Shown: piece after piece, positions 1-64,000 of the stretch
How positions within the stretch are numbered: the first letter of the stretch is position 1
Layout: every line of letters starts with the position of its first letter
Assembly (NCBI RefSeq): GCF_021028995.1
Contig: NZ_JAJJZG010000004.1
Coordinates: 62,001-126,000 of the forward strand
Direction of reading: 5' to 3'
From: Halobacterium sp. KA-4
Lineage (GTDB): Archaea > Halobacteriota > Halobacteria > Halobacteriales > Halobacteriaceae
Length of the DNA: 64,000 bases
The notes under the pieces: generated by a model
Told to the model about the DNA's origin: nothing
The model's input: only the letters and a program-made list of their open reading frames with translations
Database searches by the model: none
Made by a program: the position numbers and the translations under genes

Positions 1-119
1 TCCTCACAGGGCACCAACAGCACTTCCTCGTCGCCGCCGTGTTCGTCCCGCACCGTGAACACCCAGCCGCCCTCCTCGTGAACGTCTGCGACGCTCGTCA
101 CGCGATAACGACTCGTCAT
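1..119 (-). CDS. Rieske-type 2Fe-2S protein, N-terminal part (cut by window edge)
   Basis: Only the first 39 or so codons are present; the gene runs off the left edge. The start is the ATG read from 119 down to 117. The visible protein begins MTSRYRVTSVADVHEEG and continues with a beta-rich stretch ending VLLVPCE. This matches the N-terminal strand pattern I know from small haloarchaeal Rieske or nitrite-reductase-small-subunit-like proteins. The cluster-binding Cys-x-His boxes would lie outside the window, so the assignment rests on resemblance of the first 39 residues only. Confidence 0.45.
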   Translation of the reverse strand, partial: MTSRYRVTSVADVHEEGGWVFTVRDEHGGDEEVLLVPCE

Positions 120-194
120 AGCGGTAGAGGCGGCGCCGACCCCGTTAATTCCAACGGTCACGGCGGCAAGCGGGGAAAAGTGCCTTCGGCCGGC

Positions 195-620
195 TCAGAG
201 CCCGCCGGTGGCGAGCGCACCTGCATCGAGCAGCAGGAGGACGGCAACGGTGGATGCGCCGTAGAGGATGGAGGTAGCGTCTTCACCGTCTTCGAGTTTG
301 CCGGCGGCGACTTCGGTGAGACCGGCAAGAGCGAACCACAGCACGAGCATCGCCAACACGAGATGGCCCTGGCCAGTACCCGTGAGAACGCCACTCTCGG
401 TGTAGCCAGCGAGCGTGAGCATGTAGCCGCCCGAGAGGAAGAGAACAGCGGCGCTGACGCGGGAGACCTTCCGGAGCGTCCCGACGAACGACTCGCGAGC
501 GCTCGCGGACAGCGTCCCGCCGATTCCGGGCAGCGTCGCCGTCGCGAACAGCACGCTCCCGGTCCAGAGGCCGGCGAACAACAGGTGGAACGCGTAGACG
601 ACTGTCTCGATGACTGTCAT
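195..620 (-). CDS. Small four-helix membrane protein, CopD-like
   Basis: A 141-residue integral membrane protein. I start it at the ATG at 620 (MTVIETVVYAFHLL) because upstream in-frame codons are arginine-rich and overlap the hisC promoter. Four hydrophobic helices are visible. The first contains a His and a Trp-Thr-Gly pattern (HLLFAGLWTG) typical of the CopD/transporter-like families of haloarchaea. That family is often linked to copper or heme handling, but no metal-binding motif beyond the single His is seen, so a transport role is only inferred. It is divergent from hisC, with about 97 bases between the two starts. Confidence 0.6.
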   Translation of the reverse strand: MTVIETVVYAFHLLFAGLWTGSVLFATATLPGIGGTLSASARESFVGTLRKVSRVSAAVLFLSGGYMLTLAGYTESGVLTGTGQGHLVLAMLVLWFALAGLTEVAAGKLEDGEDATSILYGASTVAVLLLLDAGALATGGL

Positions 621-687
621 GGCCCTCAGTTGTTGGCGTGTGGTCGTAAAACGCCGGGGTTGCGGCGGACGCCTCCGTGAGGGCAAT

Positions 688-694
688 CTTAAGG
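688..694 (+). promoter_or_regulatory. TATA-like box of hisC
   Basis: CTTAAGG lies 24-30 bases before the hisC ATG at 718. This is the usual spacing for a haloarchaeal promoter that gives a leaderless transcript, and it supports 718 rather than the upstream in-frame ATG at 610 as the start. Confidence 0.5.
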
Positions 695-717
695 CACGCC
701 CGCTATTCGATTCGGGC

Positions 718-1791
718 ATGGAACTACGGGACCTCTCCGACCATGTGGAGTACCGGGCCGGTCGGGGTATTGAGGAGGTTGCGCGCGAACTTGGGCGCGA
801 TCCTGCGGAGTTCGTGAAGCTCTCCTCGAACGAGAACCCCCACGGTCCGAGTCCGAAGGCTGAAGCCGAAATCCGTGAGACCGCTTCGGAGGTCCACCGC
901 TACCCGAAGGCCGTCCACGCCGACCTCACGGCCGCGCTCGCCGACCGGTGGGACGTTGCCGACGAGCAGGTGTGGCTGGCGAACGGCGGCGACGGTGCGC
1001 TCGACTACCTCGCGCGGGCGACGCTTGCGCCGGGCGATCGCGTGCTCGTGCCGACGCCCGGTTTCACGTACTATGGGATGAGCGCGCGCTTCCACCACGG
1101 CGAGGTTGCCGAGTACGATGTCCGGACCGACGACGGGTTCGCGCTCACTGCCGAGAGCGTGCTTGACGCGTACGACGGCGAGCGCGTCGTCTACCTCACG
1201 AGCCCGCACAACCCCACGGGACATCGGTTCACGCTGGACGCGGTCACGGACATCGCAGATAAGACCGACGAGGATACGCTCGTTGTCGTGGACGAGGCGT
1301 ACGGTGAATTCACGGACGCGCCCTCCGCCGTCTCCCTGCTTGACGAGCGCGACGATATCGCGGTGCTGCGGACGTTCTCGAAGGCGTACGGGCTCGCGGG
1401 CCTCCGGCTCGGCTACGCGCTCACGCCACCGGAGTGGGCGGACGCGTACGCTCGCGTGCAGACACCGTTCGCCGCGAGCGCCATCGCGTGCCGCGCTGGC
1501 ACCGCCGCACTGGACGACGACGAACACGTCGAGCAGACCGTCGACAGCGTCGAGTGGTCCCGGCAGTACATGTACGACGAACTCGACGCACCGACCTACG
1601 AGAGCCACGGGAACTTCGTGCTCGCGAACGTCGGCGACGCCACCGAAGTTGCGGACGCCGCGAAGCGTGAGGGTGTCCTGATTCGGGACTGTTCGAGTTT
1701 TGGGCTCCCCGAGCACGTCCGCATCACGTGTGGGACCCGCGAGGAGACCGAGCGCGCGGTCGCCGTGCTCAACGAGGTGCTCGCAGAATGA
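718..1791 (+). CDS. hisC: Histidinol-phosphate aminotransferase
   Basis: A 357-residue PLP-dependent class I/II aminotransferase that converts imidazole-acetol phosphate and glutamate to histidinol phosphate, a late step of histidine synthesis in the cytoplasm. Visible marks are KLSSNENPHGPS near the N-terminus (the HisC substrate loop), SPHNPTG at 162-168, DEAY at 192-195, and the PLP lysine K222 in TFSKAYGLAGLRLGY. The C-terminal arginine segment VRITCGTREE is also typical. Its stop overlaps the ATG of the adenylate kinase gene (ATGA), so the two are co-transcribed with the CDP-alcohol phosphotransferase. No other his genes are nearby, as is common in haloarchaea. Confidence 0.95.
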   Translation: MELRDLSDHVEYRAGRGIEEVARELGRDPAEFVKLSSNENPHGPSPKAEAEIRETASEVHRYPKAVHADLTAALADRWDVADEQVWLANGGDGALDYLARATLAPGDRVLVPTPGFTYYGMSARFHHGEVAEYDVRTDDGFALTAESVLDAYDGERVVYLTSPHNPTGHRFTLDAVTDIADKTDEDTLVVVDEAYGEFTDAPSAVSLLDERDDIAVLRTFSKAYGLAGLRLGYALTPPEWADAYARVQTPFAASAIACRAGTAALDDDEHVEQTVDSVEWSRQYMYDELDAPTYESHGNFVLANVGDATEVADAAKREGVLIRDCSSFGLPEHVRITCGTREETERAVAVLNEVLAE

Positions 1792-2294
1792 GAGTCGCCG
1801 TTACCGGAACGCCGGGCACGGGGAAGACGACCGCCACAGAGCACCTCGATACCGACCTCGACATCGTCCACCTCAACGACGTTATCCAAGAAGAAGGCCT
1901 CTACACCGAGGTCGACGAAGCCCGCGACAGCAAGGTCGCCGACCTTGACGCCGTCCGCGACTGGCTGGAGGGGCGCGAGGACGTGCTCGTGGAGTCTCAC
2001 CTATCGCACCTATTGGACGCCGACCGCGTAGTCGTGCTGCGGTGCGCGCCTGGCGAACTGGAGCGCCGCCTCATCGAGCGCGGCGAACCCGCAGAGAAAG
2101 CCGAGGAGAACGCTGAGAGCGAGGCGCTGGATGTTATCCTCTCGGAGGCCGTCCGCGAGCACGGGAAACCTAACGTCTACGAAATCGACACCACCGACCG
2201 CGACCCGGAGGTAGTCGCCGACGACATCGAGGCCGTGCTCGCAGGCGAACGCGACCCCTCCGCGGGCGAGGTGGACTTTACCGAGTACCTATGA
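1788..2294 (+). CDS. Adenylate kinase of the Fap7/AK6 family
   Basis: A 168-residue P-loop nucleotide kinase. The Walker A motif GTPGTGKTT is at 7-15, followed by a short NMP-binding region and a lid-like RRLIERGEP segment. Known members (human AK6, yeast Fap7) interconvert AMP, ADP and ATP and act as an ATPase in late maturation of the small ribosomal subunit. The archaeal form is the short type without a zinc lid. The gene overlaps hisC upstream by four bases and the phosphotransferase gene downstream by four bases, indicating translational coupling. The ribosomal role here is inferred from the family. Confidence 0.9.
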   Translation: MRVAVTGTPGTGKTTATEHLDTDLDIVHLNDVIQEEGLYTEVDEARDSKVADLDAVRDWLEGREDVLVESHLSHLLDADRVVVLRCAPGELERRLIERGEPAEKAEENAESEALDVILSEAVREHGKPNVYEIDTTDRDPEVVADDIEAVLAGERDPSAGEVDFTEYL

Positions 2295-2890
2295 CCCTCG
2301 ACACGTACCGCGACCTCGCGACGCGACTGATGCGGCCGTGGGTACGCGCCGCCGTCAAGGTCGGCGCGACCCCGAACGCGGTCAGCGTCGTTGCGTTCCT
2401 GTTCGCGGTTGCGGCCGCCGCCGCGTTCTACGTCGCGTCGCCGTTGATGTACGCGGTCGGCGCGCTCTGCGTCGTCGTGAACGGCTGGCTTGACCTGCTT
2501 GACGGCGCGCTCGCCCGAGAACTCGGCACCGACTCCGTGGCTGGCGACCTCCTCGACCACGTGCTGGACCGGTACGCTGACGTGGTTATCGTCGCCGGCC
2601 TCGCCGCCGGTATTGGCCGCTACGACCTCGGTCTCGCCGCCGTCACGGGTGTGTTGCTCACGTCGTACCTCGGGACGCAAGCGCAGGCCGTCGGCCTCGA
2701 CCGCGTCTATGGTGGCCTGCTCGGGCGCGCGGACCGCCTCGCGCTTGTCGGCATCACGGGCGGGCTCTCCGTGTTCATTCCGGCTGCCGGCGGGTTTTCG
2801 CTGGTTGCGTGGCTGCTCGCGCTGTTCGCCGTTGTTGGCCACCTTACCGCGATTCAGCGGTTCGTCTCCGCGTGGCGCCAGCTCTCTTGA
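2291..2890 (+). CDS. CDP-alcohol phosphatidyltransferase (archaetidylinositol-phosphate synthase type)
   Basis: A 199-residue membrane enzyme with about six helices. It carries the complete family signature, D68-x2-D71-G72-x2-A75-R76-x8-G85-x3-D89-x3-D93, whose aspartates bind the metal and the CDP group. Enzymes of this class join CDP-archaeol to a polar head group such as inositol phosphate to make ether phospholipids. The head group cannot be read from sequence, so the archaetidylinositol-phosphate assignment is a guess from its relatives. The start overlaps the adenylate kinase stop by four bases. Confidence 0.88.
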   Translation: MTLDTYRDLATRLMRPWVRAAVKVGATPNAVSVVAFLFAVAAAAAFYVASPLMYAVGALCVVVNGWLDLLDGALARELGTDSVAGDLLDHVLDRYADVVIVAGLAAGIGRYDLGLAAVTGVLLTSYLGTQAQAVGLDRVYGGLLGRADRLALVGITGGLSVFIPAAGGFSLVAWLLALFAVVGHLTAIQRFVSAWRQLS

Positions 2891-2907
2891 GGTCCCCGCG
2901 GCGTGCC

Positions 2908-2914
2908 ATTTAAG
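2908..2914 (+). promoter_or_regulatory. TATA-like box of the aMBF1 gene
   Basis: ATTTAAG lies 25-31 bases before the ATG at 2939. It fits a leaderless haloarchaeal promoter and supports that start over the in-frame codon at 2903. Confidence 0.45.
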
Positions 2915-2938
2915 CGTCGTCCGCGGCTACCTGTTAGT

Positions 2939-3472
2939 ATGGCTCAGTGCGAGATGTGTGGCAAGGAGGTCTCGTCCCCGAAGACCGTCAAAATCGAGGG
3001 GGCGGAAATCGACGTCTGCGACGACTGTTCGGACTTCGGCACGACAGTCGAAACGGAGTCCTCCAGCACCACCAGCACCAAGTATTCGACGTCTTCATCT
3101 AGTCAGTCCTCCGGCGGCTCTACGTCCTCGTCCAGCGGCGGGTCCTCGGGCGGTCGCCGCCGCCGCGACATGTTCGACGAGATGGAAGAACTCGCCAGTG
3201 ACTACGACGAACGCATCCGGAAGGCCCGCGAGACCGAGGGGCTCAGCCAGGAGGAACTGGCCGACGACCTCAACGAGAAGGCCAGCGTCATCCGGAAGCT
3301 CGAACGCGGCGACAGCCTCCCCAGCGACGACGTCCGCGAGAAGCTCGAGAACAAGCTCAGCATCTCGCTGACCGAGTCCAGCGGCGACACCGACGAGGAC
3401 TGGTCCTCGAGCAGCGACAGCGCGGGGCTGACGCTTGGCGACAAGGTTCGCCGGAAGAGCGACGACAGCTAA
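2939..3472 (+). CDS. Archaeal multiprotein bridging factor aMBF1 (zinc ribbon + HTH)
   Basis: A 177-residue putative transcription factor. It has an N-terminal zinc ribbon with Cys pairs at 4/7 and 27/30 and a low-complexity Ser/Thr/Gly linker from about 45 to 78. A C-terminal Xre-type helix-turn-helix spans about 90-150 (RKARETEGLSQEELADDL ... SVIRKLERGDSLPS). This order is exactly that of archaeal MBF1, the homologue of eukaryotic MBF1, which contacts the basal transcription or translation machinery. The serine linker is unusually long and repetitive. A T-run follows the stop, so it is probably monocistronic. Confidence 0.92.
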   Translation: MAQCEMCGKEVSSPKTVKIEGAEIDVCDDCSDFGTTVETESSSTTSTKYSTSSSSQSSGGSTSSSSGGSSGGRRRRDMFDEMEELASDYDERIRKARETEGLSQEELADDLNEKASVIRKLERGDSLPSDDVREKLENKLSISLTESSGDTDEDWSSSSDSAGLTLGDKVRRKSDDS

Positions 3473-3480
3473 ACCTACAG

Positions 3481-3486
3481 TTTTTT
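3481..3486 (+). terminator. T-run behind aMBF1
   Basis: Six consecutive T residues start nine bases after the aMBF1 stop. Short T-runs are the usual archaeal transcription stop signal. No strong stem precedes it. Confidence 0.4.
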
Positions 3487-3511
3487 CGCGCGGGAGAACG
3501 CCGGTGGGGAC

Positions 3512-4159
3512 GTGTTCGTACTCGTCAACCTGAAGGCGTACCCTTGCGACCCGGTCGCGGTCGCGGAGGCCGCCGCCGACGTCGCCGAATCGACAGACAC
3601 GACCATCGCCGTCGCCCCGCAGCCCGCGGATCTCACGCGGGTCGCGGAGACCGGCGCGACGACGTACGCCCAGCACGTCAGCCCCGTCGAGCACGGCAGC
3701 CACACGGGCAGCGTGCTCGCCGAATCCGTCGCGGACAACGGCGCTGTCGGCACGCTCCTCAATCACTCCGAGCACCGCCGCAAGCTCGCGGACATCGACG
3801 GCAGCCTTGACGCCGCCGAGCGCGTCGACCTCGACACCGTCGTCTGCGCGAACAACCCCGAGCAGGTCGCGGCCGCCGCCGCGCTCGGCCCCGACGCCGT
3901 CGCCGTCGAACCGCCCGAACTCATCGGCACCGGAACGCCCGTCTCGCAGGCCGACCCGGATATTGTTGAGGACGCGGTCGCGGCCGCGGAAGCCGTCGAC
4001 CCGAGCGTCGACGTCTACTGTGGTGCCGGCATCAGCACGGGCGACGACCTCGAAGCCGCCCGTGAGTTGGGTGCCAGCGGCGTGCTGCTCGCCAGCGGCG
4101 TCGCCAAGGCCGACGACCCGCGTGCCGCCCTCGAAGACCTCGTCGAACCACTCGAGTGA
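3512..4159 (+). CDS. tpiA: Triosephosphate isomerase
   Basis: A 215-residue TIM-barrel enzyme, the short archaeal form, that interconverts dihydroxyacetone phosphate and glyceraldehyde 3-phosphate in glycolysis and gluconeogenesis. Visible catalytic elements are the N-terminal lysine in VLVNLKAYP (K8), the histidine H85 in LLNHSEHRR, and the glutamate E133 in [11 protein letters not shown]. The phosphate-binding loops CGAGIS and [14 protein letters not shown] lie near the C-terminus. The start is a GTG at 3512, with no alternative ATG in a sensible place. Confidence 0.96.
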
Positions 4160-4201
4160 CGCCAACATAACGCTGAAGGCGGCGACAGTCGACTGCCCGG
4201 T

Positions 4202-4381
4202 ATGGCTGCCCGCGACCTCCTGTTGTTCGGCATCGCCGTGATCCTCGCCAGTGGATTCGTCCTCATCCACGACGTCCTTCGATACAACCGTGGCACCGAG
4301 CTCACCGTACTGTTCTACTTCGGTATTTTTCTCGGACTCGCACTCGCGCTCCTCGGCACACTAGTGTCCAGCAGCGACTAA
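4202..4381 (+). CDS. Two-helix membrane mini-protein, unknown function
   Basis: A 59-residue protein beginning MAARDLLLFGIAVILASG and ending LVSSSD. It has two hydrophobic helices (about 6-22 and 37-54) joined by a short polar loop (HDVLRYNRGTE). It starts 42 bases after the tpiA stop on the same strand and ends convergent with the stress-protein gene. Codon use is like its neighbours and the hydrophobic periodicity argues that it is real. I recall similar short proteins in other haloarchaea as a domain of unknown function, but cannot name the family with certainty. Confidence 0.65.
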   Translation: MAARDLLLFGIAVILASGFVLIHDVLRYNRGTELTVLFYFGIFLGLALALLGTLVSSSD

Positions 4382-4407
4382 GGCGTCGAAAAAAGCGAGG
4401 TATCGGG

Positions 4408-4854
4408 TTACGCGGTGAGGACGGTGACGGGGTCGTCGTAGTCGAGGATGACTTTCTGCGTCGCGTCCCCGAAGATGGCCTTCCCCGTCGGCGAGCGCTT
4501 GCGGCCCGCGAGGAAGACGTGGTCGCAGCCGTACTCTTCGGCGGCTTCAAGGGTTTTACCGGCCTTGTTGCCGAGGTAGCCGGCGGTCTCGTACTCGACG
4601 TCGAGGTCCGCGAGAATCTCGTCGGCGAGGTCCTGCGCGAACTGCGCGGCCCCTTCTTCGGCTTCGCCGGGCGAGTAGCTCGCTGAGCCGTTCGGAATCG
4701 CTTCCATCGCTTCGCGGCGCCCGCCGTATTCGTCCTCGGTGGTGACGTGAATCACCACGAGGTCGGCGTCGACGCCCGCCGCGAGCGTGCCTGCCTCGTG
4801 CAGGAGGTCTTTCGCTGCGTCGGTCGGGTCGATAACTGCGAGTGCGCGGTCCAT
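4408..4854 (-). CDS. Universal stress protein (UspA family)
   Basis: A 148-residue cytoplasmic protein of the UspA fold. It starts with the beta strand ALAVIDPTDAAKDLLHEA, and the C-terminal nucleotide-binding loop is AGRKRSPTGKAIFGDATQKV. This fits the G-x2-G-x9-G-(S/T)-type ATP loop only loosely: the last position is G-D-A instead of G-S, so ATP binding is likely but not certain. Such proteins respond to stress and often sit beside transporters. The adjacent gene on the same strand is the GntP permease, 63 bases upstream, and the two may form an operon. Confidence 0.88.
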   Translation of the reverse strand: MDRALAVIDPTDAAKDLLHEAGTLAAGVDADLVVIHVTTEDEYGGRREAMEAIPNGSASYSPGEAEEGAAQFAQDLADEILADLDVEYETAGYLGNKAGKTLEAAEEYGCDHVFLAGRKRSPTGKAIFGDATQKVILDYDDPVTVLTA

Positions 4855-4917
4855 GAGTGTGTTCTCGTTGTGGGTTGTGATTTGTTTTCGGGGCGATACG
4901 ACGAAGCAGCCGTTCGC

Positions 4918-6312
4918 TTACACAAGCGGCAGCACGGAGGACATGATGAGCACCGACACGAGCCCGGTGACGGAGATAATCGTTGTCAGTGCGGTCCACG
5001 TCTTCAGCGTCTCCGCTTGTGTGAGGCCGCCGATTTCCTTCACGAGCCAGAAGCCCGAGTCGTTGTACCACGAGCAGATGTTCCCGCCCGCGCCGATGAC
5101 CATCACGAGGTACGCCGCGCTGACGTCGAGTTGGCCGGTCAGGGGCGCCATGATGCCAGCGGCGGTCAGCATCGCGGCGGTCGCCGATCCCTGCGCAATG
5201 CGGACAATAGCGGCGATGAGCCATGCGGTGACGAGCAGGCCGATGCCGAAGTTCTGCAGGATGTCGGCGATGTACGGGCCGATGCCGGAGGCGGCGAGCA
5301 GCGCACCGAACGCGCCACCCATCGCGGTGATAGCGGCGATGTTGCCACCGCTTCTCAGTGCTTCAGTGAGTTCGTCCTCCCAGACGGACCGCGAGAGGCC
5401 GGTCCAGCGGAGGTAGGTGACGGCGGCTGCCATCGCGGCGATGGTGAGTGCGACGTTCTTGTCGCCGAGGAACGCGACGACTGGTTGAACTAGTTCCAAG
5501 ATAGGGTACCAATCTTGGAATGCGCTGACAGCAGTAGCCGACCCGACGAGGCCAACTGCGAGGAGGATGGGCGCGATGGCCTCGAGGACGCCGGGGAGGT
5601 TCGTGGTGTCGCGCTGGGCGCGCTCCTCCAGCTCCTCCGTGGTGGTGCCCATTGCGTCCCGCAGCGGGATGTCGAGGCGGGCGTTAATCCAGCGGCCGTA
5701 GATGAGGCCGCCGACGATGGCCGCGGGGATTGCGGTGGCGACACCGACGAGGATCGTGATGCCGAGGTCGACGCCGATTTCGCTGGCGACGGCGAGCGGG
5801 CCGGGCGTCGGCGGGACGAACACGTGCGTGGTTGCCGCACCGGCACCGACCACGACGAGGTAGAGTGCGTAGTTCTTCCCGACGCGGGCGCGCATCGAGC
5901 GGGCCAGCGGCGCCATCAGGTAGAACACGCTGTCGAAGAACACTGGGATCGCGAGGACGGAGCTGCTACCCCAGAGCGCGAGGTCGGAGTTGCCTTCGCC
6001 GACTAGCGACTGGAACCCACGAACGATGCGCTGGGCAGCCCCGCTCTCTAGCATTGACTTCCCGATGATGGCAGCCATCAGGATGGGGATACCGATGCCG
6101 GCCATGTTGTTACCGAAGGCCGTCGCGGTCCTCGCCGCCGCGTCGGCCATTGCGAAGTCGGGGACGAAGACGGCGTTGACGAGGCCGACGGTGAACGCCG
6201 CGATGGCGAGCCCGACGAACGCAGGAAGGTCCAAGAAGACTAGTAGCATCACGACTACGGCCAGCCCGGCCGCGAACGTGAGCAGTGGACTGTGTGCGAA
6301 TTCAATTGCCAT
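4918..6312 (-). CDS. GntP-family permease (gluconate:H+ symporter type)
   Basis: A 464-residue integral membrane protein with about 12-14 hydrophobic helices. The family pattern is clear: GIGIPILMAAIIGKSMLESG near residue 75, FVPPTPGPLAVASEIGVDLG, and the C-terminal VIGAGGNICSWYNDSGFWLV. Family members import gluconate or related sugar acids with protons. The substrate here cannot be told. A 13-base palindrome lies about 55 bases upstream of the ATG and could be an operator. A universal stress protein gene follows on the same strand. Confidence 0.9.
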   Translation of the reverse strand: MAIEFAHSPLLTFAAGLAVVVMLLVFLDLPAFVGLAIAAFTVGLVNAVFVPDFAMADAAARTATAFGNNMAGIGIPILMAAIIGKSMLESGAAQRIVRGFQSLVGEGNSDLALWGSSSVLAIPVFFDSVFYLMAPLARSMRARVGKNYALYLVVVGAGAATTHVFVPPTPGPLAVASEIGVDLGITILVGVATAIPAAIVGGLIYGRWINARLDIPLRDAMGTTTEELEERAQRDTTNLPGVLEAIAPILLAVGLVGSATAVSAFQDWYPILELVQPVVAFLGDKNVALTIAAMAAAVTYLRWTGLSRSVWEDELTEALRSGGNIAAITAMGGAFGALLAASGIGPYIADILQNFGIGLLVTAWLIAAIVRIAQGSATAAMLTAAGIMAPLTGQLDVSAAYLVMVIGAGGNICSWYNDSGFWLVKEIGGLTQAETLKTWTALTTIISVTGLVSVLIMSSVLPLV

Positions 6313-6366
6313 GTGTTACGATTTATCAGGCAATCCCAGCACCCCAAAAAAGTTTTTATTCGATAC

Positions 6367-6379
6367 CGGAATAATTCCG
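6367..6379. promoter_or_regulatory. 13-base palindrome upstream of the GntP gene (candidate operator)
   Basis: CGGAATAATTCCG is a perfect palindrome about 55-67 bases upstream of the permease ATG. It lies next to an AT-rich stretch that could hold the promoter. A dimeric regulator such as an IclR- or Lrp-type protein could bind it; no such regulator is encoded beside it. Confidence 0.35.
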
Positions 6380-6425
6380 ACAGGCCGCCCCTACAGGTCA
6401 TATTTCTGACCTTCGAGGCGGCTAC

Positions 6426-7682
6426 TTAATCGAAGTCTTCGAGGGACACCTGGCCGCGGCGCTGGTCGTCATCGGAGCGGTTGCGCCTTCGCACGGCATC
6501 GGTCCGGTCGATCTCGGTGTGGGAATCATCCGTACAGCTGTCGCTCTCGAAGCCGTCGAGGCTAGCCTGCTCGCGCTCGGAGAAGTCCAGATTCGAGACG
6601 CGGACGCCGACCTTTCGCACGGACTCGCCCTCGAACTCGCCGAGGAGGTCCTGCGTGACGTCATCCACGAGGCCGGCGTCGTCCACGGGCCCGGGCAAGG
6701 ATTCGGCGCGCGTATGGACGTCGAACGGCGGCGTCACCACCTTAATTCCGATAGTACGGTAGAAGGCGTCCTTCCGGGTGGCGCGGTCCGCGACCGCCTC
6801 CGCAAGCGTCGCCACCTGCTCGCGCACGCGCTCGAAGTCATCGGTCGCGCCGTCGAAGGCGGACTCCCGGGAGAGGCTCTTGGGCTTCCCGCGCGGCTCG
6901 ACGGGCCGGTTGTCCTCCCCACGGGCGCGCCGATAGAGGTCCCGGCCGCGGTCACCGAACCGATCGGTGAGCTCGTAGGGGTCCGCGCTGGCGAGGTCGC
7001 CCGCAGTCTCGATACTCATCTCGCGGAGTTCCCGCGCGCGAACCGGGCCGATGCCGTGGACGTCCGCGACGTCGATTGGCGCGAGAAACTCCCGGACTTC
7101 GTCGGGCTCGACGACCACGAGGCCGTCGGGCTTGTCGTAGTCGCTGGCGAGCTTCGCGGTGCTCATGTCGGGCGCGACGCCGACGCTCGCGGGCACGCCG
7201 ACCTCGCGGTGGATGCGCTGTTTGACGTGGCGCGCGAATCCGTCGGCGACGTCCCACGCGGTCCGGTCGGTAACGTCGAGGTACGCCTCGTCGATGCTTA
7301 CCTCGCGGACCGTATCGCCGAGCTCGTAGAGGATTTCCTTGACCGAACTGCCGACGTCCTGGTAGAAGTCGAGGTCCACGGGCCGGTAGTAGCCCGCGTC
7401 CGGATTGTCGGGCTCGTCGGCCTTCCGCGGGAGGTTGTCGAGGGCGGCACCGATCGCTTGCGCGCTCGCGACGCCGTACTCGCGGGCCTCGTAACTGGCG
7501 GTGGCGACCGCGCCGACGGTCTCGCCTGGCTCGTAGCCCATGCCGACGACGACAGGTTCGCCACGCAACTCGGGTTCACGACGGCGCTCGCAGCTGGCAT
7601 AAAAGCAATCCATGTCGACGTGAAGTATCACGGGATTGTCGCCGCCAGTACTCGCGTCGTGCGTGAAATCGTCGAGTGTCAC
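6426..7682 (-). CDS. dinB: DNA polymerase IV (Y-family translesion polymerase)
   Basis: A 418-residue Y-family polymerase that copies past damaged bases. The metal-binding motifs are HVDMDCFYASCE at 21-32 and SIDEAYLDVT in the palm. A helix-hairpin-helix stretch (DVADVHGIGPVRAREL) follows, then the little-finger region. The last eight residues, QVSLEDFD, form a PCNA-interacting peptide of the Q-x2-L-x2-F type, so the enzyme should dock on the sliding clamp. The gene is transcribed away from the adjacent origin repeats. Confidence 0.95.
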   Translation of the reverse strand: MTLDDFTHDASTGGDNPVILHVDMDCFYASCERRREPELRGEPVVVGMGYEPGETVGAVATASYEAREYGVASAQAIGAALDNLPRKADEPDNPDAGYYRPVDLDFYQDVGSSVKEILYELGDTVREVSIDEAYLDVTDRTAWDVADGFARHVKQRIHREVGVPASVGVAPDMSTAKLASDYDKPDGLVVVEPDEVREFLAPIDVADVHGIGPVRARELREMSIETAGDLASADPYELTDRFGDRGRDLYRRARGEDNRPVEPRGKPKSLSRESAFDGATDDFERVREQVATLAEAVADRATRKDAFYRTIGIKVVTPPFDVHTRAESLPGPVDDAGLVDDVTQDLLGEFEGESVRKVGVRVSNLDFSEREQASLDGFESDSCTDDSHTEIDRTDAVRRRNRSDDDQRRGQVSLEDFD

Positions 7683-7913
7683 CCCGAATCACCACGGAAA
7701 CAGCGCGGAGACTGATTCAAGTTGACTCGCTGGATGCGTGGACACGATTCGAGGGGTTGGGTGGCTGATCGAGGGCTTCGGAATCCAACAATGACCGAAC
7801 TCGAACCACTCACGCTATACGACGCGTTGGAACTATATACTAAAGTCAGTAGCGGCAATCTCTTTGAGAGCTCTGTTGAAGTTAGAGAGTTCAACTCGCC
7901 TTCTTCATCCAAG

Positions 7914-7940
7914 CACCCACACACCGGATTTCGAGTGTCT
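7914..7940 (+). repeat. Origin recognition box-like repeat 1
   Basis: CACCCACACACCGGATTTCG followed by AGTGTCT. It shares the C-rich 5' part and the TTTCGAGTGTCT core with the other copies but has GGA instead of AGT before the T-run. Its core begins 27 bases before that of repeat 2. Confidence 0.65.
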
Positions 7941-7942
7941 AA

Positions 7943-7967
7943 CACCCGCCCCAGTTTTCGAGTGTCT
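7943..7967 (+). repeat. Origin recognition box-like repeat 2
   Basis: CACCCGCCCCAGTTTTCGAG followed by TGTCT, and then TTTGGCG. The second direct copy. Confidence 0.7.
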
Positions 7968-8040
7968 TTTGGCGAGAGTGAGGTCATGAGATTACAGAGA
8001 TCAGCGGCGAGAAACCCCCAAATCAACTACATTACGAAGC

Positions 8041-8067
8041 CACCCACACACCAGTTTTCGAGTGTCT
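8041..8067 (+). repeat. Origin recognition box-like repeat 3
   Basis: CACCCACACACCAGTTTTCG followed by AGTGTCT and TTTG. It is the copy nearest the orc gene, with the core 100 bases beyond that of repeat 2, and combines the 5' part of repeat 1 with the core of repeat 2. Confidence 0.7.
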
Positions 8068-8108
8068 TTTGCGTATAGGGACGTTTGTCTGATATAATCC
8101 ATACCCCC

Positions 8109-9287
8109 ATGTCTAACGAGAATCTTTTCACAGACATGAGCAGCGTCTATAAGAATCGTTCCGTCCTTTCAGAGGACTATCAACCAGAGGCCATCCTCGA
8201 ACGAGAGGACGAGAAACAGGCCTACGGTGCTGCGCTTAGCCCAATTCTGAACGGAGGCAAGCCAAACAACATCTTCGTTTACGGGAACACAGGCGTTGGG
8301 AAAACCGCAGTCACGCGGTATATGTTTAGGCAACTAGACGATCGACTCAACGACGAGGACAAAGATTTCACCGTCGTCTGGCAAAACTGCCGTAACCAGA
8401 CAACGTCCTACCAAGTGGCCGTATCGCTCGTAAACGAACTAGCACCACGCGGCGAGGAAATCCCCGAGACAGGGTATGCTCCACCGCAGGTCTACAATAT
8501 GCTGTTCGACTTACTTGACGATGCCGGTGGAACAATCTTAGTTGTACTTGACGAAGTTGATGCCGTCGGTAGTGACGATGACTTGCTCTATGAACTCCCC
8601 CGTGCGCGAGCAGAAGGCAATCTCAAGGATGCTCATGTAGGTGTAGTTGGCATTAGCAACGACTACCAGTTCCGTGGCCAACTCTCCCCACAGGTGCAAG
8701 ACACACTCTGCGAGAAAGAAATCACGTTCCCTGCCTACGATGCAACTGAACTACAGACAATCCTAACTGCGAGAGCGAAGGCCGCATTCGATAATGACGC
8801 GTACGATGAGGCAATCATTCCACAGGCTGCTGCAATGGCAGCGAAAGACTCAGGAAGTGCGCGACAGGGACTGGACCTGCTGCGCGAGGCCGGCGATCTC
8901 GCTGCTGAGGAAGAACGTGTGATTGACGAAGAGACTGTTCGAGAAGCAGTGGACCGGCTGGAACGAACGAATGTACGGCGGTCAGTGCAAGACCTAACAA
9001 ATCATGCACGACTTGCACTCATTAGCACAACGTTAAAGACAGTAGAAGAAAAAGAACGTAGTAGGACGAAGAATATCTACGAGAAGTACGCGGTACTCGC
9101 AGAAGAGAATGGCGACGACCCGCTCGGATACCGGTCGTTCCAGAATCGCTTGAACGACCTCTCGATGATGGGATTTTTGGACCGTAGTACGGTCAACAAG
9201 GGCGAACGCGGCGGAAAGTCCTACACATATTCGGTCACGAATGATCCAGATGTAATTCTCGACGCAGTCAGCGAACTCAACTACTAG
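8109..9287 (+). CDS. Orc1/Cdc6-type replication initiator
   Basis: A 392-residue AAA+ ATPase that would bind the flanking origin boxes and load the MCM helicase. Walker A is GNTGVGKT at 59-66, Walker B is LDEVD at 147-151, and a C-terminal winged-helix domain (about 290-392) ends SYTYSVTNDPDVILDAVSELNY. I start it at the ATG at 8109; an in-frame TTG at 8085 would add eight residues. Codon use is visibly less GC-biased than in neighbouring genes. That is common for accessory orc genes acquired by transfer, so this may be a secondary origin rather than the main one. A number cannot be assigned to it within the orc family. Confidence 0.93.
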   Translation: MSNENLFTDMSSVYKNRSVLSEDYQPEAILEREDEKQAYGAALSPILNGGKPNNIFVYGNTGVGKTAVTRYMFRQLDDRLNDEDKDFTVVWQNCRNQTTSYQVAVSLVNELAPRGEEIPETGYAPPQVYNMLFDLLDDAGGTILVVLDEVDAVGSDDDLLYELPRARAEGNLKDAHVGVVGISNDYQFRGQLSPQVQDTLCEKEITFPAYDATELQTILTARAKAAFDNDAYDEAIIPQAAAMAAKDSGSARQGLDLLREAGDLAAEEERVIDEETVREAVDRLERTNVRRSVQDLTNHARLALISTTLKTVEEKERSRTKNIYEKYAVLAEENGDDPLGYRSFQNRLNDLSMMGFLDRSTVNKGERGGKSYTYSVTNDPDVILDAVSELNY

Positions 9288-9320
9288 CCGCAGATTATCG
9301 CCGCCACTACTTATCTGAGA

Positions 9321-9347
9321 AGACAGTCGAAAACTGGGGTGGAGGGG
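9321..9347 (-). repeat. Inverted origin recognition box-like repeat behind orc1/cdc6
   Basis: AGACAGTCGAAAACTGGGGT followed by GGAGGGG. Read on the minus strand this is CCCCTCCACCCCAGTTTTCG followed by ACTGTCT, differing from repeat 2 in the core by one base (C for G). It begins 34 bases after the orc stop and faces the other three copies. Confidence 0.65.
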
Positions 9348-9482
9348 TTACAGAGTCACGCTTTCTGTACACGAGACATCGGAAGTGTAATGCGCTCCTC
9401 GCGTGCTGGCGCACCGGGGAGTCGCTCGCCGTCGACCATCACGCGTGATTCGGGCGCGACGAGCAAAAAACGGCCGGTCCGG

Positions 9483-10250
9483 TCAGGGCTCGGGGACGAC
9501 TTCGACGTCGGTCTCGTGTTCGCGGGCATCTTCGAGCGCGTGCTTGGCGCCCATGCCGGCGTCGTGCGGGGAGACGCCGTACCCGACGCCGACGCGGACG
9601 TCGACGTCGGCGGTGTCGTGGACGTGCTCGATGGCCTCCTCGTAGTCGGCGGGCGTGAGGTCCGGGCAGACCGCGATGATGTTGTCGCCCCCGACGAAGA
9701 ACGAGAGGGAGTCGTGGGCGTCGTGCATGTGCTGCATGAGCGCGGCGTATCCCTGCTCGATGTGGACGAACGACGAGTATGCGTCGAGTTCGTCGGTGTA
9801 CGTGCCGGTGGCGTCGACGACGTCGAAGTGAGCGATCTGGATGTCGTCGTCGGTGCGCGTCTCTTCGTCGATGGGCTGGCCGAGGAGTGCTTCGCGGCGG
9901 TCGGCGTCCTGTGCGCTGCCCTGTTCTTGGAGGGCGGCGGTCGCCTCGACGAGTGCGTCGGCGGGCGACGAGCCGGTGCCGATGGAGAGGCTGACGGTGA
10001 CCGGGTAGCGGTTGCGGATGGACTCTTGGATCCGGGCGTGGTCTTCGAGGTCGAGTCCGTTGCTCACCGCGATCATGTTGTCGAAGCGCGTGAAGAAGAT
10101 GTAGCCGTCCCGCATCCCGAACGCCTGCGAGAGGTCGGCGTAGAGGCGGGACTGCATCGTCTGGAGGTCGACTTCGCGTCGCGGCGACGGCGTTACGGTC
10201 CACGGGCCGTAGTTGTCGAGTTGGACGAGAGTAACCTGCGTGTTCGTCAC
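9483..10250 (-). CDS. GTP cyclohydrolase III (archaeal type)
   Basis: A 255-residue enzyme that opens the guanine ring of GTP to a formylamino-pyrimidine nucleotide, the first step to riboflavin/F420-type flavins in archaea. It has the duplicated GGDEF-like fold of this family: QVTLVQLDNYGPWT at the start, FTRFDNMIAVSNGL in the first half, and FFVGGDNIIAVCPDL with VGVGYG in the second. I use the GTG at 10250. The long upstream in-frame extension is arginine-rich and runs into the divergent membrane-protein gene. Confidence 0.92.
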   Translation of the reverse strand: MTNTQVTLVQLDNYGPWTVTPSPRREVDLQTMQSRLYADLSQAFGMRDGYIFFTRFDNMIAVSNGLDLEDHARIQESIRNRYPVTVSLSIGTGSSPADALVEATAALQEQGSAQDADRREALLGQPIDEETRTDDDIQIAHFDVVDATGTYTDELDAYSSFVHIEQGYAALMQHMHDAHDSLSFFVGGDNIIAVCPDLTPADYEEAIEHVHDTADVDVRVGVGYGVSPHDAGMGAKHALEDAREHETDVEVVPEP

Positions 10251-10305
10251 GGTTACCGACACTCGGCCCCACGGAGGTATATCGGTTGTGGATTGCGTTC
10301 CAAAA

Positions 10306-11334
10306 ATGACGGGCGTCTGGGAGAGGGTCGCCTCCGGAGTGCGAATCGAAACCCCCAACCGCCGACTATGGATACACGGCAGCGTGCTCGGAACCCTCCG
10401 CCGTACCGGATTCGCCGCGCTGGCGCTCGCACCCGCGATCCTCCTCGCAGGCGCGGCCACAACGCGGACCTTCACTGGCAGCACGACGGCAGCCCGGACC
10501 GCCATCGTTCTCGCCGCCAGCGCTGCCGTCATGGCGGAACGCGACGCCCTCGACGCCGTCCGTCCCGCCGCCACGTTCCGCGTCCGCGATGCCGGCGTCA
10601 CCGTCGCCGCTACTGCGCTCGGTAGCGTCGCGACGTACGCGCTCAGCGTGCACGCCGACCTCGGCCCCGTGCTCGCCTCCGCAGGCGTCGGCCTCGTTGC
10701 CGGCCTCGCCGCGCCATCCATCGCCGTCGCCGTCTACTGCGGGTCGTTCGTCGGTATGGCGTCGCCTGCGCTCTTCCCCACGTCCGTCGGCGTCGCGACG
10801 GCCGGATTCGCTGCGGGCGTCGGCCTCGTCGCCGCCGATGGCGTCTTCGACGGCGTCGGTGGAAAACTCGGTACGCTCGCGTTCGCGGGCTGTCTCGCTG
10901 CCGCCGCCACGATGCCCGCCTCCTTCCCCTCAGGGACCACACTCCCCACCAGCACGCTTCTCGTAGCCGCGCCTGTCGCCGCCATGGCGGCCGTCGTGGC
11001 GTTCCACCTCCACACCGAACGCGGCCACAGCACGGTCGTCGCGTCCGCGCTCGTCGGCGTGTTTGCTGTCATGCTCCGTCCCGGATTCTCGCTCGTGACC
11101 AACGCGCCGCTCGCCACGGTCGCGTTCTGCGCGTCGTTCGTCGGTATGTCGGCGCCGCGACGCCTCCACAGCAATCGCGTCGTCGCCCTCGCGGGCGCAC
11201 TCGCGGCCGTCGTCTTCCTGCTTACGTCGCCCGTGTTCGGCGGCGCTGGCGGCAAACTTGGCACGACTGCATTTGTCGCGTGCACGGCCGTCGTCGGCGT
11301 CGGCGAAGTCCAAGACCGCCTTCTGACCGATTAG
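10306..11334 (+). CDS. Polytopic membrane protein, unknown function
   Basis: A 342-residue protein with about ten hydrophobic helices rich in Ala, Val and Gly. Two internal segments resemble each other: VYCGSFVGMASPALFPTS near 145 and VAFCASFVGMSAPRRLHS near 275. Each is followed by a glycine loop (DGVGGKLGTLAFAGC and GGAGGKLGTTAFVAC). This points to an internal duplication, as in many transporters. It is divergent from the GTP cyclohydrolase gene, 55 bases apart. I do not recognise the family. The ATG at 10306 is chosen over an upstream one that overlaps the neighbour. Confidence 0.7.
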   Translation: MTGVWERVASGVRIETPNRRLWIHGSVLGTLRRTGFAALALAPAILLAGAATTRTFTGSTTAARTAIVLAASAAVMAERDALDAVRPAATFRVRDAGVTVAATALGSVATYALSVHADLGPVLASAGVGLVAGLAAPSIAVAVYCGSFVGMASPALFPTSVGVATAGFAAGVGLVAADGVFDGVGGKLGTLAFAGCLAAAATMPASFPSGTTLPTSTLLVAAPVAAMAAVVAFHLHTERGHSTVVASALVGVFAVMLRPGFSLVTNAPLATVAFCASFVGMSAPRRLHSNRVVALAGALAAVVFLLTSPVFGGAGGKLGTTAFVACTAVVGVGEVQDRLLTD

Positions 11335-11383
11335 CTGTCGTTCGGCCACAAGCCTCGACATCCACCCCTCCAAACGGCCACGT

Positions 11384-11518
11384 ATGCCAGAGTGTCCCGA
11401 CTGCGGCGGCGAACTCGTCGTCTCGGCCGACAACAGCGACTCCCGCGGCACGACCAACGTGTACGAGTGCAACAATTGCAACGAGCTATTCGACGTCGAG
11501 GAAATCGAAGCCGACTGA
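11384..11518 (+). CDS. Zinc-ribbon mini-protein
   Basis: A 44-residue protein, MPECPDCGGELVVSADNSDS ... VYECNNCNELFDVEEIEAD. It has two CxxC knuckles (C4/C7 and C29/C32), enough to bind one zinc ion. The strongly acidic tail is typical of haloarchaeal mini-proteins. It follows the membrane-protein gene by 49 bases. The function of such proteins is mostly unknown; nucleic-acid binding or protein contact is inferred from the fold only. Confidence 0.75.
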   Translation: MPECPDCGGELVVSADNSDSRGTTNVYECNNCNELFDVEEIEAD

Positions 11519-11696
11519 GTTTCGAAGTATACCGTTCTGTTCCCGAATTCGCCCGTTCGAATTCGATGTTCCAGCGATAGTGTTCTCGTCGACCAGCCAG
11601 CGGTGAACACTGGCGTGGTTCGAGGATGTGGCTTTTGACGGTGGCCGTCGACCCATAACGCTACTATGCCAGGGCCGAAACTCACGCCCAACCACG

Positions 11697-12278
11697 ATGA
11701 CGTCCGGGACGCCGACGCTGGAGACGGACTTCTACGCGGTCGACCGAGATGTCTCCGTCCCGGAGTTTCTCGCGGTCGCGAAAGTGTATGCCCGGGACGT
11801 CGTCGACGCCTACGACCTTGCGGTGACCGTGAGCGCGCTGGAGTGGGAGGTCAGCAAGCGCGCGAAGCGCCGCGCCGGCGCTGTCAAATACTACGGCGAG
11901 CACCCCGAAACCGTATCGCTGACTTGGGAGTACTTCCAGGAGCACGGCTGGGGTGCCACTGCGGACGTAATTCGCCACGAATTGATTCACGTGCACCTGC
12001 TGAACGAAGCTGGCGACGCCAGCCATGGCGACGCGTTCCGCGAGCTAGCGACCGAACTCCAAACGTCGGTGACCTGTGAACGGTTTGCCGATCCGAATTG
12101 GTGGGTTGTGTGTGAGTCCTGTGGGAGTGAGATGGCGCGCTACCGGAAGTCGAAGCTCGTGAAAAACCCTGGCGAGTATCGCTGTGGTGGGTGTGGTGGC
12201 GCGCTCACGTCGATGAACGCTGAATCTCGGGCCTCCGACAGTCGCACCCCCCGCAATCATAATACATCCCGGGAGTAA
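11697..12278 (+). CDS. SprT-like zinc metalloprotease-fold protein
   Basis: A 193-residue protein with the SprT-type active-site helix HELIH at 94-98 and a further His-Gly (ASHG, 108-111) as the third ligand. A C-terminal zinc ribbon follows, with CESC and CGGC pairs. In eukaryotes the related Spartan protease removes DNA-protein crosslinks; the archaeal role is unproven. The last 20 residues are polar and poorly ordered. It is 9 bases upstream of a lipoprotein gene on the same strand. The ATG at 11697 is preferred because upstream in-frame sequence is not coding-like. Confidence 0.85.
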   Translation: MTSGTPTLETDFYAVDRDVSVPEFLAVAKVYARDVVDAYDLAVTVSALEWEVSKRAKRRAGAVKYYGEHPETVSLTWEYFQEHGWGATADVIRHELIHVHLLNEAGDASHGDAFRELATELQTSVTCERFADPNWWVVCESCGSEMARYRKSKLVKNPGEYRCGGCGGALTSMNAESRASDSRTPRNHNTSRE

Positions 12279-12287
12279 GGTGGTGTT

Positions 12288-13904
12288 ATGGGTTCGTGGA
12301 GTGGGTTCGTGCAGCGAGTTCGTTGCGAGGACTGGCAGGTCGCTGTAGTCACGGTTATCGCGGTTGTCGTGACCGTGGCGCTGGCGGGCTGTCTCGGGTT
12401 TGGCGGGGGGAGTAGTCAGTCAGTATCGGACGTACAGGTTGCATCGGCTGAGGGCGATGGAGTGGCTGTGGCGTTTAACTACTCGGTGACTGCTAACACA
12501 ACTGCCGTATTTGAAGCCCCGAATGGAACCGTTCTCATGGAGCAGCGTCTCTCACCGGATAGCGCGCGCAGTACGCTGTCTCTTGGGGGGCTACAGCCTG
12601 GCGAGTATGAGCTCGTTCTCCGCCAGGGGGACAAAACAATCGCGTCACGGACCACGACCTTTGCGGGTGCTGACCCGGAGATCACGGCTGTCAGCCCAAA
12701 TTGGTCCGGGAATACCCTGGAATCCGTCGTCGTGACCGTCCAGAACAACGGTGACCTTCCAACGTATATTCGGAATGCGACAGTTTCGGTTCGTGGAACG
12801 GCAGTTACACAGTCGTTCTCACAGCCGGTTCCAGCGAACGAGTCACGGCAATTCAACGTCTCAACGACCGATAGTGAGCCGCTGACAATAACGGACGCTG
12901 GGACAGTTAACGGCTCTGTTGAGGTACAGACTACTCACGGGCCGCTTACGGGTGCGTTCCAAAGAACGTTCCACGGGGCGAATCTCACGTTCACGACGGT
13001 AAATGAGACGTGGAATGGGAGTCGGCTGGAGCAGGTTACAGTCTCCGTCCAGAACGACGGCGACCTCCCAACGACCGCCAACGTGACCATTCAGCGTGCC
13101 GGAGAACAACTAGCGCCTGTGGGTACTAAGCAAATCCCTGCCGGATGGACGAAATCGTTTGAAACCACGACAGCCAACCCAATCTACGCTGCTGACTTTG
13201 GTGAAACAACCTCCTTTGTTGTCGCTGCCAACGCTTCGACGCACCGGATAACCCGAGACGTTACACGGGACATCCCCCCTGCAGAGATTTCGATCGAATC
13301 GATGACGCCAGTGTGGGAAAAAGGCCAGCTGGCGGCCGTTGAATTTAACGCGACGAATGCGGAGCACGTCGCAGTTGACACGGAGGCGCACATATCGCTT
13401 ACTGGAACCTCCGTGACGACGTCGTCGTTCTCGCTGCCCGCGTCTTCGACGAAACAGTACACTATCGGTGGTGAGGACACCACAGACGCGCTCTTCACGC
13501 CAACAACCCGCGGTACCAAGGACGTGAAACTGACGCTCACCGGCGGCGGCACGTCAGACTCCACGACAGCCGCAACGGTGTTTGATGGACGAATCACCTC
13601 GATTTCAGCGACGTTTGCTTCGAGCTACGACGACGATACTGCACAGATGAGTGCCGTGAACTTCGACGTACAGAACACTGGCTACATCCCGATCGGCTAC
13701 GACTCAGCCGAAATTACCATCGACGGGACAACCCGAACTGACTTTCTCGTGTATGAACACGGATTAGCACGCGATGATTCGACATCCGAGCATCTCTCGA
13801 CAGATCTCACAGTTTCGAGTGGAATGCACGAGCTCACGATTCGATTGATAAACGACGGCGAAACCGTCTTAGTCGAATCCGCAACGGTCGTCACGACCGG
13901 CTGA
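12288..13904 (+). CDS. Surface lipoprotein with repeated CARDB-like beta domains
   Basis: A 538-residue exported protein. The N-terminus has a long hydrophobic helix ending in the lipobox LAGC (C35), so it should be lipid-anchored outside the membrane. The rest reads as five or so immunoglobulin-like domains of about 95 residues. Comparable starts are AVSPNWSGNTLESVVVTVQN, TVNETWNGSRLEQVTVSVQN, ESMTPVWEKGQLAAVEFNAT and the last unit beginning ISATFASSYDDDTAQMSAVN. Each is followed by an N-G-D-L-P or similar turn. Many N-x-S/T sites would allow glycosylation. The ligand or partner is unknown. The Thr/Ser-rich composition is normal for haloarchaeal cell-surface proteins. Confidence 0.85.
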   Translation: MGSWSGFVQRVRCEDWQVAVVTVIAVVVTVALAGCLGFGGGSSQSVSDVQVASAEGDGVAVAFNYSVTANTTAVFEAPNGTVLMEQRLSPDSARSTLSLGGLQPGEYELVLRQGDKTIASRTTTFAGADPEITAVSPNWSGNTLESVVVTVQNNGDLPTYIRNATVSVRGTAVTQSFSQPVPANESRQFNVSTTDSEPLTITDAGTVNGSVEVQTTHGPLTGAFQRTFHGANLTFTTVNETWNGSRLEQVTVSVQNDGDLPTTANVTIQRAGEQLAPVGTKQIPAGWTKSFETTTANPIYAADFGETTSFVVAANASTHRITRDVTRDIPPAEISIESMTPVWEKGQLAAVEFNATNAEHVAVDTEAHISLTGTSVTTSSFSLPASSTKQYTIGGEDTTDALFTPTTRGTKDVKLTLTGGGTSDSTTAATVFDGRITSISATFASSYDDDTAQMSAVNFDVQNTGYIPIGYDSAEITIDGTTRTDFLVYEHGLARDDSTSEHLSTDLTVSSGMHELTIRLINDGETVLVESATVVTTG

Positions 13905-13987
13905 GTAGCGGAACGAACATCACTCGAATCGAGCACTCTCAGGCTTGATGATTTTGTGGCTGTGGACTGTGTCGTGTGGCGGACGCG

Positions 13988-14550
13988 CTTCCTCCCACCC
14001 CTGAAGGGGTGGGCTTCCGTGCTGCTACCGCTGTGAGGGATCTACGCTGGTTCTTTGCCCTATCTTCTACAAGGAGAGAATCCCCGTCGTTTACGGTGTT
14101 GACGAGACGCGTTGGGTCTCGTTCGCACACCAGAACGCAAAGCGTTCTGGGGACGGGCGTGGATCCAACAACGCCGACACAAACCTCGTTCAGCAGCAAT
14201 ACGGATATTTACGTAGAATCGTATCGTAGAGTGACATACACCGAGGCGGTCACACCGCCCACTCAAATGCACAATATCGGGACTCCGAGGCCCAAAACGT
14301 TTGAGACACCCTCTCGAAGGGCTGTGGTGTCTCGGTCAGAAGATAACTCCGAGTCCCCTCTGGAGATAGGAGTAACGGCGGTGTGGCCCCGTCCTCAGAA
14401 CGCTTCGCGTTCTGATGGGCTGCGCAAGAGCCCTGCTCTTGCGAACGCCATCGGCCTGTCTTGTCGATAGGTCGCAAACCAGCAAATAGTCCAACTCAGC
14501 GGTGCGGTGCCGTGGGGCGCCTCGCCGTTTACCGCGAGGAGGAGGTCACC
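13988..14550. repeat. Hairpin-rich non-coding element, copy A (IS200/IS605-like ends)
   Basis: There is no credible gene from 13905 to 14595. From about 14070 to 14550 the sequence aligns base for base with 49099-49465 (copy B). Shared blocks include GAGAGAATCCC, ACTCCGAGTCCCCT, ATAGGAGTAACGGCGGTGTG (14387 region), TCTCGAAGGGCTGTGGTGTC and CATCGGCCTGTC, ending in GGTCACC. Copy A carries extra perfect hairpins that copy B lacks, at 14102-14122, 14130-14150, 14395-14415 and 14423-14443. A C-rich hairpin (CCCACCCCTGAAGGGGTGGG, about 13994-14013), like the subterminal palindromes of haloarchaeal TnpB elements, lies at its left. I read it as a non-autonomous relative of an IS200/IS605 element; a structured RNA is also possible. 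Confidence 0.65.
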
Positions 14551-14595
14551 CCGGCGACCAAGGGCTTATTGTGCCGGCCGGCATACCACGATGTA

Positions 14596-14763
14596 ATGGC
14601 TACCAACGACGAAGGTAGCGTTCACGAGCCCGATGAGGGTGATATGCTTCCGGATGAAGCGGCAGTGCTCCCTGAGCGAGGCGAACGCCTCGACGAGACT
14701 GATGAGGACGATTTACTCACGACTGAGGAAGCTGCCGACCGTCTTGGCATCGATCTGGACTAA
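14596..14763 (+). CDS. Antitoxin of a RelE-type pair
   Basis: A 55-residue very acidic protein (MATNDEGSVHEPDEGDM ... LLTTEEAADRLGIDLD). The C-terminal part looks like a short helix-turn-helix segment. It ends five bases before the toxin gene, the usual toxin-antitoxin layout, and would neutralise the toxin by binding it. No cleaved DNA-binding domain of the Phd or RHH type can be seen, so autoregulation is uncertain. A longer reading from 14461 would run into repeat copy A. Confidence 0.7.
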   Translation: MATNDEGSVHEPDEGDMLPDEAAVLPERGERLDETDEDDLLTTEEAADRLGIDLD

Positions 14764-14768
14764 AAGGC

Positions 14769-15104
14769 GTGCCGGAGGCTCCAGACGCACTTCGCATTCT
14801 CCCCGCCGTCATCGAGGACGACCTCGCTTCCATTCAAGCTCACAACCCTGACCACGCAGAGCGGATTCTCCAGAAAATCAACGACTGGGAAGACAAGATT
14901 CAGTGGGGGCGAGTGCCCCAAGAGCATCTTACGTATCTCGCTGGCTCTGCTGAGTACAACTTTTACCGGGAGCGTGTTGGAAACAGCGGCTATCGCGTCG
15001 TGTATGAAATCAGTGATGGGCTGATGGCTGCCGTTGCCGTGTTCCCGAAAGACGACAACGCCTACGATTTAGACGAGTTCGCTCGCCGCACCGACCGCGC
15101 TTGA
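14769..15104 (+). CDS. RelE/ParE-superfamily toxin
   Basis: A 111-residue protein starting at a GTG five bases after the antitoxin stop. The fold pattern of RelE toxins is visible: two N-terminal helices (LASIQAHNPDHAERILQKI), then strands LAGSAEYNFYRERVGNSGYR and VVYEISDGLMAAVAVFPKDD. RelE members cut mRNA on the ribosome. Candidate catalytic residues are the Tyr/Arg in YRERVGNSGYR. The pair sits directly beside a mobile-element-like repeat, consistent with recent arrival. Confidence 0.8.
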   Translation: MPEAPDALRILPAVIEDDLASIQAHNPDHAERILQKINDWEDKIQWGRVPQEHLTYLAGSAEYNFYRERVGNSGYRVVYEISDGLMAAVAVFPKDDNAYDLDEFARRTDRA

Positions 15105-15248
15105 CAGCTGCCGTCTTGGCAGTTAGTATCCGGGCGTCTGGACATCACACGCCGTCGCTTACGGTACCGTCGACTGGCGAATAGCGTTGGTAGGTACAGA
15201 GAATTGTCCTATCGAATAGTTCATGTTGGATGGCTGTAGAGTCATCGT

Positions 15249-15419
15249 ATGTCCGACCGGACCGACCGTTTACTCGCCCTCCACGTGATATTGATGGCGT
15301 TGCTTGTCGTTTCACAGACGACCGTCGTTCCACGAAACCAGACTTTGGGTTCGATTGGCGTGCTATTCGGAGCGATTGCCATTGTGTTCGCGCTCGCGGA
15401 GCTCAAAAACGCGTCCTGA
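15249..15419 (+). CDS. Small membrane protein, unknown function
   Basis: A 56-residue protein, MSDRTDRLLALHVILMALLV ... FGAIAIVFALAELKNAS, with two hydrophobic helices separated by VPRNQTLGS. It lies 66 bases upstream of another small membrane protein on the same strand. The length, hydrophobicity and charge distribution look real, but no family is recognised. Confidence 0.45.
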   Translation: MSDRTDRLLALHVILMALLVVSQTTVVPRNQTLGSIGVLFGAIAIVFALAELKNAS

Positions 15420-15484
15420 ATTCAGTCGTCGGAAACAACAGGCCTGGCAACAGATTTATCGTTTCGCCAATCGCCGCTTCTGCT

Positions 15485-15679
15485 ATGGGAAGCCCGTTGA
15501 GCAATACCCTCCACACTCAACAGTTTCAAGATGCCCTGTTCATACTCGGTGGTATCGGTGGATTCCTCTTCATTACCGGGTTCACGGGGTACGGCAACTT
15601 CGCAACGACCCTCCCCGGAGTAATATTACTCGCGCTGACCGGATACCTCGGATTTCGGTTGAGTCGGTCGATGAATTAG
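15485..15679 (+). CDS. Small membrane protein, unknown function
   Basis: A 64-residue protein, MGSPLSNTLHTQQFQDALFI ... GVILLALTGYLGFRLSRSMN. It has two hydrophobic helices around a Gly-rich turn (ITGFTGYGNFATTL). The upstream in-frame extension to 15230 is not protein-like. It may form a pair with the preceding small gene. The 250 bases between it and the tRNA show nothing I can assign. Confidence 0.45.
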   Translation: MGSPLSNTLHTQQFQDALFILGGIGGFLFITGFTGYGNFATTLPGVILLALTGYLGFRLSRSMN

Positions 15680-15929
15680 CATCTCTACTAATCTCCTATT
15701 TCGTTCATCAAGTCACACCTCAATAACGCCGGCGAGCGGCAAGCATGGCCAGTCAATAGCCTCTCCAGCAGCACCTGCCGGTACTTCTTTGAAGACAGGC
15801 ATCACATATCTCATCGCCTGATAGCGACGACCACCATCCGATAGTTGGTTCAATTAAAGACTGCAAATTCGGAGTTACGTAAAACAAACCCGCCGCTATA
15901 CGGGGATTATTGGTCGGAAGATGAAGTAA

Positions 15930-16107
15930 TGGGGCCGGAGGGATTTGAACCCCCGATCGACTGATATCTCCGGTGCGCCTCGGAACTCCAGAGGGTCGTC
16001 GTCGCGGACCGATGATCAGTCGGCCGCTCGGTATACCAGTCTGGAATTTCGTCCCGGGCGCGTGGCCTCTGGAGTCAGTCGCCATCCCTGGCTTGGCCAC
16101 AGCCCCT
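15930..16107 (-). tRNA. tRNA-Trp (CCA) with 103-base intron
   Basis: The mature tRNA is 75 bases. Acceptor halves GGGGCTG and CGGCCCC pair with one G-U, the T-arm is GGGGGTTCAAATCCC, and the discriminator is A. The anticodon CCA is at 16072-16070. The anticodon stem ACTGA/TCAGT closes only if 15966-16068 is removed, which places a 103-base intron after position 37, the canonical archaeal site, with bulge-helix-bulge pairing around CTCCAGA and GGAGAT. In Haloferax volcanii and other euryarchaea the same intron carries a box C/D guide RNA for methylation of the tRNA itself. The intron here is the same length and contains CTGA boxes. Confidence 0.95.
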
Positions 16108-16202
16108 CGCGTTCCTTCGTACGGTGATTTGTCCTAAGTGCGTTTCGATTCGGCGTCTCAGGTCACCACCGACAAGGCAAACCCAGCCGTATCGGGGATA
16201 GT

Positions 16203-16505
16203 ATGATTGTACGCATGTGGCATGGGTGGACCGAGCCCGCCGACGCTGACGAGTATGAGGCGTTCGTGACCGAGACGGTGTTCCCGGACGCGAAACGCGA
16301 CATCCCCGAGTTGGAGAGTTTCGAGGTGTTGCGCCGCGATGCGGGCGACGAGGTAGAGTTCGTGACTATCGCGCGGTTCGCGTCGTGGGACGCAATCGAG
16401 TCGTTCGCGGGCGAGGAGTACGAGACCGCGCACGTTCCCGACCGCGCGGAGGCGCTGCTTGCGCGCTACGAGGAATCGGTCGCGCACTACGAGGTTCGCG
16501 CGTAG
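16203..16505 (+). CDS. Antibiotic-biosynthesis-monooxygenase-fold protein
   Basis: A 100-residue dimeric alpha/beta-barrel type protein. The pattern MIVRMWHGWTEPADADEYEA ... ESFEVLRRDAGDEVEFVTIARFASWDAI is typical of the ABM/stress-responsive small barrel families. Those act as heme or quinone oxygenases or have unknown roles. No metal site can be defined. It is transcribed away from tRNA-Trp and is followed by a small conserved gene. Confidence 0.7.
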   Translation: MIVRMWHGWTEPADADEYEAFVTETVFPDAKRDIPELESFEVLRRDAGDEVEFVTIARFASWDAIESFAGEEYETAHVPDRAEALLARYEESVAHYEVRA

Positions 16506-16542
16506 CGATTGGTCTTTCCGGGCCGAGAGCGAATCCGGAGGC

Positions 16543-16749
16543 ATGACGGAGTATCCGATTGTGGTCCGGGAAATCGGCGGGAAGATGCGACTCGGCGTTG
16601 AGGAAGCAGAGGCGTTGGACGCGGACCTCCGTGAGGTTGTCGCGGAGGCTTACGAGCGAATCGACGTCCAGGACTGCGGGGATGGCGAAGTCGTCGGGCA
16701 CGTGGTCGCGAGCGGCGACGAAATAGAGGACGTGCGCTGGAGTCGCTAG
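16543..16749 (+). CDS. Small conserved haloarchaeal protein, unknown function
   Basis: A 68-residue acidic protein starting MTEYPIVVREIGGKMRLGVE and ending EIEDVRWSR. One helix (EEAEALDADLREVVAEAYERI) sits between short strands. It follows the ABM-fold gene by 37 bases and overlaps the convergent zinc-ribbon gene by four bases. No domain is recognised. Confidence 0.6.
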   Translation: MTEYPIVVREIGGKMRLGVEEAEALDADLREVVAEAYERIDVQDCGDGEVVGHVVASGDEIEDVRWSR

Positions 16750-16970
16750 TCTTCTCGGGCGCTCCACTCGCAGTCTTGGCATTTGTAGCCGGTGACGAAC
16801 TCCGTCACCGAGGGCATGTAGCCGACGGAGAGGACGTCGCCGCCGCATTCGGGGCAGTCGCGGTCGGCGTCCTCGATGGGTTCGGCGTCCATCACGGACT
16901 CGCCTTCGACGAGCTCCGCGAGTTTTTTCGGGGTGACCATGCGGCCTTCGACGACGCGGTTGTCGGACAT
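16746..16970 (-). CDS. Zinc-ribbon protein (probably DUF5795)
   Basis: A 74-residue protein, MSDNRVVEGRMVTPKKLAEL ... with a zinc ribbon formed by DCPECGG and KCQDCEW. The conserved N-terminal helix plus C-terminal ribbon matches what I remember as haloarchaeal DUF5795; the number is from memory. It lies 45 bases downstream of the membrane protein gene on the same strand, which I recall as DUF5794, and the two probably belong together. Confidence 0.7.
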   Translation of the reverse strand: MSDNRVVEGRMVTPKKLAELVEGESVMDAEPIEDADRDCPECGGDVLSVGYMPSVTEFVTGYKCQDCEWSARED

Positions 16971-17015
16971 ACCGGCGGGACGGCCGCGGACGGCTAAAGA
17001 CTTCTCCTCGCTACC

Positions 17016-17900
17016 TCACAGCCAGGGCGCGCGTTCTTCGGCGCCGTCTTCGCCGGGGTAGCCGTAGGCGGCTTCGTCGTCGTCGGGGTCGCTGCCGCCG
17101 TCGGGCGTCGCGGCTGGTGCGGTGCTGTCGGGGCCGTCGTCGGCGGCTGGCGGGACGTCTGGGGTGTCGACGTCGGCTTCCTCGGGGTCGAACGCGAGGA
17201 GGCCAGCGACGGCGAAGACGACCAGTGGCGCTTGTGAGGGCACGAGTCCGAACACGGAGAGTGCGAGCGTGCCGAGTGCGACGGCGCTTCCGAATCGGAA
17301 GCGGTCGATGTCGACGACCTGGCGGAGGTACGGTTGGAGTGCGACGACTGCGAGTGCGAAGCCGACGGCGACGCCGCCGGCGGCTGCGGCGCGCAGCATC
17401 AATACGGGGTCGGACTTGAATACGAGTTCGGCGCCCGCGGGTTGGACGCTTGCGACGAATCCGAGGCCGATGATGATGCTGGGGGAGGGGAGGTAGTCGC
17501 CGATGGTGGAGCTGGCGGTCTTTGCGGCGATGGCGAGGATGACGATGGCGGCGAAGCGCTCGAAGGTGGGGATGTCGACGATGGTCGCGATGGTGGGCGC
17601 GAGCGCGGCTTCGGCGGCGGCGACGAGTATTAGCGGCGTGCCGACGACGAGGACGGTGATGGCTTGGGAGCGTGGGTCCTCGTCCATCTCTGCGAGGATG
17701 ACTGCGAGCGTTGCGCTCCCGCCGAAGACGAGCAGCCCGATTTGGGCGATGCCGATGTACGTGTCGAGTTCGCCCGCGAGCACGAGGGCGGCGAAGATGC
17801 CGTCCACGAGCGGGAGCAGCATGACGGTAGCGAGTAGTCGCGTGTCGCCGCCTACGCGTTGCTCTAGGCGGAGGGCGACGGGGTGGCGTGAGCTACTCAT
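17016..17900 (-). CDS. Membrane protein with acidic tail (probably DUF5794)
   Basis: A 294-residue protein with about seven hydrophobic helices from 20 to 230, then a disordered tail rich in Asp, Pro and Gly (about 235-294) that ends GAEERAPWL. The first part reads LRLEQRVGGDTRLLATVMLL. The length and tail match a conserved haloarchaeal family I recall as DUF5794. No transport or enzymatic motif is visible. It is upstream of the zinc-ribbon gene on the same strand and probably co-transcribed. Confidence 0.7.
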   Translation of the reverse strand: MSSSRHPVALRLEQRVGGDTRLLATVMLLPLVDGIFAALVLAGELDTYIGIAQIGLLVFGGSATLAVILAEMDEDPRSQAITVLVVGTPLILVAAAEAALAPTIATIVDIPTFERFAAIVILAIAAKTASSTIGDYLPSPSIIIGLGFVASVQPAGAELVFKSDPVLMLRAAAAGGVAVGFALAVVALQPYLRQVVDIDRFRFGSAVALGTLALSVFGLVPSQAPLVVFAVAGLLAFDPEEADVDTPDVPPAADDGPDSTAPAATPDGGSDPDDDEAAYGYPGEDGAEERAPWL

Positions 17901-17903
17901 GAA

Positions 17904-18089
17904 CTACCGGCCTAACCTAGACGAACTTTGGTTGGCCCGGCGATGCGGGGACGCGCGCGGCGTCGAGGGCGCGAGTGCCGGCGTTCCGAGCCAGAATGTG
18001 TCCATCAGTTTGCCGAAAAATGTGCGTGCGGCGGAGTCGACGGTGTGGTTACCGGCGGTACGCACTGCCTCGGGACTGATGGAGTCCAT
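17904..18089 (-). CDS. Doubtful short gene upstream of the DUF5794-like gene
   Basis: A possible 61-residue protein, MDSISPEAVRTAGNHTVDSA ... , ending a few bases before the membrane-protein start on the same strand. The first 40 residues look protein-like (amphipathic helix, then TFFGKLMDTFWLGTP), but the C-terminal 20 are Arg/Ser-rich and not acidic, so the true end or reality is unclear. From 18090 to 18395 I see nothing but the guaB upstream region. Confidence 0.25.
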   Translation of the reverse strand: MDSISPEAVRTAGNHTVDSAARTFFGKLMDTFWLGTPALAPSTPRASPHRRANQSSSRLGR

Positions 18090-18395
18090 ATGTACAACCA
18101 TTAGGGTCGGATGCATAAAGATTGCGTGAGAGACGGCCGCATGTGATAGAGGACCAAAACCTGTCTTTAAGTACCGAACTACTGTCCATCGGCGAGAGTG
18201 GACGATAGGCGGAAACACGACGACATACGCCTGGATATTCTAACGTTCGTCGCCGGAACGCCCATTCACTGTGCGTTCGTGGGATCCTATAGTAGCGATA
18301 CACGGACGTGCTTGGACTGGGGTAGCCACGGGAGTAGTTCACGCACGTTCGCCCAATCTCGGAACGTTTTTGCCACCGGCGATGCGACGATTTAC

Positions 18396-19895
18396 ATGGC
18401 GCACGACCCTTCCACGGACGGCCGATTCTCCGAGAAACTCCGCGTTCCAGAGGCATTGACCTTCGACGACGTACTCCTCCGCCCCGCGGAAAGCCGCGTC
18501 GAACCCGACGACGCCGACGTCAGCACCAAAGTCTCAACAAACGTCTCCCTGAACACGCCGATTCTCTCTGCGGCGATGGACACCGTCACGGAGTCCGACC
18601 TCGCCGCTGCGATGGCTCGCGAAGGCGGGCTCGGCGTCCTCCACCGCAACATGGACGTCGAGGAGACCGCCGCCGAAGTCGAGCGCGTGAAGCGCGCGGA
18701 CGAACTCGTCATCGACCGCGAGAACGTCGTCACCGCGACGCCCGAGCAGACCGTCAGCGAGGTCGACCGCATGATGAGCCACGAGGGCGTCTCCGGCGCC
18801 CCCGTCGTCGACGACGACGACCGCGTGCTCGGCATCATCTCCGGGACGGACATCCGCCCATACCTCGAAGTCGGCGAGTCCGACACGGTCCGCGAGGCGA
18901 TGACCGACGAGGTCATCACCGCCAGCGAAGACGTCGACGCCCGCGACGCCCTCGAACTCATGTACGAGCACAAAATCGAGCGCGTCCCGCTCGTGGACGA
19001 CGAGGACCGCCTCGTCGGCCTCGTCACGATGCAGGGCATCCTCGAACGCCGCGAACACGAGGACGCCGCTCGCGACGAAGAAGGCCACCTGCGCGTCGGC
19101 GTCGCCGTCGGTCCCTTCGAGGAGGACCGCGCGACCGCCGCCGACGACGCTGGCGCGGACGTCCTGTTCATCGACTGCGCGCACGCCCACAACAAGAACG
19201 TCATCCAGTCCGCGCGCGAAATCAGCGAAATCGTTGAGGCCGACGTCGTCGTCGGGAACGTCGGCACCAGCGAGGCCGCCGCGGAAATCGTCGACTTCGC
19301 CGACGGCATCAAGGTCGGCATCGGACCGGGCTCCATCTGCACCACACGCGTCGTCACGGGCGCCGGCATGCCCCAGATTACGGCCGTCTCCGAGGTCGCA
19401 GACGTCGCCCACCCCGAGGATGTCCCTGTCATCGCGGACGGCGGTATCCGGTACTCTGGCGACGCTGCGAAGGCTATCGCCGCGGGCGCCGACGCCGTCA
19501 TGCTCGGTTCGTACTTCGCGGGCACCGAGGAAGCCCCGGGCCGCGTCATCACGATGAACGGCAAGAAGTACAAGCAGTACCGCGGCATGGGCTCGGTCGG
19601 CGCGATGCAGTCCGGCGGTGGCGACCGCTACCTCAAGGAAGAAGACGAAGACGAGGAGTTCGTCCCCGAGGGCGTCGAAGCCGCGACCCCCTACAAGGGC
19701 CCGCTCTCCCAGGAACTTCACCAGCTCATCGGCGGCATCCAGTCCGGCATGGGCTACGTCGGCGCCGAAACCATCCCGCAGTTCAAGGCGGACGCGGAGT
19801 TCGTTCGCGTCTCCGCTGCGGGCCAGACCGAGGGCCACCCCCACGACGTGATGATTACGGACGAAGCACCCAACTACAGCCCGCAGAACGAGTAA
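18396..19895 (+). CDS. guaB: IMP dehydrogenase
   Basis: A 499-residue TIM-barrel enzyme that oxidises IMP to XMP with NAD, the committed step to GMP. The barrel is interrupted by two CBS modules (about 105-230: PEQTVSEVDRMMSHEGVSGA ... EHKIERVPLVDDEDRLVGLV). The catalytic cysteine is C315 in GIGPGSICTTR. The IMP loop is ADGGIRYSGDAAKA and the flap is RYLKEEDEDEEFVPEG. The start at 18396 gives the usual length; the upstream in-frame extension to 18198 is not family-like. A perfect hairpin follows the stop. Confidence 0.96.
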   Translation: MAHDPSTDGRFSEKLRVPEALTFDDVLLRPAESRVEPDDADVSTKVSTNVSLNTPILSAAMDTVTESDLAAAMAREGGLGVLHRNMDVEETAAEVERVKRADELVIDRENVVTATPEQTVSEVDRMMSHEGVSGAPVVDDDDRVLGIISGTDIRPYLEVGESDTVREAMTDEVITASEDVDARDALELMYEHKIERVPLVDDEDRLVGLVTMQGILERREHEDAARDEEGHLRVGVAVGPFEEDRATAADDAGADVLFIDCAHAHNKNVIQSAREISEIVEADVVVGNVGTSEAAAEIVDFADGIKVGIGPGSICTTRVVTGAGMPQITAVSEVADVAHPEDVPVIADGGIRYSGDAAKAIAAGADAVMLGSYFAGTEEAPGRVITMNGKKYKQYRGMGSVGAMQSGGGDRYLKEEDEDEEFVPEGVEAATPYKGPLSQELHQLIGGIQSGMGYVGAETIPQFKADAEFVRVSAAGQTEGHPHDVMITDEAPNYSPQNE

Positions 19896-19899
19896 CGTA

Positions 19900-19916
19900 G
19901 CCAGCGCCGCGCTGGC
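19900..19916 (+). terminator. Hairpin behind guaB
   Basis: GCCAGCGCCGCGCTGGC is an 8-1-8 perfect inverted repeat five bases after the guaB stop. It sits between convergent genes. No T-run follows, so it may act in mRNA 3' processing rather than as a classical terminator. Confidence 0.45.
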
Positions 19917-19919
19917 CGC

Positions 19920-20042
19920 TCAGAGTCCTTCTCCGTCGACTTCGCAGCGCGGACTACAATACTGGTTCGTGGCCGCTTTCGAATCCTCAAACGCCTGGAA
20001 ATCGTCGCCACACGTCTGGCATTCGTACGTTTCGAACGCCAT
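19920..20042 (-). CDS. Zinc-finger mini-protein
   Basis: A 40-residue protein, MAFETYECQTCGDDFQAFED ... NQYCSPRCEVDGEGL. CxxC (8/11) and a C-x3-C pair (29/33) make one zinc site. It is convergent with guaB and followed on the same strand side by a stress-protein gene 67 bases away. It belongs to the large group of haloarchaeal zinc mini-proteins without known roles. Confidence 0.7.
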   Translation of the reverse strand: MAFETYECQTCGDDFQAFEDSKAATNQYCSPRCEVDGEGL

Positions 20043-20109
20043 GCCTGGGGGATGCGACGCCTCCAAAAAATGCGTTACGGTAGCCCGTTCGCGCGATAGC
20101 GGGCCGCGC

Positions 20110-20529
20110 TCAGGCCTCTTCGCCGGTCACGACGACCGGACGGTCGGCGTTCAGGATGACCGACTGCGTGACGCTGCCGAAGATGGCCTTCCCCGCGGGC
20201 GAGCGCTTTCGCCCGCCGAGCACGATGGCGTCGACGTCGTACTCGTCGGCTTCCGCGATGATGTCGTCGGTGGTGTCCCCGGAGTCGTCATGGACCTGGA
20301 CGTCGATGCCCGCGTCCTCCAAGAACTCCTGTGCGCGCCGCACCGACTGGATGCGGCTCGCGGACTTGAACTGCTGGACGTCCTCGGGGAGGTCTTCGGA
20401 GTCACCAGTGAACACGAACAGTACGATAGCTTCGACGCTTTCGGCGGCGTCGGGCAGGTTCGCGACGTATCGAGCCTGCGCGAGCGCGCGATCTACGTCG
20501 TCGTCAACCGGTACCAGCACGCGGTACAT
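20110..20529 (-). CDS. Universal stress protein (UspA family)
   Basis: A 139-residue UspA-fold protein starting MYRVLVPVDDDVDRALAQA. The C-terminal loop is LGGRKRSPAGKAIFGSVTQS, which fits the G-x2-G-x9-G-(S/T) ATP-binding motif and is the closest relative in the window to the 4.4-kb stress protein (shared GRKRSP-GKAIFG). The ATG at 20529 is chosen rather than the one three codons upstream because family members begin at this strand. It lies just downstream of the histidine kinase gene on the same strand, so it may be an output of that unit. Confidence 0.88.
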   Translation of the reverse strand: MYRVLVPVDDDVDRALAQARYVANLPDAAESVEAIVLFVFTGDSEDLPEDVQQFKSASRIQSVRRAQEFLEDAGIDVQVHDDSGDTTDDIIAEADEYDVDAIVLGGRKRSPAGKAIFGSVTQSVILNADRPVVVTGEEA

Positions 20530-20560
20530 GTTCCCCACGACGTCCGACGGGGGCTTAAAA

Positions 20561-22003
20561 CTACGCGCGTTCGACGGACGGATCGTCGCCGTCTAGCACG
20601 CCACGGAGTTCGAACCGCGCGCCGCCACCGTCGGCGTCGGTCGCGCTGACCGTCCAGCCGTGTGCGTCCGCAATCTGCTTCACGATGGCGAGCCCGAATC
20701 CGGTGCCGTGATCGGCGGTTGTGTACCCGGACTCGAACAACTGGTCGCGGTCGACGCCGGCCAGCCCAGGGCCGTCGTCGGCGACGTAGACACCGCGCCC
20801 GTCGTCGGTCACCCCGACCTCGACGGAAACGGCCGGGCCGCCGTGCTCGACGGCGTTCCGGAACAGGTTCGCGAACACCTCCTGAATGCGGGCAGGGTCC
20901 CCCGACACCGTTTGGTCGGTCAGCGCCGAGTCAACGTGGAGCGTCGCGTCCGCCGTCGTCACGTTGGCCCATGAGTCGGCAACCAGTCCCGCCAGCGGGA
21001 CCGACGTCCGCTCGCCGATGACGCTGCCCTGCCGGGCAAGCTGGAGGAGTTCCGCTATCATCTCGGTCATGCGTTCGTGGGCGGTCTCGACGCGCTCGAA
21101 GGCTTCCGGGTCGCCCGTGCGTTCGGCCTGGTCGAGCCACCCGCAGGCGATGCCAAGCGGATTCCGCATCTCGTGGGCGAGCACGCCCGCGAACTCGTCG
21201 AGCCGGTCGACTTGTCGCTGGAGTTCCCGCTCGTGGTGGATGCGCTCGGTGACGTCCCGGAGGATGAGTATCCGATGCCCGGGCTCGATGTCGAGGTCGT
21301 TCCCGTTGCACTCCACGTAGCGGCGTTCGGTCGCCGTCTGCACGGGGATGACCGTCGACTCGTCGCGGTCGCCGTCCCGGGACGCACGCATCTCCTCGAC
21401 GGATGCAGGGTCGAACGCGTCGAAGGCGTCCAGCGGGCGACCGTGGCACTCGCCCGTGACGCCGACGAGGTCGCGGAACGCGGCGTTGCTGTCCGCGACA
21501 ATCCCGTCAGCATCGACGACTATCGCGGGGTCGGGGCTCGTCTCGAACAGCGTACGGAAGCGGTCCTCGCTGGCCGCGAGTTCACGGGAGAGGCCGCGCC
21601 GCGACAGCAGCCCGCGGATGCGAGCATGGAGGACCGCCTTCTGGACCGGCATGGAGACGACGTCGTCGACGCTCGACCAGATGTCCGCGGCGGTGCGCAG
21701 GTCGTCGTTGGACACGAGCAACAGTACTGGGCAGAACAGCGACTCCTCGTGTTGGCGGTAGGCGGCGACCCAGTCGGCGTGGCGGTCGTAGGCGCCCTCG
21801 TCGAGCAACAACAGGTCCGCGCGCTCGGCGACGTCCTCGAACGTGACGCCCTCGGTCGCCGGCGTGAGCACGTCATAGGTCGCGTCCAGCCATTCCGTGA
21901 GGAGCGCGCGGTTCTGGTCGTGTGAGAGCACCGCGCCGATGCACAGCGGTTCGTCGTCCACGAAGACCCCCTCGGACTGCTGTTCCGTGTGGGGGCCCGA
22001 CAT
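20561..22003 (-). CDS. Histidine kinase with receiver-like and PAS domains
   Basis: A 480-residue soluble sensor kinase. An N-terminal receiver-like domain (about 18-135) has LLLLDEG with a possible phospho-acceptor D68 but not the usual acidic pair. A PAS domain (about 145-260: DRFRTLFETSPDPAIVVDAD) follows. The HisKA box is FAGVLAHEMRNPLG with H277. The ATPase domain is complete: NLFRNAVEHGG, DDGPGLAG and GTGFGLAIV. No membrane helix is seen, so it senses a cytoplasmic signal. It ends the three-gene unit with the KaiC-like and HalX genes; the intergenic gap to the KaiC-like gene is 7 bases. Confidence 0.92.
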   Translation of the reverse strand: MSGPHTEQQSEGVFVDDEPLCIGAVLSHDQNRALLTEWLDATYDVLTPATEGVTFEDVAERADLLLLDEGAYDRHADWVAAYRQHEESLFCPVLLLVSNDDLRTAADIWSSVDDVVSMPVQKAVLHARIRGLLSRRGLSRELAASEDRFRTLFETSPDPAIVVDADGIVADSNAAFRDLVGVTGECHGRPLDAFDAFDPASVEEMRASRDGDRDESTVIPVQTATERRYVECNGNDLDIEPGHRILILRDVTERIHHERELQRQVDRLDEFAGVLAHEMRNPLGIACGWLDQAERTGDPEAFERVETAHERMTEMIAELLQLARQGSVIGERTSVPLAGLVADSWANVTTADATLHVDSALTDQTVSGDPARIQEVFANLFRNAVEHGGPAVSVEVGVTDDGRGVYVADDGPGLAGVDRDQLFESGYTTADHGTGFGLAIVKQIADAHGWTVSATDADGGGARFELRGVLDGDDPSVERA

Positions 22004-22010
22004 AGCGGGG

Positions 22011-23474
22011 TTACGAATCCGTCGCTCCGTCGTTCACGAATTCTGGGGTCCCGGTCAGCAGGCCGCGCAGATTCGTGAGCGGCTCGCCGACCTTGATGCC
22101 GTGTTCGGTTATCTCGAGGGGGCGCAGCGTCCGCTCGAAGTCGCTGGTGCGCTTCTTGAGCACGCCAATCACCTTTCGGAGTTCGCCCTCAACCTCGACG
22201 TGGCGCAGGAAGACGATGTTGTCCGCGAGGTAGCTGATGCCGACCTCCGTCGGCTGGAAGTCGCCCGTGAGGTGGCCGACCTCGTCGACGAAGACGACGG
22301 TTACGCCCATGTTCTTGAGGTAGCGGCCGAGCGCGTGCAGCCGCCGCACGAGCGTCTCGTCGTCGCCCGCGAGCGCGAGCTTGTATCCCTTGATGCCGTC
22401 GATCATCACGATTTCGGTGTCGCGCTGTTCGACCTCCTCGCGCACCATGCTCGCGAACTCCTGTGGCGTCAAGTCCAGGGGGTCCATCTCCTCGATGGCG
22501 AGCGTGCCGCGGTCGACCATCTCCTCGACGGGGATGTTGACGGCTTCCGAGCGCGTGAGGAACGTCGTCCGGCTCTCCTCGAAGAGATAGACGACCGAGC
22601 GCTCGCCGCGTCCCGCGGCTTCCTTCATGAACTGCGTGCCCGTGGTGGTCTTGCCGGCGCCGCTGGGCCCGCTGATGACGCTGACCGTGCCGCGTTCGAG
22701 CCCGCCGTGCAGCAGTTCGTCCAGTTCCGGGACGCCCGCGGAGATGGACTCGGAGACGAACGTCTGCTTGTACTCGCCGGGCTGCAGTTCGGGGAACACC
22801 CGAACGCCGTCGTCGGTGATGCGGAACGTGTGTTCGCCACCCTGGGTCGACGACCCGCGGAACTTCGGGACGGAGATCTGGCGCGACTCGCGCGTGTGTT
22901 CGAGGTCGAGCGTCCCGTCCGCGATGAATTGGATGTCGTCGTCGGGGTTGTTGGGCGTCGCCTGCGAGGTGAACAGGACGGTCCCGTCCTGCTCGCCGAG
23001 GAACTGCTGGAGCGCCAGCACCTGCTTGCGGAACTGGTACTCGTCCCCGGAAAGGTACCGGAGCTGCGTAATCGGGTCGATGAAGATGCGTGCCGGGTCC
23101 AGTTCCTCGATGCGCTCGACGATGGCCTCGTTGAACGCGTCCGCCTCGACTTCCTCCGCGGCGAAGACGCTGTACGACTGGCTCTCGGTGAACACCTCGC
23201 TCTCGGGCGTGAGGCTCAGGAACTCGACGTCGCCGAGGTCGAAGCCGACCGCAGCCGCGTTCGCCTTCACGTCCTCGACGGACTCTTCGAGGTTGACGTA
23301 CAGTACCGTCTCGTCGTTCTCGACGCCCGCTGTGAGGTAGTGGTAGCCGAAGATGGTCTTCCCGGTGCCGGGTTCGCCGCGCGCGAGGTACGCCCGCCCG
23401 GGGACAAACCCGCCGTTCAGCACCGCGTCAAGACCGTCGATGCCCGTCGAGACGCGTTCCTCAATACCGGGCAT
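22011..23474 (-). CDS. KaiC-like double RecA ATPase
   Basis: A 487-residue protein with two KaiC-type ATPase domains. Walker A motifs are GEPGTGKT at 33-40 and GPSGAGKT at 269-276. Each is followed by the glutamate pair typical of KaiC (NLEES near 61 and LFEES near 295) and Walker B strands (ARIFIDPITQL, IVMIDGIKGY). Cyanobacterial KaiC is a clock ATPase; haloarchaeal relatives (the Cir proteins) cycle with light, and others act in signalling. The C-terminal autokinase segment of true KaiC is not evident. Its ATG overlaps the HalX gene stop by one base. Confidence 0.93.
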   Translation of the reverse strand: MPGIEERVSTGIDGLDAVLNGGFVPGRAYLARGEPGTGKTIFGYHYLTAGVENDETVLYVNLEESVEDVKANAAAVGFDLGDVEFLSLTPESEVFTESQSYSVFAAEEVEADAFNEAIVERIEELDPARIFIDPITQLRYLSGDEYQFRKQVLALQQFLGEQDGTVLFTSQATPNNPDDDIQFIADGTLDLEHTRESRQISVPKFRGSSTQGGEHTFRITDDGVRVFPELQPGEYKQTFVSESISAGVPELDELLHGGLERGTVSVISGPSGAGKTTTGTQFMKEAAGRGERSVVYLFEESRTTFLTRSEAVNIPVEEMVDRGTLAIEEMDPLDLTPQEFASMVREEVEQRDTEIVMIDGIKGYKLALAGDDETLVRRLHALGRYLKNMGVTVVFVDEVGHLTGDFQPTEVGISYLADNIVFLRHVEVEGELRKVIGVLKKRTSDFERTLRPLEITEHGIKVGEPLTNLRGLLTGTPEFVNDGATDS

Positions 23475-24082
23475 CAGATGCTCCCCCCGCCGGTGTCGCG
23501 GACGTCCCCATCAGCGTCCTGTTCGATGCGGTGGAATTGTGCCTCGAAGTCGTCGTCGTCGAAGTCGCTGGCGAGCGTGTCCGTCTCGCGTTCCAGCGAT
23601 TCGATTTCGGCCTGCAGCGCCTCGTATTTCGGGTCGCTGGCGGCGTCGTCGCCGTACTGTGCTTCCAGCGCGGCGCGCTTCGTGACCAGTTGGAAGTACC
23701 GCTGGACTGCGGTGTCGTGGTGTTTGCGCGTTAGCAGTGTCTCCACGACGTCGTGGATGTCTTCGTTCGTCACGGGCTTGGTGAGGTATGCGTCGAAGCC
23801 CATTTCGACGATGTCGAAGTCGGGGTCGACGGCGGTTACCATCGCCACCCGGCAGTCGAGGTCGCGCTCGCGGACCTCTGTGAGTACGGCGTCTCCGGAG
23901 AGGTCCGGCATGCGGCGGTCCAGCAGGACAACGTCGATTGAGTCGTCGAGTGAATCGAGCGCCGCCTGCCCGCTGTAGGCGGTCCGCACGGTGTAGTCAG
24001 CGGACAGCCATGCGGTGAATAGGTCGGCGAGGTCCTTCTCGTCGTCGACGACGAGGACCACTGGTGGGTTTTCTTGGTCCAT
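23474..24082 (-). CDS. Response regulator with HalX domain
   Basis: A 202-residue protein. The receiver domain (1-120) has the acidic pair D13/D14, phospho-acceptor D55 in LLDRRMPDLSG and the lysine in YLTKPVTNEDI. The C-terminal HalX region (about 130-190: YFQLVTKRAALEAQYGDDAA) is an acidic helical coil without any DNA-binding motif, so output is probably by protein contact. I start at the ATG at 24082; the upstream extension is not family-like. It is the first gene of the HalX-KaiC-kinase unit and overlaps the next gene by one base. Confidence 0.92.
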   Translation of the reverse strand: MDQENPPVVLVVDDEKDLADLFTAWLSADYTVRTAYSGQAALDSLDDSIDVVLLDRRMPDLSGDAVLTEVRERDLDCRVAMVTAVDPDFDIVEMGFDAYLTKPVTNEDIHDVVETLLTRKHHDTAVQRYFQLVTKRAALEAQYGDDAASDPKYEALQAEIESLERETDTLASDFDDDDFEAQFHRIEQDADGDVRDTGGGSI

Positions 24083-24482
24083 AAGCGGCAACGTGTTCTG
24101 GTTCTTCAGAGACGGGGACGACGTTAAGTCGTTTCGACAAGTGTACAAATGAACGACAAGTATTTCAAATTTCTATCCATTCCTATTCCCGGAATAAACA
24201 AACGGTCGCAGTCCCACGCCGTGTGAACAGATTAGTGAAAACACGTTTCGGTTGTTCGCGGAGTACGCTCTGGAAACGGTGGAGTGCCTCGTCTGTGGGT
24301 GTTAGAGCTCTACACTCCACTCTGGAACCTCTGCCACAGCAGCAAACGGCACACGAGGTGCTCCCGATCATTGTATCTGACGCCAAAACGACGGGTGTAG
24401 CCGAGCCTACTAATTCTCGCAACCCCTGTAAATCAATAGTTCAGCCACTAACAGTCTGACTCAGTATCCGTCGTTGAGAAAG
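24083..24482. other. Gap of 400 bases between HalX gene and tRNA-Lys
   Basis: The part next to the HalX gene (to about 24180) is AT-richer and holds its promoter. The remainder has short open frames on both strands, such as 24183-24422 on the minus strand, whose composition (many Cys and Arg, few acidic residues) is unlike a haloarchaeal protein. No repeat of the tRNA end was found, so there is no support for an integration scar. Confidence 0.4.
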
Positions 24483-24556
24483 CGGGCCGGGCGCGATTTG
24501 AACACGCGACCGACGGATTAAGAGTCCGTCGCTCTGCCAAACTGAGCTACCGGCCC
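24483..24556 (-). tRNA. tRNA-Lys (CTT)
   Basis: A 74-base cloverleaf without intron. The acceptor stem is GGGCCGG/CCGGCCC with discriminator G. The D-arm is AGCTCAGTTTGGCAGAGC. The anticodon stem GACGGA/TCCGTC encloses CUCUUAA with anticodon CTT (complement of 24520-24522). The T-arm is GCGTGTTCAAATCGC. CCA is not encoded, as usual in haloarchaea. Confidence 0.96.
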
Positions 24557-24740
24557 AACGCATCCCAACGTTCGATGCTGCAACTCAAATACGTTCTGAT
24601 TTGGGTTGCCAGTCCCCTGCGGGCTGTCGAATTCAATTCGACTCAACAAGCGTCAATCGTGGAGACAGCTCAGTAGACGAAATCACCCGAGTGAGACGAC
24701 CAACGCGCATATTTCTCGGCTATCGACAGCAGGTCGGGAA

Positions 24741-24747
24741 CATTAAG
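24741..24747 (+). promoter_or_regulatory. TATA-like box of the TrkA-N/DHH gene
   Basis: CATTAAG lies 28-34 bases before the ATG at 24775, supporting that start and a leaderless or nearly leaderless message. The rest of the 218-base gap back to the tRNA shows no feature. Confidence 0.4.
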
Positions 24748-24774
24748 TGACGGCCTGTGTTATTCCGGGACATC

Positions 24775-26232
24775 ATGAGTAGCCGGGCAACCATCTCCTC
24801 GATGTCCTCGTATGCCATTCTAGGTTGCGGGAGCGTCGGCCACGCGGTCGCCGAGGAGTTGGTCGAACGGGGTAAGGATGTTCTCATCGTGGATCGCGAT
24901 GAGTCCCGGGTAGAGGCGCTGCGCGACCAGGACTTGAACGCCCAGGCCGCGGACATCCGCGATGAGGAGGTTGCGGAACTCGTCGCCGACCGCGATGTTG
25001 TTCTCATTCTGGCCTCCGATATTGAGGCGAATGAAGCGGCAGTTACGAACATTCGTGGGCGTGACGACGACCAGTTTATCGTCGTACGCGCCAGCGATCC
25101 CGTGACCAGCGACGAACTCACGGAGTTGGGTGCGGACGTCGTCATCAATCCGTCGTCAGTTATTGCAGACGCGGCGCTGCGTGCGCTCGAATCAGGCGAA
25201 CTGGAGTACAAGGCCCGCCAGCTCGCGGAGGTCATCGAGGGAACGGAGGGCCGGCTGGCTATCGTCACGCACGATAACCCCGACCCGGACTCTATCGCCG
25301 CGGCGGCCGCGCTGAACGCCATCGCGGACCACCTCGGCGTTGAGGCGGATATCCTCTACTTTGGGGATATTGGCCATCAGGAGAACCGCGCGTTCGTTAA
25401 CCTGCTCGAAATTGAGTTGACGCCGTACGAGGACGTTGACATTGACGACTATGACACGGTCGCGCTCGTCGACCCGGCGAAGGCTGGCGAGGTGTCGCTC
25501 GAACGCGAGGTCGACATCTTCCTTGATCACTACGAGGTCGATGAGGAGTTCGACGCGGAGTTCGCGGACGTACGCCCGAACGTCTCGGCGACGTCCACTA
25601 TTCTCACGAAGTACATCCAGGAGTTCGACCTCTCGGTGAGCCAGGAGGTCGCGACCGCGCTCCTGTACGGGATTCGTGCGGAGACGTTGGACTTCCGTCG
25701 GGATACGACGCCCGCGGACCTCACCGCGGCGGCGTACCTCTACCCGTTCGCGGACCACGACACCTTAGAGCAGGTGGAGTCGCCGAACATGAGTCCGGAG
25801 ACGCTGGACGTGCTCGCGGAGGCGATCGCCAACCGCGAGGTTCAGGGTAGCCATCTCGTTTCGAACGCGGGATTCATCAGTGACCGGGATGCGCTCTCGC
25901 AGGCTGCCTCCCAGCTCCTGAACTTGGAGGGTATCACGACAACTGCCGTCTTCGGCATCGTCGAGGACACCATCTATCTGGCCGCGCGCTCGAAGGACAT
26001 CCGGCTGAACATCGGGCGCGTGCTCAGTGACGCCTTCGAGAACATCGGTGAGGCTGCTGGCCACTCCACGCAGGCGTCCGCCGAAATCCCGCTCGGCATT
26101 TTCACGGGCATCGAGACCACCGAGGAGAACCGCGAGACCCTACTGTCGCTGACCGAGGAAGCAGTCACGCAGAAGCTCTTCGACGCGATGGGCGTCGAAT
26201 CCGAGAGTTCCAGCAGCTCGAACGGCAGCTAG
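24775..26232 (+). CDS. TrkA-N (RCK) domain fused to DHH-DHHA1 phosphoesterase
   Basis: A 485-residue fusion. Residues 12-130 are an NAD-binding RCK/TrkA-N Rossmann domain (LGCGSVGHAVAEEL, G17-x-G-x2-G22; VDRDESR after strand two). Residues 155-370 are a DHH phosphoesterase with metal motifs THDNPDPDS (166-173), LVDPAKAG and the DHY variant of DHH at 251-253. DHHA1 follows, with a GGHxx-like region read here as EAAGHSTQASAEI. DHH enzymes split cyclic or linear dinucleotides and pyrophosphates; RCK domains sense nucleotides or c-di-AMP and gate potassium transport. Joined, they suggest a c-di-AMP or nanoRNA hydrolase controlled by a ligand, which is inference. Confidence 0.9.
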   Translation: MSSRATISSMSSYAILGCGSVGHAVAEELVERGKDVLIVDRDESRVEALRDQDLNAQAADIRDEEVAELVADRDVVLILASDIEANEAAVTNIRGRDDDQFIVVRASDPVTSDELTELGADVVINPSSVIADAALRALESGELEYKARQLAEVIEGTEGRLAIVTHDNPDPDSIAAAAALNAIADHLGVEADILYFGDIGHQENRAFVNLLEIELTPYEDVDIDDYDTVALVDPAKAGEVSLEREVDIFLDHYEVDEEFDAEFADVRPNVSATSTILTKYIQEFDLSVSQEVATALLYGIRAETLDFRRDTTPADLTAAAYLYPFADHDTLEQVESPNMSPETLDVLAEAIANREVQGSHLVSNAGFISDRDALSQAASQLLNLEGITTTAVFGIVEDTIYLAARSKDIRLNIGRVLSDAFENIGEAAGHSTQASAEIPLGIFTGIETTEENRETLLSLTEEAVTQKLFDAMGVESESSSSSNGS

Positions 26233-26247
26233 CCCTTCTCTCGTACT

Positions 26248-27156
26248 TCAGCTGACGGCTCTGATGAGGACGAACAGCGTCCCGACCGAGACCAGCGTGG
26301 TGAGGAAGACGTTCAGGGACGCGAACGCTTCGTCGCCGCCGAGTTCGTTGGCGAACACGTACGTCGACACCGCAGTGGGCGTGCCGAGCATCACGACGGC
26401 GGCGGTGAACGTCGCGGTGTCCACACCCAGAAGCGAGAACGTCGCCCACGCGATCGCGGGCATTAGCACGATTTTGAGCGCGACGACGGAGCCGGTCGCC
26501 CCGACGTCGACGTTCGGCAGGTCGACGTCCAGGGATGCGCCGACGCACAGCAACGCGATGGGGAGCGCGAGCGTCCCCAGTAGGTCCAGTCCTGCCGTCG
26601 CCGGACCGGGAACTGTGAGCGCGACCGACCCGACGATCAGGCCGGCGACCAGCGCCACGAGCACGGGGTTCGTCGCGAGTTTTCGCAGTTCCTCGCGGAC
26701 GGACGCGTCGGCGTCGTTGATGGTGGTGAGGACGAGCACCGTCAGCGGCACCTGCGCCAGCGAGACGATGCCGAGCACGACGCTCGCGATGGCGGTCACG
26801 TCGTCGCTGAACGTCGCGGCGACCAGCGGCAGCCCGAGGTAGCCCAGATTCGAGTGGTAGGACTGCGTGACGGCGACGCTCCGGCGGTGGCGCTCGGACT
26901 GGTTCCGGTGTACTATCCACGCCGTCGCCGCGGTGACGAACAGCACGAACAGCAGTCCACCAAACAGCGCAGGGGAGACCAGTTCGTCGATGGCGCGGTC
27001 GTACGTCGACACGAACACGAGTGCGGGCAGCGCGACGAAGTACGCAAGGTCGTTGAGCCGCTCCGTGCGCGCGTCGTCAAGCACGCCGGCGACCCGTAGC
27101 CCCGTCCCTACGAGCAGCAAAACGAGCAGGGCGAGTAACCGACCGACGACTTCCAT
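26248..27156 (-). CDS. Auxin efflux carrier (AEC) family transporter
   Basis: A 302-residue membrane protein with ten hydrophobic helices in two five-helix halves. It starts MEVVGRLLALLVLLLVGTGL. The central loop carries NPVLVALVAGLIVG, and the half-site LGYLGLPLVAATF and PTAVSTYVFANELG sequences match the AEC (malonate/auxin carrier) family. Archaeal members probably export or import organic acids; the substrate is unknown. The ATG at 27156 is chosen; the in-frame extension to 27363 runs into the short IS-like hairpin. Confidence 0.88.
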   Translation of the reverse strand: MEVVGRLLALLVLLLVGTGLRVAGVLDDARTERLNDLAYFVALPALVFVSTYDRAIDELVSPALFGGLLFVLFVTAATAWIVHRNQSERHRRSVAVTQSYHSNLGYLGLPLVAATFSDDVTAIASVVLGIVSLAQVPLTVLVLTTINDADASVREELRKLATNPVLVALVAGLIVGSVALTVPGPATAGLDLLGTLALPIALLCVGASLDVDLPNVDVGATGSVVALKIVLMPAIAWATFSLLGVDTATFTAAVVMLGTPTAVSTYVFANELGGDEAFASLNVFLTTLVSVGTLFVLIRAVS

Positions 27157-27260
27157 GTCTCCGCCGAGCGCGTGCGACGCCTTACAGGGTTCGACTTCGG
27201 AACGCGAACGCGTGGGTGTGCCGCGTGCCGCGATTCGTGCTCGCTGGGTTCCGGAAGTCC

Positions 27261-27292
27261 GAGGAGAAAATCCCGCCTTTAGGGCAGGGCTG
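27261..27292. repeat. Short IS200/IS605 (TnpB) end-like hairpin
   Basis: GAGGAGAAAATCCCGCCTTT followed by AGGGCAGGGCTG. It resembles the start of repeat copies A and B (GAGGAGAGAATCCC..., then GGGCGGG) and the conserved 3' end of haloarchaeal TnpB elements. Only this short end is present; the rest of the element is absent. Confidence 0.5.
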
Positions 27293-27673
27293 TCAAGCGT
27301 CGGCGTTGAAGAGGCGGTTGTACTCCTCGGGGAGTTGTTCGCGAGCGAGCGCGAGTTCGTCACCGCTGACCGTGTCGGCGAGCGCCGTTAACACGGCCGC
27401 GGTCTTCGGCTCCCGGCCTTCGTAGTTGAGGTCCCCGCGCTGCTCCACGCGGTCGAGGAACTCCGGCACGGAGTACTCTTGTGGGTGGCGGGGCGCGGGC
27501 GACTGGAGCTCGTTGGCGTACTTCATCGGGAGTTGCTCGGCGAGGTCCTCGGCTTCGCCCTCGGAGAGTCGTTCGGCCAGCGTCTCCAATACCGCGTCCA
27601 CCGTCTCTTCGGCGTGTTCGTCGGAGTCGAACGAGTCGTGCTCACGGGCGTGCTCGACGAGTTCGGTGGGCAT
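27293..27673 (-). CDS. DUF2267 family protein
   Basis: A 126-residue all-helical acidic protein (MPTELVEHAREHDSFDSDEH ... EYNRLFNADA). Two repeated four-helix units are seen, with ALADTVSGDELALAREQLPE matching the second half of DUF2267 proteins. Members of this family are induced by stress in bacteria; the function is unknown. The ATG at 27673 is used; a GTG two codons upstream is possible. The stop lies next to the TnpB-like hairpin. Confidence 0.82.
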   Translation of the reverse strand: MPTELVEHAREHDSFDSDEHAEETVDAVLETLAERLSEGEAEDLAEQLPMKYANELQSPAPRHPQEYSVPEFLDRVEQRGDLNYEGREPKTAAVLTALADTVSGDELALAREQLPEEYNRLFNADA

Positions 27674-27772
27674 ACCCACGCGGCCTGTCGGCCAGCAGTA
27701 AGTTGAGTCTGCTGCCCGATTCAGCGAGCGCTCGCTCGCTGGATGCGCGGAGACTGAACCGCAGAAACGGCG

Positions 27773-28063
27773 TTAGACTGCGACTTCGGCGTCTTCGTTG
27801 GGACTCTCGTAGCGCTCGATGACGTCGTTGATGAGGACGACGTCGCCGACTGCGCGCACCCAGCGGTATGGGATGATGACGCCTTTCTTCCCGGTTTCGG
27901 TGTCCGCGAACAGCGTGGGGTTGAGTTCGCTGAGCGCGAGGCCGTTCACTACTTCTGTGTCGAGGTTTAGGCGGACGTCTTCGACTTCCCCGACGAAGAC
28001 GCCATTATTCGAGTACACCTCGCGGCCAACGAGTGAGGTGATTTCGTCTGCTTCGGAGTCCAT
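27773..28063 (-). CDS. PRC-barrel protein
   Basis: A 96-residue beta-barrel protein, MDSEADEITSLVGREVYSNN ... KGVIIPYRWVRAVGDVVLIN. The PRC-barrel fold is clear from GREVYSNNGVFVGEVEDVRL. In Haloferax, PRC-barrel proteins CdpB1 and CdpB2 support the FtsZ division ring; the IPYRWV segment and the size resemble that group, but I cannot establish orthology. The ATG at 28063 is preferred over one nine codons upstream. It lies 67 bases downstream of the aminotransferase gene, on the same strand. Confidence 0.85.
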   Translation of the reverse strand: MDSEADEITSLVGREVYSNNGVFVGEVEDVRLNLDTEVVNGLALSELNPTLFADTETGKKGVIIPYRWVRAVGDVVLINDVIERYESPNEDAEVAV

Positions 28064-28130
28064 GTCGTGGTGATTGTCGCGGTGCCACATAAGTCTTCGA
28101 GGCTCGGTGTCTCACGGGCGTCCGACGCGG

Positions 28131-29228
28131 CTACTGGAACTGGTCGAGGACTGCGCCGAGCGCGTCGAGTGCGGGCGCGACCTCGCTGGGGTTGCGGCCG
28201 AGACTCACGCGGACGCGTTCGTCTTCGCCGAAGAACCGGCCGGGGACGACTAGAACGCCTTCCTCCCACGCGGCGGCCGCGAGTTCGTTGCCGTCGACAT
28301 TGGTGGGGTTGAGGAACGCGAACGTTGAGCCTTCCGCGAGGAACCCCTCGACGTCGTCGCGTTCGGCGAGGAATTCCTCGAATAGTTCGGTGTTTTCCAC
28401 GAGTAGTGTCCGCGAGCGTTCCGCGAGGTGGTCTTTGTTGTGGAGTGCGCGCCGGCCGAGCGCCCGGCTTGTGTCCGCGACGCCGAGGAAGTGCATCGAC
28501 ACCGAGCGTGCGCGCTCGACGAACTCGCGGTCCGCGACCAGCCAGCCGATGCGGAGGTCGTCGAGCCCGAAGAACTTCGTTAGCGAGCTCGTGACGACGG
28601 TATTGTCGAGTCCGACCGCGGTCGGCCCGCCAAACGGACCGTCCCGGGGGCTGGTGACGTAGGGCGCGTACACTTCGTCGACGAGCAGGCGCGCGTCTGA
28701 TTCGCTGGCGGCCTCCGCGAGGTCTGCGAGCGTTTCGCGTTCCGCCAGCGAGCCGCTGGGGTTGTGGCGGTTCGTTACGGTGACGAGTTCGGTCCATTCC
28801 GTGAGCGCGTTCGCCGCGCGCTCGACGTCGAGCCGGTAGATGTCGCCGCGTAGGAACCGGTCGACCTCCGCGCCGAGCGCCCCGGGCGTCTTCACGAGCG
28901 GCTCGTAACTCGGTTTCTCGACGAGCACGCGCTGTTTCTCCTCAGCGTCCTCGTCGGGGTCGAGGTGGAGCGCGGTCGCCGCAGCGACGACGTTCGCCAT
29001 CGTCGCGCCGGGCGTTATCAGCACCTGCTCGGGTTCGACGCCGTACTCACCGGCAATCTGAGTTTCGAGTGTTGCACCCCTTGGTGGATCGTCGAGGCCC
29101 TCCAGTGGCTTGGGGACGGCCTCGGGTTCGTGGCCGCGGTCGCCGCGCAGGTCGCTGGACGCGAGGTCGTACAGCGCGACCTCGGGTCGTCCGGAAATCC
29201 ATTCGAGGTACTCCAGCCGCGGGAACAT
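28131..29228 (-). CDS. PLP-dependent aminotransferase, class I/II
   Basis: A 365-residue fold-type I enzyme. It has ITPGATMANVVAAATALHLD (PLP phosphate loop), NRHNPSGSL at 153-161, DEVYAPYV at 184-191 and the Schiff-base lysine K218 in SSLTKFFGLDDLRIGWL. The substrate cannot be read; the arginine at the C-terminus that usually binds the carboxylate is RVSLGRNPSE. An in-frame extension to 30374 exists but is an artefact opposite the helicase gene. The start is 105 bases from the divergent helicase. Confidence 0.9.
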   Translation of the reverse strand: MFPRLEYLEWISGRPEVALYDLASSDLRGDRGHEPEAVPKPLEGLDDPPRGATLETQIAGEYGVEPEQVLITPGATMANVVAAATALHLDPDEDAEEKQRVLVEKPSYEPLVKTPGALGAEVDRFLRGDIYRLDVERAANALTEWTELVTVTNRHNPSGSLAERETLADLAEAASESDARLLVDEVYAPYVTSPRDGPFGGPTAVGLDNTVVTSSLTKFFGLDDLRIGWLVADREFVERARSVSMHFLGVADTSRALGRRALHNKDHLAERSRTLLVENTELFEEFLAERDDVEGFLAEGSTFAFLNPTNVDGNELAAAAWEEGVLVVPGRFFGEDERVRVSLGRNPSEVAPALDALGAVLDQFQ

Positions 29229-29333
29229 GTCCTCGTCTCGGTCCCGCGGTGGGAAAGTAGTTATCGCTCGCGGCCAGCTGAGGCGAGTACGACTACCGGA
29301 AGCCGTTAGATCGATCAGCCCCGACCCACGGGC

Positions 29334-31637
29334 GTGGACGACCTCGCCGACTGGCTCCGGGACCGCCCGCATTACGACGGCCAACTTGTCGACGAGCGCA
29401 CGCTCCCCGGCCGGGACGCGAGCACGCGGGACGTGGACCTGGAAAACCGTCTCGAGTCGGCGCTTGCCGACCGCGGCATCGACGCACTCTACGAGCACCA
29501 AGCAGACGCCATCAGCGCGGTCCGGGACGGCGACGATGTGGTGGTGGCGACGCCGACGGCGAGCGGGAAGAGCCTCGCGTACACGGTGCCGGCGTTCGAG
29601 CGCGCGATGGACCACGGCGGCCGGACACTCTATATTGCGCCGCAGAACGCGCTCGTCGCCGACCAGGAGGAGACGTTGTCGGGACTCGCGAGCGACCTCG
29701 GGTTCGGGAGTCGCGTGCAGGTGGATACGTACACGGGGCGGCTGTCGCGCTCGGAGAAACAGGCCGTGCGGGACCGCCGGCCGACCGTCCTGCTGACGAA
29801 CCCGGAGATGCTGCACTACGCGTTGCTGCCGCACGGCCACCGGCTCTGGGAGTGGTTCTTCTCGGGGCTGGAGACCGTGGTGCTCGACGAGGTCCACGAG
29901 TACCGCGGCGTCTTCGGCGGCCACGTCTCTCACGTGCTGCGCCGTCTGCGGCGAGTCTGCGAGCGCTTTGACGCTGACCCTGACTTCGTCTGTTGTTCGG
30001 CGACGATCGGCAACCCCGTCGAGCACGCCGCGCGCGTGACAGGGAAACCCGAGTCCGGGTTCGCGCTCGTCGAGCGAGATACGAGCGAGCGTGGGCCGCG
30101 ACACTGGCTGCTGTGGAATCCGCCCGAGGAAGCCGGCGGCGAGGGACGGCGGCGCTCCTCGCACGTCGAAACGAGAAACCTGATGGCGGACCTCGTGATG
30201 CGTGGCCACCAGACGCTGGCGTTCACGCGCTCTCGGCAGGGCGCGGAGCGCAACGCCACCGGCACCGCCGACGACCTCCGCGACCGCGGCGAGCACGACC
30301 TCGCCAGCGAGATTGCGGCGTACCAGGCGACCCTGACGGACGACCGCCGGCGTAGCCTCGAAGCCAGCCTCCACGACGGCAGCCTACGCGGCGTCTGGAG
30401 CACGAGCGCGCTCGAACTCGGCGTGGACGTCGGCGGCCTTGATGCTGTGCTGTTAGATGGGTATCCGGGGACGCAGATGAACACGTTCCAGCGTGCGGGC
30501 CGCGCTGGCCGCGGCACCGACCCCGCCGCCGTCGCGCTCGTCGCCGGCGAGGACCAACTCGACCAGTACGTGATGAACCACCCCGGGGAACTGTTCGATG
30601 GTGACCCCGAGGACGCCATCGTCGACCCCGCGAACGAACACCTGCTGGACCCACACATCACGTCCGCTGCGCGCGAGAACTGGCTGTCGCCGGAGGACGA
30701 CCAGTACTTCCCGCGGTTCGCCGAGCGCGTCCGAACACTCGAAAGCCGGGGCGTGCTCGATCGCCGCGAGACCGACTACGGTACGCGCTGGACGTACAAC
30801 GGCGACGGCAGCCCCCAGCACGAGATGAGTCTGCGCTCCATCGATGACCGCGAAATCCGGCTACTCGACCCGTCTGGTGATACTGTCGCGACGATGGAGT
30901 TCTCGGACGCGCTCCGGGACGCCCACCCCGGCGCCATCTACCATCATCAGGGCCAGCGCTACGAGGTCGTCGACCTCAACCTCGGCAACGACGTGGCGGA
31001 CCTCCAGCCGACGTACGCCGACCACTACACGCGCGTCCTCACGGACAAGGACATGGACGTCCGCGAGGACCGCGAGGAACGCTCGCTGTTCGCCCGCGAC
31101 GACGTCCCAGTGCGATTCGCGGATGTCACGCTCACCGAGCAAGTCACCGCGTATGAGCGTCGGAACGCCAAGCACGGCGAGTCGGAGGCAACCGTGAGAC
31201 TCGACCTCCCCGAGCAGACGCTGGAGACGCGCGCGCTCTACTACACGGTGCCGTCAGATATCGAGGCGGAGTTGCGTGCGGGCGGTGACCTCCCGGGCGC
31301 GATTCACGCTGCCGAGCACGCGATGATTTCGATGTTCCCCACCGAGTTACTCTGCGACCGCGGCGACATCGGTGGGCTCTCAACGCCAGTCCACCCACAC
31401 ACGGGCCGCCCGACGATTTTCATTTATGACGGCTATCCGGGCGGCGTCGGGCTGGCGCGTGCCGGGTTCGACTCCATTGCGGAGCTCGCCGAGCGCACGC
31501 TCGCGATGCTCAAATCGTGTGACTGCGCGGATGGCTGTCCCGCGTGCGTGCAGTCCCCGCAGTGCGGGAACGCCAACAACCATCTCGACAAAGACCTCGC
31601 AATCAACTTACTCAACGAGTTTACCGGCACTGTCTAG
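29334..31637 (+). CDS. MrfA/YprA-type DEAH-box helicase with DUF1998 (end modified by an IS)
   Basis: A 767-residue superfamily 2 helicase. Walker A is ATPTASGKS at 72-80 and motif II is DEVH at 185-188. Motif VI is QRAGRAGRG. The C-terminal DUF1998 region has the four-cysteine cluster CDCADGCPACVQSPQCGN. Bacillus MrfA of this family repairs mitomycin adducts with a partner nuclease. The start is a GTG. The last codons, Gly-Thr-Val-stop, are supplied by the terminal repeat of the IS6 element that begins at 31626, so the original C-terminus has been replaced. The cysteine domain is complete, so activity is probably kept. Confidence 0.9.
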   Translation: MDDLADWLRDRPHYDGQLVDERTLPGRDASTRDVDLENRLESALADRGIDALYEHQADAISAVRDGDDVVVATPTASGKSLAYTVPAFERAMDHGGRTLYIAPQNALVADQEETLSGLASDLGFGSRVQVDTYTGRLSRSEKQAVRDRRPTVLLTNPEMLHYALLPHGHRLWEWFFSGLETVVLDEVHEYRGVFGGHVSHVLRRLRRVCERFDADPDFVCCSATIGNPVEHAARVTGKPESGFALVERDTSERGPRHWLLWNPPEEAGGEGRRRSSHVETRNLMADLVMRGHQTLAFTRSRQGAERNATGTADDLRDRGEHDLASEIAAYQATLTDDRRRSLEASLHDGSLRGVWSTSALELGVDVGGLDAVLLDGYPGTQMNTFQRAGRAGRGTDPAAVALVAGEDQLDQYVMNHPGELFDGDPEDAIVDPANEHLLDPHITSAARENWLSPEDDQYFPRFAERVRTLESRGVLDRRETDYGTRWTYNGDGSPQHEMSLRSIDDREIRLLDPSGDTVATMEFSDALRDAHPGAIYHHQGQRYEVVDLNLGNDVADLQPTYADHYTRVLTDKDMDVREDREERSLFARDDVPVRFADVTLTEQVTAYERRNAKHGESEATVRLDLPEQTLETRALYYTVPSDIEAELRAGGDLPGAIHAAEHAMISMFPTELLCDRGDIGGLSTPVHPHTGRPTIFIYDGYPGGVGLARAGFDSIAELAERTLAMLKSCDCADGCPACVQSPQCGNANNHLDKDLAINLLNEFTGTV

Positions 31638-32369
31638 TTGAGTTAGTTTGAGGAGTGAGCAGGTCGTTGAGTGAATTGGGTAGATGCTCGCAGACCTGCT
31701 CAGCGAGAGCTATGAACCGGGTTTAGAAGAACCTTGGGAGAACGAGCGGACGGCGACGCCCGTCAGGGCGTTCGCCGTCCGCCTTCACCAGACCGGTTGT
31801 TCGCTCAGAGAAACAACAACGATCTTAGCGGAATTAGGAGTGAAACGCTCTCATGGAGCGGTTTGGAACTGGGCGCATCGGCTATCTAACAGCGGACACG
31901 ACCCGCCTGAGGCGCAGCCGAAGCGGGTCGCCGTTGACGAGACTGCTGTCAAGATTACCGGTGAGTGGTCTTGGCTGTATGCTGCAATAGACACCGACAT
32001 AAAGTTGATCCTCGATGTCGCGTTACTCGGACGACATGCCACCGATCCAGCGGCTACGTTTCTGCAGAAACTCCAAGGGAAACATGACCTTTCGGAGACT
32101 GAGTTTCTCGTCGATCAATTCGGCTATCGGACTGCCATCTCTCGATTAGGATTGAGCGGTCGGGTCAACTATACCGACCGAACCCGCATCGAAAAGTGGT
32201 TTCACACGCTCAAAATGCGGGTTGACCGCTTCCATAATTCGTGGGTGGGCAGTCGGGCAATCGTCCGCAAGTGGCTTGAACAGTTCATGCATTACTACAA
32301 CCGCCACAGACCGCATCAAGGTCTCGATGGCAGAACGCCGATCGAGGAGCTCCAGAACTAGACAGTGCC
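31626..32369 (+). mobile_element. Intact IS6-family insertion sequence
   Basis: A 744-base element bounded by 14-base perfect inverted repeats, GGCACTGTCTAGTT at 31626-31639 and its complement at 32356-32369. It holds one complete transposase. Eight-base target duplications are the rule in this family, but the flanks (AGTTTACC left, AACTCTCT right) do not match. The element has therefore probably lost its original neighbour by deletion or recombination. Its left end overlaps the helicase reading frame and its right end begins the degraded island. Confidence 0.9.
31684..32361 (+). CDS. IS6-family DDE transposase
   Basis: A 225-residue transposase with the DDE triad in VAVDETAVKI, FLVDQFGYR and RIEKWFHTLK. 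The N-terminal helix-turn-helix is SLRETTTILAELGVKRSHGA, and the C-terminal end is YNRHRPHQGLDGRTPIEELQN. It is a full-length ISH-type member with no frameshift. The stop lies inside the right inverted repeat. Confidence 0.93.
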   Translation: MLADLLSESYEPGLEEPWENERTATPVRAFAVRLHQTGCSLRETTTILAELGVKRSHGAVWNWAHRLSNSGHDPPEAQPKRVAVDETAVKITGEWSWLYAAIDTDIKLILDVALLGRHATDPAATFLQKLQGKHDLSETEFLVDQFGYRTAISRLGLSGRVNYTDRTRIEKWFHTLKMRVDRFHNSWVGSRAIVRKWLEQFMHYYNRHRPHQGLDGRTPIEELQN

Positions 32370-32623
32370 AACTCTCTCTCTTTTATTAATGATAATTTAT
32401 ATGTCGGCGAGGAAATATTTGAATCGTGGCTCCAGACCTTCTCTGTCTGGTTGGGTTCACTAAACACGATGACCATAATATCGCTAGTAACCGCGATCCA
32501 GTCATCAGCTTTTCAGGTTCTTACTCCCACCGATCAGCAATCACAGAGTTGTACGCTCGCAGAAACACTTTCTCAGGATGGAGAGGTTTCCAAAGGTGAC
32601 TGGTGCGTTACCCCGTTCGTTTG

Positions 32624-32794
32624 TCAAGGGAGTTGACGCCACTCCTGCCCACACTCTGGGCAGGCACGAATTGACCCTACCTCATCTGGTTCATTCTTGG
32701 TTACCAGTTGCTCGTCACACTCTGCACATTCCAGCCGCTCATACATGTCCTTCTTAATCTCTCCTTCCCTGAGCGCACGTCGGATAGAGTCCAT
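32624..32794 (-). CDS. Zinc-finger mini-protein of the HVO_0758 family
   Basis: A 56-residue protein, MDSIRRALREGEIKKDMYER ... with zinc-binding pairs CAEC (23/26) and CPEC (45/48). The length and the MDSIR-KKD-YERL frame match HVO_0758 of Haloferax volcanii, a small protein studied for effects on swarming and biofilm. Here it sits alone between IS6 sequences in an AT-richer island, unlike the core location one would expect. The gene is intact; it may be an old resident left behind, or a second copy brought in. Confidence 0.82.
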   Translation of the reverse strand: MDSIRRALREGEIKKDMYERLECAECDEQLVTKNEPDEVGSIRACPECGQEWRQLP

Positions 32795-33452
32795 ATATTA
32801 AGGCGTTAATCTCTGCGATGTAAACTCTGTTGGTCATCATGAGACGGGAGTTGTCAAGCTGTTGTAGAGTGTCCGACTCTCACGGACGCAGCCCGGCATT
32901 TAGGAGTTTCTTCGGAGCCCCTTTAGAAGGAAGCGCACAGGATAAAATTCGTCTGTGAGCGATCGTCTTGTTTCCGGACAAGCCGTCAAAGGGCGAATCT
33001 CTGGCAATCATTCCCGTGGTGCTTCACCTTGGAACCGTACGTGGCCTACCGCTTCAGCGGTGGAGTGCTGATACGTAGCGAGCGAAAGCGCGTCCTTTCA
33101 ATAATGAGAGGGTTTTAAACCGATGAATGACGACTCGCCTGCCGGTGTTAGTTGCGAAGCTATCCAAGATCCTTGGCGACGAGCGGGCCGATTGTACCGA
33201 TAACGAACGCTAAGCCAGTGCAATATCAATAATCGATTGCCGTCCACAGCACTCGTATCGAAAGAAACGGATGACACCTAGAAGGATGCCAATCAGTAGA
33301 ACTGCACTGAGATCCTGCGCCGTAAGGTGTTGAAGCACAGTTCCGATTAGGATTGAAGAATGAGGCGGTGCGATTTATTAGTGATTCAGGCCAGAAACCA
33401 ACCGACCAAACGGGAATAATGACTGAGTTGAGTTTGATTTTGTGGAGCGAGA
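32795..33452. other. AT-rich gap inside the IS island
   Basis: No intact gene. Around 33210-33373 on the minus strand an open stretch reads SSILIGTVLQHLTAQDLSAV and continues LLIGILLGVIRFFRY. It looks like a membrane helix but has no start codon, so it is at most a gene remnant. The rest (32830-33150) shows no resemblance that I can name. Confidence 0.35.
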
Positions 33453-34140
33453 GGGCACTGTTCAGATTGAGTGATTTTCGATGAAGGCGGTGGTTTGGAG
33501 CCAAGTTCCGAAGGTTGCTGGATCAGCGTGACAGAAATTATTTGTGAGCTGGTTGTCGTGACGTTTTATTCTTTGAATATACGTTCGGCGGCATTCCACT
33601 TCCCAGATGTTTCATACTGGAAGCGAAGATCGTGGCGATGGAGAGTAGCCTGCAGCCACGGCGCTCTATCAACTAAGGATGTCGCCTTGGTGACGTGATG
33701 TTTCTCGCGGGGTTCACGGAGAAACATCTCCGTGAGAGCTTATGTTCACGACGAAAACACTGACGTGGAGGTATTGCTTGGTTGCTGGATCGACAGCATA
33801 CAGCCAGTAGCGTCGGTTATTGAGTTGGATCACAGTTTCGTCGATTGCAGCGTGATCCGGGCTCTTTCCTACAGTCGACTGTATGCCGGTTTTCTCCCAG
33901 CTAATTATGGACGGATGAGAGAGCACGCTTGACACAAAATTTATCGAGAATTGAAACTGTATCTGAAAGAGACAGGAAGTGTGGATGGATGCCGAATTTC
34001 ATCAGCTCGCACGGTGTTTCTTCCCGCTCTATAAAATATAACTCAATCCAGTCATTACTACCGCTGAAGCATCCGATTTGCGGGATGGACGCCTAGAGAT
34101 ATGTCTGCCTCACTCGTCAATCCTAATCTGAACAGTGCCC
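33453..34140 (-). mobile_element. Decayed IS6-family element with intact ends
   Basis: A 688-base remnant whose 16-base ends GGGCACTGTTCAGATT (33453-33468) and AATCTGAACAGTGCCC (34125-34140) are perfect inverted repeats. The ends are a different subtype from the intact neighbour (GGCACTGTTC against GGCACTGTCT). The inside holds the transposase pseudogene listed separately. Confidence 0.85.
33520..34015 (-). pseudogene. IS6-family transposase, broken by frameshifts and stops
   Basis: Pieces of an ISH-type transposase in order on the minus strand are MKFGIHPHFLSLSDTVSILD, then KSPDHAAIDETVIQLNNRRY with WLYAVDPATKQYLHV (first Asp of DDE), then LVDRAPWLQATLHRHDLRFQ (second Asp) and NAAERIFKE (catalytic Glu), followed by a stop. 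They lie in different frames with internal stops, so no active enzyme can be made. Confidence 0.85.
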
Positions 34141-34189
34141 ATTATGCAGTCGTGTTCAGTTAAGGCAGAAAAGTGAGGCTCGGTAATTT

Positions 34190-34469
34190 TTGGTTGACGC
34201 AACGGTGATCCGCATCGACGATCGGCAGTACCGGATGTACGCTGCCGTCAATCCCGTCTCAAATAAATTCCTGCAAGTACGGCTATTTGCAGGGACAAAA
34301 ACCATTGACTGAACGGCTCCCGCAGGAACTCCGCGAGAAACACGGCGTCTTCGACGTCGTGTTTCTCGCCGTCATACCCGACATCTCAAAACAGCACTGC
34401 AGCGAGTTGGGCTCCGATTCCAAACCGTTCGTCGTGGGACTCGGAATTCCCTCAAACATATCTTTATAA
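34190..34469 (+). pseudogene. Fragment of another IS6-family transposase
   Basis: On the plus strand, VDATVIRIDDRQYRMYAAVN and PVSNKFLQVRLF, then (after a frame change) LTERLPQELREKHGVFDVVF. This is the central part of an ISH-type transposase with the first catalytic Asp. N- and C-terminal parts and inverted repeats are missing. Confidence 0.7.
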
Positions 34470-34672
34470 TTATAAAACGACGAACCTTATAGTTTAGTGA
34501 TGATTCTCCCTATCCCGAACCAACGACAGCGGAAAATCACACCTTGAAATGAATGAGTCTTCACGAAAATCCGCCATATTGTGGATACACTAAATGTGTC
34601 TTGAAGCACGTTAACAGTGTAATGATACATTATAGACCGCGGAACCCGGTCGGAGTTTTCTCGTCGTGCTAA

Positions 34673-34807
34673 TGGACGCGCTCCGAGCGCCGGCTATCTC
34701 AATTCGCGTTGCGAGCGGCGAGCGTGGGCGGCGTCCTCGTCGCGGCAGTCATCGGTGCTGGTAGTGTGCTCGTTCTCGATGCAACGACCGACGACCTCGA
34801 TTACTAA
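34673..34807 (+). pseudogene. C-terminal end of a truncated membrane-protein gene
   Basis: An open stretch of 44 codons with a stop at 34805-34807 and a stop just upstream, lacking a good start. It reads RRLSQFALRAASVGGVLVAA then VIGAGSVLVLDATTDDLDY. This is a convincing hydrophobic helix plus acidic tail, in normal GC-rich haloarchaeal codons. It marks where core sequence resumes after the IS island and is probably the leftover end of a gene cut by IS-mediated deletion. Confidence 0.5.
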
Positions 34808-34867
34808 CTGCCGACAGATCCCGCCGCTGGACGGTGGGTTTTCCTCGTTGCGTTCGAACGCATAGCT

Positions 34868-35224
34868 ATGCTCCTGTTCGACGACGAGACGGTTGCGCGC
34901 GTCGCTTCCGACAGCGGCGTCCCCGAGCCCGCGCTCCGTGAGGCCGTGGAATCCGTGCAGGCGACTCTCGATGACTTCCCCAGTCGGTCTGTCGATGGCC
35001 TCGTTTACGAGTGGCGCCAAGCGTTCCGCGACGACCCGCTCGTCGAACGTCGGCCGGACACGTGGATCCTCCGGGTGCCTGAGCGCGTCTGGGTGGACAT
35101 CCGCGAGCGCGCCGATGTTCCGGATGACCTTGTGGATGCGCTCGTGTCTCTGTACGAGACGGAAGCGGACGCAACAGAAGACGGCGTTGCGCTGGTGATT
35201 GCGCGGGACTCCGCGAGCGAATAA
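34868..35224 (+). CDS. Conserved haloarchaeal protein, unknown function
   Basis: A 118-residue acidic, mostly helical protein starting MLLFDDETVARVASDSGVPE. A helix-turn-helix-like start (ASDSGVPEPALREAVESVQ) is followed by VYEWRQAF and a C-terminal segment VALVIARDSASE. It is convergent with the regulator gene downstream. I do not recognise the family. Confidence 0.65.
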   Translation: MLLFDDETVARVASDSGVPEPALREAVESVQATLDDFPSRSVDGLVYEWRQAFRDDPLVERRPDTWILRVPERVWVDIRERADVPDDLVDALVSLYETEADATEDGVALVIARDSASE

Positions 35225-35243
35225 CGGCGAACGGAGGCCCGAC

Positions 35244-35648
35244 CTAGAATTCGCTTTCCGGCTCGGGTTCAGGCTCTGACTCGGGCTCGATCTGGTCCTC
35301 GTAGGCGAGGTTCATGATCCACTGCGAGAAGGCGTCGCTTTGGGCGTCGACTTCTTCTTCGCCGACGAACGGCGACAGCATTTCGCCGGCCATCAGCAGC
35401 GTGAAGTCGAGGGAGCGCTCGTCGATAACGGGCGTGATGAGGTAGGTGGTGTTGCCCTCGTGGACCGTCTCCTCGCGCTCGACGAATCCTTTCTCTTCGA
35501 GTTTCGACGCGATGCGGCTGCCCTTCCGCGAGGAGACGTCGAGTTCCTTCCAGAACTCGCTTTGGTGGACTCCCCGCGTCTCTCGAACGAGTTCCAGCCC
35601 CTGTCGCTCGTCCTCCGAGAGGTCCGACTCGGTGGCTTCGGCGCTCAT
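35244..35648 (-). CDS. Winged helix-turn-helix regulator
   Basis: A 134-residue protein. Residues 12-75 form an Lrp/MarR-like winged helix: ELVRETRGVHQSEFWKELDV, SRIASKLEEKGFVEREE and the wing NTTYLITPV. The tail is an acidic repeat of Glu-Pro-Glu-Ser. It lies 25 bases upstream of the NRDE-protein gene in the opposite direction. Targets are unknown. Confidence 0.8.
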   Translation of the reverse strand: MSAEATESDLSEDERQGLELVRETRGVHQSEFWKELDVSSRKGSRIASKLEEKGFVEREETVHEGNTTYLITPVIDERSLDFTLLMAGEMLSPFVGEEEVDAQSDAFSQWIMNLAYEDQIEPESEPEPEPESEF

Positions 35649-35673
35649 GTACGAAACAGGGTGTGCGCGCGGT

Positions 35674-36363
35674 TTAAAGTTGGTTGTCTACGTGCCGGAA
35701 GTCGCACTCGCAGGGCGGGCCGTCCGCGAACTGGTAGGTTACCTCACCGTCCGCAGATATCGTCACGAGCGACGACGACCGCGTGCCGAAGCCGTCGCGG
35801 TGAATACACGCGCCGGTCTCGTGGTCGCGCAGCGCCGTCCGCGCAGCCGCTCGCCACGCGTCGGCGCTATCGTGGCCACGGAGTGCATCGCGGATTGAGC
35901 GCGACTTCTCGGTGTCGTCGTCGAAGCCCGCGTTCACGACGACATGCGTTCCGGGGGTGAACGCGTGCGTCCGCAACACGCCGTCCCACTCCAAGAGCAC
36001 GCATTCGTGTTCGTCCGCGATAACGAGATTGAACCCCGCGTACTCGCGGTTAGCAATCCCGCGTTCGACGGTGCCGATAGCGTCGTCGGCCGACCCCGCG
36101 GCGAGCGCGTCAGTAACCAGCAGCCCGCGAGAGCGCTCGCCGTCGAGATCGGCGTCGCGGTTCGTTACACCGACGAACACGCGGTGCTCGTTCACGCCGA
36201 GCCACGTCCCACCGGCTTCCTCGTCTCTGGGCATCAGCACCTCGGGATTCGCGCCGCGAAGGGCGGGCGGCGAGGACGGCCGGCCGACTGCTTCGTCGCG
36301 GTTCGCCCCGACCACGAGCGGCGCGTCGTCGTAGACCTGCCACGCAAATGCCAGCGTACACAC
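35674..36363 (-). CDS. NRDE/TANGO2-type Ntn-hydrolase-fold protein
   Basis: A 229-residue protein starting at a GTG, VCTLAFAWQVYDDAPLVVGA. The second residue, Cys2, is the position of the nucleophile in N-terminal nucleophile hydrolases and follows the family signature NRDE (GANRDE, 19-24). Further conserved parts are GTWLGVNEHRVFVGVTNR and FNLVIADEHE. TANGO2 relatives act in heme or lipid metabolism in eukaryotes; the archaeal function is unknown. It lies next to the menaquinone cluster but is separated by a gap of 25 bases from menE on the same strand. Confidence 0.85.
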   Translation of the reverse strand: MCTLAFAWQVYDDAPLVVGANRDEAVGRPSSPPALRGANPEVLMPRDEEAGGTWLGVNEHRVFVGVTNRDADLDGERSRGLLVTDALAAGSADDAIGTVERGIANREYAGFNLVIADEHECVLLEWDGVLRTHAFTPGTHVVVNAGFDDDTEKSRSIRDALRGHDSADAWRAAARTALRDHETGACIHRDGFGTRSSSLVTISADGEVTYQFADGPPCECDFRHVDNQL

Positions 36364-36388
36364 GCATCCGGCTACGGCCCGCGCGCAC

Positions 36389-37855
36389 TTAGTTCTCGTC
36401 GGCCAGTCTCGCCCGAACGGCCTCCCGGTCGACGGTCCCCGACGCGGTTCGCGGCACCGCCTCGGCGAACGCAATCGTGCGCGGGTGTTTGTAGCCCGCG
36501 AGCCGGTCCTCACAGAACTCTCGAAGGCCGGCATCAGTTACGCCGTCGTCTCCGGGAACGACGAGCGCAGCGACGCGCTCACCCCACTCGTCGTCGGGTA
36601 CGCCAACGACGGCGACATTTGCGACGTCCGGGTGGTCGCGGAGGACAGCCGCGACTTCCTCGGGGTGGACGTTCTCGCCGCCCGTGACGATTTGGTCGGT
36701 CTGCCGGCCGCCGACATGGAGGAAGCCATCACCATCGACGAATCCGAAGTCGCCCGTGCGGAGGCCGTGTTCGCAGAACCGCTCGCTGTTCGCGTCCGCG
36801 GAGAGGTACCCCGGCGTGACCGTCGGCCCGGAGACGACGAGCTCCCCTGTCTCGCCCACCGGCAGGACCTCACCGTCCTCACCGACGACGGTGATGTCGG
36901 TGCCGAGCAGCGGCCGCCCTGAACTGTCCGGGCGGTCGCGGGCGTCCGTCGCGTGCAGGGTTGCGACCTGCGAGGTGGTTTCGGTCATCCCGAACGTCGG
37001 GCAGACGGGAACGCCCGCATCGAGCGCGTGTTCGACGAGTTTGGGTGGCGTCGGTGCGCCGCCAACGAGTGCGAACCGCAGGCTGGCGGGGACCGCGCCC
37101 GCGTCGAGTAGCCGGTCGAGCATCGTCGGAACGAGCGAGACGCCCGTACAGCCGTACTCAGCGAGCGCCTCGTGGACGTCGTCAGCGTCGAAGCCGCGCG
37201 TGAGCACTGCTGTCGTCCCGTACAGCGCTGATCGAAGGACGACCGAAAGCCCGCCCATGTGGTACAGCGACAGCGGGCACAGCCAGCTATCCTCGGGAAG
37301 CACGCCCAAGCGGAACGACGATGCGACCGCGCTCGCGGCGAAGCTCGCGTACGTCAGCCGGACAGCCTTTGGGTTACCCGTCGTCCCCGAGGTGAACATA
37401 ATGGCGCGCGTGTCCGTCCACGAGAGGTCCGCGGGCTCGAAACTCTCCGGCGAGCGCGCACCGACGTGCTCGACGTCTCCCTTGGCGTCCACGCTCACGG
37501 CCGGCACCGGGAGTTCGCGTGCCGCATCCACAGTCCCAGTTTCACAGACGACGAGCGCGGGCCCGACACGCTCCGCTTGCGCGCGGAGCTCGGGCGTCGC
37601 GAGCCGCGCATTCAGCGGCACGAGCACCGCACCGACCCGAGCGCACGCGAACACCAGCCGAACGAACGCCGGACGGTTCTCCATCAGCACCGCGACTCTG
37701 TCGCCACGCTGGACGCCACACGCGGCAAGTCGTCCCGCGGTCTCCTCGATGTCAGCGTCGAGGTCGCGGAACGTCCACGATGAATCGGTCGCGGCATCCA
37801 CAAATGCAGTCGCATCGGGGTTGCTCCGCGTTTGGAGCGCGATGGCGTCACGCAT
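36389..37855 (-). CDS. menE: o-Succinylbenzoate-CoA ligase
   Basis: A 488-residue acyl-adenylate enzyme that activates o-succinylbenzoate with CoA in menaquinone synthesis. The AMP-binding signature is FTSGTTGNPKAV (154-165), with PTFGMTETTSQVA and the hinge aspartate GDFGFVDGDGFLHVGG. The C-terminal A10 segment reads PRTASGTVDREAV where most ligases have PxxxxGK, so the catalytic lysine of the adenylation step is replaced by Thr. The gene overlaps menC by eight bases; both read from menA downwards. Confidence 0.92.
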   Translation of the reverse strand: MRDAIALQTRSNPDATAFVDAATDSSWTFRDLDADIEETAGRLAACGVQRGDRVAVLMENRPAFVRLVFACARVGAVLVPLNARLATPELRAQAERVGPALVVCETGTVDAARELPVPAVSVDAKGDVEHVGARSPESFEPADLSWTDTRAIMFTSGTTGNPKAVRLTYASFAASAVASSFRLGVLPEDSWLCPLSLYHMGGLSVVLRSALYGTTAVLTRGFDADDVHEALAEYGCTGVSLVPTMLDRLLDAGAVPASLRFALVGGAPTPPKLVEHALDAGVPVCPTFGMTETTSQVATLHATDARDRPDSSGRPLLGTDITVVGEDGEVLPVGETGELVVSGPTVTPGYLSADANSERFCEHGLRTGDFGFVDGDGFLHVGGRQTDQIVTGGENVHPEEVAAVLRDHPDVANVAVVGVPDDEWGERVAALVVPGDDGVTDAGLREFCEDRLAGYKHPRTIAFAEAVPRTASGTVDREAVRARLADEN

Positions 37856-38855
37856 CCGGGGTCACCTCCGCGAGGTCGACGCTGACGCCGTGTCCGGGCG
37901 ACTCGGGGACGCGAATCCGTCCGTCTTCGACGGGCGCTGGGTCGGCCGCGAGGTCCTCGGCGAGTCGGTCGGCCGTCGCGAGCCCACAGGCTGGCACGTC
38001 TGGAATCGCGGCGGCGAGGTGGACGGCGGCAGTTCGCGCGACGACGGCGTCAACAGTCGTCGTCACAACGGGTTCGACACCTGCGCTACGGGCGTCGCGA
38101 GCGGCATTGAGCGCGCGGTCTACGCCTCCGAGTGCCATCGGCTTCAACACGACGTAGTCTGTGGCGTCAAGCACGTCCGAGAGTGCGTGCTCGGTCAGCG
38201 ACTCGTCGAGCGCGACACCAACCTCGCCGCCACAGAGGTCGGCGTGCCCCGCGAGGTCGTCTGTGGGAAGCGGCTGTTCGACATACTCGACATCGAGATC
38301 GTCGAACGCGTCGAAGGCTTTCCGGGCTTGCTCGCGCGTCCACGCGCCGTTCGCGTCCGCGCGCAGCGTCGCATCGGTCGCGTCTCGAACGGCGCGGAGG
38401 CGTTCGATATCCGCGTCCAGAGAGCGCGCGCCGACCTTGATTTTCACCGTGCCGAAGCCGTTCTCCGCGGCTGCTCGTGCCTCGTCGGCGGTCTTCTCGG
38501 GGGAGCCGTCGCCGACCGTCGCGTTCACCGGAACTGACGCTGCAGGGTCCTCTGTGAGATGGCGAGCGAGCGAGACGTTCGCGTCCCGACTCTCGGAATC
38601 GAGTTTCGCCAGCGAGACGGCGTGACGGGTAGCAGGCGCGTCCTCGCAAGCAGCGAGCGCGTCATTCCAAGTTTCGGCGTTCTCGGCGGCTTCGAGAGCG
38701 TGCTCGCAGGCGTCCAGTGGCTCTGTCCAGCCCGGGAGTGGCGTGGCTTCGCCGACCCCACCGTCGCGGGCGAAGAGGAAACCCTGGCGCTCGTCGATGG
38801 TGCCGTGAGCTGTCTCAAGCGCGTAGTCTAGTGGGAGCGCGAAGCGCCGAATCAT
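37848..38855 (-). CDS. menC: o-Succinylbenzoate synthase
   Basis: A 335-residue enolase-superfamily enzyme that dehydrates SHCHC to o-succinylbenzoate. The full set of active residues is visible: KIK at 138-140, Asp D167 in RADANG, Glu E193 in VEQP, Asp D217 in LDES and Lys K238 in LKPM. The N-terminal capping domain is residues 1-110. It overlaps menE (eight bases) and menA (four bases, ATGA), so the three form one operon. Confidence 0.95.
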   Translation of the reverse strand: MIRRFALPLDYALETAHGTIDERQGFLFARDGGVGEATPLPGWTEPLDACEHALEAAENAETWNDALAACEDAPATRHAVSLAKLDSESRDANVSLARHLTEDPAASVPVNATVGDGSPEKTADEARAAAENGFGTVKIKVGARSLDADIERLRAVRDATDATLRADANGAWTREQARKAFDAFDDLDVEYVEQPLPTDDLAGHADLCGGEVGVALDESLTEHALSDVLDATDYVVLKPMALGGVDRALNAARDARSAGVEPVVTTTVDAVVARTAAVHLAAAIPDVPACGLATADRLAEDLAADPAPVEDGRIRVPESPGHGVSVDLAEVTPDA

Positions 38856-39787
38856 ATCCCGAGGCCGACGCCGAACAGGAGCGCATACAGCGCAAGCAGT
38901 TGGCCGGTGCGCGTGAGCGCCGGGTTGAGTGCGTCACCGTCGGTCCGGGTGAAAACGGTCTTCGTGACGCGCGCGGCGAGCGGGAGCGAGAGGTACGGCA
39001 GGAACACCGCGACTTCGCCGGTGCGTACGAAAAACCACACCGGCACGGCGTACGCGAGCACCAGCATCGCCGCGAACTCAATCCGGGAGAACGTGTAGCC
39101 GAAGCGGACGGCGAGCGTGCGCTTGCCGGTCTTCGCGTCCTCCTCGCGGTCGCGGACGTTGTTTACCACGAGAACATTCGTCGCGATAGCCGCGATAGGG
39201 AGGCTCGCGACGACCGACGCCAGCGTCACCGAGCCCTCGGGGATGCCGACCGGAATCCCGGCAGCGAGTGTAGCGGCAGCCTGCACGTAGTACGCGCCCG
39301 TGACGGCGACGACGCCAAAGAAGATGAACACGAAGACGTCGCCGAGGCCGTGGTAGCCAAGCGGGTACGGGCCGCCCGTGTACGCGATGCCGGAGGCGAC
39401 GCTCACGAGGCCGACGACAAGGATGGGGACGCCGCCCACCCAGACGAGGTAGGTGCCGACGAGGATGGCGGCGGCGAACGTGAGGTACATCGCGCGCTTC
39501 ACTTCACCGGGCTCGATGAGGCCACCGGCGGTGACGCGCGTGAACCCCTCGCGTTCCTCGGTGTCGGCGCCCTGGACGGCGTCATAGTAGTCGTTCGCGA
39601 AGTTCGTGCCGATCTGGATGAGTGCGGCACCGACGAACGCGGCGAACGCGGGTAGCGGCGCGAACACGCCGTCGCGGACCGCAAGCCCAGCCGCGACCAG
39701 GATAGGAGCGGCCGCAACCGGGAGCGTGTGCGGGCGCGCGGCGATGAGCCACGCCTCCCGCCGAGAGACGTCAGCCGTATCGGTCAT
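38852..39787 (-). CDS. menA: 1,4-Dihydroxy-2-naphthoate prenyltransferase
   Basis: A 311-residue UbiA-family membrane enzyme with nine helices that joins the polyprenyl chain to DHNA. The two aspartate motifs are NFANDYYDAVQGAD and NNVRDREEDAKTGKRT. The start is the ATG at 39787; longer readings enter the divergent region. It is the first gene of menA-menC-menE. Confidence 0.94.
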   Translation of the reverse strand: MTDTADVSRREAWLIAARPHTLPVAAAPILVAAGLAVRDGVFAPLPAFAAFVGAALIQIGTNFANDYYDAVQGADTEEREGFTRVTAGGLIEPGEVKRAMYLTFAAAILVGTYLVWVGGVPILVVGLVSVASGIAYTGGPYPLGYHGLGDVFVFIFFGVVAVTGAYYVQAAATLAAGIPVGIPEGSVTLASVVASLPIAAIATNVLVVNNVRDREEDAKTGKRTLAVRFGYTFSRIEFAAMLVLAYAVPVWFFVRTGEVAVFLPYLSLPLAARVTKTVFTRTDGDALNPALTRTGQLLALYALLFGVGLGI

Positions 39788-39902
39788 GTCCCGGGATTGG
39801 GCGAGCGCGCCCATAGCGGTGGCGGTCCCAGCCGTCGCCGCCACCCCGTATGGTCCGCCGCAAGGCGGACGTATAAGTCGGTGAAGCGACGTTTTCGAAG
39901 GG

Positions 39903-41561
39903 ATGGCGCTATCTCCAGTCTTTCTGGCGTACGTCGGCGCATTCGGTGCGGCCGTCGTCGGGTGTGTGGTCGGCTTTCGGCGCGCGCTCCAAGTCGCGGA
40001 CACCGACACACGCCGCGGGCTCGCCGGCGTCGTCGCGGGAAGCGGCGGCTGGGCGCTGTTCGAACTCGCTTTCCTCGTTGCGCCCTCGCCGTTCCTGAAA
40101 TACGTCGCCTACGACCTCAGCCTCGTCGTCGGACTCTCGACGGTGGGCGCGTGGCTGTACTTCTGCTCGGCGTACACCGGGCGGGCGTTCCACCGCAACA
40201 CCACCTACCGTCGGGCCGCCGTCGCCACATACGTCGGCATCGTCACGGTGAAACTCACCAACCACGTCCACGGCCTCTACTTCACGACGATACCCGTCCA
40301 GTCGCCGTTCCCGCACCTCGCCATCCAGCACGGCACCATTCACTGGCTCGTCGCGGGACTGTCGTACGCGCTGGTCGCCGTCGGCTTCTTCATGCTGTTC
40401 GAGTTGTTCCTCCAAGCCGATTACGACACGCGGCCGCTGGGCGCGCTTGTCGGCGTCACCGCACTCCCGGTCGCGCTCGACGTCGTTGGCTTCGCGTCGC
40501 CACTGCTCGTTGACATCAACTACGAGCCATTAGGCGTCGCAGCGTTCGCGCTCGGCGTGCTCTACGTCTACGAAGCAGAGTTCCTCGCCGTCCAACTCAC
40601 CGACGGCGTCGACGACGCAATCGTCTACCTCGACGCCAACAACCGCATCCGCGAGTACAACGGCCGCGCGAGCGACCTCTTCGCCGCGCTCGACGGCGCG
40701 ACCGGCCAGCCATTCGACGACGTCCTCCCCGAGGTCGCCGAGACGCTGAGCGACGACCATCCCGTCGTGGAGCGCGCCGTCGACGGCGAGACGCGCTACT
40801 ACCTCGCGTCGGACACGTCGTTCTCCCTGGGCCAGTCGGACATCGGCCGCATGGTCGTGTTCAGCGACGTCACGCGCACCGAACGCAAGCGCCGCGAACT
40901 CGAACGACACAACGAGCAACTCGAAGGATTCGCCGCGGCCATCCGCCACGAACTACTGAACACACTCCAGATAATCGGTGGGCGCGTCACCATCGCCGGG
41001 AACGCCCTTGACCGCGGGAACGTCGAGACCGCCCGCGAGTCGCTACAAACGGCCTCGTCGACGACCGACCGAATGTCCAGCATCGTCGAGGACCTCTCGC
41101 TGCTCGCACGCCACGGCAAGACGCTCGGCGACACGGAGCGCGTCGACTTCACGAACGCCGTCGAGGACGCGTGGGCGGACGCCGACGTCGACGACCTATC
41201 CCTGTCCATGGAGGGAGACGACGACGTGATCGCGGACCCAACCCGGCTCCGCGAACTGCTGGCGAGCGCGTTCGCGTTCGCCGCACACAACGGTGCCAGC
41301 GAGGTGACCGTCGAGCGCGGCGACGACTGGTTCGCAATCGCGGGCGACGGCCAGCCGCCCGGCGACACAGAGCCCGCGGAGTTCTTCGAGTACGGGAGCG
41401 CCGTCCCGGACTCGGAGGCCGGCATCCTGCTGCCGAACGTCCGAATGCTGGCGGCCGTGCACGGCTGGTCGGCGAGTCTCGACACGGAGTACGAAAAAGG
41501 GATCCGCGTGGTCGTTTCGGGGACGGAGAGCGTTAGTGGGCCAGTCGACAGCGCGGCTTAG
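39903..41561 (+). CDS. Membrane histidine kinase with degenerate ATPase domain
   Basis: A 552-residue sensor. Residues 1-225 are a seven-helix membrane domain of the His-kinase N-terminal 7TM type. Residues 235-330 are a PAS domain (IVYLDANNRIREYNGRASDL). The HisKA box is AAIRHELLNTLQI with H349. The ATPase domain lacks the usual motifs: the N-box reads LLASAFAFAAHNGA, the G1 region is AGDGQPPGD and the G2 region is DSEAGILLPN. It may therefore bind ATP weakly or act as a pseudokinase with phosphate from a partner. It is convergent with the BCCT transporter, overlapping it by four bases. Confidence 0.9.
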   Translation: MALSPVFLAYVGAFGAAVVGCVVGFRRALQVADTDTRRGLAGVVAGSGGWALFELAFLVAPSPFLKYVAYDLSLVVGLSTVGAWLYFCSAYTGRAFHRNTTYRRAAVATYVGIVTVKLTNHVHGLYFTTIPVQSPFPHLAIQHGTIHWLVAGLSYALVAVGFFMLFELFLQADYDTRPLGALVGVTALPVALDVVGFASPLLVDINYEPLGVAAFALGVLYVYEAEFLAVQLTDGVDDAIVYLDANNRIREYNGRASDLFAALDGATGQPFDDVLPEVAETLSDDHPVVERAVDGETRYYLASDTSFSLGQSDIGRMVVFSDVTRTERKRRELERHNEQLEGFAAAIRHELLNTLQIIGGRVTIAGNALDRGNVETARESLQTASSTTDRMSSIVEDLSLLARHGKTLGDTERVDFTNAVEDAWADADVDDLSLSMEGDDDVIADPTRLRELLASAFAFAAHNGASEVTVERGDDWFAIAGDGQPPGDTEPAEFFEYGSAVPDSEAGILLPNVRMLAAVHGWSASLDTEYEKGIRVVVSGTESVSGPVDSAA

Positions 41562-43162
41562 TCGTCGTCAGCTGGCTGGATGTCGCTCGCGCGGTCCTGT
41601 TCGGAGAGCAGCGACCCCGGGTCGACGTCGACGCGGTCGTGGCCCTCTGCGTAGTCGCGAGCAGCGACGTAGCTCGCGTAGACGATCGCCACGAGGAACA
41701 CCGTGAACGGCAACGCGAGTATCGGCGACAGCGCCTCGATGGCCTGGAAGCTCTCCAGTTCGAGCGCCATCATCCCGAACCCGGCGAGCAGCGCACCCCA
41801 CCACGCGCGGTTCCGGGCATTGGGGTCCTCGTCGCCGAGCGTGATGGCGGAAATCATGAACACCGCCGAGTCCAGCGACGTGATGATGTAGCCCGCGATG
41901 ACGAACACGAACAGCACCGCCAGCACCGTGCCGTACGGGGTGATGTTCAGCGCGGTGACGATCGCGGCGGGGATGCCGTTAGCCGCCCACGCCTCACTGA
42001 CGGGGCCGATGTACCCCGGAGAGAGCACCCAGCCGCCGAGGATGAGGTGTTGGAGCCACGAGAGGAACGCGGGCGCGACGACGAGCACGACGAACATCTC
42101 GCGGATGGTACGGCCCTTCGAAACGCGTGCGACGAAGCTCCCAACGAAGATGCTCCATGCCGCCCACCACGCCCACCAGAAGCCGGTCCAGTTGGCGGCC
42201 CAGTTGCCGGCGGACATCGGGTCGGTGTACAGCATCAGCCGCGTCATGTTGCCGAGCCAGACGCCCGTCGCGTCAAGCCCGAGTTCGAAGATGAACAGCG
42301 TCGGCCCGACGACCACCAGCAGCGCCATCGCGGCGACGATGAACAGCATGGTTGCGCGGGCGGCGTTCCGGATGCCCTTACGGAGACCAAGCCAGACGTC
42401 CGTGAGGAACACCGCGCCGATGAGCGCGAATATCCCGTACGTGAGAATGTTCGCCTCTAGGCCGAAAACGCCGCCGAGGATGGCGGCCATCGTCTGCGAG
42501 CTGAACCCGAGTGTGGTGGCGATGCCGCCGATGCTGGCGACGATCGCTGCGAGGTCGACCGCCCAGTGGAAGCCCGGATACGAGTCGGGGTCGACGATGC
42601 CCGACAGCATCGAGGAGATCTTGTACTCGCCGACGCCCTGCGTGTAGACGATGATGCCGAACGCGAGCGCGACTGGGAGGTACCACATCGCCAGGCCGGG
42701 GAACGCCTCGTGGACGAACATGAACGCCAGCGCCAGCGACTCGATGGACGCGCCCTCCACGGGGTAGGGCTGCGGCGGCGGATTCTGGACGATGGAGATG
42801 GGTTCGCCGACGCCCCAGATGAGGATGGACGCGCCGAAGCCGACGGTGAACACCATCGACAGCCACGAGAGCGTGTCGAACTCCGGTTCGGCGTCCGGGC
42901 CGCCGATGCGCAGGCGTCCGTACCGGGAGAACGTAACTCCGAGCACGAGCAACAGCAACACGAACCCGAGCAGGATGAACCACCAGCCGAAGTACGTAAG
43001 GACCCACTCGAAGGCACCGTTGAGTGCCGTGCTGAGCGCGCTCGGGCGAGCGAACCCGAAGGCTGCGAGCGCAATCATCGCGGCCATCGTCACGCCGAAG
43101 AGCGCGCGCTCGGGCCACGTCGCCTCGTCGAGGCCGAGCAGGTACCAGAAGCCAGCGGTCAT
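41558..43162 (-). CDS. BCCT-family transporter (betaine/choline type)
   Basis: A 534-residue protein with twelve hydrophobic helices. The signature FWWAWWAAWSIFVGSFVARV of the eighth helix with KGRTIREM identifies the betaine-carnitine-choline transporter family, and GEYKISSMLSG the amphipathic segment between helices. In a salt-loving archaeon the likely role is uptake of compatible solutes such as glycine betaine, but the Trp box alone does not fix the substrate. The acidic C-terminal tail may sense osmolarity. It lies between two sensor kinases. Confidence 0.92.
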   Translation of the reverse strand: MTAGFWYLLGLDEATWPERALFGVTMAAMIALAAFGFARPSALSTALNGAFEWVLTYFGWWFILLGFVLLLLVLGVTFSRYGRLRIGGPDAEPEFDTLSWLSMVFTVGFGASILIWGVGEPISIVQNPPPQPYPVEGASIESLALAFMFVHEAFPGLAMWYLPVALAFGIIVYTQGVGEYKISSMLSGIVDPDSYPGFHWAVDLAAIVASIGGIATTLGFSSQTMAAILGGVFGLEANILTYGIFALIGAVFLTDVWLGLRKGIRNAARATMLFIVAAMALLVVVGPTLFIFELGLDATGVWLGNMTRLMLYTDPMSAGNWAANWTGFWWAWWAAWSIFVGSFVARVSKGRTIREMFVVLVVAPAFLSWLQHLILGGWVLSPGYIGPVSEAWAANGIPAAIVTALNITPYGTVLAVLFVFVIAGYIITSLDSAVFMISAITLGDEDPNARNRAWWGALLAGFGMMALELESFQAIEALSPILALPFTVFLVAIVYASYVAARDYAEGHDRVDVDPGSLLSEQDRASDIQPADDD

Positions 43163-43417
43163 GTGAATGGTACGACGGTCGCAGCGTCGGCTTCGCGGCT
43201 ATCGTGTGCGCGACGGCGAGCGCTGTCGCTCGGTCGTCGTAGCACGGCTCCGTACATCTTGACCAAGCCGAGCGGGGTTTCACTGAAAAACTCGTCGTCT
43301 CACCGCCCGACCGAAACCCGGGTGCAGTGTAGATGTTTGCCAACGTGTGACGCCTGCACAGTGGCAGTTTTGACGATACCGTGAATTTATGGCCGCACGG
43401 GTCAGTCAGTAAAGAGA

Positions 43418-44626
43418 ATGAGTGCGTTTCCGCTCCGTTCAGCGGACTCGGTTCCGGAGCGGTTAGTCGCTACTGCTGTCACGCTCAGTATGTTTGTCGT
43501 CGTGGAGGGCGTCGTCCGCCTGCGCGACGGCAAGTTCGTGGAAGGAACACAACTCCTGTTCGCGGGCGAGTTCCTCGTCGGCGCGCTCACGATGGCGCCG
43601 TTCGTCGTAGGTATCGCATACGCAGGGTACTGGCTCGACCGAAGCACCATCGAGCCCAGCGGCTACACTCGCGTCTGGTGGTGGACGGTCGCCGGTACCG
43701 CCGCCGCCGTCGGACTAAACGTCGCACTGATGACCGTCCTCCCAGTCCAGTCAACGCAAACCCTGGTCGCGTGGCTGCGATGGGCTGTCGCGGTTGGCGC
43801 CGGTCTCGGAGTCGGCATCGGCGTGACTGAGGCGCGGGCCATCCAGCAAGCGACGGTAGCCGAACGCAACGCCGTCCGCGCCGAACACCTCGAAGTCCAG
43901 CGCGACCTCCTCGACTACCTCAACAGCCTGCTACGCCACGAGGTATTGAACGCCGCGAACGTCATCTCGGGCTACGCCGACCTTCTGCAAGCCGAACACG
44001 AGGAAGGGACGTCCGGGTACGAACACAGCGAGACGATACGCCGAAAGAGCGACGAGGTGACAGGAGTGGTGCAGGACGTCCGCGTGCTGTTGCACGCCAC
44101 CGAGGAACGCGCGGACTTCGAGCGGGTTGATGTCGTACCGATTCTCCACGAGGAACTCGAGAAGCTCTCGGATCTCCACGAGGACGTGGTCATCGAGACG
44201 GACCTTCCGGAAACGGCGGTTGTCCACGCGGACGCCCTGCTCCCGCGGGTGTTCGGGAATGTGCTGGCGAACGCCGTCGAGCACAACGACAGCGACCCAC
44301 CGAAGGTGTGGGTTCGCAGCCGCGTGAACGAGGACACTGTCACCGTCGACGTCGAAGACAACGGCCCGGGCCTCCCAGAGGAGGACATCCCGACGTTATT
44401 CGAGCGGCCGTCGCGCCGGGCCGCCGACCACGGCCTCGGGCTGTATCTGGTTGCGCGACTCGTCGAGCACTACTGCGGAACCGTCGAACTACTCGAAACC
44501 GGCAGCGAAGGGTCGACGTTCCGTATCACGCTCCCACGTGAGCCACCCGAAGAATCCACTGCGTCGCCGTTTGTCGACCCGTTCAGCGGCGAGCGAGCCG
44601 AACAGTCCACGGGTGACGGTCAGTAG
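43418..44626 (+). CDS. Membrane histidine kinase
   Basis: A 402-residue sensor with four hydrophobic helices (about 18-135), a HisKA box LLRHEVLNAANVIS with H174, and a complete ATPase domain: NVLANAVEHN, DNGPGLP and HGLGLYLVA. It lacks PAS domains, so the membrane part is the likely sensor. It starts 255 bases from the divergent BCCT transporter gene, which might be its target or signal source; no response regulator is adjacent. It is convergent with menB (overlap seven bases). Confidence 0.92.
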   Translation: MSAFPLRSADSVPERLVATAVTLSMFVVVEGVVRLRDGKFVEGTQLLFAGEFLVGALTMAPFVVGIAYAGYWLDRSTIEPSGYTRVWWWTVAGTAAAVGLNVALMTVLPVQSTQTLVAWLRWAVAVGAGLGVGIGVTEARAIQQATVAERNAVRAEHLEVQRDLLDYLNSLLRHEVLNAANVISGYADLLQAEHEEGTSGYEHSETIRRKSDEVTGVVQDVRVLLHATEERADFERVDVVPILHEELEKLSDLHEDVVIETDLPETAVVHADALLPRVFGNVLANAVEHNDSDPPKVWVRSRVNEDTVTVDVEDNGPGLPEEDIPTLFERPSRRAADHGLGLYLVARLVEHYCGTVELLETGSEGSTFRITLPREPPEESTASPFVDPFSGERAEQSTGDGQ

Positions 44627-45534
44627 TACCAGGGATAATCAGAGAAGTCTGGGTCGCGGCCCTCCATGAACGCTTCGCGGCCTTCTTTTGCTTCCTCAGT
44701 CATGTAGCCGAGGCGCGTGGCTTCACCCGCGAACACTTGCTGGTCGACGAGGCCGTCGTCGGCCATATTGAACGCGTACTTCAGCATCCGCATCGCGGTG
44801 GGGGACTTCGACGCCATCTCGTCGGCCCACTCCAGGGCGACGTCCTCGAGGTCCTCGTGGGCGATAACTTCGTTGACCATCCCCATGTCTTCGGCTTCCT
44901 CAGCGGAGTACGTCTTCCCGCGGAAGAAGATCTCGCGGGCCTTCTTCTGCCCGACCTGCTTGGCGAGGTACGCTGACCCGAAGCCAGCGTCAAAGGAGGC
45001 GACGTCAGGGTCCGTCTGGAGGAACTTCGCATGCTCGTCGCTGGCGAGCGTCATGTCACAGACGACGTGCAGGGAATGCCCGCCGCCGACTGCCCACCCC
45101 GGGACAACCGCGACCACAGGCTTGGGCATGAACCGAATCGCACGCTGGACTTCCAGAATGTGGAGGCGGCCCGCTTTCGCCTTCTGGACCGTCTCGTCCT
45201 CCTCGGTTGCGGCTTCGTCCTCGCCGCGGTACTCGTAGCCGGACTCGCCACGCACCGACTGGTCGCCGCCAGAGCAGAACGCCCAGCCGCCGTCCTTCGG
45301 ACTCGGGCCGTTCCCCGTGAGAAGCACACACCCAATATCGGTCTGGCGTTTCGCGTGGTCGAGCGCCTCGTGGAGTTCGTCGACGGTGCCCGGGCGGAAT
45401 GCGTTCCGGACCTCGGGGCGGTCGAACGCGATGCGGACCGCGTCGACGTCCACGCCGCGGTGATAGGTGATGTCCTCGAAGTCGCAGTCCGCGACCGGCT
45501 CCCACCGGTCGGCGTCAAAGATGTCCGAGACCAT
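44620..45534 (-). CDS. menB: 1,4-Dihydroxy-2-naphthoyl-CoA synthase
   Basis: A 304-residue crotonase-fold enzyme that closes the second ring of menaquinone. It has VRIAFDRPEVRNAFRPGTVD, the oxyanion residues in FCSGGDQSVRG, and FAGEATRLGYMTEEAKEGRE with the final family ending DFSDYPWYY. It is the last gene of the menF-menD-membrane-protein-menB set on the minus strand, 36 bases after a small membrane-protein gene. Confidence 0.95.
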   Translation of the reverse strand: MVSDIFDADRWEPVADCDFEDITYHRGVDVDAVRIAFDRPEVRNAFRPGTVDELHEALDHAKRQTDIGCVLLTGNGPSPKDGGWAFCSGGDQSVRGESGYEYRGEDEAATEEDETVQKAKAGRLHILEVQRAIRFMPKPVVAVVPGWAVGGGHSLHVVCDMTLASDEHAKFLQTDPDVASFDAGFGSAYLAKQVGQKKAREIFFRGKTYSAEEAEDMGMVNEVIAHEDLEDVALEWADEMASKSPTAMRMLKYAFNMADDGLVDQQVFAGEATRLGYMTEEAKEGREAFMEGRDPDFSDYPWYY

Positions 45535-45570
45535 ACCCGAAATCGGGCGCGGACGGCGCAAAAAGGTTCC

Positions 45571-45945
45571 TTACTCGGCGGCCTCCTCAGCGGACTCCTT
45601 GGACGCGTCGTCGAGCACGCGCTCGGGGATGACCGACGGTGGGGACGCGTCGAAGGGACCGTCGGGGTCGGTCACCCATAGCGTGAGGTAGACGACACAG
45701 GCCGCGACGACCGCGGTCGGGAACTGGAGCGTGAACACGCCGTAGACGACGGTCGCGCCCATCGTCACAGCGGCGACGGTCTCGCGGTTCGTCCCGCCCG
45801 CGTACAGGAGGACAGCGACAACCGCGCAGCCGAGCGCGACCGCGAGGCCGACAACGATTTCGTTGGCGATTGCGCCGACGTACAGCAGTCCGAGCACACC
45901 AGCAAGTGCAGCGATGACGGCGAGTTGCGTCGTGGTGGAGGGCAT
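45571..45945 (-). CDS. Membrane protein in the men operon, unknown function
   Basis: A 124-residue protein with four hydrophobic helices, starting MPSTTTQLAVIAALAGVLGL and ending with an acidic tail after IPERVLDDASKESAEEAAE. It is placed between menD and menB with gaps of 26 and 36 bases. The context suggests a link to quinone metabolism, but no motif supports any role. Confidence 0.7.
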   Translation of the reverse strand: MPSTTTQLAVIAALAGVLGLLYVGAIANEIVVGLAVALGCAVVAVLLYAGGTNRETVAAVTMGATVVYGVFTLQFPTAVVAACVVYLTLWVTDPDGPFDASPPSVIPERVLDDASKESAEEAAE

Positions 45946-45971
45946 CGAACCGACGTGCTGCGTCGAGTTCC

Positions 45972-47729
45972 TTAGTCGTTGAGGTTGCGTTCGACGGCGG
46001 CGGCGAGGCGTTCGCGCTCTCGGTGGCTGGCTTCGGCGTCCGTCTGGACTTCGATAACCTGCGTGCCTGGCGAGCCAACGGACTCCCGGTAGGCGTCTCG
46101 GAACCCATCAAGCGTCTCCACGCATGCGAACTCGAAACCGTAGACGTCGCCGGTCGGTTCGAAGTCGAGGCCGTGGGGCGTCTTGAATTGGCTCGTGAAC
46201 GGCGGGTCGTACGTCTCGATGGGAAGCATGTGGAAGATGCCGCCGCCGTCGTTGTTCACGAGGACGATAGTCGCGTCCACGTCGCAGCGGTCGAGCGCGA
46301 GCAAGCCGTTCGCGTCGTGGTAGTATGCGAGGTCTCCCGTAATCACGACCAGCGGGTCGTCAGTGGCGCTGCCAGCGCCGAGTCCCGTCGACGTGATGCC
46401 GTCGATGCCGGAGGCGCCCCGATTTCCGAGTACGGTCAACTCGGCGCCTCGCGGTCGCGCGAACCGGTCGAGGTCGCGGACCGGCATGCTGTTCGAGACT
46501 ATTACGGTAGCGGGGCCGGGCGCGTCGTCGGTCGCCGCGGCAACTACGTCGCCCTCTAGCAGCGTCTCGCGCTCGAAGGCGTCGACGGCGTTCCAGTAGT
46601 CGGCTTCGAGTGCCGCGACGCGGTCTGTCCAGTCGCTCGCGGAGCGGTCGACGCGCTCGGCGAGCGCGCGCGCCGTCTCGGTCGGGTCTGCAACCACGAG
46701 GTCCGACGCGGTGAACGTGGCTTCGCGCCATCCGCCTGCGGGGTCGACGAGGAACTGGCGGGCGTCACTATCATGGAGGTAGGTGCGCAGCGGCTTCGAC
46801 GTCGGCGACGCGCCGAAGCGGAGGACAACGTCGGGCTCAGGGAGGGGTGTGTCGTCTGCGGCGAGGAAGCCGTCGTAGCCGCCGACGATGTGGGAGTCGG
46901 AGACGTGCTCGCCGAATCGAAGCCCCGAGAGTGGGTCCGCGAACACCGGGAAGCCGGTTGCGTCGGCCAGCGTTGCGGCGGCGTCAATAGCGAGGCCGTG
47001 CGCGTCGTCCGGGCCCGCGACGACGAGCCCGCGGTCCGCGGATTTGACGGCCTCCGCGAGTGCGTCGAGGGTTGCGTCGTCGGGTGCCGCGGGATTCTGG
47101 TGGACGTCGACGAACGGCCCGTCGCGGCCCTCGGCGGCCAGCGGGTGCTCGTCGGCGAAGTCCTCGGGCACGTCGCCCCGGACTTCCACGGGTTCCAGCG
47201 GCTTCTTGAACGGGATGTTGAGGTGGACGGGACCGGGGTTCGCGCCGGTCGTCTCACCAACGGCACGACATATCGACGTCCGCAGCGAGCGGAGTTTGCG
47301 GTCGTCGGCCTCCGGTTCGGGGAGTTCACGGAAGTGGCGGACAGCGTCCCCGTAGAGTTTGGTCTGGTCGACGGTCTGGTTCGCGCCCGAGTCACGGAGT
47401 TCCGGCGGACGGTCGGCCGTGAGGACGAGCAGCGGAACGCGCGCCTGATTGGCCTCCATCACGGCGGGATGGAAGTTCGCGGTCGCAGTGCCGGACGTGG
47501 AGACGACGGGCGTGGGTTTGCCGGTTCGTTTCGCGCGGCCGAGCGCGAAGAACGCCGCCGACCGCTCGTCAAGGTGCGAGAACACGTGAATGTCGTCGTG
47601 TTCGGCGAGCGCGACGGTCAGCGGCGTCGATCGACTCCCCGGGCAGACACAGGCGGCGTCAACGCCCGCGCGAACGAGTTCCTCCACGGCGGCGCGCGCC
47701 CATAGCGTGTTCCGGTTCGGCGCGCTCAT
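45972..47729 (-). CDS. menD: SEPHCHC synthase (2-succinyl-5-enolpyruvyl-6-hydroxy-3-cyclohexene carboxylate synthase)
   Basis: A 585-residue thiamine-diphosphate enzyme that condenses isochorismate and 2-oxoglutarate. The N-terminal MenD signature NTLWARAAVEELVRAGVD with CPGSRSTPLTVALAEH is clear. The cofactor site is VVITGDLAYYHDANGLLALD followed by NNDGGGIFHMLPIE. The ATG at 47729 overlaps the menF stop by four bases. Length is normal for the family. Confidence 0.96.
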   Translation of the reverse strand: MSAPNRNTLWARAAVEELVRAGVDAACVCPGSRSTPLTVALAEHDDIHVFSHLDERSAAFFALGRAKRTGKPTPVVSTSGTATANFHPAVMEANQARVPLLVLTADRPPELRDSGANQTVDQTKLYGDAVRHFRELPEPEADDRKLRSLRTSICRAVGETTGANPGPVHLNIPFKKPLEPVEVRGDVPEDFADEHPLAAEGRDGPFVDVHQNPAAPDDATLDALAEAVKSADRGLVVAGPDDAHGLAIDAAATLADATGFPVFADPLSGLRFGEHVSDSHIVGGYDGFLAADDTPLPEPDVVLRFGASPTSKPLRTYLHDSDARQFLVDPAGGWREATFTASDLVVADPTETARALAERVDRSASDWTDRVAALEADYWNAVDAFERETLLEGDVVAAATDDAPGPATVIVSNSMPVRDLDRFARPRGAELTVLGNRGASGIDGITSTGLGAGSATDDPLVVITGDLAYYHDANGLLALDRCDVDATIVLVNNDGGGIFHMLPIETYDPPFTSQFKTPHGLDFEPTGDVYGFEFACVETLDGFRDAYRESVGSPGTQVIEVQTDAEASHRERERLAAAVERNLND

Positions 47730-49054
47730 TGGCGGACCTCGTCCAGAATCGGCTGGTACTTGAGTTGGACCTCGTCCCACTCTTCGCTGGGGTCGCTGTC
47801 CGCGACGATGCCGTTACCCGCGAACATCGTCACCGTCTGGTCCCGGGCGACCGCCGATCGCAGGCCGACCGCGAACGTGCCGTCGCCGTCGCCGTCGAAC
47901 CAGCCGACGGGCGCGGCGTACCAGCCGCGGTCGAACGTCTCAGTCTCCCGAATCACATCCAGCGCCGCATCCGGCGGCAGCCCACCCACAGCAGGTGTCG
48001 GGTGCAGGGCTTCGGCGACGTCGAGCACGTGCGTGTCCTCGCTCACGTCCGCGGTAATCGGTGTGCTCAGGTGCTGGATGTTCGAGAGCTTGCGGACGCT
48101 GCGATCGCCCACGGAAACGTCGCCGAACGCGCCGAGCTGGGCAGCAATGGTGTCGGTGACGAGGCGCTGCTCGTGACGGATCTTCTCGCTGTCCCGCAGC
48201 CGTGCGGCAAGTTCGGCGTCCTCTTCGGGCGTGTCGCCGCGACCGACCGAGCCCGCGAGCCCAACCGTCTCCACGCTGGTGTCCTGGAGTGTCACGAGGA
48301 GTTCGGGGGTCGCACCGAGGAACGCTGCGTCGCCGGTCGGCTCCACGAGGAAGCGGAAACACGACGGATACGACTGCCGGAGGCGCTCCAGCAGGTCGCG
48401 GGGGTCGAGGTCGCCCGCGAGGTCCGCGCGCAGTGCGGTCGCCAGGACGACCTTCTGGAGGTCGCCGGCTTCGATGCGCTCGACGGCGTGCTCGACCTGC
48501 TCGCGCCACGACGCCTCGTCGCTCGTGGGGGTAGTCGATTCGACGCCGGGCCGGGGGCCGCTCGGCTGCATCGCGGGCAGCGACTCGATTTCCTCGCGGG
48601 CGTCCTCGAGCGCCGCCTCGACGTCGGCGGGGTCGACGTCCTCGCCTGCTCGCGTGACGGTCAGCCACGTCTCCTCGCCTGCGCTCGCCAACTGGACTTC
48701 GGGGAGCACGAACTGCGCGGCGGGGAACCCGGTCCACGTGCCGGCGGGGGTGTGGTTGTCGTGGAACGCGAACCCACCGAGTAGTCGGGGGCGGGCAACT
48801 TCGGGGCCGTCGTGGTCCGTGTCGTCGAACAGCGCGGTCGCCCACTCGCGGACGGCGTCGAAGCGATTGTCGCCGGACGCCGTCACGGTGGCGGCGGTGC
48901 CGACGCCGGACAGTTCGAGGCCGTCCGGGTCCGCCCAGTGGATGCGGGGCGCGCCCCGTGCCGCCAGGAACGCCCGATAGGAGACGTCGGCCACCCGGCA
49001 GCTCCTGCTCACGACCGCCCCGCGGGCGGCCGCTTCGCCGGACAGAGAACTCAT
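47726..49054 (-). CDS. menF: Isochorismate synthase
   Basis: A 442-residue chorismate-using enzyme of the anthranilate-synthase fold that starts menaquinone synthesis. The C-terminal catalytic domain has IEAGDLQKVVLATALRADL, PELLVTLQDTSVETVGLAGS, LSNIQHLSTPIT, LHPTPAVGGLP and the final VTMFAGNGIVADSDPSEEWD. It is first in the menF-menD operon; its upstream region borders repeat copy B. Confidence 0.95.
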   Translation of the reverse strand: MSSLSGEAAARGAVVSRSCRVADVSYRAFLAARGAPRIHWADPDGLELSGVGTAATVTASGDNRFDAVREWATALFDDTDHDGPEVARPRLLGGFAFHDNHTPAGTWTGFPAAQFVLPEVQLASAGEETWLTVTRAGEDVDPADVEAALEDAREEIESLPAMQPSGPRPGVESTTPTSDEASWREQVEHAVERIEAGDLQKVVLATALRADLAGDLDPRDLLERLRQSYPSCFRFLVEPTGDAAFLGATPELLVTLQDTSVETVGLAGSVGRGDTPEEDAELAARLRDSEKIRHEQRLVTDTIAAQLGAFGDVSVGDRSVRKLSNIQHLSTPITADVSEDTHVLDVAEALHPTPAVGGLPPDAALDVIRETETFDRGWYAAPVGWFDGDGDGTFAVGLRSAVARDQTVTMFAGNGIVADSDPSEEWDEVQLKYQPILDEVRQ

Positions 49055-49098
49055 TATTCGAGGTTCAGGACGCTGCGACTAAATAGCCTATCTTTTTT

Positions 49099-49465
49099 CG
49101 AGGAGAGAATCCCGTCCTTCGGGGCGGGCGTGAATCCGACAACGTATGTCAAATCCATGCTCGCCAGGAATTCGGGTATTTAACTCGAACGCTGTGGTTG
49201 CATGACGTACGCTGAGGCGGCATGACCGCCCACGTAATCGGATAATATCGGGACTTCGGAGACTCAGGATGTTCGAGATGCTCTCTCGAAGGGCTGTGGT
49301 GTCTCACCCAAGATAACTCCGAGTCCCCTGCCGGGATAGGAGTAACGGCGGTGTGGCCCCGCCATCGGCCTGTCATGCCGACCGGGTTGTAAACCACCAA
49401 ATAGCCCACCTCAGCGGCGCGGTACCGTGGGAAGCCGCGCCGTGAACGGCGAGGAATAGGTCACC
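49099..49465. repeat. Hairpin-rich non-coding element, copy B
   Basis: The region from 49055 to 49486 between the menF start and the oxidoreductase stop has no gene. It opens with GAGGAGAGAATCCCGTCCTT and CGGGGCGGGCGTG, an IS200/IS605-type end hairpin. It then runs parallel to copy A (14070-14550) through to GGTCACC. Copy B is 114 bases shorter because the extra hairpins of copy A are missing. Paired changes such as GGCGGCATGACCGCC here against GGCGGTCACACCGCC in copy A keep a stem. It may be a dead transposon end, a non-autonomous element or a structured RNA. Confidence 0.65.
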
Positions 49466-49486
49466 CTTCGGACCGCAGGGCCGCGA

Positions 49487-50083
49487 TTAGCTGTACCGGT
49501 CTTCGGCCCACGGATCAGCGGTGTTCGAGTAGCCGCGCTTCTCCCAGTAGCCCCGTTCGGGCTCCGTGAGGAACTCCACACCGTCAACCCACTTCGCGCC
49601 CTTGTAGGCGTACTTGTGGGGCGTAACGACGCGCAGCGGGCCGCCGTGTTCGCGGGGAAGGTCCTCGCCATCGAACTCCCACGTAAACAGGACTTCCTCG
49701 CGCATGCAGTCCTCCAGCGGAAGGTTCGTCGTGTAGCCGTCAAGCGCGTGGAACATCACCGTCGTCACGTCCTCGTCGACGCCCGCAAGGTTCGCAAGGC
49801 GCGGGAACGTGACGCCCGTGAACTCGCAGTCGAGTTTCGACCAGCCAGTGACGCAGTGGAAGTCCTGGCGCTGCGTGACGCTCTCGAGATCCCTGAATTC
49901 GTCGTAGGACAACGAGAGCTCGTTCTCAACGGCGCCCGTCACTGTGAACGTCCAGTCTTCGCGATCCCAGTTCGGCGTCCCGCCCTTCGACAGCACGGGG
50001 AACTTTGACGTCTCGCGCTGGCCGGGCGGCAGTCGGTCGTCCCCGAACTCCTCGTAGAGGTCCGTGACGTCCACGACAGTCAT
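49487..50083 (-). CDS. Sulfite-oxidase-like molybdopterin oxidoreductase
   Basis: A 198-residue protein of the sulfite oxidase/YedY fold. The molybdenum ligand cysteine is C77 in DFHCVTGWSKLDCEFTG. LRVVTPHKYAYKGAKWVDGV and the ending ERGYWEKRGYSNTADPWAED belong to the small archaeal/bacterial forms without heme. No Tat signal is seen, so it is probably cytoplasmic. The ATG at 50083 is used; upstream sequence in frame is not family-like. The substrate is unknown. Confidence 0.88.
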   Translation of the reverse strand: MTVVDVTDLYEEFGDDRLPPGQRETSKFPVLSKGGTPNWDREDWTFTVTGAVENELSLSYDEFRDLESVTQRQDFHCVTGWSKLDCEFTGVTFPRLANLAGVDEDVTTVMFHALDGYTTNLPLEDCMREEVLFTWEFDGEDLPREHGGPLRVVTPHKYAYKGAKWVDGVEFLTEPERGYWEKRGYSNTADPWAEDRYS

Positions 50084-50239
50084 ACCCTCGAATAGGGGCC
50101 GCGGCCACCTATTCCTACCGACTCGGGGCTGCGCTGCCGGTTTCGAGAATCGTCGGAGTTGCGGGCTCAGCCCGGAAAACGCTCCGAATCCGCCCCCGTC
50201 AGGCTTAAGAACGGTGGCGGCGAAGCCCCGCCCAGAACG

Positions 50240-50458
50240 ATGCCCCAGATCGAAGTCAACATCCCGGACCAGATCGAGATGCAGATTGCACAGCTCGTCG
50301 AACAGGGGGAGTTCGTCAGCCGCGAGGAGGCCGTCGAACAGCTGCTGTCGTCGGGAATTCGCGCATACAAGACCAGCGGCCCGTCCGAGGAAGAGGAGGG
50401 AGCCGGCCTCGAAAGCGAGGGCGGCATGATGGGTCACGAGGACGAGTACGTCTTCTAG
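50240..50458 (+). CDS. Ribbon-helix-helix protein (probably DUF7120)
   Basis: A 72-residue protein starting MPQIEVNIPDQIEMQIAQLV. The strand followed by two helices (EFVSREEAVEQLLSSGIRAY) is the CopG/Arc DNA-binding pattern. The acidic tail ends GHEDEYVF. A CTTAAG box about 38 bases upstream could be the promoter. I recall it as haloarchaeal DUF7120 but am not sure of the number. Confidence 0.78.
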   Translation: MPQIEVNIPDQIEMQIAQLVEQGEFVSREEAVEQLLSSGIRAYKTSGPSEEEEGAGLESEGGMMGHEDEYVF

Positions 50459-50540
50459 ACCGAGCGGGCGGCCGGCGCGCCCACACACCACCCCGTCGCG
50501 TCGTCTGCGTGACGGGCGTGGTACGCTGTCGCAGACAACG

Positions 50541-50548
50541 CTTAAACG
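50541..50548 (+). promoter_or_regulatory. TATA-like box of the UPF0058 gene
   Basis: CTTAAACG lies 26-33 bases before the ATG at 50574, matching a leaderless promoter. Confidence 0.45.
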
Positions 50549-50573
50549 CCCGAATTCCCTACCCTAACTAAGC

Positions 50574-50852
50574 ATGCACAAGGACGAGCTCCTCGACCTC
50601 CACGAACAGATGGTGCAGATCAAAGACCAGTTCCTCCAGTTCGACAACGTCGACGACAACGCCTTCCGGGCGTACGAGGAACTCGAAGTTGATCCCTCCC
50701 ACGTCCACAAGTCCAAGAGCGAGCACAAACACGCCGTGTTCCTGCTCGGGAACGCGCTAGCCGCGGCGATGAGCGAGGATGAGTTCTCGAACGCCGGTCG
50801 GCTCAGCAAGCGAATGAAAGAGCTCGCCGACGACGCTTCCGGCAAGCTATAG
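50574..50852 (+). CDS. UPF0058 family protein
   Basis: A 92-residue helical protein, MHKDELLDLHEQMVQIKDQF ... HVHKSKSEHKHAVFLLGNAL, ending MKELADDASGKL. The His/Lys-rich middle (VHKSKSEHKHA) is the UPF0058 signature of archaea. The function is unknown. A clear promoter precedes it, and the next gene has its own. Confidence 0.85.
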   Translation: MHKDELLDLHEQMVQIKDQFLQFDNVDDNAFRAYEELEVDPSHVHKSKSEHKHAVFLLGNALAAAMSEDEFSNAGRLSKRMKELADDASGKL

Positions 50853-50913
50853 AGGGTTCTTCTCACGGGCTCGTCGCCGTCAGACGCACGTAGGGCGTCC
50901 GTCCGCCCGGAAA

Positions 50914-50923
50914 GTCTTATACG
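50914..50923 (+). promoter_or_regulatory. TATA-like box of the large coiled-coil protein gene
   Basis: GTCTTATACG lies 23-32 bases before the ATG at 50946 and supports that ATG over the GTG at 50940. Confidence 0.45.
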
Positions 50924-50945
50924 CGCGCCTTGCCTTCCAGTGGGT

Positions 50946-53036
50946 ATGCAGGCACACACGGTCGAGCGGGTGGAGTCCTGGGACTCCCGGCCGTTCTCGG
51001 GCGGATTCCGCGAGCTACACAGCCTCGCGGACCAGGAGTTTTCGGGAGCGGTCGTTACCGAAGGCACGTGGCTGTTCATGTTGAACGGCCGCGTCATCGG
51101 CGTCTACGAGGGTGACGTCGAGGACTTCGGTGACGCATCCGGGACGGTGTACGAGGCACCCCATCCCAGCGTCGCGCTGTTGTTTTCGATGCAAGAGCGC
51201 GGCGGCGAGACGCAGGCGAAGTACTACACGAATGACACGCCGCTGTCGGAGGCCGCCGACACCCTGAAGAACGCGAGCTTTACGGGCTATATCGAGCTCT
51301 CCGAGAACGTTCTCTCCGGCGATTACTACGTCGTCTACTACGGCGGCCGCTCGATGAGCGCGGCGTTCGTCGGTGCCAGTGAGGAACTCATCACGGGCGA
51401 CGAGGCCTTCGAGCTCGCCGACGATGAGGTCGGCGTCTACGAGGTCAAGAAATCCCCCGTGAACGTGACGGAGCTCCCGGAAGCCGAAGACCAGCCGACT
51501 TCGACGGCAGGCGCGGCAGGGAGCACCCACGAGCCAGAATCCGACGACGCAGAGCCCGACGAAACCACCGACGAAGCTGAGGAATCGCGGACGCAGCCGA
51601 GTGAATCCGGTGACGAGTCCGCCGAAGAGGCTGCCGAGTCTGAACCGACCGCCACCCGGAGCCCTCAGTCGGCACCGGCAACCGACACGTCTGCCGATAC
51701 TGCGACGGCATCAGATTCATCGTCCAAAGCACCTGATACGGCCGAAGCGTCGACAGGTAGTGCCGAGGCAGCCGAAGCGTCAACAGATGCTGCCGAAGCA
51801 GCCGACCCACGCGCGCAAGCAGCGACGAAGCAGTCGGAGGCGAGCAGCGAGAAGCCGACCGACGCCGAGGCTGCTGCGGCACGCGCGGCTGGCGAGGAGG
51901 GCGTCTTCGACCAGGAGGAGGAGTGGCGCAACGCCAGCTCGGTGCCGACGCTCGCCCCCGAGAAGAGCCAATCCACTGATGGGGGCGCAACACGCTCGCA
52001 GTCGGCGTCCCGGAACGCGAGCGCCAAGCAGTCGACGTCGTCGTCCACGAGCACGAAGTCGAGGGCTAAGTCAAGTAGCACGGCCAAGAGTAAGGGCAAG
52101 CAGTCCCGCTCAACCGTCGAGAAGCTTAAGCGCGCCGTCAAGCAACGCGACGAGAAACTCGAAGAGGCTGCCGAGCGCGTCGACGAGCTGGAATCCGAGC
52201 GGTCGGACCTCCGCGAGCGCGTGGAGACGCTGGAAGCTGAGCGCGATGAACTGCAGACGCGCGCCGACGAACTCGAAGCACAACTGGAAGCCGCTGGTGG
52301 CGAGGACGTAGCATCGGAGACGGACCTTGCGCCGGCGGCGGCGCTGTCCGGGACGAACCTGTTTGTACGGTACGGGTCGAAAGGAAAGCCGACGCTCGAC
52401 GATCTCGGACCGGAGACGGACCTCGATGCGGTGAACGAGAACCTCCGCATCGAGCACCATACGCAATTCGAGGCAGCGGACGCGACCGTCGACGGCGAGG
52501 ACTACGAGTCGTTCCTCGAAGCATCGGCGGCCTACCGATTCGTTTCGTGGGCGGTCCGGGAGCTGCCCTTTGAGATTCGGGACGCCGGCCACACCGACGG
52601 GCTTTCGAACCTCTATCAGGCGTTACCGGACGTCGACCGCGCGGAACTCGATGGTACAGTTGCCGTCGATACCGATGACGGCGCCACGTCGCGGACGTTC
52701 GACGTTGTGCTCCGGGATCGGATGGGAGACCCGCTGGTGGTCGCGGAGTTGAATGCCGAGCGTGAACCTGTGACTGGTGAGGAGATGGGAACGCTCGTCG
52801 ACGATGCGACCGCGGTTCGTGAAGGCGCCGACGAACTCAGCGCGGCGATGTACGTCACGTCGTCGTTCTTCGAGCCCGCAGCATTAGAGACGGCGAGCGA
52901 GGAGACGGGCGGCGGCGGCTTCCTCAGCCGCAACGACAAGGAGAGTTTCGTGAAGGTGGGCCGGAAATCCGGCTACCACCTCTGTCTCATCGAGGACCGC
53001 AACGATGCGTTCCACCTGACCGTCCCAGAACTGTAG
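50946..53036 (+). CDS. Large protein with acidic repeats, coiled coil and a nuclease-like C-terminal domain (probably DUF7527)
   Basis: A 696-residue cytoplasmic protein. Residues 1-165 are a conserved beta-rich domain (RVESWDSRPFSGGFRELHSL ... NGRVIGVYEG). Residues 170-375 are a disordered Ala/Ser/Glu-rich stretch with SAEAAEAST-type repeats. Residues 385-450 form a coiled coil with a 7-residue rhythm (LEEAAERVDELESERSDLRE). The C-terminal 230 residues are globular: TFDVVLRDRMGDPLVVAELN ... KVGRKSGYHLCLI. The D-x(15)-E-L-N spacing resembles a PD-(D/E)xK nuclease fold, but the lysine motif is not clear. I recall the family as DUF7527. The domain order suggests a tethered sensor or chromosome-organising protein; this is inference. 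Confidence 0.75.
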   Translation: MQAHTVERVESWDSRPFSGGFRELHSLADQEFSGAVVTEGTWLFMLNGRVIGVYEGDVEDFGDASGTVYEAPHPSVALLFSMQERGGETQAKYYTNDTPLSEAADTLKNASFTGYIELSENVLSGDYYVVYYGGRSMSAAFVGASEELITGDEAFELADDEVGVYEVKKSPVNVTELPEAEDQPTSTAGAAGSTHEPESDDAEPDETTDEAEESRTQPSESGDESAEEAAESEPTATRSPQSAPATDTSADTATASDSSSKAPDTAEASTGSAEAAEASTDAAEAADPRAQAATKQSEASSEKPTDAEAAAARAAGEEGVFDQEEEWRNASSVPTLAPEKSQSTDGGATRSQSASRNASAKQSTSSSTSTKSRAKSSSTAKSKGKQSRSTVEKLKRAVKQRDEKLEEAAERVDELESERSDLRERVETLEAERDELQTRADELEAQLEAAGGEDVASETDLAPAAALSGTNLFVRYGSKGKPTLDDLGPETDLDAVNENLRIEHHTQFEAADATVDGEDYESFLEASAAYRFVSWAVRELPFEIRDAGHTDGLSNLYQALPDVDRAELDGTVAVDTDDGATSRTFDVVLRDRMGDPLVVAELNAEREPVTGEEMGTLVDDATAVREGADELSAAMYVTSSFFEPAALETASEETGGGGFLSRNDKESFVKVGRKSGYHLCLIEDRNDAFHLTVPEL

Positions 53037-53052
53037 ACGGGACGTGACGGCG

Positions 53053-53355
53053 TTATTCGGCTTCCGCGGCAGCGTCGATTTTCATTGCTTCCATCTTGTC
53101 GACGAGGCCGTCGACTTTGCCGTCGAGTTCGTCGACGAACTCGCTGGTGCGCTCGGTCGTGATAGCTCCCTGCGAGGACGGCTCGATGAGGTTCTCCTCT
53201 TCGAGCACGCGCAGCGAGTACCGGACCTTGTGGTGTGGGTAGCCGGTCTCGTTGGACATCTTCACGATACCGATGGGTTCGTTCTCGATGACCATGCGGA
53301 GAACCTGCAGATGGCGCTCCAGCATATCGACTTCCTTCTCAAGCCGGTCTATCAT
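53053..53355 (-). CDS. Winged helix-turn-helix regulator
   Basis: A 100-residue protein starting MIDRLEKEVDMLERHLQVLR with a leucine-rich helix, then a winged helix: GIVKMSNETGYPHHKVRYSL and RVLEEENLIEPSSQGAITTE. The tail is a second helix (VDELDGKVDGLVDKMEAMKI). The two terminal helices could form a dimer coil. It is divergent from purA, about 240 bases apart, and convergent with the coiled-coil gene. Confidence 0.85.
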   Translation of the reverse strand: MIDRLEKEVDMLERHLQVLRMVIENEPIGIVKMSNETGYPHHKVRYSLRVLEEENLIEPSSQGAITTERTSEFVDELDGKVDGLVDKMEAMKIDAAAEAE

Positions 53356-53593
53356 GGCATTTGTTAACTTGTCTTGGCGGGGGTTTAAAGGTTGTCGTAG
53401 GTCTCCGGCGAGAAAGTGACAGTATTCGCTTGCGATTGGCAACAGTTAACGCTTGCGCCCAGCGCCGACAGCGCCCCTATTCTGCCCGTTCGTCCAACAT
53501 CTTGACCACTATCTCACCACGATATGCACACACGTGCCTACTTACGGCGGCGAGACCGTAACCGGTTTGACGACGCTGGTGGAACGCACGGGT

Positions 53594-54919
53594 ATGACCG
53601 TCACCATCGTCGGGTCGCAACTCGGCGACGAAGGCAAAGGCGGCGTCGTCGACCTGTTCGGCGACGCGGCCGACGTCGTCGTCCGATATCAGGGCGGAGA
53701 TAACGCCGGCCACACCGTCGTCGTCGGCGGCGACGAGTACAAACTCTCGCTGGTCCCCTCCGGGGCTGTCCGCGGGAAGACCGGCGTCCTCGGAAACGGC
53801 TGCGTCGTCAACCCCGAGACGCTGTTCGACGAAATCGACGCACTCCGCGAGCGCGGCCTCGACCCCGACGTCCGGGTCGCCCGCCGCGCCCACGTCATCC
53901 TGCCATACCACCGCGTGCTCGACGGCATCGAGGAGGACGTCAAGTCCGACTCGGATCTCGACGCCGGAACCACGGGCCGCGGCATCGGCCCGACATACGA
54001 GGATAAGGCCGGCCGCCGCGGCGTCCGCATCGGCGACCTCCTTGACCCCGAAGTCCTCCGCGACCGACTGGAGTACGCCGTCCCACAGAAGCGCGCGCTC
54101 TACGAAGACGTCTACGGCGGCGACGCCGGCGAGGAGTTCGACGTCGAAGCGCTGTTCGAGCAGTACCGTGCGTTCGGCGAACGCATCCAGAACGAAGGAA
54201 TGGACGTCAACGCCGGCGACTACCTCGCCGACCGTATCGACGACGGCGACAGCGTAATGCTGGAGGGCGCGCAGGGAACCAGCCTCGACATCGACCACGG
54301 CGTCTACCCCTACGTCACGTCCTCAAATCCGACCGCAGGCTACGCCGCTACCGGCACCGGCCTCGGCCCGACCACCGTCGGCAAGGGTGAAGTCGTCGGC
54401 GTCGTGAAAGCCTACCTCTCCCGCGTCGGCACCGGCCCACTCCCGACCGAACTCACCGGTGACGACGAGGATCTCGCGGAGTACATCCGCGAAGAAGGCG
54501 GCGAGTACGGCACCGTCACTGGCCGTCCGCGCCGCGTCGGCTGGCTCGACCTCCCGATGCTTCGCCACGCCGCGCGCGCCAACGGGTTCACCGGTCTCGC
54601 CATCAACCACCTCGACGTGCTCGCTGGCCTCGACGAGGTGAAGGTCGGGCACGCCTACGAACTGGACGGCGACACCATCTACTCGATGCCCGCGACGACC
54701 GAGCGCTGGGGCGACTGTGAGCCCGTCTTCCGGAGCTTCGACGGCTGGCCGGAGTTCGACCCCGAAGCGGTCGCCGCCGAAGGCTACGACGCGCTCCCCG
54801 AGCAAGCACAGAAGTACGTCGAGTACGTCGAGTACGAACTCGACACCGCGGCCTACGCGCTCGGCGTCGGCCCCGGCCGCGAGGAGACGGTCGTCCAGCA
54901 GAACCCCTTCGAGCAGTAA
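53594..54919 (+). CDS. purA: Adenylosuccinate synthetase
   Basis: A 441-residue enzyme that joins IMP and aspartate with GTP, the first step from IMP to AMP. The GTP loop is GSQLGDEGKGGVVD, with catalytic D12. Further parts are GGDNAGHTVVV, TTGRGIGPTYEDKAGRRGVR and EGAQGTSLDIDHGVYPYVTS. The ATG at 53594 gives the family start TVTIVGSQ; the upstream extension is not conserved. A T-run follows the stop. Confidence 0.97.
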   Translation: MTVTIVGSQLGDEGKGGVVDLFGDAADVVVRYQGGDNAGHTVVVGGDEYKLSLVPSGAVRGKTGVLGNGCVVNPETLFDEIDALRERGLDPDVRVARRAHVILPYHRVLDGIEEDVKSDSDLDAGTTGRGIGPTYEDKAGRRGVRIGDLLDPEVLRDRLEYAVPQKRALYEDVYGGDAGEEFDVEALFEQYRAFGERIQNEGMDVNAGDYLADRIDDGDSVMLEGAQGTSLDIDHGVYPYVTSSNPTAGYAATGTGLGPTTVGKGEVVGVVKAYLSRVGTGPLPTELTGDDEDLAEYIREEGGEYGTVTGRPRRVGWLDLPMLRHAARANGFTGLAINHLDVLAGLDEVKVGHAYELDGDTIYSMPATTERWGDCEPVFRSFDGWPEFDPEAVAAEGYDALPEQAQKYVEYVEYELDTAAYALGVGPGREETVVQQNPFEQ

Positions 54920-54939
54920 CGAGGTTCGCGGCCATCGCG

Positions 54940-54945
54940 TTTTTT
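54940..54945 (+). terminator. T-run behind purA
   Basis: Six T residues start 20 bases after the purA stop, before the CBS-domain gene, a likely archaeal termination signal. Confidence 0.45.
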
Positions 54946-54982
54946 CTGAGTGCGCTGGTACCCCCGCGTGGGGAGAGTGCGA

Positions 54983-55402
54983 ATGCCAATCCGAGACATC
55001 GCCGCCACGGAGGTTGTAACGGCCGCACGAACGGACAGTGTCACGGACGTCGCGGAGACGATGGCCGACGAGCACGTCGGCAGCGTCGTCGTCGAGGAGG
55101 AGTCGCTGCCCATCGGCATAGTCACGGACCGCCAAATCGCCACAGAGCTCGGCGACGACCCCGAACTCGGGTACGAGCACGTCGACGAAATCATGACTCG
55201 GGACGTGATGACCATCGACGCGGACGCGGGCGTCTACCAGGCGGCCCAGGCGCTCGCCGACGAGGGCGTGCGGCGCGCGCCGCTCGTGGACGACGACGAG
55301 GAACTAGTCGGCCTCGTCTCTCTGGACGACATCCTCTACACGCTTGAGGAGGAGTTCGACGCCGTCGGGGACATTCTCGAAGCACAGTCGCCGCGCGCGT
55401 AA
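54983..55402 (+). CDS. Two-CBS-domain protein
   Basis: A 139-residue protein made of two CBS modules, PIRDIAATEVVTAARTDSVT ... VGSVVVEEESLPIGIVTDRQ and DEIMTRDVMTIDADAGVYQA ... RRAPLVDDDEELVGLVSLDD. A pair of CBS modules binds adenine nucleotides such as AMP or ATP in a cleft. Small stand-alone forms are energy sensors acting on unknown partners. It lies behind purA but a T-run separates the two. Confidence 0.9.
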   Translation: MPIRDIAATEVVTAARTDSVTDVAETMADEHVGSVVVEEESLPIGIVTDRQIATELGDDPELGYEHVDEIMTRDVMTIDADAGVYQAAQALADEGVRRAPLVDDDEELVGLVSLDDILYTLEEEFDAVGDILEAQSPRA

Positions 55403-55417
55403 CTCGGACGGCCGCGC

Positions 55418-55423
55418 TTTTTT
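55418..55423 (+). terminator. T-run behind the CBS-domain gene
   Basis: GCGC followed by six T residues 16 bases after the stop; the convergent Hsp20 gene ends 50 bases further on. Confidence 0.45.
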
Positions 55424-55473
55424 CGGATTTGTAGGAGTACGCGCTCGAAAAACGTGGACAGCGAACCGGCCGC

Positions 55474-55902
55474 CTACTGGATCTCGACGCGGTGGCCGCC
55501 TGCTTCGCCTTCCTCGGATTCGTGTTTCGGGAGGACGACGGTCAGCACGCCGTTCTCGTATGTCGCCGAAACCTCGTCTTCGTTGATTTCCTCCGGGAGC
55601 GTAATCGTCCGGGAGACGTCCGTCTTCACTCGCTCCTTCCGGAGGTAGGAGAGTTCCTCGCGCTCCTCGCGTTCGGCCTTGTGTTCGGCGTCGATGTGGA
55701 GGGTGTTGTCCGTGACGCGGACGTCGATGTCCTCGCGCTCGTAGCCGGGGAGGTCGGCTTCCACGACGAACTCGCCGTCCCACTCACCGACGTCCACGGC
55801 GGCGGTGGCGATTTCGCCACCCACCGACAGCCGCGTCTGTTCGAGCTGTTCGCCCATCCGTTCGAGCACGTCCTCGATGTTGGTGAATGGCTTCTGTCGC
55901 AT
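55474..55902 (-). CDS. Small heat shock protein Hsp20
   Basis: A 142-residue chaperone of the alpha-crystallin type that holds unfolding proteins. The crystallin domain (45-130) includes VEADLPGYEREDIDVRVTDN and the signature YENGVLTVVLPK. The C-terminal VEIQ resembles the I/V-x-I/V anchor used in oligomer formation. The ATG at 55902 gives MRQKPFTNIEDVLERMGEQL. It is divergent from the Trm112-like gene by about 110 bases. Confidence 0.93.
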   Translation of the reverse strand: MRQKPFTNIEDVLERMGEQLEQTRLSVGGEIATAAVDVGEWDGEFVVEADLPGYEREDIDVRVTDNTLHIDAEHKAEREEREELSYLRKERVKTDVSRTITLPEEINEDEVSATYENGVLTVVLPKHESEEGEAGGHRVEIQ

Positions 55903-56011
55903 GGCGACTCCGGGAGGGACGACTCGCGGACACAACTTCAGGCTTCTCGCCGATTCGCCCCGCACTCGCGGAACCCGCACGCTTTTTGTCCGCGCCCTCG
56001 TCGGTTCGCGC

Positions 56012-56206
56012 ATGAAAGAAGACCTCGTGGACATCATCTGCTGCCCGCTGGACAAACACGACCTCGACCTCGACGTCGAGGAGCGCGAGGACGACGAAAT
56101 CCTCTCGGGGACACTCACCTGCACGGAGTGTGGCGAAACCTACCCCATCGAGGACGGCATCCCGAACCTCCTGCCGCCGGACATGCGCGAAGAAGCCCCC
56201 GCGTAA
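56012..56206 (+). CDS. Trm112-like zinc protein
   Basis: A 64-residue protein starting MKEDLVDIICCPLDKHDLDL with a zinc site from CC near 10-11 and CTECGE, ending YPIEDGIPNLLPPDMREEA. This is the Trm112 (YcaR/UPF0434-like) pattern. In archaea Trm112 activates several RNA- and protein-methyltransferases by binding them. The gene follows immediately upstream of the DUF7524-like gene, 42 bases apart. Confidence 0.85.
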   Translation: MKEDLVDIICCPLDKHDLDLDVEEREDDEILSGTLTCTECGETYPIEDGIPNLLPPDMREEAPA

Positions 56207-56248
56207 CCGTCGGGAACCTTTTTCTTACCGCGCGACAATCCATCGTGC

Positions 56249-56809
56249 GTGCCCGAACGGCTGTCCGTTCACCTCAACCGCGACCACCCACGCGACCTGC
56301 AGCCGGAAGCGGCGTCGTTGGAGACGGACCGGTCGTTCGTTCTCGTCTTCGAGAACCACGGCGGCCCCGTCCACGTCCACCTCCACTTGGACGACGCGCT
56401 CGACGCGGTCGCGGACATCGCGGCCACACAGGTCTACGTTGACGAGGGCGAGACCCGCGGCGTCGAAATCGCGATCCCGCCTGACCACCCGCCGGCGAAG
56501 GGCTACGTCGAACTGTCCATCGGGTACGGCGCAGAGCAGGCGCGCGTGAACGTCACCGTCACCGACAAGCGAAAGGACGGCGGCCCGGACGTCGCCGTCG
56601 ACGAGTCGCTCTCCGAGAAGTCCGAGCCCGCTCGCGACGAGGAATCCGTGGCGCTGGCGGACGTTGCGCTCCCGACGGCCGCCGCGGCTGCCGTCGTCGT
56701 GATCGCCGCGGCGCTCACCCTCTCGATTTCGGACTCGGTCGCGATGCTCATCGGCGTGCTCGCGCTGTTGGGCGGCATCGGGGTCGCCGCCTACGTGCTG
56801 GCGACGTGA
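56249..56809 (+). CDS. Membrane-anchored beta protein (probably DUF7524)
   Basis: A 186-residue protein beginning at GTG, MPERLSVHLNRDHPRDLQPE in translation. It has a beta-sandwich domain (1-120; SFVLVFENHGGPVHVHLHLD and VYVDEGETRGVEIAIPPDHP), an acidic linker, and two C-terminal hydrophobic helices (about 135-183). No signal peptide is visible, so the domain may face inward. I recall this as DUF7524. It is convergent with the DR2241-like gene, 3 bases apart. Confidence 0.68.
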   Translation: MPERLSVHLNRDHPRDLQPEAASLETDRSFVLVFENHGGPVHVHLHLDDALDAVADIAATQVYVDEGETRGVEIAIPPDHPPAKGYVELSIGYGAEQARVNVTVTDKRKDGGPDVAVDESLSEKSEPARDEESVALADVALPTAAAAAVVVIAAALTLSISDSVAMLIGVLALLGGIGVAAYVLAT

Positions 56810-56812
56810 GAA

Positions 56813-57892
56813 CTATTCGTGGTCCTCGGGGTACGTCGGCGTCCCCGAGAGCCCGTGTTCGTCCATGCGCTTGGCGCGCAGGAACCGGGCGCGGTAGCGG
56901 TTCGCGCCCTCGTTGACGTCGGCTTCCCGAATCTCGTCGACGCGGCCGTCCGCGACCGCGTCCACGATATCCTCGAGTTGTTCTTTCTCCGCGGGCGTCA
57001 ACTCGAACGTGTACTCCCGTGTGTCCTCGCGTTCGAGCGTCGTGAATTTTCGCGCTGCGGCGATGAACAGCGAACACGGCTCCCGGCACGGGAACTCGCC
57101 GTCGCCACGAGGCACGTCGAGTTCTTCATCCTCGCTTTTGTCCCACTCGCGGCGCTTCACGCACTGCGAGTCCACGCAGCAGGCTTCTGCCGCCCATTCG
57201 AGGGCTTCGTCGTCGAGTTGTTCGACGATGCTGTAGATGCCGGACTGGCGGCCCGCGACCTCGCTCCAGTGGTCGACGTCGAGTTCGCCCTCGCGCTCGC
57301 GGTGCCAGTTCGACACCGTCGCGGGATAGACGTAGTCGACCGTCTGCACAAGGTCGGAACCATCTAAGTCGACGAACGCCCAGCCGTGCGGGAGCGACGG
57401 GGCCGTCGAGAGCGGGCGGTAGCGTCCCTCGTCGTCGTGTTTCACGAGGTGGCGGGCTTCTAGCGGGTCCGTGTAGGCGTCGACATCCTCACCCAGGTCG
57501 TCCTCGTGGCGGACCTCGTAGCGGCGCTGCCCGCCCTCGCTGAGAACGGCGGTGACCGCGAGTTCGCCCCACGAGCTCGTGTGGCCGCCGCGGAGTTCGT
57601 CGTAGCGCTCGGGAACGTCGATGTCGTCGGCGCCTTCGAGCCATCGCAGGAACGCGCGTCGGGGCGTATCGTGGCCCTCGACAACGTGCTCCCAGTAGTA
57701 CCAGTTAGTGGCGTACGGGTCGCCGGCGCGCTCCCGGAGCAGGTCTTCGCTGACCGTGAGCTGTTCGCCGGGCGTCTCCCAGCGATAGCCACCGTTCGCG
57801 GGTTCGACGACGAGGCCGTCGAAGTCGATGCCGTCGGCGGCGTGCTCGACGAGCGCCGCTTCGACGTCGTCGATGGTGTCGGCTGCGGACAT
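56813..57892 (-). CDS. DR2241-family protein next to CbiX
   Basis: A 359-residue protein with a cysteine-rich middle (EACCVDSQCVKRREWDKSED ... FPCREPCSLFIAAARKFTTL). The Cys pairs could hold an iron-sulfur cluster or zinc. The N-terminal part ATNWYYWEHVVEGHDTPRRA is conserved in the family. The product of this gene type in Deinococcus (DR2241) is uncharacterised, and in haloarchaea it is usually beside cbiX, which it overlaps by one base here (TGATG). The pairing suggests a role in siroheme or cobalamin precursor handling. This is inference from context. Confidence 0.78.
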   Translation of the reverse strand: MSAADTIDDVEAALVEHAADGIDFDGLVVEPANGGYRWETPGEQLTVSEDLLRERAGDPYATNWYYWEHVVEGHDTPRRAFLRWLEGADDIDVPERYDELRGGHTSSWGELAVTAVLSEGGQRRYEVRHEDDLGEDVDAYTDPLEARHLVKHDDEGRYRPLSTAPSLPHGWAFVDLDGSDLVQTVDYVYPATVSNWHREREGELDVDHWSEVAGRQSGIYSIVEQLDDEALEWAAEACCVDSQCVKRREWDKSEDEELDVPRGDGEFPCREPCSLFIAAARKFTTLEREDTREYTFELTPAEKEQLEDIVDAVADGRVDEIREADVNEGANRYRARFLRAKRMDEHGLSGTPTYPEDHE

Positions 57893-58773
57893 CAGTCTCC
57901 CGCGCTCGTGGCGCTGTCACTCTCGATCTGCTGGCGCACGCGCTCGATGGCGTCGGCGAGGTCGGCGCCCGCGTCGTCGGCGCGCTCAAGGATCACGTCT
58001 GCGACCAGCGGCTCAGTTCCCACGGCGCCCGAGTACCAGATGCGGTGGCCGTCGACTTCCGTCGGGACGTCGTAGCCCGTGCGGTAGTCGTCGGTGAGGC
58101 CCATGTCTTCGGGGATGTCCTCCTGGGTGTGGAAGCCGTCGGCGACGAACAGCGGGACGACGACGATGTCCTCCGCGTCGAAGAACTCCGTGACGTCGTC
58201 GACCTCCGGGTCCTCGTCCATGAATACGGCCTTCACTTCCTCGAAGCGGCCGGTGTCGTGGATGCGGTCGGCGTGGTAATGGATGGCTTTCGCGGAGTTC
58301 TCGTTGCGCTCGGTGCCGTGGCCGACGACCGCGAGCCCGAAGCCCTCGCCGACGTCGGGATCGTCGGTGATGGACTTCGCGCGCTCGACGATGACGTCGC
58401 TCATCGAGTCGTGGGTGCCGACCGGCCCGCAGTAGTGGACGGTCTTGTCGACGTCCTTGGCTTGTACGGTGACGTGGTCGGCGTCCGTGCCGTCCGAGTC
58501 CCAGTCTTCGGGGTCCCACTCGTTGAGGCGGAGTTCCCGGGGGATGACTTGCTCCGTGAAGTAGCCCTCGGAGATGAACAGCGGAACGACGAACACCTCC
58601 TCGGATTCGAGCGTGCGCAGTACTTCGCGGAACGACGGCTCTTCCTTCCAGAACGCCTCCCGGACCTCGTCGAAGGCGCCCGACGCGCGGATTGTGTCCG
58701 CGTGTGTGAACGCCGGATCCGACGAACCCGGGTTGAGGTGTGAACCGTGGCCGACGATGACCAGCGCTTGCAT
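57892..58773 (-). CDS. cbiX: Sirohydrochlorin cobalt/nickel/iron chelatase CbiX
   Basis: A 293-residue long-form CbiX made of two homologous halves. The first half starts MQALVIVGHGSHLNPGSS with metal-site H9 and continues VFVVPLFISEGYFTEQVIPR. The second is AVVGHGTERNENSAKAIHYH and IVVVPLFVADGFHTQEDIPE. The enzyme inserts a metal into sirohydrochlorin for cobalamin or siroheme. The start at 58773 is chosen because the upstream sequence is not conserved. It overlaps the DR2241 gene by one base. Confidence 0.92.
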   Translation of the reverse strand: MQALVIVGHGSHLNPGSSDPAFTHADTIRASGAFDEVREAFWKEEPSFREVLRTLESEEVFVVPLFISEGYFTEQVIPRELRLNEWDPEDWDSDGTDADHVTVQAKDVDKTVHYCGPVGTHDSMSDVIVERAKSITDDPDVGEGFGLAVVGHGTERNENSAKAIHYHADRIHDTGRFEEVKAVFMDEDPEVDDVTEFFDAEDIVVVPLFVADGFHTQEDIPEDMGLTDDYRTGYDVPTEVDGHRIWYSGAVGTEPLVADVILERADDAGADLADAIERVRQQIESDSATSAGD

Positions 58774-58886
58774 GCTCTTTCGTTGGGGAGATGCGTCCTT
58801 AGTGGCTTCGCAACCGGCGGCCAACGACGCGAGTAGCGGACAAATTCGCCCCTTTTATCCTTTTGTGCGAGAATCACGTCCTATCG

Positions 58887-60053
58887 ATGGGGCGACAGAC
58901 ACTGCTGGCGGTCGCGGTCGCTGCCCTCCTCGTCACGAGCGGCTGCACCGGCCTTGACGTCCTCGCGGACGACACGGCGACGCCGCCGGACGTCGACGTC
59001 GCCCAGCGCTACGACTCCCTCGACACCCTTGAAGCGACCCGGGTGACCACCGTCGACTCCGGGAACACCACCAACGAGACCCGTGCGCTCGTCCGCGTCG
59101 ACTTCACGGGCAACCCACCCCGCCGGTACCAGCGAACCCTCGCGCCCGAATCCCGTGCGGGCGACGTGATGGTCGTCAACAAATCCGAGTCACTGCTGTA
59201 CGACACCGACGAGAACACCGTGACGCACGTCCCACGGTCAGGCGGGGCGACCAGAAACCAATCCGCGTACCTCGAACGAATCGTCGCGTCCGCGCGCAGC
59301 GACGACGTAGCCAAACCATCGGACGGCGTCTCGCCGCTTCCGGTTGTCCCCACGACCCGGACCGGGCCGCCGATCCCCGAAAACGCCATCGAGGGCTTCG
59401 AAGTCGAGTACATCGGAACGCAGGGCGTCGCCGGGCGGACCGCGCACGGGTTCGAGTTGACCGCGGTCACGGAAGCGGCGCTGACCGCAAACCAGACGCT
59501 GTGGCTGGACAGCGAGTACTACTACCCGTTGAGGACCAGCTACCGCCTCGATTACCAGAACCGCACTATCGAGGCAACGTCGCACCTGGAGAACGTCACC
59601 TTCAACGCCGACCTTTCCACGGACGCCTACGACTTCGACGTCCCCGAGAACGCGACGGTGGAGACGCTGAACGTCTCTACTCGGACGTTCGACTCTCCGA
59701 GCACGCTCCGCAACCACGTCGACTTCTCAATCCCCGACCCCGACGTCCCCACGGCGTACGAGTTCGAGGAGGCGCGGTACCTCAACGGGAACCTGACACA
59801 AGCCGCTCTCCAGTATATCACGGCCGACGACCAGCGACTCATCGTCACCAAGACAATATCCGGGCCGAACGCGACACTAGGATTTAGATCCGGAAAGCAC
59901 GTCACCGTCGCGGGCCACGACGGCCAGTACATAACGACACCACGGAGCAAGTTCGTGTCGTGGTCATGCGGCGACGCCCGATACACCGTGGTCGCGACCG
60001 GCCTCGACGAGGAGTCACTGTTGACGGTCGCCGACTCCGTCGCCTGCAAGTAG
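58887..60053 (+). CDS. Lipoprotein with LolA-like fold (DUF4367/DUF2092-type)
   Basis: A 388-residue exported lipoprotein. The signal MGRQTLLAVAVAALLVTSGC ends in a lipobox, C20. The body is rich in beta strands with N-x-S/T sites, and segments LVRVDFTGNPPRRYQRTLAP and LWLDSEYYYPLRTSYRLDYQ match the LolA/LppX-like lipoprotein-sorting fold seen in haloarchaea. The ATG at 58887 is used. It is divergent from cbiX, about 113 bases apart, and convergent with the DUF7521-like gene. Confidence 0.82.
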   Translation: MGRQTLLAVAVAALLVTSGCTGLDVLADDTATPPDVDVAQRYDSLDTLEATRVTTVDSGNTTNETRALVRVDFTGNPPRRYQRTLAPESRAGDVMVVNKSESLLYDTDENTVTHVPRSGGATRNQSAYLERIVASARSDDVAKPSDGVSPLPVVPTTRTGPPIPENAIEGFEVEYIGTQGVAGRTAHGFELTAVTEAALTANQTLWLDSEYYYPLRTSYRLDYQNRTIEATSHLENVTFNADLSTDAYDFDVPENATVETLNVSTRTFDSPSTLRNHVDFSIPDPDVPTAYEFEEARYLNGNLTQAALQYITADDQRLIVTKTISGPNATLGFRSGKHVTVAGHDGQYITTPRSKFVSWSCGDARYTVVATGLDEESLLTVADSVACK

Positions 60054-60356
60054 CTACGACGGCCGCCGATACAGCGAATACGCGATACAGAGCAAGCCCG
60101 CGAGCTGGAGCATCCGAACCACCAGCCGGAACGGCGCTTCGAAGGTCGCGTCGAGGACGCCGTACCGGAGCATCGCGGAGCCAACGAACGTCGCGGTGTA
60201 CGTTACCGCCGTTAAGAGGACCAGCCCCGCTGAGAGATACTGCATCGGCACGCTCTGGTGGCGGCGGAACCCCCGGTAGGCGTGGTAGCCGATGAATAGC
60301 CCGACGGCGGTCGCGGCGAACGACGCGGCGACATTAACGACGTAGAGTGCATTCAT
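60054..60356 (-). CDS. Three-helix membrane protein paired with a regulator (probably DUF7521)
   Basis: A 100-residue protein with three hydrophobic helices, MNALYVVNVAASFAATAVGL ... GFRRHQSVPMQYLSAGLVLL ... PFRLVVRMLQLAGLLCIAYS. It starts inside the stop of the upstream regulator gene (overlap one base), so the two are translated together. I recall the pattern as DUF7521; it is often paired with an ArsR-like regulator, suggesting a membrane signal passed to DNA. No cysteine or other sensing site is evident. Confidence 0.72.
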   Translation of the reverse strand: MNALYVVNVAASFAATAVGLFIGYHAYRGFRRHQSVPMQYLSAGLVLLTAVTYTATFVGSAMLRYGVLDATFEAPFRLVVRMLQLAGLLCIAYSLYRRPS

Positions 60357-60700
60357 TACAGTCCCTCCCACATTCTCGTGAAGCGGTCGGCAACGTCCTC
60401 GGACTCACACTCAACCTCGGTGGTGAACTCGCCGTCGTCGAGTGCGAGCGTGAACCGGCGGAACGTCGCACGGTAGACGCGGTGGTGGTTGCCGTCCGAC
60501 CGAACGTTGATGGATTCTTCGAGCAGTTCGTGGTCGGTCAGATCGTCAATTCGCCGATACACTGTCGCGGTTGACGCGTCACAGGCCTCGCTCAGTTGGC
60601 TCGCGGACATGGGTTCCGTGCTCGCCGCTGCGAGGATGGTGCGGGCGTGCTCGTCGTCAAGCAACGAGAGCACCGACGTCGGGTCGCTGTCCTCGCTCAC
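60356..60700 (-). CDS. ArsR-like winged helix regulator paired with the membrane protein
   Basis: A 114-residue protein with a winged helix, VLSLLDDEHARTILAAASTE, SASQLSEACDASTATVYRRI, DDLTDHELLEESINVRSDGN, and a C-terminal beta pair (TFRRFTLALDDGEFTTEVEC). The recognition helix ATVYRRI is clear. It is the first gene of a two-gene unit. A TTTAAA sequence 20-25 bases upstream (complement of 60724-60729) is a likely promoter. Confidence 0.85.
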   Translation of the reverse strand: MSEDSDPTSVLSLLDDEHARTILAAASTEPMSASQLSEACDASTATVYRRIDDLTDHELLEESINVRSDGNHHRVYRATFRRFTLALDDGEFTTEVECESEDVADRFTRMWEGL

Positions 60701-60787
60701 GGCGCGTCGTACTCACCACGGGGGTTTAAAATGGCGGAGTGCTCGCAGGCGCTGAGACTTATGCCTCCACGGCGACGAACCTGAGAT

Positions 60788-61264
60788 ATGACTCAGGCGG
60801 CGGTGACACGTGCGGCAGTCGACGAGCATCCGTTCCTGCGGCGAGCGCTTCGCGCGGGCGTCGTAAACCACGCGGCGGCCGCACGCTTCCTCGACGTCGA
60901 CGGCGACGAGGACGCAGTCGCAGCGGCGATTCGGCGGTACAGCGAGGACCTCCCAGGATTTGACACCGACTCGCGGGACGCACGCGTTTCGATGCAGTCC
61001 GGGCTTGGCCCCAGCGACGACGGCCTCCTGTTCGTCGCGGGCTGTGGGTTCGAACCCGGCGAAGGTGATTTGACCGCGCTGCTTGTGAGCGGCAGGGTAG
61101 ACACGCGGACGCTTGCGGCAGCGCTTGAGCGCCTCCACGTCGTGGACATCGACCCGGTGGCCGCGGGCGTCGCCGAGGACACGCTCGCGGTGGTCGTCGA
61201 GCGGCGGGACGGCGCGGACGCGTTGCGCGTCATCGAGGACGCGCTCGACACGGTACCGGCCTAA
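60788..61264 (+). CDS. DUF7523-like conserved protein, unknown function
   Basis: A 158-residue protein starting MTQAAVTRAAVDEHPFLRRA. The N-terminal helix-turn-helix-like part LRAGVVNHAAAARFLDVDGD is followed by repeated strands VSMQSGLGPSDDGLLFVAGC and LHVVDIDPVAAGVAEDTLAV, which could form an ACT-like fold. I recall the family as DUF7523. It lies 60 bases upstream of cysS on the same strand. Confidence 0.68.
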   Translation: MTQAAVTRAAVDEHPFLRRALRAGVVNHAAAARFLDVDGDEDAVAAAIRRYSEDLPGFDTDSRDARVSMQSGLGPSDDGLLFVAGCGFEPGEGDLTALLVSGRVDTRTLAAALERLHVVDIDPVAAGVAEDTLAVVVERRDGADALRVIEDALDTVPA

Positions 61265-61324
61265 CCACGACAGACGCCGTCAGTTCCGACGCTTTGAAAC
61301 GCCGGCGCGCGTACGTACCGCTGT

Positions 61325-62806
61325 ATGACTCTCTACGTGTCGAACACCCTCTCCGGCGAGCAGGAGGCGTTCGAGCCCCACAACCCCGAGCAAGCTCTCG
61401 TGTACACCTGTGGGCTCACGGTCTCCGACGACGCCCACCTTGGGCACGCTCGCCTCTGGGTGCAGTCGGACGTGATGGCGCGGTGGCTCTCACACGTCGG
61501 CTACGACGTCCGCCACGTCCAGAACTTCACGGACGTCAACGAAAAGATCGTCGCGCGCACCGGCGAGGATGACCTCGGTACCACCGAACAATCGGTTGCA
61601 CGCCACTACATCGACTCCGTCATCGAGGACATGCGCGACCTCAACCTCCAGCGCGCGGAAGTGTACCCGCGAGTCTCCGAGCACGTCCCCGAAATCATCG
61701 ATCTCGTGGAGACGCTTATCGAGGAGGGGTACGCCTACGAGGCCGACGGCTCCGTCTACTTCGACGTTACCGCCTTCGAGGACTACGGGAAACTCTCCGG
61801 CCAGCAGGTCGAGGAGATGGAAGCACAAGGCCCCGAGTCCGAGCAGTCCGAGAAGCGCCACCCCGCGGACTTCGCGCTCTGGAAGGCAGGTGCGGTCGCT
61901 CCCGAGGATGCCAACGAACACCGGAGCGACGACCTGCCGCCCCTGGAGGAACCCGCGGGCCAGACGTGGGAGTCGCCGTGGAGCGAGGGCCGGCCGGGCT
62001 GGCACATCGAATGCTCGGCGATGAGCATGACCCACCTCGACGACCACATCGACATCCACGTCGGCGGGCAGGATCTCGTGTTTCCCCACCACGAGAATGA
62101 GGTCGCACAGAGCGAGGCCGCAGCCGGCGAGCCGTTCGCGAAGTACTGGCTGCACGTCCGCCTCCTCGAAACCGAGGGCGAGAAGATGAGTTCCAGTCTC
62201 GGGAACTTCTTCACAACGAAGAACGCCATCGAAGAGTTCGGCCCGAACGTCGTCCGGATGTTCCTCGTGTCCACGTCGTACACGCAGCGCCAGACGTACT
62301 CCGAGGAGACGATTCAGGAGGCCCAGCAGCGCTGGGAGCGCCTCGAACGGGCGTACGAGCGCGCGACCGACGCCACCGACAGCCCGGATGCGTACGCGAA
62401 AGTCGAGGCCGAGGACCTCCGTGATGCGGTCACGCAAGCCCGCGAAGAGTTCGAAGCGGCGATGAACGACGACTTCAACACGCGTGCGGCGGTGAGCGCG
62501 TTGCTGGAACTCGCGTCTGCCGTTCATCGGTACGTCGACGCGACCGAGCGCTACGACTACCGCGGGCTCGTTGACGCCATTGAGACGTTCGAGGAGTTGG
62601 GTGGGGACGTACTCGGCTTCCAATTCGTGACCGTTGACGGTGGCGAGGTCGAACTCGCTGGCGACATCGTCGACCTTGTCTTGGATATCCGAGAAGAAGC
62701 CCGTGAAGAAGGCAATTATGAGCGTGCCGATGAACTTCGTGACCGCCTTGAATCGCTCGGCGTCACCGTTGAGGACACCGACGAGGGTTCGACCTACCGA
62801 CTCTAA
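61325..62806 (+). CDS. cysS: Cysteinyl-tRNA synthetase
   Basis: A 493-residue class I synthetase that charges tRNA-Cys. It has the zinc-binding C29 in YTCGLTVSD, the HIGH-type motif HLGH at 38-41, WHIECSAMSM with the second zinc cysteine, and the KMSKS-type motif KMSSS at 287-291. The C-terminal helix bundle (380-493) ends ESLGVTVEDTDEGSTYRL. Full length with no insertions. Confidence 0.97.
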   Translation: MTLYVSNTLSGEQEAFEPHNPEQALVYTCGLTVSDDAHLGHARLWVQSDVMARWLSHVGYDVRHVQNFTDVNEKIVARTGEDDLGTTEQSVARHYIDSVIEDMRDLNLQRAEVYPRVSEHVPEIIDLVETLIEEGYAYEADGSVYFDVTAFEDYGKLSGQQVEEMEAQGPESEQSEKRHPADFALWKAGAVAPEDANEHRSDDLPPLEEPAGQTWESPWSEGRPGWHIECSAMSMTHLDDHIDIHVGGQDLVFPHHENEVAQSEAAAGEPFAKYWLHVRLLETEGEKMSSSLGNFFTTKNAIEEFGPNVVRMFLVSTSYTQRQTYSEETIQEAQQRWERLERAYERATDATDSPDAYAKVEAEDLRDAVTQAREEFEAAMNDDFNTRAAVSALLELASAVHRYVDATERYDYRGLVDAIETFEELGGDVLGFQFVTVDGGEVELAGDIVDLVLDIREEAREEGNYERADELRDRLESLGVTVEDTDEGSTYRL

Positions 62807-62882
62807 CTCCCCATCGGATCGAAGTTGCCGGATTGACACGAAAGCCACCAAGCTTATTCCTGCCGGCCGGGTTCTGTTCTCC

Positions 62883-63515
62883 ATGCACCGACGAACGGCG
62901 GTCGCCGTAGCGCTTGCTGCACTAATCGCGACCAGCGGCTGTCTCGGCATCCTTGGCGGGGACGGCGTGGAAGTCTCGGCGTCGAAGGCCACCGTTTCCG
63001 AGAACGCCCTCCAAGAGACAGGGTACGAGGAGGCCCGCGTGAACGAATCGGAAGTCACCCGAGAGTACTCCGTGGCGGGCCAGTCGCGGAATGTCACCGT
63101 CACCAACTGGATAGCGATGTACGAACGCACCGTTGACGTGCCCGTCCTCGGCGAGCAGCGCGCCGCAGTCTTCGGCGCGTTCTCCAGCCCCGAGGTGAGC
63201 GTGCTTGGCCAGTCGTTCAACCCGATCAAAGACTACTCGGATCGCGAACTCGCCGAACTCGCCCAACAGCAGTACGATGGTCTCTCCGTCGGGCAGGCCA
63301 TCAATGCCAGTGAAATGACCGTGCTCAATGAGTCCACGGAGGTTACGAAGTTCGAGGGCACCGCCGAGATTAGCGGGCAGTCCGTGGACGTCTACGTTCA
63401 CGTTACGAGGGTCAAACACGACGGCGACTACGTCGTCGCGGTCGCCATCTATCCCCAAGACCTTGACGGCGAGCAGGAGCGCGTCGAGACGCTGCTGGCC
63501 GGCCTCGAACACTAA
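62883..63515 (+). CDS. DUF6517-type lipoprotein
   Basis: A 210-residue exported lipoprotein with signal MHRRTAVAVALAALIATSGC, C20 being the lipidated residue. The body has VSASKATVSENALQETGYEE and AAVFGAFSSPEVSVLGQSFN, matching a haloarchaeal family I know as DUF6517. The signal is nearly identical in plan to that of the lipoprotein at 58.9 kb (both LAAL-type with TSGC). The function is unknown. Confidence 0.82.
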   Translation: MHRRTAVAVALAALIATSGCLGILGGDGVEVSASKATVSENALQETGYEEARVNESEVTREYSVAGQSRNVTVTNWIAMYERTVDVPVLGEQRAAVFGAFSSPEVSVLGQSFNPIKDYSDRELAELAQQQYDGLSVGQAINASEMTVLNESTEVTKFEGTAEISGQSVDVYVHVTRVKHDGDYVVAVAIYPQDLDGEQERVETLLAGLEH

Positions 63516-63730
63516 CGCGATAACTCCCTCGTTTTCCGGCTCACGCGCTCGAAGTGTTACGTGCGTTCGAGTACGCCGCCCAGCAACGACTATAATCACC
63601 CCACCATCTCTTTCTATCCGTATAAACTGGATATACGTCCAATAAAACTCCTGTGCGACCGAACTACTAGCAATATAGTTCCCCTAAACCAGTATTATGG
63701 TCACTCTTACAAGTGGTTGGGTTGGTACCT

Positions 63731-63883
63731 ATGCACATGGTTCGAATGGATTCGTACACGCCGCCGTCGACTAGCCGCTACGAGTGTACCGGCTGTCTCA
63801 GCCGCTTCGAGCGAGAGTCACACCTCGTGGACTGCCCGGAGTGCGGCGAACGAGTGCGGAACGTAGCAGTACCGCGAGAATAG
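63731..63883 (+). CDS. Rubredoxin-like zinc mini-protein
   Basis: A 50-residue protein, MHMVRMDSYTPPSTSRYECT ... with Cys pairs CTGC (19/22) and CPEC (35/38) and tail RVRNVAVPRE. This is the form annotated in haloarchaea as a rubrerythrin-like domain protein. It could bind iron or zinc. The preceding 215 bases, after the lipoprotein gene, are AT-richer and show nothing else. Confidence 0.78.
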   Translation: MHMVRMDSYTPPSTSRYECTGCLSRFERESHLVDCPECGERVRNVAVPRE

Positions 63884-63960
63884 CCGTCGCCACCGCACCC
63901 ATCTGTGGGTGGTTCTCACTATCACGGATGTTTTTATAGTTAGTCTGTGTATTATCGTAC

Positions 63961-64000
63961 ATGTCAGCCACAGACAGCAGTGATGGCGTGACGGGCTTCT
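63961..64000 (+). CDS. Start of a gene cut by the right window edge
   Basis: ATG at 63961 followed by 12 sense codons (MSATDSSDGVTGF) to the edge. A TTTTTATAGTTAG box 22-34 bases upstream fits a promoter, which makes a real start plausible. The product cannot be identified from 13 residues. Confidence 0.45.
   Translation, partial: MSATDSSDGVTGF

Follow-up and report, generated by a model that had tools for sequence, protein, structure and literature searches.

Two copies of a non-coding element in the window

The analysed window, the whole 64,000-nucleotide stretch of Halobacterium sp. KA-4 DNA, carries on its forward strand two copies of a short element classed here as a PATE-type, stand-alone omegaRNA element. 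Copy 1 occupies positions 14060–14549 (490 bp) and contains two nested hairpin inserts, while copy 2 at 49088–49464 (377 bp) is insert-free and lies at a site that is empty in congeners. With the limits of both counted from CTATC to GTCAC, copy 1 exceeds copy 2 in length only because of its two ~55-nt inserts. A preliminary description had placed the copies at 14070–14550 and 49099–49465; the regions were right and the exact ends are those given here. Its observation that the two align end to end agrees with the full-length alignment and with BLAST (E = 2.9e-37, with a further segment at E = 1.3e-21), the repeat blocks being 80–89% identical and column identity reaching 75%, flanks included. 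Neither copy encodes an intact protein, in line with the earlier finding that none could be read, and the long identical blocks then pointed out are represented by ATAGGAGTAACGGCGGTGTG, which is the same in both copies and is found in 45 stretches from other haloarchaeal genomes. The example then offered of a paired change is mistaken: GGCGGTCACACCGCC and GGCGGCATGACCGCC have one stem (GGCGG/CCGCC) and differ in the loop only, while a true compensatory change, GGCGG/CCGCC to GGCGA/TCGCC, occurs in relatives L109 and L145.

Copy 2 displays the complete layout of the element. It begins with the target tetranucleotide CTAT (49088–49091), which is kept from the empty site and corresponds to the left cleavage site and presumed TAM, followed by the left-end palindrome CCCGTCCTTCGGGGCGGG (49111–49128) and the TATA-like promoter box GGGTATTTAAC (49174–49184). 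The 5′ RNA domain (49212–49305) comprises a hairpin at 49212–49230 and a pseudoknot hairpin at 49272–49290 that pairs with 49298–49305. The omegaRNA-like domain (49311–49455), which matches Rfam RF02656 sot0042 with 49.8 bits (E 8.1e-12), is composed of stem S1 (49315–49343), hairpins H2 (49347–49363) and H3 (49364–49390) and the right-end hairpin (49434–49454). The TEM GGTCAC (49459–49464) pairs with the H2 loop GTGGCC, and a putative guide starts at 49465. Similarly, copy 1 presents a TATA-like box GGATATTTACG (14203–14213), recognised as the AT-rich box conserved in relatives, a 5′ RNA domain (14241–14333) formed by the hairpin GAGGCGG..CCGCC and a pseudoknotted hairpin, an omegaRNA-like domain (14341–14540; RF02656 sot0042, 32.9 bits, E 9.8e-7), and a right-end hairpin with the TEM GGTCAC (14519–14549) ahead of a putative guide from 14550. 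Both copies are probably degenerate relics. In copy 1 a nested two-hairpin insert lies in the left-end palindrome (approximately 14096–14151, delimited by alignment to insert-free copies and containing the hairpin CAGAACGCnnnGCGTTCTG at 14131–14149) and another (14392–14447) interrupts hairpin 2 of the omegaRNA in its 3′ arm; in copy 2 the 5′ pseudoknot is weakened and the right-end stem is mismatched. BLAST reveals about ten full or partial copies elsewhere in the same genome, the best of which (C14) is 95% identical over the full length of copy 1, and two of which (C19 and C30) look intact.

Two-hairpin inserts of ~50–57 nt recur in element palindromes and hairpin loops, with those of the window joined by similar ones in the left end of the tnpB element L061 and in the right ends of L095, L076, L209 and L211. 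Their stems vary and their linkers recur, and CAGAACGCnnnGCGTTCTG has nine occurrences in the genome, mostly within such elements. Comparable small mobile repeats (SMR-A), which target PATE palindromes, are known from Haloquadratum. Just left of copy 1, positions 13983–14037 hold a short palindromic sequence (CTTCCTCCCACCCCTGAAGGGGTGGGCTTCC..) with 50–75 bp matches of 84–96% identity in many relatives, possibly a terminal-only PATE. Adjoining copy 1 is a small ORF pair (14461–15104, forward strand), the second member of which (14769–15104) is weakly ParE toxin-like (E 8.6e-4); the two are perhaps a toxin-antitoxin pair. Further downstream, an Rfam tRNA match stretched over 177 nt (15930–16106, reverse strand), missed by ARAGORN at default settings, is probably an intron-containing tRNA.

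Insertion site, mobility and candidate transposase source

The site of copy 2 is empty in the congeners G007, G008 and G009, which read ..CTAT-CCTTC.. (..AAATAG[C/G]-CTAT-CCTTCGG.. in G008 and G009), where the window reads CTAT-[C....GTCAC]-CCTTCGG. At this one locus, insertion after CTAT thus entailed neither target duplication nor loss, and such clean insertion beside a fixed tetranucleotide is as expected of the IS200/IS605 mode. The site is also empty in G002, G011 and G012, with the tetranucleotide off by one or two bases. A second empty site was sought for a copy in another genus, the flanks of which proved not to be conserved. One genome holds three identical copies at different sites, and in one genus three genomes have identical copies at sites that are not homologous, BLAST similarity between them stopping at the element borders. 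The element family is therefore mobile. Lacking TnpA and terminal inverted repeats, possessing near-terminal palindromes and causing no target duplication, its members belong to the known haloarchaeal non-autonomous kind, the PATEs. The absence of both terminal inverted repeats and target duplication led us to reject a canonical MITE of a DDE transposon.

The end hairpin likened in the preliminary description to those of TnpB (IS200/IS605) elements is real, and both the left and right end hairpins are shared with the tnpB element L061 and with L031, an element encoding TnpA and TnpB. The same genome contains a complete IS605 element (C6) with an intact 132-aa TnpA and a 426-aa TnpB, the former displaying an HUH-like HVHILFQ motif and a candidate Tyr. 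This element starts with CTAT-CTTGATTCAGCGAGAGAATCCCGCC and ends with GGATGTCAC, the same end signature as the window element, and by virtue of that match it would be a credible transposase source. In 8 of the 62 element-carrying genomes no Y1 transposase was detected, so that not all copies can move now.

Distribution of the family

A scan of GTDB genomes with an invariant 20-mer returned 45 stretches from ~30 haloarchaeal genera. Alignment of these stretches with their flanks defines an element of 374–380 bp, when free of inserts, that starts with CTATC, ends with GTCAC and sits between unrelated flanks. It is present in 28 of 195 haloarchaeal genomes and in 19 of 65 genera. With a diverged relative as query, matches extend to up to 62 of 294 genomes, a count that includes at least three matches to the 3′ ends of real tnpB genes. 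Family members occur in Haloquadratum J07HQW2 (L086, L089 and L090), and an intact-looking copy of the TTAC/TCAA subfamily lies in an unannotated gap of H. salinarum NRC-1 pNRC200 (NC_002608.1, 267912–268286; L273 974–1348), where it matches sot0042 with 76 bits (E 6e-19), below the 88-bit gathering score. Viral contigs gave no exact match to the element, and two Halorubrum virus records contain no more than fragments of its ends.

A second kind of stand-alone omegaRNA-like sequence was noticed in Halalkalicoccus (L068, ~640–1100) and Halovivax (L093, ~6050–6395). Its conserved 5′ region (GTTGACTCGGTGTT.GCC) is not that of the window family, and its stem S1 has undergone compensating changes (ACTCG/CGAGT versus ACTCC/GGAGT).

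Homology of the 3′ part to tnpB-associated omegaRNA

The 3′ ~165 nt of the element are homologous to the tnpB C-terminus, omegaRNA and right end of tnpB elements in the same genome. In L061 (C4), which encodes a TnpB of 423 aa, AAGATAACTCCGAGTCC and GATAGGAGTAACGGC encode KITPSP and DRSNG; beyond them come the 3′ UTR and a right end shared with the stand-alone element, as is the left end of L061, including CTAT. The stand-alone elements contain no tnpB ORF, and in most of them the spacing of the two blocks departs from the reading frame of coding tnpB. A protein-coding remnant was accordingly rejected as sole explanation: the KITPSP and DRSNG blocks do derive from the TnpB C-terminus, yet most elements no longer have the frame. 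A small protein readable in L005 (MTYTEAVRRHLNAQ..) was likewise discarded, as its hairpin loop varies by 1–2 nt, which shifts the frame, and it is not conserved. The preliminary description had set its non-coding reading against a translated tnpB interior. Such an origin does apply to the two short blocks, and the RNA idea stands all the same, since omegaRNA lies across the 3′ end of tnpB and its structure here outlives the frame.

Over the full length of the model (positions 1–174), Rfam RF02656 sot0042 matches the stand-alone elements with E values of 1e-14 (L074), 8e-12 (copy 2) and 1e-6 (copy 1). The stand-alone RNAs score 33–76 bits against a gathering cut-off of 88, which the tnpB element L061 passes (94 bits), and at gathering level Rfam recognises no known family in the window except tRNAs. 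The loop of hairpin 2 and the TEM are found as GTGGCC/GGTCAC, TTGGCC/GGTCAA, TTGGCA/TGTCAA and GTGGCA/TGTCAC, two positions covarying with pairing kept; 98.3% of cells are paired and two columns have changed on both sides. By position, the right-end hairpin lies at the element boundary and the flank takes the place of the guide. The mobile element thus keeps an omegaRNA-like scaffold and is more than a decayed transposon. The two possibilities between which the preliminary description had wavered, a non-autonomous transposon and a folded RNA that is perhaps akin to the guide of TnpB, are supported together: the former by empty sites, common ends and multiple copies, the latter by the sot0042 match, the kept loop/TEM pseudoknot and strong covariation.

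Conserved RNA structure, 5′ domain and TATA-like box

Covariation was assessed in a set of 49 diverse stand-alone cores (A4), pseudoknot included. In the proposed structure 94.8% of cells are paired, compared with 37–52% when the partners are slid. Both sides have changed in 17 pairs and in 169 individual cells. The corresponding shuffle means are 11 and 60, and none of 500 shuffles reaches the observed values, in a comparison that is not fully phylogeny-corrected. This compensatory conservation, which includes the loop/TEM pseudoknot, demonstrates selection at the RNA level.

The 5′ domain is matched in this genome by stand-alone copies only and not by tnpB elements. It consists of a hairpin whose loop pairs downstream, and both helices are present in 51 of 65 sequences, compared with 1.1% of shuffled ones. 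The helix sequences differ between subfamilies with pairing kept: GTTCGAGA(CACCC)TCTCGAAC occurs with GACACC/GGTGTC, GTCTGAAGG(AATCC)CCTTCGGAC with GGAATCC/GGATTCC, GCGGAAGA(CACCC)TCTTCCGT with ACACCCT/AGGGTGT, ACAGAAAG(TACCC)CTTTCTGT with GTACCC/GGGTAC and CGCAGAAAG(CATCC)CTTTCTGTG with GCATCCC/GGGATGC. In the first subfamily the second helix (GACACC/GGTGTC) runs into the first, and a switch between two conformations would therefore be an alternative to the 5′ pseudoknot there. A long-range pairing between the 5′ hairpin and hairpin 2, proposed by RNAalifold, was rejected, being lost in the loop variants CATGA and TTCG, in which both local hairpins are kept.

Among 68 relatives, an AT-rich box preceded by G/C lies 29–36 nt upstream of the RNA core across subfamilies, a placement that would be as expected of an archaeal TATA-like box. 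The RNA is 87–93% identical and the spacers beside the box only 55–62%. These figures bear on the view that the family is a plain transposase-free IS200/IS605 passenger, its interior a fused tnpB-element remnant devoid of RNA function. Non-coding PATEs with IS605-like palindromes and no target duplication are established in Haloquadratum, where HqIRS71 holds part of the tnpB C-terminal region with broken ORFs (PMC3119063), and the ends and empty sites described above would fit such a passenger. TnpA, however, needs the two end hairpins only, yet the 250-nt interior is far better conserved than the spacer, compensatory changes keep its structure across subfamilies, and a 5′ domain absent from tnpB is conserved together with the TATA box; we regard this view as unlikely. 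Much more improbable is a recent burst of decayed tnpB elements, in which likeness would reflect the short time since spread and no selection on RNA. Some genomes do hold copies that are 100% identical, and the degenerate state of both window copies would suit such a burst, but subfamilies are only 70–75% identical to one another and display many double changes that keep pairs, and the spacer has diverged while the RNA blocks are invariant.

Presumed TnpB partners and proposed mechanism

TnpBs, several in each genome, are encoded in all 13 element-carrying genomes checked, including eight with no detected Y1 transposase. In place of the RuvC-II motif (F/L)E(D/N)L of other TnpBs, those associated with a sot0042-type omegaRNA have VGDL (L039, L041, L027, L028, L085, L149 and L161) or, in L061, VSWPED. 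Judged from these motifs, catalysis by the VGDL and VSWPED proteins may be rearranged or lost. As these are the TnpBs with the closest omegaRNA, cleavage by the presumed partner is uncertain, and the RNA may plausibly direct binding or act as a decoy instead. An RNA that is transcribed but serves as a decoy, or to regulate TnpB or the expression of tnpA/tnpB, rather than as a productive guide would accord with the altered RuvC-II motifs, since the nearest TnpB may bind without cutting and so exert guide-directed repression or sequestration; the extra 5′ pseudoknot domain could alter binding, and earlier work on H. salinarum proposed a decoy function for circular omegaRNAs (PMC12558985). However, the RNA end coincides with the element boundary and an intact TEM, the flank is always in the place of the guide and the CTAT on the target side is always kept, and a pure decoy would not need loop/TEM pairing at the junction. 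A decoy in place of a productive guide is thus quite unlikely in our judgement.

The reading that we consider probable is that of a mobile stand-alone omegaRNA gene packaged as a PATE, moved by TnpA in trans and, as we infer, probably employing TnpB in trans. Through the element ends (CTAT | C...left palindrome ... right hairpin-GTCAC), TnpA supplied in trans would excise the element and insert it as single-stranded DNA beside CTAT. From its own TATA box the element would be transcribed into a ~250-nt RNA in which the pseudoknotted 5′ domain precedes an omegaRNA scaffold of the TnpB type. With the scaffold stopping exactly at the right end of the element, the downstream DNA, whatever its sequence, would become the guide. 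TnpB from other elements, acting in trans, would then recognise CTAT (as TAM) and the guide, a combination that reconstitutes the empty donor site, and its action there would favour retention of the element. The family and its boundaries, the CTAT insertion without duplication, the ends common with a TnpA- and TnpB-encoding element, the homology to tnpB omegaRNA with loss of the tnpB frame, the RNA structure kept by compensatory change (loop/TEM pseudoknot included) and the kept TATA-like box are observed; transcription, TnpB binding, guide use, targeting and the effect on retention we infer. The whole suggests an element living as a genetic parasite, with transposase and RNA-guided nuclease both borrowed from its relatives. 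A bolder version, which we hold to be evenly balanced, is that these elements are satellites of TnpA and TnpB: guide-RNA genes stripped of both proteins, with a 5′ pseudoknot domain evolved for loading TnpB in trans, that would have spread through a sizeable minority of haloarchaea (H. salinarum NRC-1 included) by aiming the TnpBs of other elements at their own empty donor sites.

Comparison with known systems

The palindrome-associated transposable elements (PATEs) of Haloquadratum walsbyi (Dyall-Smith et al. 2011, PMC3119063), HqIRS71 in particular, are the closest known mobile elements. Like them, the present elements are non-coding, a few hundred bp long and multicopy; at 377–490 bp they are too short for a transposase and hold no intact ORF of relevance. 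They have IS605-type palindromes near both termini, ends (CTTTCTTCGAGG... and ...GGAGGTCAC) that are not inverted repeats, and a target oligonucleotide beside the insertion with no duplication (CTAT-CCTTCGG empty sites, one locus). Mobilisation by TnpA in trans, a further PATE trait, has a candidate agent here in an intact TnpA with matching ends, and HqIRS71, too, includes a portion of the 3′ region of tnpB in which the frames are broken. In contrast to the 2011 account, which predates omegaRNA and regards the interior as a remnant, the interior is a structured RNA kept by selection, equipped with a promoter box and with a 5′ pseudoknot domain for which tnpB shows no counterpart.

The closest known RNA, sot0042 (RF02656), is the TnpB-overlapping omegaRNA/sotRNA of Halobacterium (Gomes-Filho et al. 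2015, as cited in PMC12558985). Stem S1, the pairing of the hairpin 2 loop with the TEM, the right-end hairpin, the end at the element boundary and the flank as putative guide are common to both. Unlike sot0042, the stand-alone RNA overlaps no tnpB gene, has a short hairpin where sot0042 has coding sequence joining hairpin 2 to the 3′ part, carries an extra conserved 5′ domain and scores under the Rfam gathering cut-off. The IS200/IS605 elements encoding TnpA and TnpB (for example the C6 element, L031) have the same CTAT target, a similar left end (CGAGAGAATCCCGCC) and the right end GTCAC, but the present elements have neither tnpA nor tnpB. Stand-alone (trans-encoded) omegaRNAs were reportedly described for IscB by Altae-Tran and colleagues in 2021. 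These likewise place the guide RNA apart from the nuclease gene, which is TnpB here and not IscB, and we know of no mobile, PATE-like packaging described for them. The literature searched contained no description of a PATE combined with an omegaRNA.

Until now PATEs have been known as transposase-free passengers and omegaRNA as a by-product of tnpB; if the two are combined, a parasite of RNA-guided nucleases is predicted. If true, this would be a mobile guide RNA without its protein, would provide natural trans-acting guides for TnpB and would help to account for the excess of transposase-free elements over IS605 elements in some haloarchaea. It would also suggest how a guide RNA parts from its nuclease gene, a step toward CRISPR-like organisation, and the pNRC200 copy makes the reading directly testable in a model organism. 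PATE packaging and the omegaRNA scaffold are each known; none of the papers searched describes a widespread PATE family as a stand-alone, structurally kept omegaRNA gene with a promoter box and a 5′ domain.
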